41,935 bases of DNA, taken from positions 1 through 41,935 of the IMG/VR virus record IMGVR_UViG_3300032246_000527. One strand, given 5' to 3'. The notes below the pieces were generated by a model. It was not told the origin of the DNA, searched no databases, and was given only the letters and a program-made list of their open reading frames with translations. Below, piece by piece: positions 1 to 41,935 of this stretch. A program made the translations under genes and the position numbers. How positions within the stretch are numbered: the stretch's first letter is position 1; each line of letters starts with the position of its first letter. The DNA is from a virus.

Positions 1-652
<652 letters not shown>

Positions 653-682
653 GGTGCTGATTTCCTTTCGGTATGGTAAGGA

Positions 683-745
683 TTGCCAATTGGCAACAGT
701 GGATAAACTCATAGGCTCTCAGCAGAAAGCCTATTGATTTACACA
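683..745 (-). other. Intergenic hairpin element, copy 1
   Basis: On the minus strand a stem ATAGGCT/AGCCTAT is followed by GAGTTTATCCACTGTT and the palindrome TTGCCAATTGGCAA, then the ribosome-binding site of the next gene. The same layout recurs between other early genes (copies near 1175, 1755, 39901, 40679, 41257 and 41675). It could be an RNase III processing site or a weak terminator; the sequence shows only the structure and the repetition. Confidence 0.6.
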
Positions 746-750
746 CTGGA

Positions 751-909
751 TCAGACCAAGCGGCAGTCCTCGCATTGTCCGAAGTAAAACACGCGATTGG
801 CAGAGAGTGACTTAGCGGTACGTGTGGATGACTTAAGGTACTCAGTGCCATTGCACACAAAACGAGAGCCGATAGGGATACTGCGGAAGGGTTTTGTCAG
901 GTGTTTCAT
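751..909 (-). CDS. Small early protein, paralogue of the 41493-41660 product
   Basis: 52 residues starting at ATG 909, preceded by TAAGGAGAACACC, a ribosome-binding site nearly identical to that of several early genes here. The body F-x-x-IP-I-G-x-x-F ... YLKS ... NRVFYFG aligns along its whole length with the 55-residue product at 41493-41660 (IPVGTPF ... YVKH ... YRVCFFRG). The two are therefore duplicated members of one family lying at opposite ends of the window. I do not recognise a function; position suggests a host-takeover role. Confidence 0.8.
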   Translation of the reverse strand: MKHLTKPFRSIPIGSRFVCNGTEYLKSSTRTAKSLSANRVFYFGQCEDCRLV

Positions 910-919
910 GGTGTTCTCC

Positions 920-1152
920 TTAGTATGGTGTGGTTGTGATGGTGTACTCGCGCACTTCTGCTGAATCCTGAAAAAACTCAACATAAAGCATTTTGTTTTC
1001 TTTTCCGTCATCCTCGAACAACAGCGCATTACTCCAAGTGCCAGAGAGGTAATCGTCCCACCCTCCGACATTCTCAAAGTTTTCGATTGTCCCGATTTTA
1101 TTCAGGATGTCGTTCGCAGCGGCCAAGCGCTGTTCTGCAAGTGAATACTCAT
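920..1152 (-). CDS. Small acidic early protein, start region apparently frameshifted
   Basis: The open frame (LAAANDILNKIG ... to TPY) has no ATG and no ribosome-binding site of its own at its first usable codon (TTG 1126). A perfect site, AAGGAGAACACC with ATG at 1152, lies just upstream but one base out of frame. One added base after that ATG would give MEYSLAEQRLAAAND, a natural N-terminus. So the contig, or the phage, carries a 1-base deletion near 1149. The restored protein would have about 77 residues with roughly 15 acidic and 5 basic ones. An acidic DNA mimic is possible but unproven. Confidence 0.6.
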
Positions 1153-1174
1153 GGTGTTCTCCTTCGGTGAATTA

Positions 1175-1250
1175 TGCCAATTGGTAAGGGATAAACTCTA
1201 GGACACTCCGTAGCTTGTGACCAAGCGTTAGAATGTCCTATGATTTACGC
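1175..1250 (-). other. Intergenic hairpin element, copy 2
   Basis: Minus strand: AGGACATTCT ... AGTGTCCT stem with a long internal arm, then AGAGTTTATCC and CCAATTGGCA, followed by the ribosome-binding site of the gene starting at 1152. Same layout as copy 1. Confidence 0.6.
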
Positions 1251-1251
1251 C

Positions 1252-1518
1252 TTACATCCCAACCATTGCAGCGCGGATACTGGAGACACTGTATGGCGCT
1301 CCGTCCGGTGTGAAAAACTGGCCAGAGGCTGACAGGCGCTCTTTCATAAGGAAAGAGGCAGACTCACGCGGAGAGTACCCATGTTTGTACCACGAGGTGT
1401 CCTTAGCGGAACTGATGCATTCCTTTGCTAAGTTGTACAGCCCTTCGTCGTTGTTGACCCACAGGGATACATTCCAGTGATTCCGGTTTTTGTGACCGAG
1501 GTATTGTTTATTGGACAT
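1252..1518 (-). CDS. Conserved small phage protein (88 aa)
   Basis: Runs from ATG 1518 to a TAA inside the next hairpin element. The pattern WNVSLWVNNDEGLY at the N-terminal third and F-T-P-D-G-x-x-Y-S-x-x-x-I-R-A-A near the end belongs to a family of small uncharacterised proteins I have seen in many enterobacterial phages. No enzymatic motif, signal peptide or membrane segment is visible. The Shine-Dalgarno match (GAAAG) is weaker than in its neighbours. Confidence 0.8.
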   Translation of the reverse strand: MSNKQYLGHKNRNHWNVSLWVNNDEGLYNLAKECISSAKDTSWYKHGYSPRESASFLMKERLSASGQFFTPDGAPYSVSSIRAAMVGM

Positions 1519-1833
1519 GATATTCAGCTTTCAAATAATAAGGCTTGTCCCAACGACTGCCTTACAGTTTGAAAACTGTTCCCATTGTGTCCTAAGACCG
1601 TCCGCCGGAAACCCTCGCATATAGCCCGAGTCAGCTATCAGTTACTGCCTTTGTGATGCTCTCGCGTCTGTGTTGCGCAGTGATTCCATTATGAGGCATC
1701 ACGCAAAAAACTGTACATTTGATTTTTTCTATCAGGCCAACAGGTACGATAGTTTGTTCCTATTGGCTATCTGTAGAGTATCAAGAGGCACACTCTAAGG
1801 CACCTTTAAGATGCCCTATGATGTACTGCCTGA
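1519..1833. other. Intergenic region without a convincing gene
   Basis: About 315 bases. It contains hairpin element copy 3 at its right side and, at about 1725-1738, a tract GATAGAAAAAATCAAA (minus strand) closely resembling GATAGAAAAATTCAAT near 2341-2356. A 22-codon minus-strand frame starting near 1696 has no ribosome-binding site and is not called. Confidence 0.5.
1755..1829 (-). other. Intergenic hairpin element, copy 3
   Basis: Minus strand: AGGGCATCTTAAAGGTGCCTT stem-loop followed by AGAGTGTGCCTC. It follows the stop codon of the 67-residue gene at 1834-2037 at the same distance as the other copies, but its 3' part is less conserved. Confidence 0.5.
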
Positions 1834-2037
1834 TTACTTCACCAGCACTGCTGCAACTAAACGGTGTTTGTCGTTGTAGATTTTAACAGCACCGAACACC
1901 TGTACCTTATAGCACTGTGCCCACTGTAAAGCCTGTGCGAACGTGAATGCGTAGTGAATGTTTCCATCGCACACTACAGCGTAGCGCCAAAAGGATTCGC
2001 GGATAGTGTTGCGGATAAATGCCTTCAGTGATTTCAT
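1834..2037 (-). CDS. Small early hypothetical protein (67 aa)
   Basis: Start at ATG 2037 with GGGAG 8 bases upstream. Contains FWRYAVVCDGNIHYAFTFAQ, then a short basic stretch, and ends AAVLVK. The pattern of alternating aromatic and small residues suggests a compact alpha/beta fold. It is the second gene after the predicted left-end promoters, a place where T7-like phages put host-takeover proteins. Family not recognised. Confidence 0.75.
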   Translation of the reverse strand: MKSLKAFIRNTIRESFWRYAVVCDGNIHYAFTFAQALQWAQCYKVQVFGAVKIYNDKHRLVAAVLVK

Positions 2038-2052
2038 GCTTTACTCCCTGTC

Positions 2053-2265
2053 TCAGTAGTTGATTTCCAGACCAGCCTTAAATGCCATCTCATTTCGCAT
2101 ACGTTGCGCCGTTGCCAGTGCGTCTTGTTTATCTGTTGTGTGATAGGACGCTTTCTTATTGCCAGCGACGCGCACCTGATATTCTTCAAAATCAGTATCG
2201 AAGCGCACCGAGATAGGCGAACCTGCCAATGTTGCTACACGTATTTCCCTGTAACGTTTTGCCAT
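2053..2265 (-). CDS. Small early hypothetical protein (70 aa), first gene of the early block
   Basis: Start at ATG 2265 with GAAAGGG upstream. Basic N-terminus (MAKRYREIRVAT), then a segment with spaced V-R and Y-x-V residues typical of a beta sheet, then a helix (DALATAQRMRNEMAFKAG). It is the first gene after the non-coding 2.27-3.43 kb region, so it occupies the place of T7 gene 0.3, but no similarity to Ocr is apparent. Function unknown. Confidence 0.75.
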   Translation of the reverse strand: MAKRYREIRVATLAGSPISVRFDTDFEEYQVRVAGNKKASYHTTDKQDALATAQRMRNEMAFKAGLEINY

Positions 2266-2309
2266 GATAAAAACCCTTTCAATATGTGGTTGTTTGCTGC
2301 CTTGTTCAC

Positions 2310-2339
2310 ATTATCGGCGTGGTTTTTGGGTTTCTCCAA
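2310..2339 (-). promoter_or_regulatory. Candidate host sigma-70 promoter for the early genes
   Basis: Minus strand TTGGAG, an 18-base spacer, then GATAAT (5 of 6 to consensus), with an A/T-rich tract just upstream. It is about 45 bases ahead of the first early start codon. The -35 match is poor (3 of 6), so this is a tentative call. Confidence 0.35.
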
Positions 2340-2476
2340 TTGAATTTTTCTATCAACACAAGGAGGGCGATAGGAGCAATCTATTGGCTCTCTGGGACAT
2401 CAATAGTCTGTCCTAATGGGTTCTATAGGATACCCTGAGAAAATCGCTCAGAGAGCCTGTAATGGGCTGCTAGGTG

Positions 2477-2498
2477 TATCCGCATGGGCAACTAATGA
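2477..2498 (-). promoter_or_regulatory. Degenerate phage RNA polymerase promoter (phi-OL-like)
   Basis: Minus strand reads CATTAGTTGCCCATGCGGAT, four mismatches to the CATAGGTTGCCCAAACGGAT promoter used elsewhere in the genome. It sits between the short-repeat array and the first early gene, like phi-OL in T7. Confidence 0.55.
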
Positions 2499-2504
2499 AG
2501 GGCT

Positions 2505-2576
2505 TGTGGTGATCTTGGGTTTATCTTGTGGTGATCTTGTGGTGATCTGAGGATGATCTGAGGATGATCTGAGGAT
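2505..2576. repeat. Short tandem and interspersed repeats (TTGTGGTGATC, TGAGGATGATC)
   Basis: The plus strand has TTGTGGTGATC three times (the first two separated by a short unrelated piece) followed directly by TGAGGATGATC-type units three times. The units share the GATC ending, so the array is a run of about 11-base repeats. T7 carries comparable short repeats beside its terminal repeat. Confidence 0.7.
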
Positions 2577-2928
2577 GTACCTAGAGGTATTCTTGGGGCG
2601 TATGTCTGGCCGCATAGATATCACGGCTGTGAATGTGAAAACGCACCGATAAAAACAGACAAGTAGAAAAGATTTTCTAGAAAGCGCACAGATTAAACAT
2701 GCATCCCAAGTACATCTTTAGAAAAACAATCGATAAACTCTCTGCACTAGATATTTAATCCAGTGAGAATCCTATATAAATCAATGGGTTACGTGTGGTT
2801 GTGACAGTGGAGTGAGGCAGAACAGACGCGCACAAGGATTTCCTGTGGCTTTTGATGGGAAACGCGGAGGGTGACGGGGGAACTTGCGACCGCGCCTTTG
2901 GCGGTAGGGCTTTCAAATTTTTGCAGTA

Positions 2929-2956
2929 AAAGTAGACCACCCTATCCTCAGGTCAA
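2929..2956 (-). promoter_or_regulatory. Possible host promoter
   Basis: Minus strand TTGACC, 16 bases, TACTTT. It lies in the non-coding region upstream of the early genes and points towards them. Weak -10; low confidence. Confidence 0.22.
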
Positions 2957-3297
2957 TCTTCAGATCACCCTAGGATAATCCTGAGGTAACCCGGTGGAAG
3001 TCTATGAGGTAGGTGTTATTGGTGATGATGTAGGTTGTTGTATCTTATGGACAATCTAAGGATTTCTATTGACAATCTTAGATACCTATAGTTGATCTAA
3101 GAAAGATAGAGAATCCCCCTATAGTCCCCCAAAAGATATTTTATTGGTTCGCCATAGGTAATTCCCATCGTCTTCCAAAGGTCAACCTGAGTTGATCTGA
3201 AGGTTCGATGAGAGGCTGGTCTTAGTAGTGATCCATCACCATGCCAGAACCTTCAGACCGTAAGTCTTGAAGATCATCCCCCAGACAAGAGCTTTCT

Positions 3298-3321
3298 CTT
3301 ATCCACTTGGGCAACCTATGG
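3298..3321 (-). promoter_or_regulatory. Phage RNA polymerase promoter, late (AAGT) type, phi-OR-like
   Basis: Minus strand CCATAGGTTGCCCAAGTGGATAAG, here given in two parts: CCATAGGTTGCC then CAAGTGGATAAG. It is identical over the core to the promoter upstream of the capsid gene. It lies just after the last late gene and points into the non-coding region, as phi-OR does in T7. Confidence 0.85.
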
Positions 3322-3430
3322 AGAAATGGATAGGAAGCCCTAGGAGCTATTTTAGGATGTTGGACATAGAAAGTATCTAGCCAATCTTAAAGTCTTCTCC
3401 TAGGGCCTCCTATGGGCTTCTATAGGGATT

Positions 3431-5110
3431 CTATCGATGCCCTGAGTTCCAGCTATTCCAGTTCATTGCGTCAGGCTTATTACCGAGAACTTGGTTCATG
3501 AAGTTCTTCAGCTCATTGTCGATAGCGTCACTTCTGATCTGAGCAGCAGCTTTGTCGTTGTCACGAGCCATGTGCTCAGTCCAGTAGTTCACAGCCATAG
3601 CCAGAGCATCCAGCCGGTCATCGTGTACCAAGGCTCCACGGTCACGGGTGATCCGGGTGAGCTGATACAGCAGACTGTACTTAATGTCCTTGGATGTCTC
3701 GTAGTCACGCTCAATGAGTTTCTGATCGACAATCAACCGGTGTGTCGAGAGAACAGGCTCCAGTGTGTCGATGATCCGGTTCTCCTTCTGAGTGGTGTGC
3801 TTCACCTCCTCAATGGTGCAAGGATAGATTCGACCCAGTACAGGCTTCATCAACTGGGTGTACATACCGTCACCGAAGTTTGCCTCAACGATGATCTGGT
3901 TGACCCGGTGAATCTTTGCGAGTCTCGCTAGGGCTTCCAAGGTCTCCGGGGAGTAACCACCGGACATACCACCGGCAGCAACCAGAAAGAGGTTACCAGC
4001 GAGAATCTTGACGATGGCGTAGCCGGTTTCGTCAGAGCCTCGACCAGATGGGTCAATGGCCATCACACAGCCGGTGTACTCAGACATCTCATTGGAGTGC
4101 CACATAGGGCGGTAGAAGCGATCACCGGTAAGAGCCACGTTGGGCAGATCGTTGATGCACAGCTCAGGAGCAGCCGCCCATGCCACTTTGATGTGGGCCA
4201 TAGTCGGGTTCAGGTTCTGCACGATCAGGTCTTGGACTTTCAGAGGATACCTGTCGCCATCACTGAGGGACGTGTCCAACATGAACTGCAAGGCAAACCC
4301 GGCACGTCCATAGGATGCCCTACGTTCCAGCAGGTCTTCTTCAGAGAACCGTAGAGGGTCTGTAGGTTTCCCGGAGACACTTGGGTTCTTCTCCATAGCC
4401 GTCGTGACCATTGGAGCCAAGCGGCCTTGGTACTTGATGACCTGCTCCAGTTCTGGGTACAGGGCTGGCCAGATACGGATTTCATAGCCACGCTCAGGGA
4501 GCTGGTTGTACAGGGACATCTCGGTCTGTGGTGTACCGAGGTAAAGGATACGGGATGTCGGAAGAGGCTTCAGAATCGCGTCGAACTCTTTGACAGCTTC
4601 GGCCAGCTTATCGCGCATCATCTGGGTGCCGGAGTTACCGGGAACCTCGACGTCATCAGCGATAAGGATGTCTGCACGAGAACCTGTGATCTGACCGGTG
4701 ATACCCACGGACTTCATGGATGGAGAGTGGTCAGGTTTGGCCGGGCCGACATCGAAGGCGATCATGGAGTCCCTCTGGCCTTCTTGTGGTTTCAGGTGGG
4801 CGAGGATTGGAATCTCATTGATAAGGCGCTTGACGAAGGAGCTAAAGGCATCTGCACGTTCCTTCGAGGCAGACACAACGAGAATCTTCAGTTGAGGATT
4901 ACGGAGCAGCAGCCAGCACACGAAGGCCGATGTCAGCCAAGACTTACCGACACCACGGAACGCCTCAATGATTGAACGCTTGGGGCCATGCTGAAGGTAG
5001 TGTGCAATGTCGTACTGGACAGGTGTTGGATCAGGGAGACCGAGGTGTTTCCACACAAGGTACACAAACAGCCTGAAATCGTTCAGGATGCGTTCTAAAT
5101 CATTGTTCAT
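3431..5110 (-). CDS. gp19: Terminase large subunit (DNA maturase B)
   Basis: 559 residues, start ATG 5110. It is the ATP-driven packaging motor and nuclease that moves DNA into the prohead and cuts concatemers. Walker A is EAFRGVGKS with Lys56; Walker B is the ILIADDVE segment near residue 150. The C-terminal nuclease shows AIDPSGRGSDETGY and, later, HDDRLDALAMAV, which supply the acidic metal ligands. Length is close to T7 gp19 (586). It is the last gene of the late block. Its small subunit is not directly adjacent: an 85-residue gene of unknown role lies between them. Confidence 0.96.
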   Translation of the reverse strand: MNNDLERILNDFRLFVYLVWKHLGLPDPTPVQYDIAHYLQHGPKRSIIEAFRGVGKSWLTSAFVCWLLLRNPQLKILVVSASKERADAFSSFVKRLINEIPILAHLKPQEGQRDSMIAFDVGPAKPDHSPSMKSVGITGQITGSRADILIADDVEVPGNSGTQMMRDKLAEAVKEFDAILKPLPTSRILYLGTPQTEMSLYNQLPERGYEIRIWPALYPELEQVIKYQGRLAPMVTTAMEKNPSVSGKPTDPLRFSEEDLLERRASYGRAGFALQFMLDTSLSDGDRYPLKVQDLIVQNLNPTMAHIKVAWAAAPELCINDLPNVALTGDRFYRPMWHSNEMSEYTGCVMAIDPSGRGSDETGYAIVKILAGNLFLVAAGGMSGGYSPETLEALARLAKIHRVNQIIVEANFGDGMYTQLMKPVLGRIYPCTIEEVKHTTQKENRIIDTLEPVLSTHRLIVDQKLIERDYETSKDIKYSLLYQLTRITRDRGALVHDDRLDALAMAVNYWTEHMARDNDKAAAQIRSDAIDNELKNFMNQVLGNKPDAMNWNSWNSGHR

Positions 5111-5186
5111 GGTTTCCTATCAACGAGGTAAGTAAATCGCCCCACAGGGCCGCTATGGGCTTCTGTGAGGCTTTTGGAATACTGGG

Positions 5187-5444
5187 TTAGACGTTGGAGC
5201 TTACGGACGAACCGTTAGGAGCACTACCGACGATCTCGGAGTTGGCATACGCATAATACGTGGCCACCTTACCCACAGTGTCATCTGCGGTCTGCGTTAC
5301 GACACCGTTACGTTTCCACTCAGCGAGTGTCTGACGAACACCATTGATTACGATAGTGTCGCCGCTGGCCGGAGCTGCGGTGGTGTAGCTTACGGTGAAC
5401 GCCTGACCCGGAGAGACATATTTAGATACCAGAAAGATTGCCAT
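5187..5444 (-). CDS. Hypothetical protein between the two terminase genes (85 aa)
   Basis: Start ATG 5444, eight bases after the small-terminase stop. The sequence is rich in V, T, S and A, begins MAIFLVSKYVSPGQAF and ends in a Ser/Asn tail, consistent with a small beta protein. In T7 this interval holds the spanin genes 18.5/18.7, but there is no lipobox, signal anchor or coiled coil here, so it is not a spanin by sequence. A small virion or decoration protein is a guess. Confidence 0.75.
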   Translation of the reverse strand: MAIFLVSKYVSPGQAFTVSYTTAAPASGDTIVINGVRQTLAEWKRNGVVTQTADDTVGKVATYYAYANSEIVGSAPNGSSVSSNV

Positions 5445-5452
5445 ACGATTCC

Positions 5453-5710
5453 TTATTGAGTGAATGAAGTGAGTTGCAGATTGTCTTCGTCAAAGACTGG
5501 AAGCTCGGTGAGGTTGCCCAGTGGAGTACCTTTGGCCGGTATGCCTTCGATCTTGTTGTCCTTGAGGAACTGACGGGCCACGTTAAGCATGGCCGGGTTA
5601 GGTGGGATGGGGATTCCATTTTCATCCACCTGAGGGCCAAGAGCTTCAGTCAAGACTTCTGCGAGTCGTGCGTGAAGATTGGCCAGAACTTTCTCAGATG
5701 CTTTGCTCAA
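5453..5710 (-). CDS. gp18: Terminase small subunit (DNA maturase A)
   Basis: 85 residues, start ATG 5710. It should recognise phage DNA and load the large subunit. The N-terminal helix (SEKVLANLHARLAEVLTEAL), the PPNPAMLNVARQFLKDNKI segment and the acidic C-terminal tail (PVFDEDNLQL) match the usual composition of T7-like small terminases and of the related families with an N-terminal helix-turn-helix. The location between the holin-like gene and the large terminase is the T7 gene 18 position. Confidence 0.85.
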   Translation of the reverse strand: MSKASEKVLANLHARLAEVLTEALGPQVDENGIPIPPNPAMLNVARQFLKDNKIEGIPAKGTPLGNLTELPVFDEDNLQLTSFTQ

Positions 5711-5711
5711 G

Positions 5712-5942
5712 TTAAACTCCGAAAATAACTTTCAATACATTGGCCACTCCCAACTCTTTGCCGAAGATGGCAATAGCTGCACCAATGGCCAGCCACTTGA
5801 TTTGTTGGAGAGACTTTTCGATTCCTTGGAGAGCCGAGCTGAGAGACTTAGAGGTATCCCGAAGTTCTTTCAGATCATCGCTGTGGGAGTCCACAGTCAT
5901 CTCCAGTTTGAGAACCCGGTTCTCGATAGGTGTGCTTGTCAT
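5712..5942 (-). CDS. Holin-like membrane protein (XhlA type)
   Basis: 76 residues. An N-terminal amphipathic coiled coil (about residues 5-50: ENRVLKLEMTVDSHSDDLKEL and onward) is followed by one membrane segment (WLAIGAAIAIFGKELG) and a short hydrophobic end. This is the architecture of haemolysin XhlA-type small membrane proteins. It occupies the position of the T7 holin gene 17.5, between the tail fibre group and small terminase. Its ATG overlaps the stop of the collar gene (ATGA), so translation is coupled. A role in lysis with the amidase at 31889-32344 is inferred. Confidence 0.75.
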   Translation of the reverse strand: MTSTPIENRVLKLEMTVDSHSDDLKELRDTSKSLSSALQGIEKSLQQIKWLAIGAAIAIFGKELGVANVLKVIFGV

Positions 5943-6553
5943 GTTTTGATGATGTAGTTGAGAATGATTGTTGGTTGAGTGTTGTTGTGTGCTGCTCCAC
6001 TACCAGCATTCTGAATGGAGATACCGGTAGCCGCTGCACTGGTATTCGTTGGAGCACTTGTCCACACCACAGGTGCAGGAGCGTAAGTACCAGCTAGACC
6101 ATTTTGAGAACTTGCCTGACCGCCACCGTGAGCATGGCCGGGATCAGTGACACCGTGGTTATGCTGAGGCATCTGAGCAGTTGTCAGAGTGTGAGTCTCA
6201 GCACCACCTGTGGCACCCAAGGTTGCCCCATTGATGCTGCTCCCGCCAGTCGTTAAGCGGTTAGCTGCAGTACCGCCCATATTGTCCTTACCTGCCGGAA
6301 CACGTCCACGGGAATCCGGGAGATTGAACGTAGATGTTCCATCGCCGGAGCCGTAGGTTGTTCCTAGGACTGCGTAGAGATCAGCGTAGGTTGTCCGGGA
6401 GACAGCTTGGCCGTAACACAGAAGCCAACCGCTAGGAGCCGTAGAGCCAGCAAACGGGAGAACGACACCAGCAGGGACGAAACCATCACGAGTAGCGTGG
6501 GTGGTAAGTGTAGCGAGTTGTTTAGCTGCTTGTTGTGCTTTTGAAGAAGGCAT
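5939..6553 (-). CDS. Tail collar domain protein (tail fibre tip or accessory fibre)
   Basis: 204 residues with the phage tail-collar signature: PFAGSTAPSGWLLCYGQAVSRTTY, then YGSGDGTSTFNLPDSRGRVPAGKDN, a T-H-T-L motif, MPQHNHGV, and the terminal QPTIILNYIIKT. This fold forms the receptor-binding tip of fibres such as T4 gp12. It follows the main fibre gene across a small terminator hairpin, so it is probably a second receptor-binding or accessory fibre protein. Confidence 0.9.
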   Translation of the reverse strand: MPSSKAQQAAKQLATLTTHATRDGFVPAGVVLPFAGSTAPSGWLLCYGQAVSRTTYADLYAVLGTTYGSGDGTSTFNLPDSRGRVPAGKDNMGGTAANRLTTGGSSINGATLGATGGAETHTLTTAQMPQHNHGVTDPGHAHGGGQASSQNGLAGTYAPAPVVWTSAPTNTSAAATGISIQNAGSGAAHNNTQPTIILNYIIKT

Positions 6554-6555
6554 AA

Positions 6556-6583
6556 AGAAAACCTCCCCGGTTTCCCGGAGAGG
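6556..6583 (-). terminator. Hairpin terminator after the tail fibre gene
   Basis: Minus strand CCTCTCCGG-GAAA-CCGGGGAGG followed by TTTTC: a 9-bp stem with one G.U pair and a GNRA loop. Confidence 0.65.
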
Positions 6584-6596
6584 GTCGTTAGGTTGA

Positions 6597-8984
6597 TTAA
6601 GAGTAGTTAAAGTATGGGATTTTTACTGGGGTACCATCAACAGCCCACACCAGATACCCCGTGGGTTTCGTAGGTAATGTCGCAGCAGCTCCGTTAGGGC
6701 CAACCGTAGATTCTACCTGCTGCCCTCCAAGTAACACGGGGGCGTTAATGCCAACACGATTGTTCAGGCCATCAACGTAAAACACGTCTGATCCGGCATC
6801 GTTTTGCAAACGAATAATGTCTTTTGCGCGGAGAACAATGTCATTGACGAACGAACGTAACGTAAGGGCTTTTCGGCCAGCGTTCGTGAATCCCTGATAG
6901 ATTGCACTTAGGATACCGCCGAGTGTCCCAAACTGAACTGCATCAGTCTGTCCTTCGCTGTACACAGGACGTCCTTTATAGGTCACGACCCCACGAGTCG
7001 GATCGGCAGTGAAGTCAACCGGAGATGTGGCCGATGGAGAAGTGATTGTATGTCGCAAGATGTCTACATCAATCTTGTCGCTGTACCCATCGTAAGACAG
7101 TAGAGTTTTGGTAGTTGAACAACCGGTATTCCATGCAGCACTGGTGACACGAACACCTACAGAGTGCTCAATTCGGATATTCCGGTCTGTGGCACACGCA
7201 CTGGACGAATGAAAACCTACAATTTGAATGTTGTAGCAAGCCCGGGCATACGCACCAGAATCCGCCACACCAATTCGATAATCGTTGGTTTTATTGCCTT
7301 CATGGTACACGCCATACACAGTAATATCCAAAGCATCCTCAGCCCATAATCCAACCTCACTGTTCTGCAGAGCGCCGCCAAAGATTTTTACACCGTGAAT
7401 CGGGCCAGTACCGGCACCGCCACCATAGTTCAGAGAAACACAGGCAACACTGGCGTTATCAATAAAGGTGTCATACAGAGTAACCGCGTGACATTCTCGC
7501 AGCAGACGAACACCGTGAGCACAGTTAAAAATCTGGCACTGATCTACTACTGAGCTGTAGCAGTCACGCATACGGATTGGTTCTGCAAACCCCGCGATGA
7601 AACACTGTTTGAACAGAATAAATGGGGCATTTGCATCCACGTTGATGCCGCGTCCTGTACCTGAAGCGCCCGGCCCAGACAGTGTGAGATTCTCAAAGAT
7701 AATCTTCCCGGGAAATCCTACAGGTGTCCCCGGAGTGTACGCAAAGGCATCTTTGTTTGTACCAGTGAATGTCACCGACACGCCATTAAACTTCAGCCAC
7801 AGTTGAGGCTTCAACGTGACAGTATCAGCCAGAACAAACGCGGTTTGCCCAAAGAACTCTACAACCGACAGCGCCGGTGCTCGGTCAATAGCTGCTTGAA
7901 TGTTCGCCCGGTCGGTTGTTGGGTTTCCTGTGGAATAAACACTAATCCGTTTAGTCAGCTCAAACCCCGCTGTACCTGCCGCGTATGTCATCGCCGCGTT
8001 GAAAGCAACAAGTCCTGCATCTGTGCTACCAAACGACAGAGCTTGTAATGCAATAATAACTACTTCATCTCCCGCAGTGCATGGAGCATTCAAAGTGACT
8101 TTAGCACCATCAGTAGCGGTGTAGTCGGCAGAAGGCCGAAGGGTAAGCCCGTTGAGGCACACGGACAACGACTGGTATCCATACGACAGAACCTTGCCGT
8201 TAGAGTCAGCACCTGTGAACACGGTTTGTCCGCTTGTGGCTGTGTATTCAAACACGTTCAAGCCTGATTGCTGATACACGTCAGTTGCCAGCCAGTTTGT
8301 GCCAGACCACACGAACATCTTTTTGAAAGAAGTGTCCCAGTATTGCGCACCAACAATCAGTGCCTGACCGTTAGGATCAACCGTAGGAGCAATCGCAAAG
8401 GCACCAAGGTATTCCGATTGGAATTGCTTCAGGCTGTTTGCTGAGGCCATCGCAGCTGCTGCAGAGTTCGTTGCCGATGTGCTGGCACTTGTTGCAGAGT
8501 TAGCCGCTGCCGCTGCAGAAGCTGCCGCCGCTGCCACCGCTGGATCAATCTTGTTGTCCACGTAGTTCTTCGTAGCGGCATCCTGAGGACGCACTGGGTC
8601 TGCCAGATTGGTGATCCACTGACTGTTTGCTGTGTAGTTGCCTTGGGAGTCGATAAAGATCGCACGTTCGGCTTTATCACTTGCCTCCTGATTGCAGTAC
8701 AGGTCGAATAGCGCCAAAGAGTCGAGCTGATCTTCCAGCAGGATGCTGCCATCTTGGAAGTTCACAGGGGACGTAGCCTTAGGAGTGTCCCGGCGAATCT
8801 CAACTTTCACACCAGTACCCGGAGCTGAAGCAAGCTGAATGGTGTTCGCATTGAGGAACGTAAAGTTGGTTGTTTCGACACCAGCAACAAACACGCGGAT
8901 ATGCGCCTTGCTGATGTAAGAAAACGGGAATGTAAAATTCGTCTGGCCCGGATAGGCCAAGAGAATGACGTAGCTGAAAGCCAT
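6597..8984 (-). CDS. gp17: Tail fibre / tailspike protein
   Basis: 795 residues; start ATG 8984 with GGAG upstream. The N-terminal ~130 residues are the T7 gp17-type attachment domain (YPGQTNFTFPFSYI ... V-A-G-V-E ... SAPGTGVKVEIRRDT), followed by an Ala/Ser-rich coiled stalk (AAAAASAAAAANSATSASTS) and a second small beta module. From about residue 340 the sequence (TTDRANIQAAIDRA, then repeated short strands with N, G and C) looks like a pectate-lyase type right-handed beta helix, so the protein may be a depolymerase-type spike. It is longer than T7 gp17 (553). Host range determinant. Confidence 0.93.
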   Translation of the reverse strand: MAFSYVILLAYPGQTNFTFPFSYISKAHIRVFVAGVETTNFTFLNANTIQLASAPGTGVKVEIRRDTPKATSPVNFQDGSILLEDQLDSLALFDLYCNQEASDKAERAIFIDSQGNYTANSQWITNLADPVRPQDAATKNYVDNKIDPAVAAAAASAAAAANSATSASTSATNSAAAAMASANSLKQFQSEYLGAFAIAPTVDPNGQALIVGAQYWDTSFKKMFVWSGTNWLATDVYQQSGLNVFEYTATSGQTVFTGADSNGKVLSYGYQSLSVCLNGLTLRPSADYTATDGAKVTLNAPCTAGDEVVIIALQALSFGSTDAGLVAFNAAMTYAAGTAGFELTKRISVYSTGNPTTDRANIQAAIDRAPALSVVEFFGQTAFVLADTVTLKPQLWLKFNGVSVTFTGTNKDAFAYTPGTPVGFPGKIIFENLTLSGPGASGTGRGINVDANAPFILFKQCFIAGFAEPIRMRDCYSSVVDQCQIFNCAHGVRLLRECHAVTLYDTFIDNASVACVSLNYGGGAGTGPIHGVKIFGGALQNSEVGLWAEDALDITVYGVYHEGNKTNDYRIGVADSGAYARACYNIQIVGFHSSSACATDRNIRIEHSVGVRVTSAAWNTGCSTTKTLLSYDGYSDKIDVDILRHTITSPSATSPVDFTADPTRGVVTYKGRPVYSEGQTDAVQFGTLGGILSAIYQGFTNAGRKALTLRSFVNDIVLRAKDIIRLQNDAGSDVFYVDGLNNRVGINAPVLLGGQQVESTVGPNGAAATLPTKPTGYLVWAVDGTPVKIPYFNYS

Positions 8985-8995
8985 TTTTTCTCCAA

Positions 8996-9021
8996 AAGAA
9001 AACCCCGGATTTTCACCGGGG
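8996..9021 (-). terminator. Small hairpin terminator between gp16- and gp17-like genes
   Basis: Minus strand CCCCGGTGAAAATCCGGGG followed by TTTTCTTTT. A 6-bp GC stem with a T-rich tail, in the 40-base gap between the genes. Confidence 0.6.
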
Positions 9022-9026
9022 CTGAG

Positions 9027-12000
9027 TTAGTAACTGCGGGGTGTATCTCGTAGCCCACTTTTTGCTTCGGACTTCTCAAGAGTCTCTTTGACCATCTTTT
9101 CGATGACCGGTGCTTCTTTGGCCATCATGAGGTTGAATGCTGCATTCTGCAACTCATTGATGGTAGCGTGAAGCTGTGCGCTCTTTGCTGCTTTTGTTTT
9201 GAAGGTGCCATCAGGAAGAGGCGAAACAGCAATTGGATACAGAGCCGCTGCTGGATTGAGATTCTTGTATTCTTGCTGCCAGACATCGTAGAGGGTCTTA
9301 GATTTATCCGAGGATAGGATTGTCCGTAAATCTACATCACCAAGCTGTTTGTTCTTGATGGGTGTGCGGTACATATCCCCGGTAACTCTAGCCAAACGAT
9401 CCATCTCAGCCAGAACGTACTGTTCTTCGTGAGACATCCCTTTGGCCCTCTCTTCGATTGTCGCGGTGGAGAACACATTCCACAACGAGCCGGTATCTGC
9501 CATCTGCCTTTTGTTACCTAAGGCATCGTAGGCGTTTGCCGTTTTGATGTCCGACTTGATCTGCAGTGGGTTCAGGATTTGTGTTTCGACAACTTGCCAG
9601 AACGTCGCAGGGTCTTTCATAGTCGGGTCGTTGGTCTTAGCGATCTTGTGCAGGGTGTTTGGTAGGACAGTCTTCAGTCGATCAGAGACCGCTTTAAGAA
9701 AACCATTCTCGCCCTCTTCTGGTGCCGCCAACATCTTGATGGTTTTCTCAAGATTGGCCACGCCTTCTACCAAAGACGCATCCTTAATTGCAGCAGCAAT
9801 GGAGCTGGTCATTACACCAATTGCCGCAAGAGGACGTTTGTATTCCTTTTCGTCCATCAACTCCCCTTGAGCTTCACGAAGGCGTAGATGATCGTGGCGC
9901 TCTAAAGCGTTGACGATAATCTTTACCGGCGTGGATAGAGGGTCGAAGCTACGATAAGACCATGTGGAGCCATCTTTCATCTCCAGCGTGTATGGTTCAG
10001 GCAGTGGCCCATCTGTTCTGGTTTTACTTTGAGCACCATTGATGTAAGCACCATCCCCACGCAAACGTCCCTGTGCATACAACGACAGGATTGCACCAGC
10101 GACAGCCATAGATGCCATGTGCTCCGCCTGAGCGCGGGTTTGTCGTGCTGCACCGTTGACACCACGGAGATCGCTCAGGAATCCCGGAGCAATCAATTGG
10201 AGTCCCGGAGTCAGCCTAACTCCTTCCTCAAAGATGCGAATAGGAGTTCTGAAGAACAACTGACCAATGAACAACTTCAACCCGGGGTACTTGTGCATCG
10301 TGTCCTCATATCGCAGGGCCATATCAGATGCCACGTTTGTCCCGGTGAACCGGCGCTTGTACAAAACGTCACGGACAAAATCCAAAGCCTCCTGATCGGA
10401 ACCCTTACGGAGTGCCTCAGGATTCTTCATGGCCTCTCGTTCAACATAGGAGAACAGCTCTTCTCCTTGGAGACCTAGCCGCATACCTTTGTTCAAGATT
10501 GGCTGAACCAACTCGTCCCCTGTTACTGGAGCATACGCATCCTTGAGTGCTCGTTCTGTTGCAGCCTTAACAGAGTCTGTCAGTGCTTTACCTTTCAAGC
10601 CCTTTTCAGAACCAGACACCATTGCTTCCCCGGCTACACGACCAGCAATAAAGGAGTTGTAGTTGATCCTCGCTAAGAACTCGTCAGATGCCGCGAGGAG
10701 TCTTGGGAACAGCCGGATGTACCCGCCCAGTTTTCCACCAATGGCCATCTCTCCTTCGAGGAGCTTATTGGTGTCACGCGTCAGGAGAGATTGCTCATAC
10801 TTGAACCCTGCCCACGCAGACTTCATTGCTGAAGTAAAGGTGGAGCGCATGGCGCTGTACGCAGCGGACATCTCAACAAACTCTGCTTTACTGAATGGGT
10901 TTCTGTTGATGAACTTCAGGGCAGGAATAGCCAGTGTCTTCAGTCCTGATGGGATCATGTTGACCAACACTGTCTTGGCACTGAACACGTTAGAGATTGT
11001 AGCCTCTGCCAACTTCTGCATTAGCGTGGAACTCTTTGGCACCAGCAGGTCTGCCTGAGTGCTCAACGTGCGATATTTCTGAATGGTAGTCTTAGCAGCA
11101 TCCGTAAGATTTCCAGATTCAATCGCTTGTCGGGCCAGCAGGTCAAACTTATCGGCAACCGCTCGGGCTTCTGCAGTATCGGCAGCTTTCAACACCATGT
11201 CAGAATAAACCAGTGTGGCCTCGGAGTGAGACAGGTTGTGTTCTTTCATGATGTCTTCCACGGTCACACCTTTAAGTGCGTTCATGGCATCTTGACGATC
11301 CTGCAGCAGTGAACCAGCAAGTGATCCGTAGGCATCATCAGCTCTCGTTGCGATACCTACACGCTCCTCAATTTCGTTTAGCCGTTCAGTAATCTGAGTC
11401 AGCCGTTGCCCTTGGGCTTCGTTCAACTCTTTACCCACCAGAGCAGCTTGCTCTTTAAACAGGGAAGCTTGCTCCACAGCCAACTCATTCTTGAAGTCCT
11501 GCATGGCCTTAGCGACAACCCTGTGGGTTTCCAGAGGCATATCACCGGTTCGCAGTGTTTCAAGAGCTTGTGGCAAGTCCTTGGTTTCAATGTTTCTGAG
11601 CTGATCCACAATAGTTGCCGCGTGGGATTTCAGCTCTTCCTTGGTGAATGGTGCAACTTCCTCCCCATTGATCCGGGTTGTGCGGAGCCCGGTGTTCACC
11701 TCTGGGACATCCACAGGCTTTACATTGTCGCCCATACGCACCGCATCAGCGGAATCTTCAGGAAGCCTTCCGTCCTGCTTTCGTTCAATTGCTGCCAGCT
11801 CTTCAGCTTTCGTCAATTTACCTTTATCCGCCTCGGCAACTTTCTCCAGAGTGGATGCTTCAGCAGACTTCGGAACTTCACCAGCGGCAATTTTCTCCAA
11901 TGTGGATGCCTCTGCAGAAGGTGCCTTAGGTTCAATCCTAGGGGCCGCTGCGGTGATCTCAGGAGCTTCTGTTGGTAAGACCTTAGGCTCACCTTTAAAA

Positions 12001-13202
12001 CGCTCCTTGAGGCTTCCTATGAGTTTCCCGAGCTTTGACGCTCCGGCATCTGCAAGTGTTCCGAGGACTGTGCCGCCCATCATCCCGATTGCGGCGTGTC
12101 CAGCAACATTCAACGGGTCAATTTCTTCACGACGACCTCCGCTGACCTCAACACTTTCCCGAACACCTTCAGCAGTCCCTGAGAGAATCGCTGTGTCAAT
12201 CCCTGTTTTAACGCCTGTGCGAACCAAGCCTTGCTTGAGCAACTGGCGGATACCAGCTTTAACCGTAACGTTCGTAGCGGTCTTTGCAGTAATCCCCGGA
12301 ATAAGACCAGCAAGAGAAGCATAATTAGTGGGATCGGTAGCGATGTTCTTCACAGCGCGACCTGTACCTTCCCACGACATATTGGTGTTGTCGTAAGTGT
12401 CCATCATGTAGAGGAACGCTTGCTTCTCTTGCGGGGTTGCGTTCGTCAGGGCCTTAGCAATCTGAGCCATAGAGACCAGATCGTAATTAAACCGGCCAAG
12501 GGATTCCTTACCCCAGTCAGCGGCTGCAGCGTCAGTGCCTTGAAAGGGCTTCTGCTCCCAGAATTGGTACATCATCTTGGATGCGTTGATCCAGTTTGGG
12601 TCTTCGTTCAGAGTCTTCGGGTCGATGTCTTTACGAACCTCCGCGAATGGCTGATAGGCTTCCACCGGTGTTTTCTGTTGAGGCAACTGAGGCTGTGCCG
12701 ATTGCTGGTTCCCAAGGATATTCTTTACGTAAGCGTTGGTTTTGGAGTTGTCCCAACGGGATTTATCCCAACCAGAGTTGTACGCCCGTAACGCATCCTC
12801 AGGATTTCCAAACTTCTTGATGTTGTCCTGCATTGCCATTCGGTGCATCAGGACTGCATCTTCTGGATTAAACGCATCCAGTTTCCTGCCAAGTCGAGTT
12901 TCATAGGCAGCTCGTGTTGAATCAATTACCTGAGCCAACCCCTTTGCACGACCGCTTCGGGTTTCCGGGCCAACAGCACTCGGATCAAACGCACTCTCAG
13001 CTTGAATTTGCTTCTCAGAAGTCCCCGGAGGCAACTTCAGAAGTCGATCCGTTTCCCGTAAGTAATCCCGGATTTTATCTTGAGGTTGAGCCGCAGACTT
13101 ACCAGAGGAACTGGCCTTGATTGCCGCAGCAATCTGAGCGTCATTCATAGAATCTGGGAACTCAACCGTCCCCTGACCGGGGACTTCTACGTATTGTGGC
13201 AT
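9027..13202 (-). CDS. gp16: Internal virion protein D with lytic transglycosylase domain
   Basis: 1391 residues, the T7 gp16 equivalent (1318). It is ejected ahead of the DNA and helps build the channel across the cell envelope. A soluble lytic transglycosylase domain covers about residues 45-165: IQAESAFDPSAVG with the predicted catalytic Glu69, GLAQVIDSTRAAYE, and AYNSGW. The middle has long Ala/Lys/Glu-rich helical stretches, with two near-copies of S-A-E-A-S-T-L-E-K-(I/V)-A around residues 430-460. The start codon shares its A with the stop of the upstream gene (TAATG). Confidence 0.95.
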   Translation of the reverse strand: MPQYVEVPGQGTVEFPDSMNDAQIAAAIKASSSGKSAAQPQDKIRDYLRETDRLLKLPPGTSEKQIQAESAFDPSAVGPETRSGRAKGLAQVIDSTRAAYETRLGRKLDAFNPEDAVLMHRMAMQDNIKKFGNPEDALRAYNSGWDKSRWDNSKTNAYVKNILGNQQSAQPQLPQQKTPVEAYQPFAEVRKDIDPKTLNEDPNWINASKMMYQFWEQKPFQGTDAAAADWGKESLGRFNYDLVSMAQIAKALTNATPQEKQAFLYMMDTYDNTNMSWEGTGRAVKNIATDPTNYASLAGLIPGITAKTATNVTVKAGIRQLLKQGLVRTGVKTGIDTAILSGTAEGVRESVEVSGGRREEIDPLNVAGHAAIGMMGGTVLGTLADAGASKLGKLIGSLKERFKGEPKVLPTEAPEITAAAPRIEPKAPSAEASTLEKIAAGEVPKSAEASTLEKVAEADKGKLTKAEELAAIERKQDGRLPEDSADAVRMGDNVKPVDVPEVNTGLRTTRINGEEVAPFTKEELKSHAATIVDQLRNIETKDLPQALETLRTGDMPLETHRVVAKAMQDFKNELAVEQASLFKEQAALVGKELNEAQGQRLTQITERLNEIEERVGIATRADDAYGSLAGSLLQDRQDAMNALKGVTVEDIMKEHNLSHSEATLVYSDMVLKAADTAEARAVADKFDLLARQAIESGNLTDAAKTTIQKYRTLSTQADLLVPKSSTLMQKLAEATISNVFSAKTVLVNMIPSGLKTLAIPALKFINRNPFSKAEFVEMSAAYSAMRSTFTSAMKSAWAGFKYEQSLLTRDTNKLLEGEMAIGGKLGGYIRLFPRLLAASDEFLARINYNSFIAGRVAGEAMVSGSEKGLKGKALTDSVKAATERALKDAYAPVTGDELVQPILNKGMRLGLQGEELFSYVEREAMKNPEALRKGSDQEALDFVRDVLYKRRFTGTNVASDMALRYEDTMHKYPGLKLFIGQLFFRTPIRIFEEGVRLTPGLQLIAPGFLSDLRGVNGAARQTRAQAEHMASMAVAGAILSLYAQGRLRGDGAYINGAQSKTRTDGPLPEPYTLEMKDGSTWSYRSFDPLSTPVKIIVNALERHDHLRLREAQGELMDEKEYKRPLAAIGVMTSSIAAAIKDASLVEGVANLEKTIKMLAAPEEGENGFLKAVSDRLKTVLPNTLHKIAKTNDPTMKDPATFWQVVETQILNPLQIKSDIKTANAYDALGNKRQMADTGSLWNVFSTATIEERAKGMSHEEQYVLAEMDRLARVTGDMYRTPIKNKQLGDVDLRTILSSDKSKTLYDVWQQEYKNLNPAAALYPIAVSPLPDGTFKTKAAKSAQLHATINELQNAAFNLMMAKEAPVIEKMVKETLEKSEAKSGLRDTPRSY

Positions 13203-14785
13203 TATTCAATCTTTCCTGTAGCGGGGTTGAACTTCTTCACTTTTGCACCCGCAGGAGCTTGTGAAGTAGTTTGAGATTGTTTCTTCTGATCTTCAGCGAA
13301 CCGTTTCAGCGCATTCACGGATGTCAGATCAGACAGGAGTTTTTCGGCAGACTCAGTTGCTTTGTCCACAATGTCTTGCTTTGCCCGTCCAGTAGGCCAC
13401 GTTTTGTTTTCTTCGTAGAATGCTTGGAAGCCATTACGAAGCGTAATGTCAAATGAACGCATCACATCAGAACGGAGACTTGTGCCTGTAATCAGAGACT
13501 GGAGTTGAGCATTGGAGCTGGATTCCAAAGCGCGTAACCGCGCATCCAGCCGGGTTGTCATGGCGCTCCGAACAGCATCATCGTTCATTGCGATTGACCC
13601 TTCGACCAACTTAGGAACCTCAGCGATCAACGATTGTTTCTCTTTGGGGTTCATGTTGGGGTTCTTCATTACCTCGTCGATTACTTTGGACGGGTTGAGA
13701 CCACGCACTGTTGCCTCTGCCAGAATGAAGTTCTTGATCTGGGTGGAGGTAGCTACACTGGTTGTTTCAGGGAGTCGTGGAATTTCCCTGTTGGCCAGCG
13801 CAAAGGCGAACGCTTCGGGGTTGTTGCGATACTTGAAGATGTCCACCGGCTGTCCATTGGCTGCACCTTCCAGAATCTCCAGTTTTGCATTACGTGCTTG
13901 TTCTTCGCGTTGGTACGCCTCATAGGACTTTGCGAAGTTGAACTGGGTCATCCGGGACTGCTGAATCTGCAGCCGGGTACGCTCCACCTCAGCTCGGGTG
14001 TCCGCATTAAGGAAGCGCACAGGAATCTTATCGAGTAACGAAGGGTTATCCGTAGCGAACGCTTGCTTGGTAACTGTGTCAATCACCAGCTTGTTTCGCT
14101 CAAGATTACTTAGGGACGACGAAGATTTCCACTTGGTATCCAGATCAAGCATAGCAGTCTTTGTGTCCGGGCTGGAAATTGCTGCCGTCACTTCATCACT
14201 GAACTGCTTTGCCTGAATCTGTTGGTGGTAATCTGCAGTCTGCCGCTGCCATGCGTTCTCATACTGATTGACCTCATTGTCCCACGCTTTGAGAGCGCCG
14301 GATTTGTAGAAGTCATCCCCACGGAGTCCCGCTAGGAACTCGTCACGTTTTTGCTTCAGGAACGCCACACGATCTGCGGTACTTAGGCGTAGGTTCTCTT
14401 GCTGCATTACTGCATCAATCGCTGGCTGCGCTTGCTGACGACCGTCCTCCAAGCCAATACCTTCAGCCACCCTTGCGGCTACCACAGGGACTAACTCAGG
14501 GGAAATCTTACGGGCTTGTGCTGCTGACACCTCACCACTTTCGTTGTTTTGACGAAAGATTTCCCGGTAAGAGTGCTCCTTCAGTAATTGCTCTTGTTGT
14601 CTCCCGGCTTCCCACTGGCGATTAAACTCCTCAATCGAAGGCCTTGCCACCCCAAGAGCGTTGGCTAATTGAAATGCTTTATCGGCACCGGGGTCTAACC
14701 GGGCCTGTTCTGTTGCAATGTTAGGCTGTGCAGTAACTTGTAACCCCGCAGGGTCTGGTGCATAGCCAACTTGAACACGAGGCAT
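13202..14785 (-). CDS. gp15: Internal virion protein C
   Basis: 527 residues, almost entirely predicted alpha-helix, rich in Q, R, E and A. Position between the gp14- and gp16-like genes identifies it as the T7 gp15 equivalent, the inner core protein ejected into the periplasm to form the DNA channel. It is clearly shorter than T7 gp15 (747). No catalytic motif is visible. Identity rests on order, size class and composition more than on motifs. Confidence 0.85.
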   Translation of the reverse strand: MPRVQVGYAPDPAGLQVTAQPNIATEQARLDPGADKAFQLANALGVARPSIEEFNRQWEAGRQQEQLLKEHSYREIFRQNNESGEVSAAQARKISPELVPVVAARVAEGIGLEDGRQQAQPAIDAVMQQENLRLSTADRVAFLKQKRDEFLAGLRGDDFYKSGALKAWDNEVNQYENAWQRQTADYHQQIQAKQFSDEVTAAISSPDTKTAMLDLDTKWKSSSSLSNLERNKLVIDTVTKQAFATDNPSLLDKIPVRFLNADTRAEVERTRLQIQQSRMTQFNFAKSYEAYQREEQARNAKLEILEGAANGQPVDIFKYRNNPEAFAFALANREIPRLPETTSVATSTQIKNFILAEATVRGLNPSKVIDEVMKNPNMNPKEKQSLIAEVPKLVEGSIAMNDDAVRSAMTTRLDARLRALESSSNAQLQSLITGTSLRSDVMRSFDITLRNGFQAFYEENKTWPTGRAKQDIVDKATESAEKLLSDLTSVNALKRFAEDQKKQSQTTSQAPAGAKVKKFNPATGKIE

Positions 14786-14795
14786 ATATTACTCC

Positions 14796-15314
14796 TTATC
14801 GTCCAGATGGACGTGGGTTTTTGTAGTTGTCATAAGCCGTAGCAATTCGTAACCCTGCACCCAGATAGTCAGGCATTTGAGGAGTCCGCAGACTGTTGAT
14901 CTGACTAGCTGCTTGGGTTGAAATGTTACGGCGCTGATTGTCGATAGCCGCCGAAGCGTTCTGATAGTTGGTGTCCACGCTCTCGTTATAGCGATCTCGT
15001 TGACCCGCTAAGTCAGACAGCAGAGCATCCACGGACAATCCAGAGACTCCCGACTCACCCGCAGAGACAGCCGCCGTGGAAAGGGCTTTTGCTGCTTGCA
15101 TATTGTTAATGGTCTTCTGCTGGACTGCCTGAGCGTGTTCCTGATCTTGCATCAGGTTTGTCTGAGCAATGTTATCTCGGAACGCTTGCATGGTGTTGGC
15201 GTATTGCTTCTGGTTGTAATCCTCCTGAGCGTTCGCCATCTGCCGCTGTGCATAGACACCACCGACTGCCGAAGCAATCGCTAGGCCAGCCGTGATTGTT
15301 GCTGGTTCACACAT
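14796..15314 (-). CDS. gp14: Internal virion protein B
   Basis: 172 residues. The N-terminus MCEPATITAGLAIASAVGGVYAQ is a hydrophobic, membrane-compatible segment, followed by a long Gln/Ala-rich helical body (QMANAQEDYNQKQYANTMQAF). This matches the T7 gp14 group, whose protein leaves the head first and inserts in the outer membrane. Its start overlaps the end of the gp13-like gene by 8 bases, so the internal-protein genes form one translational unit. Confidence 0.9.
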   Translation of the reverse strand: MCEPATITAGLAIASAVGGVYAQRQMANAQEDYNQKQYANTMQAFRDNIAQTNLMQDQEHAQAVQQKTINNMQAAKALSTAAVSAGESGVSGLSVDALLSDLAGQRDRYNESVDTNYQNASAAIDNQRRNISTQAASQINSLRTPQMPDYLGAGLRIATAYDNYKNPRPSGR

Positions 15315-15783
15315 GGGCTTCCTTTACGAATTGAATGAATAATTCCCCATCAGGGCCGTGAGGTTTGGCTTCAAGAAATCTAAAGCCCAACCACTTGAGC
15401 CACTCAATGTGGGCCGTGTTCTTCGCCCATACCTTGTTGGACAGGGTTGGGTAGAAGGTTTGCATCTCAGCGACGTGTCTCCGGCACTCCCTGATGAAGG
15501 ACTTTTTGATCTTCACCAAGTCATCCGAAGCGAGCATCCAAGGAAACCCTAAGCTTCCATAGGTGCCACCGACACCGAACATCGCCACCACCCTGCCCTG
15601 CCACTCCACGGTGAAACAGAGGGGCCAAGCAAAGCCAGCGCGTAAGGCTGACAAAGGAGTGCCTCTGGACGAATGCCAGATTTCCTTTACGTCTTCCTCA
15701 CGCATTGTTTGGGCTAGTTCAGAGCAGTCCTGAGATACCGAGGGCCGAACAAACGGCTTAGACCGGTTGACTGCGTTTGACAT
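15307..15783 (-). CDS. gp13: Internal virion protein A, acetyltransferase-like fold
   Basis: 158 residues from ATG 15783, which has AAGGA 7 bases upstream; a start 7 codons earlier has no site. The sequence has M-R-E-E-D-V-K-E-I-W, a central VAMFGVGGTYGSLGFPWML, and N-T-A-H-I-E-W-L-K-W-L-G-F-R-F near the end. The last part is typical of GNAT acetyltransferase folds (the x-x-x-x-L-G-F motif). Proteins of this type occur at the gene 13 position of many T7-like phages and are needed for correct assembly of the internal core. Catalysis is not implied. Confidence 0.85.
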   Translation of the reverse strand: MSNAVNRSKPFVRPSVSQDCSELAQTMREEDVKEIWHSSRGTPLSALRAGFAWPLCFTVEWQGRVVAMFGVGGTYGSLGFPWMLASDDLVKIKKSFIRECRRHVAEMQTFYPTLSNKVWAKNTAHIEWLKWLGFRFLEAKPHGPDGELFIQFVKEAHV

Positions 15784-18115
15784 AGAATCCTTCCCAGTCA
15801 GCACTCAGGAATGAGCAAGGGACTGGACTATCGTTTTCAAAAGAGATGCTTGTGTCGGTGTTCCGGGTCATCACTGGGATAATCATACGGCCAGTGCTGA
15901 GGGTTGCCTTACCAAGCGTTGCTGAAACATTTCCGAGAACCTTACCGCTGAACTTATAGACGTAGGTGTCCCGGTTCTGAGGTTTGACCTTCACCGTGAA
16001 ATATCCGGTGTCGGCATAGTTCACTGCGATCTTACGAAGCTGCAGACGGCCTTCAGTGTCGGACTTCTGGCCCCCACCCGGCTGTGCTTGTTTGACCGTG
16101 ATGGTACTCAGGGTGTACTTGAATAGGTACTTTCGGCCCACGATAAGATCACTGCCGGTGACGTTACCTTCAACCTTAGCAATCCCCGCAGAGAACGTTA
16201 CGTCCTTCACAATGTTGGCCTTAGTGGTTCCACCGGTTGCAGTTACGATCTGCCACTCCTCACCCGGTAATGGCTCCACTACTGGATTCCAAGAGGTGTA
16301 CGTGCCGTCAAACGCAAGGCTGGCCTTAGGGACAACGTGACGACGATCCAAGAGTGTCTGGAAGTTCTCGTTGGAATCCATCGCTCCCAGTGCAATATCC
16401 ATCTTCTCCAGATACACACCGTCAGAACGCTGGATCACAAACACCAGTTCTGATTGGATGAACTCAACGTTCAGCACCACATCACCCGGCCCGAATGTCC
16501 ATCGAGACCACGAACTCTGCAGCTTCTCATTGTTCGCCCAGAAATACTTGTACACGTACACTTCCCCGCCATTGTTCTTGGACAGGAAGACCATCACGTC
16601 CTCGTTGGGCGCTGTTGTGATCTTGAAGACACCCGAAGGGATGTACTTAGGAACGTGGCCAGTGATGTCTGAGGAATCGTTGGAAACGTTGTTGAAGTCA
16701 GCATAGTATTCCCGAACCGCTGACCAATCGCCTTTATCCACCGTGAAGTAGATGTTCTTACCGACACCCACAGGCTTCGCTACGATGTTGCAAGGAAACT
16801 CTGTGGACTGCTTGATGCTCACCGTCTTCGGGGTAAGCAGCTCGTTTTGATCCAGAATGAACTGGGTCTGGGCAGAGAACAGCAACAACTGCTTGTTGAA
16901 CGGGACAGCGTGTTCCAGTACAGATACCTTTGTGTGGGACACAGAGACATCAATAGGATCACTGTCGAGTAACTGAATGACAGTCGTGCGGTACAGGTTG
17001 AAATACTTACCGGCTTCCGAGAAGATCACGTTCTCGTCTGAGAGAAATCCCAAGCGGTTCCTGTAGAAGAACACATCGTTGAGCTTACGGCCAGTGAACG
17101 ATGGATTAGGGTTTGAATCGGTGTCGCCAACTAACCGAGATTTCCACGCATTCTTTTTGAACGTAAATGATCCATTGGCCTCGCGCACTAAAGCGAAAGG
17201 CATGGTCAGTGGATTAACACCGGCACTGATCCCCGGCTTACAGGTTTCTTTCCAGACACCAGTGTTCACTGAGGAGTCGTACTTCACAAAGTAGTTGTCG
17301 AAGGTGGAGTTTGAATCACCCACGATCTCAACCGTGAAGCCATCCACAGGACACCGGTTAGGAAGATCAGAGAACTTCTGCAGACGGTTCTTGATTGTCA
17401 CCATCGCGTTGCCGTTAAAGCCATCATCACAGGACAGCGTAAAGTCTGCCGAAGGATTCCTCAGGTAGATCACAGAGCCTGTCTGATAGATTGTCCAGCC
17501 GGGCAGGTTGGTGGTCAACTGAGCGACCAACTGTGATGCGATGTAGTCAGTGCTGATCTGCGGGGACTGGTTGGCATTGGAGCCATCAGGTGTTGAGTAC
17601 ACCGAAGCAGTCCCATTCACATAGACAGCATAAGTCTTCCCGTAGTTACCGGCCTTCACGTTGATAAGGGCCTCGTAGTTTCTCACTGGGTTCACTGTGG
17701 ATGACGCAGCTAGTTCACCTACGGTAATCGCTCGGTTCACTAGGAACGTGTAATCGGCAACAGTGACTGCCCGGATGTCCAACTGAGGTGCTCCGGTGGT
17801 CAGGTAAGTCAAACCATCGGGAGCATTGACTGTCATCACGTTGCCTTGAAGGTCGAACACCTTCAGGGATTGGTTGTCGATGACGATTACATAACGCTCA
17901 TTCACATCCCGGTTGATGATGTGGATGAACGAGTTAGGACTTGCGCCAGAGATGATCTTACGCAAGTGCTTCGTGCCGGGGCGTTTCTTCAGACCCTGTG
18001 CGACTGTCGATAAGCCGTTCTCCTGCACCTCCCCTTGGGAAGCCATACGGAGAGTAAAGGGTTGCTGCGAGACACCGTTGACGAAGTTTGGAAGTGAAGA
18101 AGAAATGAGTCCCAT
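15758..18115 (-). CDS. gp12: Tail tubular protein B (nozzle)
   Basis: 785 residues, against 794 in T7 gp12. Begins MGLISSSLPNFVNGVSQQP, the characteristic N-terminus of this family, followed by RMASQGEVQENGLSTVAQGLKKRPGTKHL. It forms the tail nozzle below the adaptor ring and binds the fibres. The downstream gene starts 26 bases before its stop. No unusual feature apart from its close fit to the family length. Confidence 0.95.
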   Translation of the reverse strand: MGLISSSLPNFVNGVSQQPFTLRMASQGEVQENGLSTVAQGLKKRPGTKHLRKIISGASPNSFIHIINRDVNERYVIVIDNQSLKVFDLQGNVMTVNAPDGLTYLTTGAPQLDIRAVTVADYTFLVNRAITVGELAASSTVNPVRNYEALINVKAGNYGKTYAVYVNGTASVYSTPDGSNANQSPQISTDYIASQLVAQLTTNLPGWTIYQTGSVIYLRNPSADFTLSCDDGFNGNAMVTIKNRLQKFSDLPNRCPVDGFTVEIVGDSNSTFDNYFVKYDSSVNTGVWKETCKPGISAGVNPLTMPFALVREANGSFTFKKNAWKSRLVGDTDSNPNPSFTGRKLNDVFFYRNRLGFLSDENVIFSEAGKYFNLYRTTVIQLLDSDPIDVSVSHTKVSVLEHAVPFNKQLLLFSAQTQFILDQNELLTPKTVSIKQSTEFPCNIVAKPVGVGKNIYFTVDKGDWSAVREYYADFNNVSNDSSDITGHVPKYIPSGVFKITTAPNEDVMVFLSKNNGGEVYVYKYFWANNEKLQSSWSRWTFGPGDVVLNVEFIQSELVFVIQRSDGVYLEKMDIALGAMDSNENFQTLLDRRHVVPKASLAFDGTYTSWNPVVEPLPGEEWQIVTATGGTTKANIVKDVTFSAGIAKVEGNVTGSDLIVGRKYLFKYTLSTITVKQAQPGGGQKSDTEGRLQLRKIAVNYADTGYFTVKVKPQNRDTYVYKFSGKVLGNVSATLGKATLSTGRMIIPVMTRNTDTSISFENDSPVPCSFLSADWEGFYVKRSQPV

Positions 18116-18117
18116 AG

Positions 18118-18699
18118 TTATCGGTCTAAGATACGAGCAACAGAGTAGTTACTCGATAGAATGTTGAAACCGCCAGTGTCTCCTTCGAGTTTCTTCAGAG
18201 CACTTCTGGCCCTCATTTCGTCCTTCTCAGTGAATGATCCGAGGACTTCTGAGCCAACCATGCGCTGCTGGAAAACACGGGCAGCACGAATCATGATGTA
18301 ATGCCGCGCAGCCTGAGGAAGCTCCTCAAACTCAAACAACAGAATCATGCTGGTGCTGATAGGTTTCTCGAAAGAGAACGTGTGTGCCATACGGTCGTAC
18401 AAACGCTGACCGCGCTGTGCCAGAAGATACCCTGTGTCATCCCCATCAGCTTCCACTTGGATGCAGTTAGGAGGCAGAGTGATCTGCTTGTTGATGTCAG
18501 GAGTCAGAATGAACTCACGCTCAGTATTGAACGGCCAGCCTTCCTCTTGGACTTGCACTGAGACTTCTTTAAGGATTGACCGGGCCATCACCGCATCGAC
18601 AACCCCCGGAGTATCCGCGAGAGTGTTGATCGGAGATTCCCCGATTGTCGAAAGCATTGTGTTGATGGCTTCCAGCTCAGTTGTTGCAGTGATAGCCAT
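18118..18699 (-). CDS. gp11: Tail tubular protein A (head-tail adaptor)
   Basis: 193 residues, against 196 in T7 gp11. Pattern E-L-E-A-I-N-T-M-L-S-T-I-G-E-S-P-I near the N-terminus, V-Q-E-E-G-W-P-F-N-T-E, and a C-terminal G-G-F-N-I-L segment match the family. It forms the ring joining portal to nozzle. The gap to the nozzle gene is 2 bases, as expected for an operon of tail genes. Confidence 0.94.
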   Translation of the reverse strand: MAITATTELEAINTMLSTIGESPINTLADTPGVVDAVMARSILKEVSVQVQEEGWPFNTEREFILTPDINKQITLPPNCIQVEADGDDTGYLLAQRGQRLYDRMAHTFSFEKPISTSMILLFEFEELPQAARHYIMIRAARVFQQRMVGSEVLGSFTEKDEMRARSALKKLEGDTGGFNILSSNYSVARILDR

Positions 18700-18708
18700 T
18701 GGATCCCT

Positions 18709-19569
18709 TTACGCGGTTAATTGGACAAGGATGGAGTTCAACCAAATGGAGTCTCCGCCAGAGCCAAGGCTTCCATAGACTTCCAAGGTTTTATCCGTGG
18801 ACATATCACGGTCTTGGTGCATGTTTGATTTACTTGGGGTGCCACCAGTAGCAACGTCCGTTGTCACAAACGTGGATTGCAGTGATCCGCGACAACGGAG
18901 GGTTGCACTACCTAGGCCAAGGTTACTTGATGTTGTTGCCCCGGCCACACCTAAGAATAACGAGGTTCCACCAAGGCGTACGCCGAAGTTTTTCTGGCTG
19001 GTTGCAGAGGCGTTGGAGCGAATATCCGCTGTAACGTTCAGAGCACCAGAGGTTGCCCCAAGACTTCCTCCGGGGATAACCACGGAAGCGAAGATGACTT
19101 CCTGAGACAGGGACGGTGTGTACGCTCCCGCTGTTGTGGTAGGAGAACCATCAATCTGAAATGTACTTGTTGTGAGGAATGTCCCTGTGTACCAACCAGC
19201 AGCTAGTCCGTTTGAGGCTGTAAAGTACGCCCTAGCCTTGATGGTTGATGGCATACCTGAGTTCTGGGTGGTGAGCGTTAAGAGACCCGATGTGTTGAAC
19301 GTCCCGGCACCCATCAGAACCTGAGGGATATTCTGAGCTAACAGAATCCCGGCCTGAGATGCTGCAGGGGCTTTAAACGGTGTCTCGTATTTGATTACCA
19401 CCTGAGCACCCGCTGCCGGGGCCGATGGGAGTTTGATAACACCTAACTGAGAAACTGACGTTGGGGTGACTGCTGAACCATCCACAGTTACTGTAGGTGT
19501 CCCGGGGTTCACTGGTACGGAAAAGTCGGTTCTTACACCATCACCCCTTTCTACAATGCTATAAGCCAT
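18709..19569 (-). CDS. Virion protein of unknown role between capsid and tail genes (286 aa)
   Basis: First gene after the post-capsid terminator. The first ~70 residues (G-x-R-T-D-F-S-V-P-V ... V-T-V-D-G ... L-P-S-A-P-A-A-G-A-Q-V-V-I-K-Y-E-T-P) have the same spacing of motifs as the tail fibre N-terminal domain. The rest is Ser/Thr/Gly/Ala-rich and beta in character, ending with an S-I-W-L-N-S-I-L-V pattern resembling a lectin-like strand. T7 has no gene here. A head fibre or decoration protein is plausible; I do not recognise the family. Confidence 0.75.
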   Translation of the reverse strand: MAYSIVERGDGVRTDFSVPVNPGTPTVTVDGSAVTPTSVSQLGVIKLPSAPAAGAQVVIKYETPFKAPAASQAGILLAQNIPQVLMGAGTFNTSGLLTLTTQNSGMPSTIKARAYFTASNGLAAGWYTGTFLTTSTFQIDGSPTTTAGAYTPSLSQEVIFASVVIPGGSLGATSGALNVTADIRSNASATSQKNFGVRLGGTSLFLGVAGATTSSNLGLGSATLRCRGSLQSTFVTTDVATGGTPSKSNMHQDRDMSTDKTLEVYGSLGSGGDSIWLNSILVQLTA

Positions 19570-19585
19570 TGGATTCCTTTAGTCG

Positions 19586-19625
19586 AAAAAAAAGGGGGAA
19601 TCTCAAGAAGTCTTGAGATTCCCCC
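19586..19625 (-). terminator. Strong terminator after the capsid gene (T-phi-like)
   Basis: Minus strand GGGGGAATCTCAAGA / TCTTGAGATTCCCCC, a perfect 15-bp inverted repeat with a 2-base centre, followed by eight T residues. It lies 18 bases after the capsid stop, the position of T-phi in T7, where it raises capsid output relative to tail genes. Confidence 0.93.
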
Positions 19626-19643
19626 TTAGAGAGATTGCGTGGA

Positions 19644-21225
19644 TTACGCGGTTGCCAGCTCAACAGCAGCAGCAGGACGCAGGATGCCGTGACCCATTGC
19701 ATATTTTGCAACCATCAGGTCACCTTGGCGGCGAATGTCGTACTGAGACTCCATTGCCAAGTCCATCAGCTTAACGGTGCCGATAGCGCATTTGTGGGTA
19801 ACAACACCGACAGTGTTAGTTGCATCCACAGCGTACTTATCGCCAGTACCTGCCAGCACTGCATCACCACCAGCAGCAACAGTTTTGATGTTCTGACCGA
19901 ATGGAGAGTGGATGGTCTTCACAACGTTCAGACCGGCGATACGCAGAACTTTAGCACCTGCGTATTCACCTTCACCGCCCCAGAAGCGGTTCATCAGTTT
20001 GGTGTTCTGTGCCAGCATGTAGTATGCGGAAGGTGCCAGATACACGTAACGATCATCTTCAGGGATGAACTTCTCGTCCAGCTTCTGAGCAGCAGCGAAC
20101 AGAGCAGCGATCAGTTTCTCACCGGTAGTATCAGTCAACAGGCCGGAGTCAGTTACTTTACCGCCACCAGCTTCTCCAGAAACAGGAGAGGAATCACGAG
20201 CTGCCAATACGGACAACTGCAGAATATGCTTGTCGTACGCGTATGCCAGTGCCTTACCAATCTGGTCGGAGTAAGGGCCGCGAACATCATAGTGGTTCAT
20301 TGCTTCGTCGATGTTCGACAAGAACGCATGAGAGATCAGCAGATCATCAATGGTGATGACACGTTCATTTGCTGGCAGAGTCAGGCCGGTGATCTCAGTA
20401 CCCGGAGTGTGATACTGAGCGCCGATTTTACCCATGATAGGGAATTGAGCACTCTTCATGCTCAGTGTTAGATATAGGGCGTTACTCTATATCCAGTCTT
20501 GCGACTGCTAATAGTTACCTATTAGATCAGACTATATCTTCAGCACCATGTCGCGTTAGATAAGCAATCGCATTTTGTAATCTGCGAGTGCTATCTTTCA
20601 TAAGACCTATTGCGGTGTTGCATTGTGTACATAGTAGTCCACGCACAGCGCCTGTTTTGTGATTGTGATCCACAGCAAGCTTTGTGTACCTGTTACTATC
20701 TAATACGCATGTACAGATTGCACACTTACCTCCCTGACGAACTAACAACTCCACATAGTCTGTGGCGCACACACCAAGCTTTGCATAGCGAACGCTTTGT
20801 TGTGTACAGTCTTTACACTCACTTCTGAATGTGTTGCTGTCCGTACGGAAGTAAAATTGGTCTTCGGGCTTTTCAGTCCCACAAATTCGACATTTCTTCA
20901 TATAAACCTTTTGAAAAGTGTTTGTCCACCACTTCGGCCCACTTGGGCCTACGGCTTGCGCCTAGTCGTTGAACCTTCCTGTCTCTCGATCAGGCTTGGC
21001 TGCTGATTGTCCCTTAGGGATGTCCCAGCAATTCGATGGATGTTTTACGTCAGGCAAGAGTGATTATTCACCAGACGAGATATTGCGAACCATGTGTTTG
21101 TCGCCAGTGACACATACTTCGTTGAAAGCAGTCAGAACTTCACCAGCAAAGACTTTGAGAAAGAGTGCCTTTGCATCACCGGCGTTGTTAATCTGACCTA
21201 CACGGGAAGGGGTAGCGTTAGCCAT
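19644..21225 (-). CDS. gp10: Major capsid protein, split by a group I intron
   Basis: Exon 1 is 21225-21070 (52 codons, from MANATPSRVG to MVRNISSG) behind an AAAGGAAA site. Exon 2 is 20456-19644 (270 codons, from KSAQFPIMGKIG to ELATA). Removing 20457-21069 joins ISSG to KSAQFP in frame, matching T7 gp10 (SISSGKSAQFPVLG) exactly at the joint. The spliced protein has 322 residues (T7 gp10A 345). Further T7-like motifs are EAMNHYDVRGPYSDQIG and GTVKLMDLAMES ... KYAMGHGILRPEAA-like ending. Unspliced RNA would give a 52-residue product extended by one Glu. The ATG at 20459 overlaps the intron end and is not a true start. Confidence 0.95.
20457..21069 (-). ncRNA. Group I self-splicing intron in the capsid gene
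   Basis: 613 nt. Exon 1 ends with U (GGT) and the intron ends with G, as required. An internal guide GCCTGACG (21055-21048) pairs with the exon end CGTCTGGT with one mismatch and a terminal U.G pair. Conserved cores are readable on the minus strand: P, AATTGCTGGGA (21033-21023); Q, AATCAGCAGCCAAGC (21008-20994); R, GTTCAACGACTA (20974-20963); S, AAGATATAGTC (20540-20530). These match T4-type (group IA) introns. The endonuclease gene lies between R and S, in the P8 side loop. Confidence 0.95.
20527..20901 (-). CDS. Intron-encoded endonuclease VII/HNH-type homing endonuclease
   Basis: 124 residues. A zinc-binding pair at the N-terminus (CRIC at 4-7 and C-K-D-C near 32) is followed by the endonuclease VII core: GGKCAICTC, LAVDHNHKTGAVRGLLC, then CNTAIG. 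The D-H-N-H ... R-G-L-L-C-x-x-C-N-x-x-I-G pattern is the beta-beta-alpha-metal nuclease site. Likely cuts intronless capsid genes and so spreads the intron. Its last codons (GAAGATATAGTC) overlap the intron S element, so coding and RNA structure constrain each other. Start ATG 20901 has AAAAGG upstream. Confidence 0.9.
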   Translation of the reverse strand: MKKCRICGTEKPEDQFYFRTDSNTFRSECKDCTQQSVRYAKLGVCATDYVELLVRQGGKCAICTCVLDSNRYTKLAVDHNHKTGAVRGLLCTQCNTAIGLMKDSTRRLQNAIAYLTRHGAEDIV

Positions 21226-21260
21226 AATTTCCTTTGGTAATTAAAAAGATGTTTTTTGGA

Positions 21261-21284
21261 TTTATCCACTTGGGCAACCTATGG
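21261..21284 (-). promoter_or_regulatory. Phage RNA polymerase promoter for the capsid gene, late (AAGT) type
   Basis: Minus strand CATAGGTTGCCC then AAGTGGATAAATCC. It lies 36 bases upstream of the capsid start codon, matching the place of phi-10, the strongest promoter in T7. Core identical to those at 24439 and 3298 except one base. Confidence 0.92.
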
Positions 21285-21296
21285 TCACCCTTTGGA

Positions 21297-21467
21297 TTAC
21301 TTCTTGTCAGCCGTAACTACGCCCAACAGACCGGCCAAGCCGAGACCGAAAGACACGATTGCAGAGGACAGTTCAGGAGAGATAGTGACACCGGCTGCGG
21401 TCAGCAGCAGGATACCGCCACGCCATGTCGAAGCTTCGCTCAGGCGCTGCAGGATGAATTGCTTCAC
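21297..21467 (-). CDS. Small membrane protein, holin-like (56 aa)
   Basis: Starts at GTG 21467 with AAGGA 7 bases upstream; too short and non-ATG, so easily missed. Sequence pattern: basic amphipathic N-terminus (KQFILQRLSEASTWRG), membrane segment 1 (ILLLTAAGVTI), a short polar turn (SPELSS) and membrane segment 2 (AIVSFGLGLAGLLGVV), ending ADKK. Two close membrane spans with charged ends fit a small holin. It lies between scaffold and capsid, followed directly by the capsid promoter. A second lysis candidate, in addition to the XhlA-like protein at 5712-5942. Confidence 0.8.
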   Translation of the reverse strand: MKQFILQRLSEASTWRGGILLLTAAGVTISPELSSAIVSFGLGLAGLLGVVTADKK

Positions 21468-21481
21468 GGGTAGTTCCTTTC

Positions 21482-22255
21482 TTAGAAGATGTTGGAACGT
21501 GACAGCTTCGCTTGAACCTTTGCGCGGTACGCAGGGTCATTGCGATAGCGTGGGTCACGCATTGCTGCTGTCAGTTGTGCGGTGGACTCAAAGACATCCT
21601 CAGATGCCGATACAGCCTTACCGGTTTGCAGGTTGGGTTCACTACCGACAGCTTTAGTGAACTTTGTGCTCAGGCCCAGAACGGCCAGCTTTGCTTGTGC
21701 AGCATCACCAGAGTCCACGGCTGAGTTGTACGCTTTGATTTCCGCAGGGGTCAGATTGGCTTTCGCCCAGTTGACGATCTCGGTGTACTTGTCGTCACCA
21801 CCCACTTCAGCCTTGATGCTGGCTGCATACTGGTTGGCCAGAGCTTGCTGACCGGCCACGTATGAATCAACGACATTGCGATCAAAGCCAGCAGCGGCCA
21901 GTTTCGCATAGCTATCTTCGGACAGCGCACCGGTTTCGTTGAACTCCTTGGAGAAGTCCGCGAGGTTCAGTCCCTTGGATTCCAGTGCTTTGTTCGCATC
22001 GGATTGCTCAGGGATTTCCGTGGATGCCTTTGGATCAGCTTCAGGCTGCTTACCGGTTTTCAGTTCGTTGTAAGCTTTGGTGAACTCTTCGACCGAGTTA
22101 AATTCCGAAGGGAGCCACGCTGGACGGTCTTCGGTTTTAACCTCAGGATTCTCCGGGGTTTCTACACCCTCGGCCAGAGCGATCATCTTTTCGTCGTGGC
22201 CTTCAGGAGCTTCCACGGGTTGTGGAGTAATAACGACACGTTCTAAATCAGACAT
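21482..22255 (-). CDS. gp9: Scaffolding (capsid assembly) protein
   Basis: 257 residues, strongly acidic and helical, starting ATG 22255. Contains R-P-A-W-L-P-S-E-F-N-S-V-E-E-F-T-K-A-Y-N-E-L, typical of the N-terminal part of T7-like scaffolds, a helical A-K-A-N-L-T-P-A-E-I-K-A-Y-N-S-A segment, and a basic C-terminal end (RDPRYRNDPAYRAKVQAKLSRS) that would bind the capsid shell. Sits between portal and capsid as in T7. Probably shed on maturation. Confidence 0.92.
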   Translation of the reverse strand: MSDLERVVITPQPVEAPEGHDEKMIALAEGVETPENPEVKTEDRPAWLPSEFNSVEEFTKAYNELKTGKQPEADPKASTEIPEQSDANKALESKGLNLADFSKEFNETGALSEDSYAKLAAAGFDRNVVDSYVAGQQALANQYAASIKAEVGGDDKYTEIVNWAKANLTPAEIKAYNSAVDSGDAAQAKLAVLGLSTKFTKAVGSEPNLQTGKAVSASEDVFESTAQLTAAMRDPRYRNDPAYRAKVQAKLSRSNIF

Positions 22256-22265
22256 AGGCTCTCGA

Positions 22266-22439
22266 TTAATAGTCGATCAAAATTCGGCCTTCGGCGTACA
22301 CACGGATGCGTACTGCTTTAGGATCAATATCAAATTTCACATCTTCCGCACCTTCACCGAAGTATTCGATTTCTGGGCCGTTAGATGTCTGTTGGTCAGC
22401 TTCCTTCGGCTGACGGTTGGCTGGTTTCGCTGCTGCCAT
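22266..22439 (-). CDS. Small acidic protein between portal and scaffold (57 aa)
   Basis: Starts ATG 22439 with AAGGAATGC upstream and overlaps the last 44 bases of the portal gene in another frame. Begins with an Ala/Lys-rich helix, continues GPEIEYFGEGAEDVKFDIDP and ends with a beta-like RIRVYAEGRILIDY. Not recognised. Compact spacing with both neighbours (10 bases before scaffold) and good codon structure support it as a real gene, perhaps an assembly factor. Confidence 0.75.
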   Translation of the reverse strand: MAAAKPANRQPKEADQQTSNGPEIEYFGEGAEDVKFDIDPKAVRIRVYAEGRILIDY

Positions 22440-24003
22440 TTTGCATTCCTTGTTGCATTAGTTTTCCACCCGCGTTAATGGCGGGGCCAATTCCCTGCTG
22501 TGCAAGCTGCATCATCATTGCTTGCTGCTGTTGCTGCTGAAGTTGCTCCTCAGACAGCACGAGACCCTTCATGTCGATACCAAGTGCAGTACCGCCACGA
22601 GTCAAAGCGTCTGACTTATTGATCTCTGCTGGCAACTGTGCGACCTGTCCCGCGAACTGCAGGAATTGCATCAGCTTGTTGAAGTCGTTACCACGACCGA
22701 GGGCTTCCATACCTGTGACGATCACCGGCTTAACGGCACCATTAGGCAGCGTAGGTAATCGTTTAGCTCTCTCCATAGCGAACATCAGGCGGTTCACCAG
22801 AGGCAACTGAAACTCCTGAGAGAGAATCGAATAGATACCACCGAGGGCTGCTTCCAGCTCACCGGCCATATATCGAATCTCTTCAGCAGTCACACGTTCA
22901 CCGCTGCGTTGAATCGCAGAGTTCAGCATGAAGGCAAACGACAGGCGTTCCTCAAGTTTCAATGAGGTTTCTTGGGCCACACGGAAGTCGTTGGACTTGT
23001 TGAGCTGGAGTGTGGATACGTCAGCTTCAGTCCCTTGAACGATGGCACCGTTCGCAGCTTCTGCCAGTGTCTTCTGACTGGTAGTCCCGTTGGGGTTCAC
23101 CAAGAACAAGACTTTGGCTGCTGCTGCAGAACCTTCCACGATTGACTGAGTGAGCCCTTCGAGTGACTTCAGATCACCGAGGTATTCCTCAACGTATCCC
23201 CGGCCATAGTCCTCACCATCCACACGGATAAACCGAATGGGAATCCAAGGAGACTTATCGAGTGGGTAGTTACCCTTTGATCCCGGAATTATCTTACCAT
23301 TGATCTCTTGGTACACTTCCCAAGTATCTCCATCCCGGTAGATGTGTGTGTACATCGACACACTCTTGGCCCGGTTGGAATCCTCGGTTGCTTCATCAGA
23401 TTGGTCACTGGACATCCCAATGGCTTTCTGAACTTCTTCCGAGAGAGTCGCTGGTGAGACATCCTCTTTCACAACGATGTCCAGCACTTCACCCATAGCG
23501 TCCCGAGAGACCACGTAGCGGTGCAGACTGAACACCCGCATACCGCCTTCTTTGGGCAGGTACAGGAGGACGTTACCACCAACGATCAGATGCTTCAGGG
23601 CTTCAAAGCCAGTCACACGGAGAGCCTTGGCTTCCACTTCCCCTTGAACCGCACGTTCGATCTGGTTGAGGGCTTCCTCCACCTTTGCCCTCATGCCTTC
23701 CTGCTTCGTCATTTCCTGCAATGTGAAGTCATCAATCTGCAGTTTGAAGAACGGGGTGTTCGGTGGGAGCAAGGCCAGCATCAACTTGGATGCCAGATTG
23801 TTTACCCCACGAGCACCAACGGATTGGTATGGGGTGAAATACTTGGTTCCCTTGTTGTGACCGAATGGTGGGATCAGTGTTGGGAGTGTGTACTTGGAGC
23901 ACTCAATGGCCCGGAACAAAAAGATGTGGCGGTCGCTTTCAAGTTTGGAATACAGGGATGCAGCGCGTGGCTGCTCAATTTCATTCTTCTCGTCTTCGAC
24001 CAT
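22396..24003 (-). CDS. gp8: Portal (head-tail connector) protein
   Basis: 535 residues (T7 gp8: 536), start ATG 24003. It forms the twelve-fold ring through which DNA enters and leaves. Motifs include L-F-R-A-I-E-C-S-K-Y-T-L-P-T-L-I-P near residue 30, GARGVNNLASKLMLALLPPNTPFFKLQID, the W-I-P-I-R-F-I-R-V-D-G-E-D-Y-G-R-G-Y region and ERVTAEEIRYMAGELEAALGG. The C-terminus is a polyglutamine-rich tail (about QLQQQQQQAMMM) ending in Ser-rich sequence. Confidence 0.95.
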   Translation of the reverse strand: MVEDEKNEIEQPRAASLYSKLESDRHIFLFRAIECSKYTLPTLIPPFGHNKGTKYFTPYQSVGARGVNNLASKLMLALLPPNTPFFKLQIDDFTLQEMTKQEGMRAKVEEALNQIERAVQGEVEAKALRVTGFEALKHLIVGGNVLLYLPKEGGMRVFSLHRYVVSRDAMGEVLDIVVKEDVSPATLSEEVQKAIGMSSDQSDEATEDSNRAKSVSMYTHIYRDGDTWEVYQEINGKIIPGSKGNYPLDKSPWIPIRFIRVDGEDYGRGYVEEYLGDLKSLEGLTQSIVEGSAAAAKVLFLVNPNGTTSQKTLAEAANGAIVQGTEADVSTLQLNKSNDFRVAQETSLKLEERLSFAFMLNSAIQRSGERVTAEEIRYMAGELEAALGGIYSILSQEFQLPLVNRLMFAMERAKRLPTLPNGAVKPVIVTGMEALGRGNDFNKLMQFLQFAGQVAQLPAEINKSDALTRGGTALGIDMKGLVLSEEQLQQQQQQAMMMQLAQQGIGPAINAGGKLMQQGMQNGSSETSQPSAEGS

Positions 24004-24010
24004 ACCGTCC

Positions 24011-24220
24011 TTAGCTTGGAATGTTCAGGCCAGAGCCTACACTTCCGAAAGAGTTAGCGGTACGGTCGATACGCAAAGCATTACGACCACGATTGGCTTG
24101 CAGCGCAGAGTTATCCCGGCGAGTCTCAGCACCGTCTGCAGGAGCCAGCGTAGCTGCAGGAGCAGGTGGGGCTGGAGGTGCTGGAGGTGGGGCTGGAGGT
24201 GGAGCCTTGGGCATACACAT
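24011..24220 (-). CDS. Tail assembly / adsorption protein, gp7.3-like, proline-rich
   Basis: 69 residues. N-terminus is MCMPKAP followed by a run of Pro-Pro-Ala repeats; C-terminus has N-R-G-R-N-A-L-R-I-D-R ... G-S-G-L-N-I. The latter resembles the end of T7 gp7.3 (GRKSLSVARSSGGGINI), a virion protein needed for tail assembly and adsorption. Position directly upstream of portal is also that of 7.3. Its start overlaps by one base the stop of the preceding gene. Confidence 0.78.
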   Translation of the reverse strand: MCMPKAPPPAPPPAPPAPPAPAATLAPADGAETRRDNSALQANRGRNALRIDRTANSFGSVGSGLNIPS

Positions 24221-24423
24221 TATTCATTCTCCAAAATTGTTTTGTTCTGTTGCTCGAACTGGTGACGTAGAAATTCCATCACCACCTGTTGTCCTTGGAG
24301 AATCCTCAGTTTCCCCTCAGAGATGTTTGGATCAGTCGGCACCTTGTTAGGGAAGCGTCTGTCCAGCTCTCTTAGGAGAACTTCAGGAATCTCAGGGAAA
24401 TCATTAGAATAATCTTTAGACAT
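24220..24423 (-). CDS. Conserved small phage protein (67 aa) upstream of gp7.3-like gene
   Basis: Start ATG 24423. Pattern P-E-I-P-E-V-L-L-R-E-L-D-R-R-F-P then L-Q-G-Q-Q-V-V-M-E-F-L-R-H-Q-F-E-Q-Q-N: two amphipathic helices, likely a helical hairpin. I have seen similar proteins ahead of the portal in T7- and SP6-like phages, where they are minor virion proteins; the name is uncertain. It is the first gene after the late promoter at 24439, so it belongs to the late regulon. Confidence 0.78.
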   Translation of the reverse strand: MSKDYSNDFPEIPEVLLRELDRRFPNKVPTDPNISEGKLRILQGQQVVMEFLRHQFEQQNKTILENE

Positions 24424-24438
24424 ATAACCTTTTTCTGA

Positions 24439-24461
24439 TTATCCACTTGGGCAACCAATGG
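24439..24461 (-). promoter_or_regulatory. Phage RNA polymerase promoter, first late (AAGT) type
   Basis: Minus strand CCATTGGTTGCCC then AAGTGGATAATC. Lies in the 39-base gap between the MazG-like gene and the first virion gene, so it marks the change from DNA metabolism to structural genes. Confidence 0.9.
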
Positions 24462-24462
24462 T

Positions 24463-24777
24463 TCAGCGATAGTCGCCTTCACCTTGGATTGTCCCATCGG
24501 CTTGTCGCTTGGCTACCTTGTCGAGATTGCCTTGGGCAACTTCAGACAGTGTGAATCCGAAGTCCTGAGCCACCACTGCGACACACCACAGGATGTCGCC
24601 CAGTTCTTTCTTGGCCAGCTCCAGATGATCCGGCTTAGGGCCATCACGTTTTGACTTGGCAACGAGACCACACAGCTCACCTACTTCACCGGGAAGGTTC
24701 AGTAAGGCGTACTGCATGGTTGCTGTAGGTATCCTTGAGGCATTACATGCCGCTTGGAATTGATCCATGTCCACCAT
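24463..24777 (-). CDS. MazG-like nucleotide pyrophosphohydrolase
   Basis: 104 residues, start ATG 24777, overlapping by one base the stop of the DUF3310-like gene. An all-alpha NTP pyrophosphatase fold is indicated by LPGEVGELCGLVAKSKRDG (E-x-x-E-like metal ligands) and ELAKKELGDILWCVAVVA (the K-E-L-G-D-I-L-W motif). Such enzymes hydrolyse (d)NTPs to monophosphates; in phages they are proposed to adjust nucleotide pools or to counter the ppGpp response. Small single-domain form. Confidence 0.9.
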   Translation of the reverse strand: MVDMDQFQAACNASRIPTATMQYALLNLPGEVGELCGLVAKSKRDGPKPDHLELAKKELGDILWCVAVVAQDFGFTLSEVAQGNLDKVAKRQADGTIQGEGDYR

Positions 24778-25019
24778 TACAAGAGTCCTTCTGATTTCAG
24801 TTGTTCATAGTTTGCGATGCAGTATTCGAGATAGTGCTTCGCCTTTTCCAAGTCCTGCTTCCCGTTCTTCTCAGGTGCTCTGAGGAGATACTTCAGGACA
24901 TTCCCACGGTGAAACCCAAGCTTCCACGCCCGGATGATGTCCCAAGGCTGGATGGATTTCTGGTAGTGAGTCCCGCCGACTTGGTGAGATGTCACCTGTT
25001 TGATGACAGTTTCATTCAT
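24777..25019 (-). CDS. DUF3310-like nucleotide metabolism protein (80 aa)
   Basis: The sequence shows the DUF3310 signature: VGGTHYQ near residue 15, I-Q-P-W-D-I-I, F-H-R-G-N-V-L-K-Y-L-L-R and the helix D-L-E-K-A-K-H-Y-L-E. This domain is small, often fused or next to MazG-like or kinase genes in phages, as here. Biochemical role unproven; substrate-like residues H/Y/R suggest nucleotide binding. Start ATG 25019 overlaps the previous stop by 4 bases. Confidence 0.9.
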   Translation of the reverse strand: MNETVIKQVTSHQVGGTHYQKSIQPWDIIRAWKLGFHRGNVLKYLLRAPEKNGKQDLEKAKHYLEYCIANYEQLKSEGLL

Positions 25020-25261
25020 AAGTTCTCCTTAGTTACCACCTTGACGATCTCCTTAGGCAAGTACGCTTGCTTACGGAAAATCCCCGGTGTGATTGTCGGA
25101 ATCTCCACAGTGACAAAGCACTCGGAGGTCAGGCTTGGGGTGAACCGTTCGATTGTCCCAACGAACAACTCAGCGTGTGTGCGCTGCTTGAACGGTACAG
25201 CAACCGTGTCACCCACCTTCAGCTCGTTGCCTACCTTATCGATTACAGTGTTGGTTCCCAT
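25016..25261 (-). CDS. Hypothetical small beta-barrel-like protein (81 aa)
   Basis: Start ATG 25261, inside the last codons of the exonuclease gene. The pattern L-K-V-G-D-T-V-A-V-P-F, a following basic loop and alternating V/I residues suggest an SH3-like barrel such as those that bind nucleic acid, but no specific family can be named. It ends with the ATGA overlap to the DUF3310-like gene, so it is part of the same translational unit. Confidence 0.72.
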   Translation of the reverse strand: MGTNTVIDKVGNELKVGDTVAVPFKQRTHAELFVGTIERFTPSLTSECFVTVEIPTITPGIFRKQAYLPKEIVKVVTKENL

Positions 25262-26019
25262 AGTTTCACCTGTTTAGTTTGGAAGTCATAATCACACGCT
25301 TGGCAGATACGAGCGACACGCGCCTGTACCAGAGCTTCCTCTTCACCAAGCCCTGCTTTCTTGAACGCGGCCAACACGTGCTGCCAGTAGATTGCCTGAA
25401 GTTGTCCTCGGTTAGCCCACGGAGTACCTTCTTCGAGAGCCGCTTTGAGAATCTTCTCGGCACCCTTAGGGCCAACTCCGGGACACCCTGAGTAACCGTC
25501 AGTCGCATCGCCCATCAACGTCTGGTACATATGCCAGTAGTCGGCGTTGTGTTCGGTGATCTCGTAGAACTCCTTGGTCTTGAAGTTGTAGTGACGACCG
25601 GGGATTGTCTTGAAGTCCTTGTCCAGACTGCAGATGATTGTCTTACCGACATTCACCTTCATGGTCTGCAGAATCCCAAGACAGTCATCGCCTTCCAATG
25701 GGGTTCGTAAGAATGCTCCTTGGGCAACCGCACGATCACGGAGGTGCTTCAGCAGCAGGGGTTTCTTGGAGGGGTCACGGTTCTGCTTGTAGGTAGGCAA
25801 GATGTCGTTACGCCAGTTGGCACCTTCAGTAACAGCAAGTTTGACTTCGGTTGCCTCTACTGCCTCCGCGATTTTTTCCACCAGAGCATCAAAGGCACGT
25901 TCAGCTTCGCTTTCTTCAGCGTGGGTAGTCCAGATACCATCGCCCCAGTCGATAGTCTTTTGAGCACCGACAGCCGCTTGGTAAGCGAGGATGTCAGCGT
26001 CGATCAAAGCGATAGTCAT
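25243..26019 (-). CDS. gp6: 5'-3' exonuclease (flap nuclease family)
   Basis: 258 residues (T7 gp6: 300). It should remove RNA primers and degrade host DNA for nucleotides. Metal-binding acidic residues appear in IDADILAY (N-terminus), EGDDCLG, C-S-L-D-K-D-F and GDATDGYSGCPGVGPKGAEKIL, the last being the helix-hairpin-helix common to FEN/Pol I-type exonucleases. Order after DNA polymerase is as in T7, with three small genes between. Confidence 0.94.
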   Translation of the reverse strand: MTIALIDADILAYQAAVGAQKTIDWGDGIWTTHAEESEAERAFDALVEKIAEAVEATEVKLAVTEGANWRNDILPTYKQNRDPSKKPLLLKHLRDRAVAQGAFLRTPLEGDDCLGILQTMKVNVGKTIICSLDKDFKTIPGRHYNFKTKEFYEITEHNADYWHMYQTLMGDATDGYSGCPGVGPKGAEKILKAALEEGTPWANRGQLQAIYWQHVLAAFKKAGLGEEEALVQARVARICQACDYDFQTKQVKLWEPTL

Positions 26020-26222
26020 ACGGCCTCCTTTTCGTGTATCCAGATGAACTCCAGCGTCCGGTGTGCGGGATTAGTAAAATATTTGTAGCGGGAAACTGTC
26101 TCCAACCACACAGTTGATCCATCGGTAAGCCGTACCGGATACCAAGCAAACCAGCGTTCTGTTTTACTTTCCTCAGCCCGAATGAATGCTTCTCGTTCTT
26201 TCTGAGTCATCTCCAGCTTCAT
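26016..26222 (-). CDS. Hypothetical small protein (68 aa)
   Basis: Start ATG 26222 with AAGGAGACC upstream; ends with an ATGA overlap to the exonuclease start. N-terminal basic/acidic helix (KLEMTQKEREAFIRAEES), then R-W-F-A-W-Y-P-V-R-L and a V-W-L-E-T-V-S-R-Y-K-Y-F strand pattern. Not recognised. The coupled position suggests a function linked to the exonuclease or peptidase neighbours. Confidence 0.72.
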   Translation of the reverse strand: MKLEMTQKEREAFIRAEESKTERWFAWYPVRLTDGSTVWLETVSRYKYFTNPAHRTLEFIWIHEKEAV

Positions 26223-26584
26223 ACGGTCTCCTTAGGAATCCACCGGTCAGCCTGAGCAGCTTCGATGTACTCAAACAGGTGTTGGTTGTTGAACAGCAGG
26301 TGGGTCATCAGGGTTGCTGTGCGGGTAACTACAGACTCCTCGTCACGAGGCCCTTCGCCCAAGCGGGATACCGGATAGGCAGCGTGGAGCATCTCGTGGA
26401 TCAGGGTGTCCACTTCACACACGGCGGTCTGGTCAGGGTTGATAAAAATGGAACGTGCGTTGTAATCGCAAAGGCCCAACACAGGGACGCCATCATCATC
26501 GTGCAGCCCTTCGTAATAATGTACAGCAAAGACCTGACCCAGTACATGCACTTGGGTCGGCCTCAGTTTAATGTAGTCGCTCAT
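26219..26584 (-). CDS. Putative zincin-type metallopeptidase (121 aa)
   Basis: Start ATG 26584, overlapping the stop of the gene before it (ATGA). The motif T-L-I-H-E-M-L-H-A-A-Y carries HExxH at His63, Glu64, His67, the zinc and catalytic residues of metallopeptidases. A third ligand is not certain; residues E-E-S-V-V-T-R-T about 20 positions later fit the E-x-x-x-x-x-T pattern of minimal zincins. T7 has no equivalent. Substrate unknown; could act on a host protein. Single domain without signal peptide, so cytoplasmic. Confidence 0.75.
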   Translation of the reverse strand: MSDYIKLRPTQVHVLGQVFAVHYYEGLHDDDGVPVLGLCDYNARSIFINPDQTAVCEVDTLIHEMLHAAYPVSRLGEGPRDEESVVTRTATLMTHLLFNNQHLFEYIEAAQADRWIPKETV

Positions 26585-26784
26585 ACAAGGCCTTCGTCGT
26601 GTAACCTCTGGAGTCCCGCTAAGGTGATCCTCCACTGCTTTCCGTGGACACCGGGAGACTCTTGGGTAGTTATTAAATTGAGCGAGGCCAACTTCGCCAC
26701 GTTCTGTGCTTCTCGTCGTGCGAGTTCGCTTTGCAAATAGAACGGACGAAGGTACGCCTCTTGGAGTACCTCTAAGAATTTCAT
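26581..26784 (-). CDS. Small winged-helix-like protein (67 aa)
   Basis: I choose ATG 26784, 8 bases after the DNA polymerase stop; a longer frame reaches into the polymerase gene without a good site. Sequence MKFLEVLQEAYLRPFYLQSELARREAQN ... L-A-S-L-N-L-I-T-T-Q ... W-R-I-T-L-A-G-L-Q-R-L has the order helix, helix-turn-helix, strand-wing of MarR/ArsR-like winged helices. Likely DNA-binding, target unknown. Ends with the overlap to the metallopeptidase gene. Confidence 0.7.
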   Translation of the reverse strand: MKFLEVLQEAYLRPFYLQSELARREAQNVAKLASLNLITTQESPGVHGKQWRITLAGLQRLHDEGLV

Positions 26785-26791
26785 TTGAATC

Positions 26792-28648
26792 CTAATGGGT
26801 TTGAGACCAGTTGAGCCCGATCTTTGCTTCACCGGCCAATGGACATCTGAAGTTAAAATATTCACCAGCCTTGGTGACTGCCTCTGTTGCTAATCTAGCG
26901 ATAACTTCGGCTATCTCCGGCGTACGTGCTGCTATCTGGGCCTCATCGTGCACCCACGCACAGAAACAGTAATCGCCGTTCCATCCGTGTCTTAGGCCTG
27001 ATTGTTGTAAATCCCGTTCCAGAATCACCAACCACTGCTTACAGACCAGCGCACCGGCTGATTGAAGGAGTGTGTTGAGTGCTGCGTGAGATGACCGGAC
27101 GTGTAACTGGCGACCATCAAGGCCAACCAGATAGCCACGCTTGGATGCCGCTTTGACCGCATCGACCAACTTGCCGAGAGCCGGGAGAGACTTCAGGAAT
27201 TTCTTCTTGAGCTTCTTACCTTGTACTGCATCGCCGTTTACGATTGATCCGATCTTTTCATCACCGGCTCCGTAAAGGAAAGCGTAGATGAATGTCTTCG
27301 CGTTGTTGCGGGTTGGCAGTCCTGCAGCCTGTTGGTTAGCTGTGTGGATGTCCCCGTTCAGCAATACATTGCCATACTCACCACCATCATACCGCGCCAT
27401 AAAGTGTGCAAGACAGCGCAGCTCAAGCCCAGAAGCATCAGCACCCACAAGATTAGACCAGCCCACTGGAATCCCAAAAAGCTCACGACACTCGTGACCA
27501 TAAGGAGAAGCAGAAGACGGTACTTGGGCAATGTTAGGGAAAGCGTGAGTTGCTCTTCCAGTGACAGCACCATTCGGGTTAATTGACCCATGAATCTTTC
27601 CTTTCTTAACAAGTTTGAGCCACGCTTGGTCTCCCTCAGCTAACTGAGAGATTCGCTTGGCAACCAGAAGATACTCCGTGAGAACCTTACAAGGTGGATA
27701 GGTGAGACCAGCGAGAACCGTTTCGTCCACCTTAGGCTTCCCGCCTTCAGTGAACACCGAAGGAGTCCAGCCGTAGAGGTTCGTAAGACGATCCGCGATG
27801 TGATCTCTGGAAGCCGGGTTGAAATCCACGGTCTTCCACTTTTCAACGGGGACACCGGCCACATAACCCAACTTCTTATTGTCCCGCTTGGGGATGAAGT
27901 CTGGGAGTCGAACCTGCCATGAACCGAAGAAGTCCTTCAGTTCCTGCTCCAGTTCTAACCGGCGCTGTGCCAGCTTTGCGTAGAGTGCTCCGGCCTTCTG
28001 CTCGTTGAACTCAAAGCCGTTGCGCATCTGCTGTGCCATGATCCAAGCAACGTTGTGCTCAAGTTCAATGGCCTGTTCGGAATAACTTTTGGCTACCAGC
28101 TTGTCGTACAGAGCATCAGTGACAACCACGTCCTGATCGTTGTAGTCGAACATTTCAACGGATAGTTCCCACCACTCCATACCGGGGACATAGGCTTCAC
28201 CCATGCGTTCCTTGAACTCGTCAACGTACTCACCCTTCATGAGACCCAAGCGATATCCATAGGCTTCCAAGGAGTGAGACCCGAAGAGTCTTCCGGGCAG
28301 CTTTCCTTTCTTCAGCAGCGCCGTGTCTGAGTCCTTGATGTGGGAGTAGATCAGACGACCCATGACCAGCGTATCGCGGACTTTGGATGTGTCTATGGAG
28401 AACCACGGGTACAACTTCTGAATCACTGGGATGTCGTAAGACACAACGTTGTGTCCTACCAGAACATCACATTCCATCAGGTGCTCAATGCCTTGTTCAA
28501 TTGTACCATGAATGTTGCGGCCTAAGATTTGGCGCGAAGCGTACCGGAAGTATTCACCGGTCTCTTTGTCCTTGATGACCAAGCAATGAATTTTTGTAAC
28601 AGTGTCTAGAAGCCCATCGGATTCCAGATCGAAAATTAGAGTAGTCAA
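26792..28648 (-). CDS. gp5: DNA polymerase (family A, T7 type)
   Basis: 618 residues with 3'-5' exonuclease (FDLESDG, Asp7/Glu9) and polymerase motifs A (ADASGLELRCLAHFMARYD), B (RNNAKTFIYAFLYGAGDEKIG) and C (WVHDE, residues 565-569). It starts at TTG 28648 behind a strong GGGAGGA; no ATG is in frame nearby. It is shorter than T7 gp5 (704). The segment from GSW to F-N-P-A-S-R-D-H-I is about 38 residues shorter than the T7 stretch that holds the thioredoxin-binding loop, so host thioredoxin is probably not used as clamp. Stop codon is TAG. Confidence 0.96.
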   Translation of the reverse strand: MTTLIFDLESDGLLDTVTKIHCLVIKDKETGEYFRYASRQILGRNIHGTIEQGIEHLMECDVLVGHNVVSYDIPVIQKLYPWFSIDTSKVRDTLVMGRLIYSHIKDSDTALLKKGKLPGRLFGSHSLEAYGYRLGLMKGEYVDEFKERMGEAYVPGMEWWELSVEMFDYNDQDVVVTDALYDKLVAKSYSEQAIELEHNVAWIMAQQMRNGFEFNEQKAGALYAKLAQRRLELEQELKDFFGSWQVRLPDFIPKRDNKKLGYVAGVPVEKWKTVDFNPASRDHIADRLTNLYGWTPSVFTEGGKPKVDETVLAGLTYPPCKVLTEYLLVAKRISQLAEGDQAWLKLVKKGKIHGSINPNGAVTGRATHAFPNIAQVPSSASPYGHECRELFGIPVGWSNLVGADASGLELRCLAHFMARYDGGEYGNVLLNGDIHTANQQAAGLPTRNNAKTFIYAFLYGAGDEKIGSIVNGDAVQGKKLKKKFLKSLPALGKLVDAVKAASKRGYLVGLDGRQLHVRSSHAALNTLLQSAGALVCKQWLVILERDLQQSGLRHGWNGDYCFCAWVHDEAQIAARTPEIAEVIARLATEAVTKAGEYFNFRCPLAGEAKIGLNWSQTH

Positions 28649-28658
28649 AAGTCCTCCC

Positions 28659-29084
28659 TCACGAGTGACGTTGTAAATAGGTGATAGCCTCGGACAAGAC
28701 TTCAGGGTTTTCTTTGAAGTGTCCGATACCGGCGTTACAGTTATGACAAAGAAGGCTCCGAACCTTTCCTGTCGTGTGGCAGTGATCCACGGAGAGGCGC
28801 TTCGCTACGGTCTCCGGCCTTTGACAAATGGCGCATTTTCCTCCCTGTTCATCGAACATTTTTTGGTATTGTTCCACGGTCATCCCGTAGCGTTGCTTAA
28901 GGTATGATTTTAGGGAGGCTCTAGAATGCGCCTCTTTTGTTGACTGGTTAGTTTGGTAACGAAGCAAATTCTCCTTTGAGCGGCACATCCGGCAGTCATT
29001 GCGGAGTTTTCCTGTATCTGCCCTCCGCTGAAATTCCGCTTCTGTTTTATGCTCTCCGCATTTTGAGCATTGTTTTAATTCCAT
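28659..29084 (-). CDS. Free-standing endonuclease VII/HNH-type homing endonuclease
   Basis: 141 residues from ATG 29084; an earlier TTG adds two residues. N-terminal zinc pair CSKC (about residues 6-9) and CRMC, then GGKCAICQRP, LSVDHCHTTGKVRSLLCHNCNAGIG. This is the same family as the capsid intron protein but clearly divergent. No intron core motifs surround it. It sits directly between a terminator hairpin and the DNA polymerase gene, without an obvious ribosome-binding site, as is common for homing genes inserted near replication genes. Confidence 0.87.
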   Translation of the reverse strand: MELKQCSKCGEHKTEAEFQRRADTGKLRNDCRMCRSKENLLRYQTNQSTKEAHSRASLKSYLKQRYGMTVEQYQKMFDEQGGKCAICQRPETVAKRLSVDHCHTTGKVRSLLCHNCNAGIGHFKENPEVLSEAITYLQRHS

Positions 29085-29087
29085 AGG

Positions 29088-29113
29088 CAAAAAGGCCCAC
29101 CCGAAGGTGAGCC
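29088..29113 (-). terminator. Terminator hairpin upstream of the endonuclease gene
   Basis: Minus strand GGCTCACC-TTCG-GGTGGGCC followed by TTTTTG: an 8-bp GC-rich stem with one G.U pair, a UUCG loop and a T run that ends only a few bases before the next start codon. Confidence 0.8.
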
Positions 29114-29122
29114 GGTTGTAAA

Positions 29123-29224
29123 TTAGTGGATGGTGCAGAAGTGCATCGCTACGAGAAACACAAAGACTATTGCAAAGAGCATCCCGAAGAATCCTATGAG
29201 GAGACTGAAGAAGAATGAGAGCAC
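29123..29224 (-). CDS. Tiny membrane protein (33 aa)
   Basis: Starts at GTG 29224 with GGAGGAGA upstream, inside the end of the preceding small gene. Nearly all hydrophobic: V-L-S-F-F-F-S-L-L-I-G-F-F-G-M-L-F-A-I-V-F-V, ending with M-H-F-C-T-I-H. One membrane span. Stop lies just before a terminator. Too short for ordinary gene callers. Could act with the 41-residue neighbour; role unknown. Confidence 0.65.
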   Translation of the reverse strand: MLSFFFSLLIGFFGMLFAIVFVFLVAMHFCTIH

Positions 29225-29226
29225 TC

Positions 29227-29352
29227 TCAGTCTCCTCCGCAGATTAGTTTCTGTGCCACCCAGAGTACAAAGACAAGGCTGAGGCCAATAGCAGCAAAGA
29301 ACGAAAACAGAATTGCAAACAAAGCAGCCGCGACTGCGATAGCATCAATCAT
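29227..29352 (-). CDS. Tiny membrane protein (41 aa)
   Basis: Start ATG 29352, three bases after the stop of the gene before it (coupled). M-I-D-A-I-A-V-A-A-A-L-F-A-I-L-F-S-F-F-A-A-I-G-L then S-L-V-F-V-L-W-V-A-Q-K-L: one long or two short membrane spans with a polar C-terminus (CGGD). Its last codons contain the GGAGGAGA ribosome-binding site for the 33-residue gene. Possible lysis or membrane-function pair. Confidence 0.7.
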   Translation of the reverse strand: MIDAIAVAAALFAILFSFFAAIGLSLVFVLWVAQKLICGGD

Positions 29353-29355
29353 AGA

Positions 29356-29565
29356 TCACCCCATGACATAACGAGCGTATCGCTGCTTGGTCATCCGGTG
29401 CTTCTTATTGATGGTCACAATGTTGTACCCGGCAGCGCGCAGTTCCTGAATGCGTTTGGCCAGACACTGAATGGCGTGATCCAGCATGGCTTCGCGCTGT
29501 GTGATGCTCCCGCACTCCTCAATGTGGCGCAGCACAGCAATCGCCTGTGGTGTAAGTTTAGTCAT
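29356..29565 (-). CDS. Helix-turn-helix protein (69 aa)
   Basis: I choose ATG 29565, with AAGGAGAGTTCTA just upstream; a longer frame starts inside the GIY-YIG gene. Sequence L-T-P-Q-A-I-A-V-L-R-H-I-E-E-C-G-S-I-T-Q with R-E-A-M-L-D-H-A-I-Q-C-L-A-K-R-I-Q-E-L-R-A-A-G-Y-N-I is the winged-helix arrangement of small phage and prophage regulators (similar to the HTH_39-type family). The basic C-terminal tail supports DNA binding. Regulatory target unknown. Confidence 0.8.
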   Translation of the reverse strand: MTKLTPQAIAVLRHIEECGSITQREAMLDHAIQCLAKRIQELRAAGYNIVTINKKHRMTKQRYARYVMG

Positions 29566-29576
29566 TAGAACTCTCC

Positions 29577-30017
29577 TTAAGTTATATGTGCCCAAGAAAT
29601 ACCGGTCACCGCCTTGCGGACTGTTGAGTAGGTAACCCCGTATTTTCTTCCTATTGCCCTCAGACTGAGGCCGGTCTCTGCTCGCATTTTCCTGACAAGA
29701 TCGTCAGAAAGAACTGCTTGTTTGTTTTTCTCTCCACGCCCTGCATTCGCTGCGGAGACTCCCTGCTGATTAAACAGGGGTTTTAACTGTTTGATGAGGC
29801 GCAGTTCCAGTGCAGACGCCTCGTCATCAGTGAGTCCTCCAGCAACAACTATCCCATAATCTGTTGGGCTGTATCCCATGTTGGATAAGTTTCGCAGGAA
29901 CTTCGCGTGAAGAGGGTCTCTTCGAGATAGTGACCATGCTCTCTCATGGCGACCTTTGCCGATGTACACAACCTCAGCTGTTACTGGGTTTATATGCGCG
30001 TACACATATTGGTTCAT
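29577..30017 (-). CDS. GIY-YIG homing endonuclease with C-terminal DNA-binding helix
   Basis: 146 residues from ATG 30017, just after the primase-helicase stop. The N-terminus YVYAHINPVTAEVVYIGKGRHERAW is a GIY-YIG-type core (Y-x-Y ... V-Y-I-G-K-G-x-x-x-R). A conserved Glu and N follow (A-L-E-L-R-L-I-K, N-Q-Q-G). The last 45 residues (SDDLVRKMRAETGLSLRAIGRKYGVTYSTVRKAVTG) form a helix-turn-helix of the kind found in homing enzymes. Inserted between helicase and polymerase genes. Confidence 0.88.
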   Translation of the reverse strand: MNQYVYAHINPVTAEVVYIGKGRHERAWSLSRRDPLHAKFLRNLSNMGYSPTDYGIVVAGGLTDDEASALELRLIKQLKPLFNQQGVSAANAGRGEKNKQAVLSDDLVRKMRAETGLSLRAIGRKYGVTYSTVRKAVTGISWAHIT

Positions 30018-30019
30018 AT

Positions 30020-31675
30020 TCAAAACTCCTCTTTGGCTTCAGCAGAAAACCCGTACTCACTCCCGTCGTTTTTATCGAAAGGGTTGTCTGTACATGGGTT
30101 AAGAAGCCCAGTTTCTGGTTCGTATTTAAGATGGATTACCTCCCCGGTTGCTTGGCCAGTGTAGCGATCCTTAAGAACTCTGAAGGTCGTCACTTGCCGT
30201 AGCGCAGGGTCTTTGTGTTGCTGATGGCGCTCCATGCCAAAAAGGAAAAACGCCCAGAAGCCAATCGCTCGGCTACCTTTGAACTGTCTGATAGTAACCC
30301 GGCCACCTTCTTCGTGGCTTGGTCCTTGGTCTGGTGTGGTCAAATGGCTGACGAAGTGAATGATGATGCCCAGTTCATTAGCGATACCGGCCATCTCCTT
30401 CATGATCTGCTCCAGACTTCCCTTCTCGTCAGCGGTATCCGCCATTGCCGTAAGGTGATCCAAGTAGATCAGCTTGATCCCCTCAGCCACCGCCATGAAC
30501 CTGATCTTGGGCTGAACGACTTCCCATGAGGTTTCCCCGAAGGAATCGTACATGACCAAGGATTCCTCCAGTTCATCTACAGCAGCCCCAAGTTCTTCCT
30601 GAGTCCACCCTGCGCCCGGCACATGGAATCTCCGGCCTTTGATTTTCCCGGCGATACGCTTGGCTGTCTCTACGGGCTTCTGTTCGAGAAAGATGGTGCC
30701 GACTTTCTGCTTCAGCACAGTGATGTCATAAGCAATCTGCTGAGTCAGAAAGTCGGTCTTACCCACGCCTGTACCGGCACCGAGGCCATAGATTTCCCCG
30801 TAGCGGCGACCAAAGGTCAGCTCAGTGAGTCGGTCTATCCACCACGGCAGACCAATCTCAATCACACGGGTGAGGCTCTCTTTGATGTCTGATACTTTGA
30901 CCAGACCATCAGGGCGATACGTCTTGGCATTCCATATTGCCTGAATCACATCCTGACCACGGCCAGCTTTCAGGCATTCATTGGCATCCTTCAGAGGCAA
31001 CGTAGCGATCTTGCACTTGCCCGGTGAGAACAGTTCGGCACACTCTGCCATTGCTTCCCGTCCCGGCTCGTCCTGATCGAACATGAGGATGATCTCCTCG
31101 AAGTTGTTCAGGTACTCCATCGCCTTGGCCAGAGTTTTCTTAGCAGCCTGTGCTCCATTCTGGATGGACACCACCGGCCACTTATTGCCTTGCAGTTGGG
31201 ACACCGTGAGCGCGTCGATCTCACCTTCAGTGATGACCAGCTTCTTCCCGGAGTTCCACAGGTTCATCCCGAAGAGACTCGCTTTCTTTGGCTCTCCGAT
31301 GAACTTGAAGGTCTTATCGGCATACCGGAGTTTCTGAGCGACCATCGCCCCGGTCTCGTCGTAGTAAGGAGCGATCTGGACAGTGTTGTCGCGCTTGTCC
31401 TTGCCGACTTGGTATCCGAACTTGCGACAGGTCTCTTCAGAGATTCCCCGCGCTTGAAGGGATTTGAACTCTCCCTGAAGTAATCCTGCGTCTTCCATTG
31501 ATTTCCTTTTGGTTGTCTGAGGTGTTCCCCTTTCAGCATCACTGTGACCATACGTTTGACAGGCAAAGCAGAACGTATGCCCGTCTGAGTAGAGACTGTT
31601 GGCATCCGAGGAACCGCAGTTGTCACAAGGAACGTGTTGAACAAATTCGCTTTCAGTATCGTGTTGTTTCGCCAT
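30020..31675 (-). CDS. gp4: Primase-helicase
   Basis: 551 residues (T7 gp4A: 566), start ATG 31675. N-terminal zinc-binding domain with C17, C20, C36, C39 (CDNCGSS ... FCFAC), primase Toprim with VITEGEIDAL, and a RecA-like hexameric helicase with Walker A GAGTGVGKTDF and IYLDHLTA. It unwinds DNA and makes primers at the fork. An internal start at Met60 has its own perfect ribosome-binding site (see separate entry), giving a form without zinc finger. The primase Toprim and helicase motifs are intact. Confidence 0.96.
   Translation of the reverse strand: MAKQHDTESEFVQHVPCDNCGSSDANSLYSDGHTFCFACQTYGHSDAERGTPQTTKRKSMEDAGLLQGEFKSLQARGISEETCRKFGYQVGKDKRDNTVQIAPYYDETGAMVAQKLRYADKTFKFIGEPKKASLFGMNLWNSGKKLVITEGEIDALTVSQLQGNKWPVVSIQNGAQAAKKTLAKAMEYLNNFEEIILMFDQDEPGREAMAECAELFSPGKCKIATLPLKDANECLKAGRGQDVIQAIWNAKTYRPDGLVKVSDIKESLTRVIEIGLPWWIDRLTELTFGRRYGEIYGLGAGTGVGKTDFLTQQIAYDITVLKQKVGTIFLEQKPVETAKRIAGKIKGRRFHVPGAGWTQEELGAAVDELEESLVMYDSFGETSWEVVQPKIRFMAVAEGIKLIYLDHLTAMADTADEKGSLEQIMKEMAGIANELGIIIHFVSHLTTPDQGPSHEEGGRVTIRQFKGSRAIGFWAFFLFGMERHQQHKDPALRQVTTFRVLKDRYTGQATGEVIHLKYEPETGLLNPCTDNPFDKNDGSEYGFSAEAKEEF
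31498..31512 (-). promoter_or_regulatory. Internal ribosome-binding site and start for a short helicase (gp4B-like)
   Basis: Minus strand AAAGGAAATCAATG with the ATG at 31498 (Met60 of the long form): AAGGA with a 5-base gap. It would give a 492-residue protein lacking the zinc domain, as T7 gp4B lacks the first 63 residues. Confidence 0.75.
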
Positions 31676-31689
31676 AGTGATCTTGAAAA

Positions 31690-31722
31690 GAAAACGGGAG
31701 ACACCCGCTAAGGTATCTCCCG
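31690..31722 (-). terminator. Hairpin between the phage promoter and the primase-helicase start
   Basis: Minus strand CGGGAGATACC / GGTGTCTCCCG, an 11-bp stem with one G.U pair, followed by TTTTC. It begins about 18 bases after the predicted +1 of the promoter at 31736-31758, so it may set how much transcript enters the replication genes. Confidence 0.7.
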
Positions 31723-31735
31723 GTAGTTTTTAGGT

Positions 31736-31758
31736 TATCCGTTTGGGCAACCTATGCC
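31736..31758 (-). promoter_or_regulatory. Phage RNA polymerase promoter, middle (AAAC) type
   Basis: Minus strand GCATAGGTTGCCC then AAACGGATAAC. Lies upstream of the primase-helicase gene; the hairpin above lies between them. Confidence 0.92.
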
Positions 31759-31760
31759 GA

Positions 31761-31892
31761 TCACAGGTGTGGATAGATGTCGATCCCACCGCGTTTGCAC
31801 AGGCCGATGAACAACGGACTTGGGAAAGTTGGCCACACGATAGTCGATTGGCCTTTCTGTTTGCGCAGTGCGCGACGTGTTGCTCGGTTCAT
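31761..31892 (-). CDS. Small basic protein (43 aa) after the lysozyme gene
   Basis: Start ATG 31892 overlaps the amidase stop (ATGA), which couples translation. MNRATRRALRKQKGQ is strongly basic, followed by W-P-T-F-P-S-P-L-F-I-G-L and R-G-G-I-D-I-Y-P. Too short for the usual ORF cutoff. It ends just before the phage promoter. Function unknown; basic N-terminus could bind nucleic acid or membrane lipid. Confidence 0.68.
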   Translation of the reverse strand: MNRATRRALRKQKGQSTIVWPTFPSPLFIGLCKRGGIDIYPHL

Positions 31893-32344
31893 ACGAAGCC
31901 TTCCTGTTTTGCCCAAGCCTTAGCGTCAAAGCATGGGCACGCTTTAGAAACACCGGGGAAGTCCCGATGACCTTGAATGGTTGCCTTAGGATATTTCTCT
32001 TTGAGGTCTTTCAACAGCTTCTTCAAAGAGGCCCACTGCTCCGGCGTGTAGTTGTTCTCCGGGGTTTTACCATCAGCAGCCAAGCCGCCGACCAAGCAGA
32101 TACCCACAGAGTTTGCGTTGTGACCCTCGACGTGTGCGCCGATCTTGTTCACTTCCCGGCCTTCCTCAACCTTGCCATCACGCTTGATGACAAAATGGTA
32201 GCCCAGACATTGCCAGCCACGCGCCCGGTGCCAGCGGTCAATCTCAGCCGCGTCCACATTCACCATCTTCGGCATGGTGTCTGCGGCATGGATGACCAGA
32301 TAATCCGTAGCCTTGCGGTCTGCGGTTGTACATTTGAATGCCAA
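31889..32344 (-). CDS. gp3.5: N-acetylmuramoyl-L-alanine amidase (T7 lysozyme)
   Basis: 151 residues, same size as T7 gp3.5. Cleaves the amide bond in peptidoglycan and, in T7, also binds and restrains the RNA polymerase. Zinc ligands are predicted as His19 (LVIHAAD), His126 (GHRDFPG) and Cys136; Tyr49 (GYHFVIKRDG) and Lys134 fit the catalytic residues. The N-terminal basic tail (FKCTTADRKATD) is the part that contacts RNA polymerase in T7. Confidence 0.96.
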   Translation of the reverse strand: MAFKCTTADRKATDYLVIHAADTMPKMVNVDAAEIDRWHRARGWQCLGYHFVIKRDGKVEEGREVNKIGAHVEGHNANSVGICLVGGLAADGKTPENNYTPEQWASLKKLLKDLKEKYPKATIQGHRDFPGVSKACPCFDAKAWAKQEGFV

Positions 32345-32345
32345 A

Positions 32346-32762
32346 TTATTTCTCCTTCAGCCACGCCTCAGGAATCTCCCGGTGTGCGTAGGTAATCTTG
32401 TGCTTCACACAGAAGTCCGCGTAGGAAGTCTTGCTTCCCTTGCTGATCTTCGCGTTAGCGTTTTGAAATAAGATACGAATGTCCAGTTCTGGATGCTGCT
32501 GTTTAATCAGGAGGTGCTTCTTGCGATCCTCCAGCATCCACCGGCCTTTCGTTTCGATGATAATGCCGTTGTCTAAAATAAAATCCGGGCTGTATGTGTG
32601 CTTTGTTTCTGGTTTCACATATTGGATTTTCATGGTCTCGAAGGAAAACTTCACACCCTTTTCAGTCAGTAGATGTGCGATCTTCTCTTCGAGTCCACTG
32701 CGATACCCCCATTTCAGCCCGGCTTCTTCGGCAGACAGCGGCTTCTTAAGCCGTGCCGCCAT
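32346..32762 (-). CDS. gp3: Endonuclease I (Holliday junction resolvase)
   Basis: 138 residues. Active-site residues known from T7 gp3 are in place: Glu25 in RSGLEEK, Asp60 in YSPDFIL, Glu70 and Lys72 in IIETKGRW. It resolves branched DNA and breaks host DNA. RKKHLLIKQQHPELDIRILF also matches T7 closely. Only 3 bases separate it from the ssDNA-binding gene and 1 base from the amidase gene. Confidence 0.96.
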   Translation of the reverse strand: MAARLKKPLSAEEAGLKWGYRSGLEEKIAHLLTEKGVKFSFETMKIQYVKPETKHTYSPDFILDNGIIIETKGRWMLEDRKKHLLIKQQHPELDIRILFQNANAKISKGSKTSYADFCVKHKITYAHREIPEAWLKEK

Positions 32763-32765
32763 AAA

Positions 32766-33473
32766 TTAAAAGTCTTCGTTAGGAGCTTCCGAAGAGTCAC
32801 CAGAAGACTCACCTTCGCCGGACTCGTCACCGAAGCCGTTGCTTTCAGCTTCGGATTCAATCCCGTCGAACCCTTCTTCTTCACCGAAGCCGTATTCCTC
32901 AGCGTTGCCACCGCCGTAGGTACGCAGCTCCAGAACCTGCACAGCAGTCAAGTAGAACTTCACACCGGCCATACCCTGACCAGCCACGAAGTATGGTGAA
33001 GCTTCAAAGGACACTTTGCCCAGAGTACCCCCGCCGACTGCTGGCAGAGACACTTTCTTGCCCTTAGCGTCGAACAGAGGGATCGTGCGTTTCCACTCTT
33101 CACCCTTCTGGTTCTTACCGGAGGCAGAAGTGGAGAACTTGAAGATCACGTTGCCGGTAGGCTCTTCGGTTTCCTTGTCGTATTCCACAGCGAACAGGTC
33201 GGATACCTTCAGCTCCTTCAGCTTCTTGCGCTGTTCAACCTTCAGCTCGGAGAACTTCTTCTTACCTTCCTCCACTGCCGCGTCGTGCAGTACCTGCATC
33301 TTGTTGATGAAGTCCTGATTGTCTGCTTCGTTCAGGATCAGTTGTACTTTGAACTCACCGTTCGGCTTCGGAAATTCTTCGGTGCCGTAGTCTGGTTTGA
33401 CCAGTGCTGGATAGCGGAAAGTACCCTTAGGCGAGGTGTAACGGACTGGCTTTGCTTTCTTTTGAGTAGTCAT
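32766..33473 (-). CDS. gp2.5: Single-stranded DNA-binding protein
   Basis: 235 residues (T7 gp2.5: 232). An OB-fold body (KGTFRYPALVKPDYGTEEF ... V-G-G-G-T-L-G-K-V-S-F-E) precedes a very acidic C-terminal tail ending S-E-A-P-N-E-D-F. The terminal Phe after acidic residues is the part that binds helicase and polymerase in T7. It stabilises ssDNA and promotes annealing. Gene order with endonuclease I and amidase is as in T7. Confidence 0.95.
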   Translation of the reverse strand: MTTQKKAKPVRYTSPKGTFRYPALVKPDYGTEEFPKPNGEFKVQLILNEADNQDFINKMQVLHDAAVEEGKKKFSELKVEQRKKLKELKVSDLFAVEYDKETEEPTGNVIFKFSTSASGKNQKGEEWKRTIPLFDAKGKKVSLPAVGGGTLGKVSFEASPYFVAGQGMAGVKFYLTAVQVLELRTYGGGNAEEYGFGEEEGFDGIESEAESNGFGDESGEGESSGDSSEAPNEDF

Positions 33474-33509
33474 AGTTTCTTTGTGTTTGAATGTGCGTTG
33501 TTGTTGAAA

Positions 33510-33695
33510 TCAGTTTGCGAGGTGCCGGGCTTCGAGAGCCGATACATCGTAACCTTCTTCGATCAGTTGGGCCGCGAGATCGAAGGAAATGTGGTTGCCA
33601 GAACGCCATGTGGCGATGGTCTTACCGAGTGCAGAGGTGTAGCCCTCCTCTTTGGACATCTCCGCGAGGTCATCGCAAAGGCTTTGGTCTTCCAT
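33510..33695 (-). CDS. Small acidic hypothetical protein (61 aa)
   Basis: Start ATG 33695 with GAAAGGA upstream; the first gene after the promoter at 33740. N-terminal acidic helix (MEDQSLCDDLAEMSKEEG) followed by T-W-R-S-G-N-H-I-S-F-D-L-A-A-Q-L-I-E-E-G. The second part could be a helix-turn-helix half. It stands where T7 has gene 2 (inhibitor of host RNA polymerase), but I see no clear similarity to it. Confidence 0.72.
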   Translation of the reverse strand: MEDQSLCDDLAEMSKEEGYTSALGKTIATWRSGNHISFDLAAQLIEEGYDVSALEARHLAN

Positions 33696-33739
33696 AAGAT
33701 TCCTTTCGTGGTGTCGAGAGTTTGACCGTGGGATATTGA

Positions 33740-33763
33740 TTTATCCGTTTGGGCAACCAATGA
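33740..33763 (-). promoter_or_regulatory. Phage RNA polymerase promoter, middle (AAAC) type
   Basis: Minus strand TCATTGGTTGCCC then AAACGGATAAA. It lies in the 86-base gap between ligase and the 61-residue gene and drives the ssDNA-binding protein and following genes. Confidence 0.92.
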
Positions 33764-33781
33764 CCCACGGCATAGGTTTTC

Positions 33782-34651
33782 TTACGTGTCGATGCTGTAC
33801 CGGAGACCGAGGTAGGTAGGAAACCGGGGCTTATCTTTGGAGCCTGTAGGGAAATACTGGTACTTCACGACAGTCCCACGGAGGACGAAGCGTTTCTCCC
33901 AGAATGTCTTACGTTCCTGCTCGGTGAACCCGGAGCCAATCTTGAACTCCACCCCGGTCTTCACATCGCGGACGTGGAGAGCACCTAGGACACCGCCGGG
34001 AACCAAGCCTTCCTGCTTAGAGCTTCGCTCGGTGTGTCCGAGGTTGTCCTTAGTCGCCTCGTTCTGGTTGTGCATGAGTTCTTCAAAGTCGATGATCTCC
34101 GCTTCGGAATCAGAGAACCGCTTCAGTTTGAGCAGATAGCCTTCTTTAGTGGTCGATCTGCCGTACTTGTAGATTCCGTTTGGATCACGGAGCATCAGTC
34201 CTTCGTAGCCCTGTCCAACCGCCCACTCCTCAAATTGCAAAAGCTCCGCCTCGTCACGGATGGTGTGGTTTAGCACAGTATCAACCTGTGGCTCGTCTTG
34301 CCACATCGCCTTGACAAGGCCTCGTATGCTGTAGGGTGTTTCGGGAGAGTCCCACAAGTCGAACAGGTAGAACGTCACCTCCGGCTCACCGTCTTCCGAC
34401 ATCACCGCTGAGACAGTCTTGCGGTACGCTTCAGGATCACATGGATCACCGAGGATCAGCTCACCGTCGAACCCGTTGTACTTACGTTTTCCGAAGAGTT
34501 TCTGCACGTGCTTGTTAGGGATTGGCTTCAGGTTTCGGCTGAGGACTACTCCATCCTTGACGATAGCCCTCACACCATCCAGCTTCACACTTGCCCACAG
34601 TGGGTACTTCAGTTTTGAAAGGTCGGCGTTACCGGCCAGCATTGGTTTCAC
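33782..34651 (-). CDS. gp1.3: ATP-dependent DNA ligase
   Basis: 289 residues (T7 ligase 359). The adenylation motif is VKLDGVR with Lys23. Motifs III-V appear as F-D-G-E-L-I (FDGELILGD), Y-E-G-L-M-L-R and K-L-K-R-F. The C-terminal OB domain is short but ends with a proper G-L-R-Y. Seals nicks after primer removal. Located just after the polymerase gene, as in T7 (1.3). Confidence 0.95.
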   Translation of the reverse strand: MKPMLAGNADLSKLKYPLWASVKLDGVRAIVKDGVVLSRNLKPIPNKHVQKLFGKRKYNGFDGELILGDPCDPEAYRKTVSAVMSEDGEPEVTFYLFDLWDSPETPYSIRGLVKAMWQDEPQVDTVLNHTIRDEAELLQFEEWAVGQGYEGLMLRDPNGIYKYGRSTTKEGYLLKLKRFSDSEAEIIDFEELMHNQNEATKDNLGHTERSSKQEGLVPGGVLGALHVRDVKTGVEFKIGSGFTEQERKTFWEKRFVLRGTVVKYQYFPTGSKDKPRFPTYLGLRYSIDT

Positions 34652-34675
34652 TTTGATCTCCTTAGATGATGTCGA

Positions 34676-34700
34676 TTTATCCGTTTGGGCAACCTATGCC
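34676..34700 (-). promoter_or_regulatory. Phage RNA polymerase promoter, middle (AAAC) type
   Basis: Minus strand GGCATAGGTTGCCC then AAACGGATAAA, in the gap between the RNA polymerase and ligase genes. It corresponds to the T7 phi-1.3 position. Confidence 0.93.
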
Positions 34701-34713
34701 TTTTGGGATGCGT

Positions 34714-37239
34714 TTAGGCAAAGCAGTAGCGGGATTCGAGGAGCAGATTCAAGTCCAACTGCCCCTTCTCAGGGAGTACCGCCAGCTTCGGCTTGGTCTT
34801 CTCCGACAACTGCTGTTCGATCTCGTCCCGGAAAGAGGCCAGAACGTCCACCTCCGAATACATCTCCACGAGAGCCTCACGGACAACCGTGTAGAGTTCT
34901 TCGGTATCCGCTGCGGTTGTCGCAAAGGAATCGTGGATCATCCCGAAGGAACGGATCCCCTTCTGGTGTGCGCGGACAACGGTGAGCATCATGTGGGCAG
35001 CGTCACAGGAATGGACGAAGTTCGGGGCGATACCGGAGGATTGCTTACGGCGATCCAGTTGGTCTTTGTCCCGATACATCGTGAGGTACACAAGCTTGCC
35101 GTTGATAGCGGTCTTGACCCTGCGTTTCTCTTGATCCTGATAAGCCTGAACCACAGGAAATCCCACGGGTGTCGTCCAGCGCACCGGTAGTTCCTCCGAA
35201 GCAGCCAGTGCAGCGGCGCCCTGTAGCCAGCGCATAGCCTCGCCAGCCTTTACCAGCACCTTGTTCACAGCAACCCAGATAGCCTTCGCCATGTAGGAAG
35301 CAGCTTGGTAACCATCACCATCGAACGGGAAGTCAGGGCTGGAAACCTTCGCCGGACGTATGATGTCCTCCATGAGCTGTTCTTTGAATCCGTACTCCTT
35401 TGAGCCATACGACAGGGTCATCACCGAGCGTTTGGTGGTCTTACGGGTGATCCCGAACTGCAACCACTGCTGTGCCAGAACCTTCGTGCCGCGTTTGACA
35501 TAGGCGACACCTTCTTCGGTGTGCTTCAGTTCATCGCCGGTTCCATGCTTGGCGTCCTGTTCCGCTTGCTCAATGACTTTCTTTGCGACCATCCCATAGA
35601 CATCCTGAGGGAGTTCCGCTGGAATCAGGTTCACAGCCTTACCACCCACTTCATCCCTGAGCATTGCCGAGAAGTGCTGAATGCCTGAACAGCTCCCATC
35701 CATAGCGATTGGTAGCTTCGAGACAAACGACTCCCCGTACTTCTCAAACCCCGCCCACTCAAAGCAGAAGGCCAAGAACTGCCACGGCTTGTCGATCTTC
35801 ACATCCCCGATACTGGAGCACCAGCCACGGTTGTCGTAAGGATTCTCAGCGATGGCGCAGATTTCATCCGAGTGATCCTGAATCCAGTTCACGCGATCCT
35901 CCAGAGACACCTTGTCCCATCCGGCACAGTTCGCACCGTGGATGGCCAGCCACTTCCAACCCTCAGAACCCAGAGGTTTTCCATTGGCAAACCTGAGGAG
36001 TGCCTTCTGGAAATCTGTGCCCTGTGGATTTAAATGCGGAACGGCATAGATGCGCCCACGGAAATCCAACTGGTACGGCATGTAGATTCTGCGGAATCCT
36101 TCGTAACGCTTGGCGATGTCCAGACCAATCGAGAAGCTGATTCGGTGACCTGTGAACTGCATATTCAGCATATGCACCTTCGCGGCATCAATTCGGTATT
36201 GCTTACGGGCTTCCTCATTCTCCTCAAGGTCTGCCGGTGGTGTCGGGAGTGGTAACCCATGTCGCGGTGGGACACCGGCCAGCTCACTACCGTTATCCCA
36301 AAGAGTCTTCATGACACTCAGGACTTGGCTGTTGATCTGCCAAGCGGTTCTCTGCAAGGCATTCACAGCTTCGTAGATGATGGGCATGTCGGTGTTGGAC
36401 AGCTCCTCCAGATACGCCTTACTGCGAACTTTCACCAGCTTCAGCGGCTTGATGTTCGATGACAGGTAACCACCGTTGTAAGGTGTCGTCCAGTCACGCG
36501 GTTGGACAACCATCGGCTCGTACACAGGGCGCAGCATGGAGATCACTTCGTTCTTCTTCGTGATCCACTCCAGAGTCTCTGCGGTAGCCTTTACGTGCTT
36601 TACCGACTGATCCTTCTCGGTCTTCATGTGGTTCAATTCAACCAGCCCGAGAGTTTCAATGCAGATGTCCAGCATCTTCACCCCAACATGGAGGCGATCA
36701 GTACGCGACCACTTCTCCCACTGGTGGAACTTGTCGGCCTCCCGAACCCCGTAGATGTGCTTGTACTGGTACGCACCGCGTTTCTTAGCGCCATCCACCA
36801 GACGCTCATACTTCTTGCGTTCGGTAGCGCGTATGTCAGAGAACCGTAGTTCGTCTTCGATCTGTGTCCCAATCGTCACGCCGACGAACTGCAATGTACG
36901 AAGGCTTGAAATACCAGACAGCACACTTTTCAAAGTCAGGAAGGCCAGCGTGTGTGAGGGGACATCTTTGGTCTTCTGGTACGCTGCGGAGTTGCGCATA
37001 CCCACTGACCCTGCTGCTGTGGCCACCTTCCATGCTTCAATGGCCTCTGCCAGCTTCTCCAGCCGGTAGGCCAGGATCTGCTGACCGTATGCTGTACCTT
37101 CCTCACGGTTATGCTGGACGGACTTAGTGATATTCCGAAGATACCTTTCGGCTCCTCGTTGCGTCATCTCCTCTTCGAGTCTGAGTTGGACAGCGATCAG
37201 TTCTTCCTGACCGGTTTGTTGTGCTTGGTGTGTAGCCAT
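34714..37239 (-). CDS. gp1: Single-subunit phage RNA polymerase
   Basis: 841 residues (T7: 883), start ATG 37239. It transcribes all middle and late genes from the promoters listed here. Catalytic segments are MDGSCSGIQHFSAMLRDEVGGKAVNL (metal-binding Asp), RSVMTLSYGSKEYGF (nucleotide-selecting Tyr) and MIHDSFATTAAD (second metal-binding Asp). The specificity loop (about K-R-R-V-K-T-A-I-N-G-K-L-V-Y-L-T-M-Y-R-D, before IAPNFVHSCDAAH) has no similarity to that of T7, consistent with a different promoter. It ends FA, as does T7 RNA polymerase. Two phage promoters lie upstream. Confidence 0.97.
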   Translation of the reverse strand: MATHQAQQTGQEELIAVQLRLEEEMTQRGAERYLRNITKSVQHNREEGTAYGQQILAYRLEKLAEAIEAWKVATAAGSVGMRNSAAYQKTKDVPSHTLAFLTLKSVLSGISSLRTLQFVGVTIGTQIEDELRFSDIRATERKKYERLVDGAKKRGAYQYKHIYGVREADKFHQWEKWSRTDRLHVGVKMLDICIETLGLVELNHMKTEKDQSVKHVKATAETLEWITKKNEVISMLRPVYEPMVVQPRDWTTPYNGGYLSSNIKPLKLVKVRSKAYLEELSNTDMPIIYEAVNALQRTAWQINSQVLSVMKTLWDNGSELAGVPPRHGLPLPTPPADLEENEEARKQYRIDAAKVHMLNMQFTGHRISFSIGLDIAKRYEGFRRIYMPYQLDFRGRIYAVPHLNPQGTDFQKALLRFANGKPLGSEGWKWLAIHGANCAGWDKVSLEDRVNWIQDHSDEICAIAENPYDNRGWCSSIGDVKIDKPWQFLAFCFEWAGFEKYGESFVSKLPIAMDGSCSGIQHFSAMLRDEVGGKAVNLIPAELPQDVYGMVAKKVIEQAEQDAKHGTGDELKHTEEGVAYVKRGTKVLAQQWLQFGITRKTTKRSVMTLSYGSKEYGFKEQLMEDIIRPAKVSSPDFPFDGDGYQAASYMAKAIWVAVNKVLVKAGEAMRWLQGAAALAASEELPVRWTTPVGFPVVQAYQDQEKRRVKTAINGKLVYLTMYRDKDQLDRRKQSSGIAPNFVHSCDAAHMMLTVVRAHQKGIRSFGMIHDSFATTAADTEELYTVVREALVEMYSEVDVLASFRDEIEQQLSEKTKPKLAVLPEKGQLDLNLLLESRYCFA

Positions 37240-37244
37240 AGCGT

Positions 37245-37391
37245 TATCTTCAAGTTATCGAAAGGAAAACATAAGACTGTCTTTGGATAGTCTTTAGATG
37301 TCCTAAGATAATCTTTATATAGAATAACTATAAAGAATAATATCGTAAGACATCTGAAGAATATCTATAGTTTGTCTTTAGATAATCTTTA
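37245..37391. other. AT-rich leader with TCTTTAGAT repeats; candidate replication origin
   Basis: About 150 bases that are clearly AT-rich, containing TCTTTAGAT twice, variants TCTTTGGAT, TCTTTATAT and TCTTTAGGT, and an imperfect palindrome around 37320-37345. It directly follows two tandem phage promoters. The T7 primary origin has the same make-up: promoters phi-1.1A and 1.1B followed by an AT-rich stretch. Here it lies upstream rather than downstream of the RNA polymerase gene. Confidence 0.5.
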
Positions 37392-37417
37392 GGTCTCCCC
37401 GTTTGGGCAACCTATGG
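37392..37417 (-). promoter_or_regulatory. Phage RNA polymerase promoter, second of a tandem pair
   Basis: Minus strand CCATAGGTTGCCC then AAACGGGGAGACC. The first transcribed bases GGGGAGA resemble T7 GGGAGA. Points at the RNA polymerase gene, so the enzyme probably amplifies its own transcript. Confidence 0.9.
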
Positions 37418-37430
37418 AGTTTGGCTTGGT

Positions 37431-37455
37431 CTTAACCATTTGTGCAACCTATGCC
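37431..37455 (-). promoter_or_regulatory. Phage RNA polymerase promoter, first of a tandem pair
   Basis: Minus strand GGCATAGGTTGCA then CAAATGGTTAAG; three to four changes from consensus, so probably weaker. About 14 bases separate it from the next promoter and 28 bases from the tRNA-like sequence. Confidence 0.8.
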
Positions 37456-37483
37456 AAGCGGTAATTAAATCCATTACCACAAA

Positions 37484-37525
37484 GCAACCTAAATCAAGCG
37501 CGTCTACCAATTCCGCCACGCCCGC
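37484..37525 (-). other. Probable attP core: 5' half of a tRNA-Leu(UAG) gene
   Basis: Minus strand starts at 37525 as GCGGGCG-TG-GCGGAATTGGTAGACG and continues CGCTTGATTTAGGTT. This gives an acceptor-strand 5' side, U8-G9, a leucine-type D arm and an anticodon loop with TAG, as in bacterial tRNA-Leu. It stops inside the anticodon arm: the 3' strand expected after AGGTT (TCAAG-type) is absent. It begins 70 bases after the integrase stop. Phage genomes carry such tRNA pieces as attachment sites; cyanophage P-SSP7 has a comparable tRNA-Leu piece beside int. Confidence 0.88.
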
Positions 37526-37574
37526 ACAACCAGATCAATAACTTAGCTGTGCGGTGTGACAGAGTAAAGTGCCA

Positions 37575-37604
37575 CAAGTTGTCTCAGAATTGTCTCAAGT
37601 TGTC
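37575..37604. repeat. Direct repeats at the end of int; possible arm-type integrase sites
   Basis: Plus strand CAAGTTGTC occurs at 37575 and 37596, and TTGTCTCA at 37579 and 37590. The repeats straddle the integrase stop codon, 50-80 bases from the tRNA-like core. Arm-type binding sites of tyrosine integrases often look like this, but proof is lacking. Confidence 0.45.
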
Positions 37605-38626
37605 CCTGTGACAACCTTCAGAACCGGCTTCTGTTCTGCAAGTGTTCCCTCCAGTTTCTCCATAGCCTCCATGAGATTCTCCGGTGCCAGATGTGCGTAC
37701 CGGAGTGTGGTCTGGATGTTCTTGTGACCCATCCATCTCTGAACCACTGCCAGCGGCACTCCACGCTGAACCAACCGGCTGGCGCAGGTGTGCCTGAGCA
37801 TGTGGACGACAAACTGAGGATCGTCAGACATCTTCAGGGAGGTCTTCAGGACATCCCATTGATATCTGATGGTTGCCGCAGTGAGATCGTCAAATATTCT
37901 TCGGGAACCCATGCGGTCAGCCAGAATGTTCTTCACCCGAGTTGTCGCAGGGACGCTTCGGGCATCGTCATTCTTCGTCTGTCCTGCGTGAAGATGGAGC
38001 TGCCCATTGAAGAAATCACGAGGCTCCAGCCCAAGCAATTCGGCCTTCCTGAAGCCGGTATCGACAGCCACGGTGATGAAATCAGCCAGCGAGTCCAGTC
38101 CCAGATGTCGGGCAGTAGTGAGCACTCTGGTTTCTTCTTCGTCCGACAGCCAGCGTATCCGATGTTTCCCTTCCTTCCTCCGAGGAAACTTAGGGAGTTT
38201 CTCCAGCCAGCCCTGATCTGCCGCCATTGTCAGCATCGTGGATAGGTTGCTGATCTTGCGGTTTATCGTTGATCCTGAGTTGCCCTGATCCTCCCACTCA
38301 AAGATGACCTCAGTGATACTTTCGGTGGTAATCTCGGACAGCTTGGTGTCCTCCCCGAACGCCTTCAGGTTTGACTGAGCGTTTATCTTATGGGTACTCG
38401 CGGATTTATCCTGAGACCACCGAAGCCTCCACGTCAGGTCAAATGCGTCCCTGAGCGTTTTTTCTGAGGTGGTTGGTACGTTACCCTTACCAGCCCCACG
38501 TTTGCCCTGTAGAGCCTCGTTTAGAGCCTTCTCTGCGTCTTCCTGTGTCTTGAATGACTCACGGTAGCGGTTTGCACCACTGCCGACAGACACAAGGAAG
38601 CTGTCACCGCGCTTGTAGATTGGCAT
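37595..38626 (-). CDS. int: Tyrosine-family site-specific integrase
   Basis: 343 residues from ATG 38626. An N-terminal arm/AP2-like part, a SAM-like core-binding helix bundle (about residues 55-145) and the C-terminal catalytic domain. Catalytic residues: Arg193 (DTGFRKAELLGL), probably Lys218, His275 and Arg278 (VVHMLRHTCAS), His301 (WMGHKNIQTTLRYAH) and the nucleophile Tyr310. All are present, so the enzyme should be active. It is followed by the tRNA-Leu fragment. T7 itself has no integrase; its presence points to a temperate life style. Confidence 0.96.
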   Translation of the reverse strand: MPIYKRGDSFLVSVGSGANRYRESFKTQEDAEKALNEALQGKRGAGKGNVPTTSEKTLRDAFDLTWRLRWSQDKSASTHKINAQSNLKAFGEDTKLSEITTESITEVIFEWEDQGNSGSTINRKISNLSTMLTMAADQGWLEKLPKFPRRKEGKHRIRWLSDEEETRVLTTARHLGLDSLADFITVAVDTGFRKAELLGLEPRDFFNGQLHLHAGQTKNDDARSVPATTRVKNILADRMGSRRIFDDLTAATIRYQWDVLKTSLKMSDDPQFVVHMLRHTCASRLVQRGVPLAVVQRWMGHKNIQTTLRYAHLAPENLMEAMEKLEGTLAEQKPVLKVVTGTT

Positions 38627-38632
38627 AAGTGG

Positions 38633-38956
38633 TTACCTCCGTGTTGTTACCTTGTTGATAAAACCCTGTCCCTTAGTGGTCAGAGTGACAATCTTACGCC
38701 TTCTCTCCAGTGGGTCTTCAGTCGCCTGAACGAGTCCCAAGCCTTGCTCTCTGTGCCTGCCTTGCTTGCCCAGTGCAGCCACGTATCGGGAGCACGAAGC
38801 CTGTCCGATCTGAGCCTTGCGACAGAGATTAGCCATCGTGATCCCTTCGCTCCCTGCACCGGCGACAATGAACAGCACGTGAGCCTGTGGTATCGGCATT
38901 TCGGAATCCAAAAGCCGTATCGCGTGGATTAACCTAGTCGCTTCCTCGGTAGTCAT
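38633..38956 (-). CDS. MarR-like winged-helix DNA-binding protein next to int
   Basis: 107 residues, start ATG 38956, ending 6 bases ahead of the integrase start. I-T-M-A-N-L-C-R-K-A-Q-I-G-Q-A-S-C-S-R-Y-V-A-A-L-G-K-Q is the helix-turn-helix, D-P-L-E-R-R-R-K-I-V-T-L-T-T-K-G the wing: the MarR arrangement (D-x-R-x-x-x-x-x-L-T-x-x-G). Candidate repressor, or a regulator of int or excision. No separate CI-type repressor or excisionase was found, so this is the best candidate for the lysogeny regulator. Confidence 0.85.
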   Translation of the reverse strand: MTTEEATRLIHAIRLLDSEMPIPQAHVLFIVAGAGSEGITMANLCRKAQIGQASCSRYVAALGKQGRHREQGLGLVQATEDPLERRRKIVTLTTKGQGFINKVTTRR

Positions 38957-39101
38957 TCTGGGGAACCCTGTTGATCTGGAGGTGAACCTTCCACAACCAT
39001 AAGTACACTACACCGTCTGAAACCTTCCATTCAAGCAACTTTTGCCGCTGTGAATTGATTCGCTCAGTCCAGAGTTCAATGAAAAATGCCCGAAGATACA
39101 T
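38934..39101 (-). CDS. Possible small protein upstream of the MarR-like gene (55 aa)
   Basis: Frame from ATG 39101 (MYLRAFFIELWTERINSQRQ) ends 23 bases inside the MarR-like gene. Composition is protein-like, with L-W-L-W-K-V-H-L-Q-I-N near the end, but the ribosome-binding site (GGGGTAAC) is weak. It could be a leader or a host-directed factor. Uncertain. Confidence 0.4.
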   Translation of the reverse strand: MYLRAFFIELWTERINSQRQKLLEWKVSDGVVYLWLWKVHLQINRVPQNDYRGSD

Positions 39102-39236
39102 GGAGTTACCCCAAGATAGTCCCAAGATAAAACATAGATGGGTCAATATGACTCACCTATTGCTTACGTGGGGGGCTTACAGCAAGGGTTCCGAAAGTGC
39201 AACCTGAAGACCACTCTGAGAATGGGTTTGAGGTTG

Positions 39237-39268
39237 TGTCCTGATGTCGCAAGGGAACCATCAGGACA
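39237..39268 (-). terminator. Stem-loop after the 139-residue early gene
   Basis: Minus strand TGTCCTGATG / CATCAGGACA, a perfect 10-bp stem with a 12-base loop. No T run follows (CAACCTC), so it may be an RNA-processing site or a terminator that needs a factor. The 39102-39280 gap holds no other feature I can support. Confidence 0.45.
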
Positions 39269-39280
39269 TACAATGATTAA

Positions 39281-39700
39281 TTAGAAGCCCATCCCCAGAG
39301 TGTTACGGGCTTGGGAGTTCATCATTTCAGCGGCAATGTGTTCTGCCAGTTGCTTTGTTGCTTCTTGGAAAATGTAGTGCTTGACCGGCATTCCTTGTAG
39401 GTCTTTCCGCACCATTTCCATGTGACCAATCGTCTGTGAAAAACGGATAACCTTTCCGTTTATATTGGTCAGCACCGTGTATTCAAATCCCAATAGACTG
39501 AAGTTCTCGCAGATATAGATTTCGGCTGTCAGCAGGTTATTCGGAAGGTCTCCTGAGTAAATCAGGGATTCCTTCGCTTTCTCCTGCATTTCCTTCAGGA
39601 GCCGGATAGAATCATCCGTGGGCGCTCTTTGCTCGGTCACTGTGACGTTGTGGCGGTGTTCCTCGGTGACTCTGCGGGTGATGTAAGTGTCAAACATCAT
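39281..39700 (-). CDS. Early hypothetical protein (139 aa)
   Basis: Start ATG 39700 with GGAGGGG upstream; a longer frame runs back through the preceding gene and is rejected. N-terminus MMFDTYITRRVTEEHRHNVTV, then a helical linker and an alpha/beta part (I-C-E-N-F-S-L-L-G-F-E-Y-T-V-L-T-N-I-N-G-K). No family recognised. The ATG overlaps the stop of the membrane-protein gene upstream. In a T7-like early region it is likely dispensable host-interaction cargo. Confidence 0.78.
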   Translation of the reverse strand: MMFDTYITRRVTEEHRHNVTVTEQRAPTDDSIRLLKEMQEKAKESLIYSGDLPNNLLTAEIYICENFSLLGFEYTVLTNINGKVIRFSQTIGHMEMVRKDLQGMPVKHYIFQEATKQLAEHIAAEMMNSQARNTLGMGF

Positions 39701-39885
39701 CGTGTCCCCTCCAGCAGAGCCAAGCACAGGAAACCCACAGGAATCGCAAAGATCAGCACAGCGCACACCACTTCGAGAACCTTCTGGCTTGTGCTCAGGT
39801 CTTCCCACTCGAACGGTAAGCGCGGGTAGCGTCCCTGTTGATCTATGTCGGATGGCATATAAGGCCGTTTGGTATTGTTTTTCAT
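39697..39885 (-). CDS. Small membrane protein (62 aa), early region
   Basis: Start ATG 39885 with AAGGAGGA 9 bases upstream. Polar N-terminal half (MKNNTKRPYMPSDIDQQGRY), then S-Q-K-V-L-E-V-V-C-A-V-L-I-F-A-I-P-V-G-F-L-C-L-A-L-L-E-G as a single membrane segment near the C-terminus. The final ATGA overlaps the next start. Early single-span proteins of this kind may act at the inner membrane, for example in exclusion; no family recognised. Confidence 0.75.
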   Translation of the reverse strand: MKNNTKRPYMPSDIDQQGRYPRLPFEWEDLSTSQKVLEVVCAVLIFAIPVGFLCLALLEGTR

Positions 39886-39900
39886 GTTAAGTCCTCCTTA

Positions 39901-39985
39901 GTTGGACAGTGTGAACCGCTTGTGCGGCAGTGGAAAAACTCGGATGCCCTACGGAGTACCGTAAGACATCCTGATTTTTACACTT
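39901..39985 (-). other. Intergenic hairpin element, copy 6 (twin of the element at 41675)
   Basis: Minus strand GGATGTCTTACGG / CCGTAGGGCATCC, 13-bp stem with two G.U pairs, followed by GAGTTTTTCCACTG and a second small hairpin (CCGCACAAGCGG). About 60 bases are nearly identical to the element at 41675-41735. Confidence 0.65.
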
Positions 39986-40289
39986 ACTCTTTCAGCCGGA
40001 ACGCCCCGACCAGTTTATCATCTTTCCATACCTGCAAATACTCGACCGCAGTGATTACCAGACGGAACCCGTTGAATTCCGCAGGAATTGCCGCACGTGC
40101 CATGAGTTGCTGCTGTTCAGCCTGAAGTTTGCGCACCTCCCTGTTCACTACCTCGTAGGATTCCTTCAGTTGTCTCTCCAGACCTCTGATGGTTCCCTTG
40201 CGCCCATATGCGAGGTCTAAGGCTTCGTCCCTCTCACGCTTTACCCGTTGCAGATCAGTAAAAACGATGTCGAACTCGGGTTTAGGCAC
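39984..40289 (-). CDS. C-terminal half of a coiled-coil protein (amber-split)
   Basis: 101 codons from GTG 40289, but the open frame continues upstream to an amber codon at 40484-40482 through a coiled-coil-like sequence (L-G-E-Q-L-I-Q-A-D-R-R-V and onward). So these codons are the C-terminal part of a ~227-residue protein whose N-terminal part is the 61-residue frame at 40482-40667. The sequence is a strong coiled coil with a globular C-terminal end (F-N-G-F-R-L-V-I-T-A-V-E-Y-L-Q-V-W). No ribosome-binding site precedes the GTG. Function unknown. Confidence 0.6.
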   Translation of the reverse strand: MPKPEFDIVFTDLQRVKRERDEALDLAYGRKGTIRGLERQLKESYEVVNREVRKLQAEQQQLMARAAIPAEFNGFRLVITAVEYLQVWKDDKLVGAFRLKE

Positions 40290-40481
40290 GACATTCGTGA
40301 GTTTTTCTTGGGCTTTCTCCAGTTCGTCCTTAGCCTTCTGCCGCTCATTACGGGCAGCATTCAGCTCATTCCGCAGGTAGTTCGCAGCCGCTCTGTTATT
40401 AATCCACTCCTGTTCCAGCCGGTCGCCTTCTGCTAAGAGTTTTCCGACGCGGCGGTCTGCCTGAATTAACTGTTCGCCAAG

Positions 40482-40667
40482 CTACACATTCCGCGCCAGT
40501 GCCTTCGCGTTTTTCTCGGATTCCTCCGCGAGTTTCTGCCGGAGTTCGGAGTTTTCTTTTTCCAATCGGCCTATCCGCGCATCCTGTATGCCTAGCCACT
40601 CCTCCTGAACGCGGGTTGCTTGCACGATGTTTCCAAAAAGTTGTTCTAGCGATGATTTATTACTCAT
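40482..40667 (-). CDS. N-terminal part of the coiled-coil protein, ending at TAG
   Basis: 61 residues from ATG 40667 with GGAG upstream: MSNKSSLEQLFGNIVQATRVQ ... E-K-E-N-S-E-L-R-Q-K-L-A-E-E-S-E-K-N-A-K-A-L-A-R-N-V, then TAG. Frame and coiled-coil character continue past the stop into the next piece. Other genes here (for example DNA polymerase) use TAG as a normal stop, so the code is not changed. A nonsense mutation, a read-through site or a sequencing error are all possible. Confidence 0.7.
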   Translation of the reverse strand: MSNKSSLEQLFGNIVQATRVQEEWLGIQDARIGRLEKENSELRQKLAEESEKNAKALARNV

Positions 40668-40678
40668 GTTTAGGTTCT

Positions 40679-40757
40679 CCAGTGATAAATCCTCGGGGAA
40701 TCCGAAGACTTACTCCTGAGTCCTCCAGCGGATAACCGGAGGACGACCTACGCCCAA
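40679..40757 (-). other. Intergenic hairpin element, copy 7 (divergent)
   Basis: Minus strand GTCCTCC ... GGAGGAC stem, a second arm TCTTCGGATTCCCCGAGGA, then TTTATCACTGGAGAACC and the next start codon. The TTTATCACTGG piece matches TTTATCCACTG in the other copies. Confidence 0.5.
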
Positions 40758-40759
40758 GC

Positions 40760-40939
40760 TTATGCGTCTGTGGGTTTGTTCTCCACGCGAACCCAGATAA
40801 AATCCGATGTTGATGTGTAGCAAAGCGGAAGATCGGCACACAGGTTGGCGCTTTCCAGACCAGCGCACCCCTGACATTTTCCGCTACACGGACTTTCCTC
40901 AGTCCGATACTCCACGTCGTTTATCTTACAGGTTTCCAT
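40760..40939 (-). CDS. Small cysteine-rich protein (59 aa), probably zinc-binding
   Basis: I choose ATG 40939 because AAAGGAAATCAA precedes it; an upstream ATG lacks a site. Pattern C-S-G-K-C-Q-G-C-A-G ... N-L-C-A-D-L-P-L-C, with an additional Cys near the start (METCKIND). Six cysteines in 59 residues suggest a zinc-binding knot. Early position suggests a host-directed regulator. Confidence 0.75.
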   Translation of the reverse strand: METCKINDVEYRTEESPCSGKCQGCAGLESANLCADLPLCYTSTSDFIWVRVENKPTDA

Positions 40940-40978
40940 TTGATTTCCTTTCGGTAACTTATGCCGCATGGCATAGGA

Positions 40979-41242
40979 TTAGTTAACGATGTCGTAAGTG
41001 ACTTCCGCGGTGTACTGGAGTGAACCCAGAGAGCCGTTCAAGCGGTGGATTGCGGTTTCTGCAAAGGACACAAATGCTTCTATCGCCCCTTCCAGTGAAT
41101 ACCCGCCCTTTTGCATAGCAGCGGCATACAGGCTGATATTCTGTACACTTACCGCGCCGGAATCTTGCGCATCGTCCAGTGTTCCATAAGTTGAACCATC
41201 CCAGAAATGGATCAGGACGCGGGTTGCTTTTACAGTTGCCAT
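40979..41242 (-). CDS. Early hypothetical protein (87 aa)
   Basis: Start ATG 41242 with AAGGAGAACAAC upstream, the ribosome-binding site shared by many early genes here. Sequence ATVKATRVLIHFWDGSTYGTLDD at the N-terminus, then a helical part (S-L-E-G-A-I-E-A-F-V-S-F-A-E-T-A-I-H-R-L) and a C-terminal strand Y-T-A-E-V-T-Y. Compact alpha/beta appearance; family not recognised. Confidence 0.75.
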   Translation of the reverse strand: MATVKATRVLIHFWDGSTYGTLDDAQDSGAVSVQNISLYAAAMQKGGYSLEGAIEAFVSFAETAIHRLNGSLGSLQYTAEVTYDIVN

Positions 41243-41256
41243 GTTGTTCTCCTTAG

Positions 41257-41332
41257 TTGAACAGTGAGCCGCATTTTGTGCGACAGTGGATAAACTCTAA
41301 GGCACCACACGGATGCCCTATGATTTAGACAC
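41257..41332 (-). other. Intergenic hairpin element, copy 4
   Basis: Minus strand AGGGCATCCGTGTGGTGCCTT stem, then AGAGTTTATCCACTGTCGC, a second arm (GCACAAAATGCGGC) and CACTGTTCAACTAAGGAG leading to the next start. Best preserved full-length copy. Confidence 0.65.
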
Positions 41333-41334
41333 TA

Positions 41335-41493
41335 TCAGAATATGTCCACGACCTTCGCCTGATACCGCGGGAATTTCGCTAAGAACTCCTCGCGGTGTCT
41401 TTTGGCTGTCCCGAGAATCCACGCTGTCCGGTTATTGACATTCAAGTAGGATTCTTTCCCGTCAGGGGCGATTAGTTTAACACAATATTTCAT
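41335..41493 (-). CDS. Early hypothetical protein (52 aa)
   Basis: Start ATG 41493, overlapping the stop of the gene before it (TGATG). MKYCVKLIAPDGKESYLNVNN is a beta hairpin-like start, followed by a basic helix (T-A-K-R-H-R-E-E-F-L-A-K-F-P-R-Y). Unrecognised. Translation likely depends on the upstream gene because no independent ribosome-binding site is visible. Confidence 0.7.
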   Translation of the reverse strand: MKYCVKLIAPDGKESYLNVNNRTAWILGTAKRHREEFLAKFPRYQAKVVDIF

Positions 41494-41660
41494 CACGCTG
41501 TCACCTTCACCAGTTCGGAGCCACGGAAGAAACACACGCGATAGGCGCCGAGTTTTGCCGAAGTTTCCCCGTGTTTTACGTAGGATTGTCCGAGGTAATC
41601 GAAGGGGGTTCCTACAGGGATCTCAGCGAAGGCTTTGCGGTTTGGTAATGGGTATGTCAT
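41493..41660 (-). CDS. Small early protein, paralogue of the 751-909 product
   Basis: 55 residues from ATG 41660 with AAGGAGAACACC upstream; a longer frame has no site. F-A-E-I-P-V-G-T-P-F-D-Y-L-G-Q-S-Y-V-K-H ... K-L-G-A-Y-R-V-C-F-F-R-G-S-E lines up with the 52-residue product at 751-909. The same ribosome-binding site is shared, and both are preceded by hairpin elements, so gene and leader may have been duplicated as a unit. Function unknown. Confidence 0.78.
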   Translation of the reverse strand: MTYPLPNRKAFAEIPVGTPFDYLGQSYVKHGETSAKLGAYRVCFFRGSELVKVTA

Positions 41661-41674
41661 GGTGTTCTCCTTAG

Positions 41675-41735
41675 TTGAACAGTGGAAAAACTCGGATGCC
41701 CTACGGAGCACCGTAAGACATCCTGATTTTTACAC
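41675..41735 (-). other. Intergenic hairpin element, copy 5 (twin of the element at 39901)
   Basis: Minus strand GGATGTCTTACGG / CCGTAGGGCATCC stem followed by GAGTTTTTCCACTGTTCAAC and the ribosome-binding site of the 41660 gene. Differs at only a few bases from the element at 39901-39985 apart from the missing second arm. Confidence 0.65.
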
Positions 41736-41885
41736 TGAGGTGAGCATGGATTTCAGTAGTTCGCTTTGTTTTTCCCGAGCAGCAGCAGCAGCATAAGCAG
41801 CATCAGCAGCAGCAGCATAAGCATCAGCAGCAGCAGCAGCAGCAGCAGCACGACCACAGAAGACGCCCCAGAGAATTGCAGTCAC
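41730..41885 (-). CDS. Short Ala-rich protein or end of an Ala-rich gene
   Basis: The frame ends in REKQSELLKSMLTSV and a TAA at 41732-41730; upstream is the same GCT-repeat tail as in the gene at 1-652. A start could be GTG 41885 (M-T-A-I-L-W-G-V-F-C-G-R, then Ala repeats; 51 residues) but no ribosome-binding site precedes it, and a stop in frame lies 18 bases further upstream. Either a separate small gene with a duplicated tail, or a chimeric join at the contig end. Confidence 0.45.
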   Translation of the reverse strand: MTAILWGVFCGRAAAAAAAADAYAAAADAAYAAAAAREKQSELLKSMLTSV

Positions 41886-41935
41886 AGTTTGGACGTCGGG
41901 TTACCTCGTATGAGTCGTACCACCAAGAGAACAGA

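Follow-up and report, generated by a model that had tools for sequence, protein, structure and literature searches.

A MarR-type regulator, an integrase and a tRNA-Leu piece ahead of the RNA polymerase gene of a T7-like phage

T7-like phages are commonly taken as strictly lytic, yet some persist silently in a chromosome, and loci such as the one described here make the way in which they do so testable. The cyanophages P-SSP7 and S-TIP37 integrate at tRNA-Leu, at low frequency, and stable lysogens were not obtained (PMC8776855). In Pseudomonas phage LUZ100, the marR and integrase (int) genes are cotranscribed from P3, and most of these transcripts stop at terminator T4, directly downstream of int. 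Synthesis of its RNA polymerase (RNAP) starts by readthrough from P3, repression of the RNAP promoter by MarR was proposed, and lysogens were not obtained (PMC10134795). Here we describe a related locus, and compare it with prophages of its relatives.

The locus upstream of the RNA polymerase gene

The window, by which we mean the whole stretch of DNA analysed, is an IMG/VR virus record of 41,935 bp. Its gene content, carried on the minus strand, is T7-like and includes a T7-type RNAP and T7-like replication and structural genes. Both of its ends share a 95-nt direct repeat (1-95 and 41759-41853) that lies inside a CAG/AGC-rich stretch, and as such the record may be a near-complete genome whose terminal repeats were broken in a low-complexity gene. 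In the direction of minus-strand transcription, a MarR-type gene is followed by int, the 5’ half of a tRNA-Leu(UAG), two phage-type promoters, an A+T-rich leader and the RNAP gene. The initial annotation had proposed that int, a tRNA-Leu piece, tandem phage promoters and RNAP follow each other on one strand, and this is indeed the order found.

The int gene (37595..38626, minus strand) was also rightly called a complete tyrosine integrase: its 343-aa product matches Pfam PF00589 (5e-21) and PHROG phrog_1 (6e-62), and the catalytic residues are all found, i.e. R (TGFRKAE), HxxR (HMLRHT), H (MGH) and Y (TLRYAHL). Between int and RNAP sits the putative attP core (37486..37525, minus strand), which corresponds to nt 1-40, the 5’ half, of tRNA-Leu(UAG) and reads toward RNAP; blastn-short against fetched tRNA-Leu genes gave a 95% match over nt 1-40 (E = 3e-14). 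This piece had been described as a 42-bp tRNA-Leu half. The half is real and belongs to tRNA-Leu(UAG), but its length is 40 nt, because the last two nucleotides (GC) mismatch the fetched tRNA-Leu(UAG) genes. No complete tRNA was detected in the window by ARAGORN.

A host tRNA-Leu identical to this site had been suggested as a check on integration, and none was found among 399 Burkholderiales and 249 Pseudomonadota genomes: at up to one mismatch the 40-nt site is present in none of the former (0/399), while 14 of the 249 latter carry a match, each with two mismatches. An exact 32-nt part of the site gave no matches in IMG/VR, and a prophage of the window phage was found neither in the sampled genomes nor in IMG/VR.

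The gene for the T7-type single-subunit RNAP (34714..37239, minus strand; 841 aa) is well supported by PHROG phrog_414 (1e-286) and Pfam PF00940 (5e-118), in agreement with its earlier assignment. A scan for phage-type promoter sites of the ATAGGTTGC[A/C]CAA[A/G][C/T]GG-like type, allowing up to three mismatches to one copy, returned eight in the window, all on the minus strand, where 0.09 would be expected by chance. Two of these eight sites, at 37436..37452 and 37399..37415 (minus strand), stand directly upstream of RNAP and bear out the tandem promoters of the first reading. They are followed by the A+T-rich RNAP leader (37240..37394, minus strand), in which a repeat search revealed self-complementary repeats of the AAAGATTATCTT type. 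Folding gave z = -4.2 for window positions 37240-37530 and z = -4.5 for the 170-nt RNAP leader, and the leader is structured in many relatives also, to a varying degree. These repeats are possibly an operator array or RNA hairpins. We considered them as promoters as well and rejected this, since the promoters are the ATAGGTTGC elements upstream and the leader repeats are self-complementary.

Six nucleotides upstream of int, on the same strand, lies the gene for a 107-aa MarR-type winged-helix regulator (38633..38956, minus strand), which the initial annotation had overlooked and which likely opens a marR-int operon. Its product has a match in phrog_9665 (‘transcriptional regulator’, 8e-19) and, weakly, in Pfam MarR_2/HTH_27; its AlphaFold model has a pLDDT of 85.4, and Foldseek matches in the PDB are MexR, MepR and MarR. 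Both int and RNAP occur in 31 sequences that we collected, the window among them; 28 extend far enough upstream of int, and a MarR-type gene is present in 23 of these 28. In the phages collection the regulator finds matches in only 38 records, mostly pelagiphages and cyanophages, plus LUZ100 and the Limnohabitans phage YIMV22061. The initial annotation had assumed silencing without a classical repressor. With a MarR-type gene preceding int both here and in most of the sequences compared, and with the published LUZ100 proposal, this is unsafe as a premise. A comparison of the region upstream of marR with the RNAP leader of the window, in search of a shared MarR operator, gave only weak 15-mers with three mismatches, from which no operator could be defined.

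Two further observations concern the surroundings of marR. In 15 viral relatives, a conserved orphan gene of ~82-107 aa lies back to back with marR (minus strand; L009 3711-3980, L022 3731-4039, L017 3752-4075, L024 2282-2584, L006 3723-3989 and about ten more), an arrangement that resembles a divergent switch. This gene has no Pfam or PHROG match and no homologue in the window, and the structure of its protein was set aside at a model pLDDT of 53. Furthermore, the early region of the window upstream of marR contains two copies, 98% identical, of a 57-nt terminator-like hairpin (39928-39984 and 41680-41736), with a 13-bp stem and T-runs on both strands.

Could the cassette be a relic in a phage that has turned lytic? 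The lack of an identical host site in the sampled genomes would fit such decay, as would the lack, in the window, of the terminator that is seen in relatives (see below). However, Int is full length with its catalytic residues intact, the regulator is unbroken and its model is a confident one, and the 40-nt site matches one half of a tRNA cleanly; we regard decayed lysogeny as very improbable. In our reading, it is rather probable that the marR-int operon, the attP in the tRNA-Leu piece, the phage promoters and RNAP together make up a lysogeny cassette, that of a T7-like phage of temperate type, with MarR as its main lock.

Where the genome opens in prophages of relatives

Scanning one genome per species for RNAP yielded 11 loci. 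In G001, G003, G004 and G1147, int and RNAP share a strand and are located at opposite ends of the prophage, with ~36-41 kb between them. That of P. putida HAI-2 (G001) is a full-length chromosomal prophage, with an RNAP 60% identical to that of the window: RNAP is at 600446-602971, int at 639010-640029 with marR in front of it, and 55-bp att repeats at 599808 and 640301 lie in tRNA-Leu(UAG). G1147 has RNAP at 120371-122827, int at 161519-162520 and a 13-bp core at 119992 and 162662; the Parvibaculum prophage (G004) has RNAP near 151.5 kb, int at 112772-113755 and a 17-bp core; and G003 has RNAP near 44.2 kb, int at 81258-82232 and its core at the tRNA-Leu anticodon, the region in which the att cores of the related prophages are found. 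A deleted remnant in another Pseudomonas (G665) still shows the split, with marR-int at one end and, at the opposite end, tRNA-Leu together with a fragment of RNAP; marR is likewise at the int end in G001, G002, G003 and G1147. The contigs of G002 and G595 end just outside RNAP and int, which is consistent with the same opening and is no proof of integration. As such, the predicted opening of the circular genome between int and RNAP is upheld by four embedded prophages and one remnant of relatives, but not by a prophage of the window phage itself.

This last point would also suit a phage whose integration is transient, i.e. a rare event in an essentially lytic infection that does not lead to a stable silent state. 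P-SSP7 and S-TIP37 provide the example, integrating at low frequency without stable lysogens (PMC8776855), and P-SSP7 shares the gene order, the regulator family and the tRNA-Leu 5’ half with the window. Relatives that are closer by RNAP identity, however, such as the 60% identical G001 of P. putida, are full-length chromosomal prophages, and we consider merely transient integration unlikely for the window phage.

A second T7-like group, consisting of G899, G734, G820 and the inducible phage G11, has int and RNAP at the same end, and T7-like lysogeny thus does not seem to require the split. The Pseudomonas prophages of this group (G899:C1 3429451-3468312, G734:C18 and G820:C35) carry an integrase of ~490-500 aa at the RNAP end. 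In G899 the terminase gene is found at the far end of the prophage, and no att repeat was identified in it.

In G1147, G004 and G003, the host tRNA-Leu is disrupted by integration, and joining the flanks restores a tRNA-Leu gene (G1147:C7 119965-120004, 161413-161497 and 162662-162719, L148 and L149; G004:C10, L084 and L085; G003:C217, L082 and L083). Their cores are 10-17 bp, and next to int or att each prophage has a complete tRNA-Leu of its own, identical in anticodon to the broken one. No tRNA-Leu is present at the RNAP-end junction in G1147 and G004, and no other intact copy of the broken tRNA-Leu was found in G1147, where the remaining matches are 77-82% identical and of unassigned type. 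In tRNA-dependent lysogeny, a short core leaves the host tRNA broken, and the phage brings a complete tRNA of the same isotype (Guerrero-Bustamante and Hatfull 2024; PMC10865867). Judged by sequence, the three prophages look like instances of it, bearing its defining features, and in the literature searched we found no report of tRNA-dependent lysogeny in T7-like phages. These features are absent from the window: it has no complete tRNA, and its core, at 40 nt, could restore the tRNA.

Keeping the integrated polymerase silent

So what could keep RNAP silent once it is integrated? We propose that Int would recombine the phage tRNA-Leu(UAG) piece and its host counterpart, with the exchange probably in the anticodon region. 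After this, marR-int and RNAP would stand at opposite ends of the prophage, as observed in the relatives and expected for the window phage. At the int end, the phage 5’ half and the host 3’ half would form a whole tRNA-Leu again, in which case its transcription must come from the phage side; a search of the window spacer on that side of the tRNA half found no sigma-70-like site. For its expression, integrated RNAP would depend on its own phage promoters and on any transcription that arrives from the host tRNA promoter. A self-driven RNAP would constitute a positive loop that host transcription would have to prime. The MarR-type protein may keep this loop from starting through the promoter or the leader of RNAP, along the lines of the LUZ100 proposal, and the split would help in that it separates RNAP from the early and marR-int promoters, reducing accidental supply. 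We consider it most likely that the main lock is repression of the self-driven RNAP by MarR, with the int/RNAP split as its helper; such repression is a published hypothesis and not a demonstrated fact.

The initial annotation had placed the integrated RNAP out of reach of the early host promoters, but integration does not deprive RNAP of a host promoter where the split tRNA faces it. There, the host tRNA promoter replaces the early promoters upstream of RNAP; in G1147, a TTGACT-N17-TAAAAT box and the host tRNA-Leu 5’ half are located directly upstream of RNAP. In such relatives, transcription from the host tRNA promoter would be stopped by a terminator that the phage itself carries between att and RNAP. 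Terminators are found on the RNAP side of att in G001, G004, G1147, LUZ100, P-SSP7 and much of the tRNA-Leu(GAG) group, and most of the examined relatives with an RNAP-facing tRNA carry one between tRNA and RNAP, making it a common though not universal element. In the window, three scans recognized no intrinsic terminator between the tRNA half and RNAP, even though the tRNA half faces RNAP; Rho-dependent termination may operate there. Without a recognizable terminator, the repressor would be needed even more.

These findings bear on a further claim of the initial annotation, that where attP lies could by itself silence the prophage: integration would remove RNAP from every host promoter that feeds it, and no repressor would be required. 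Split prophages do exist, G001, G004 and G1147 have a terminator between tRNA and RNAP, and LUZ100 RNAP is started by P3 readthrough; with an attP between int and T4, if that is where it lies, P3 would be carried to the opposite end on integration. The claim is weakened, however, by the presence of the regulator gene, by a tRNA piece that in the window faces RNAP with no recognized terminator to hold back the tRNA promoter, by cyanophages of the same order that integrate without stable lysogeny (PMC8776855), and by the T7-like prophages that keep int and RNAP at one end. The attP position is unlikely to be the sole silencer, and a gate that works by position without any repressor strikes us as quite improbable.

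More tentatively, integration at a tRNA-Leu core between int and RNAP may itself be a transcriptional switch in this phage group, in which the early/marR-int promoter upstream of RNAP is swapped for the host tRNA promoter, a phage-borne terminator on the RNAP side of the core blocks the latter, the polymerase loop remains off until excision brings back the original order, and MarR serves as a second lock; the window would then be a terminator-less variant that relies on its repressor. An exchange of promoters at RNAP by integration, with the phage-borne terminator staying with RNAP, was not found in the literature searched; the source of the MarR model lay outside this search. That source, the paper cited by the LUZ100 authors, is reportedly Boeckman et al. 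2022 in Virology, and it may already discuss prophage ends. The LUZ100 model itself treats T4 readthrough from P3, and the effect of integration on this readthrough is not discussed in the accessible text (PMC10134795). What matters here is that RNAP comes to lie at one border of the integrated phage, in many cases with a host tRNA gene upstream of it and a terminator of the phage in between, and that the MarR-type gene lies at the opposite border. In an integrated relative, repression and position should be separable.

Comparison with known systems

The nearest annotated phages are Bordetella phage vB_BbrP_BB8 (Gyeongsanvirus) and Limnohabitans phage YIMV22061, both with int directly upstream of RNAP; identities to the window are 49% versus 41% for int, and 65% versus 54% for RNAP. 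Unlike the window, BB8 yielded neither a tRNA piece nor a MarR match, and YIMV22061 carries a complete tRNA-Leu(UAA) in opposite orientation. Pseudomonas phage vB_PaeM-G11 and the prophages G899, G734 and G820 resemble the window in being temperate, T7-like and equipped with a tyrosine integrase, but that integrase is longer (~490-500 aa) and distant, and int and RNAP stand at one prophage end with early genes between them.

The Prochlorococcus phage P-SSP7 (Autographiviridae, Tiamatvirus) has a MarR-family gene (phrog_9665), int, a tRNA-Leu 5’ half on the RNAP strand and RNAP, as does the window, with a regulator ~30% identical to ours. It differs by a terminator-like hairpin between tRNA half and RNAP, and by a TATAAT box before the tRNA half (L114 5768-6038). 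This box lies ~20 nt upstream of the tRNA-Leu 5’ half, as if it were a promoter for the rebuilt tRNA. Since P-SSP7 has the same regulator family, yet such cyanophages gave no stable lysogens, the regulator does not guarantee lysogeny. The HTVC019P-type pelagiphages similarly have a MarR-family regulator, int and RNAP consecutively, but their integrase is distant (~32% in HTVC200P); by eye, no tRNA-Leu piece was identified in the HTVC019P spacer.

LUZ100 shares with the window a MarR-family gene, int (37% identical), a phage promoter and RNAP, in the same order. In contrast to the window, it carries a complete tRNA-Leu between marR and int (OP329100.1 2658-2743, L153), a place matching that in G1147, terminator T4 before RNAP, and in the spacer, between int and T4, only the short core-like AGACTTAAAA. 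Its authors suggested that the tRNA-Leu was recruited by imprecise excision (PMC10134795); tRNA-dependent lysogeny offers another reading. The cassette is already known from P-SSP7, pelagiphages such as HTVC019P, and LUZ100, and the window adds another member.
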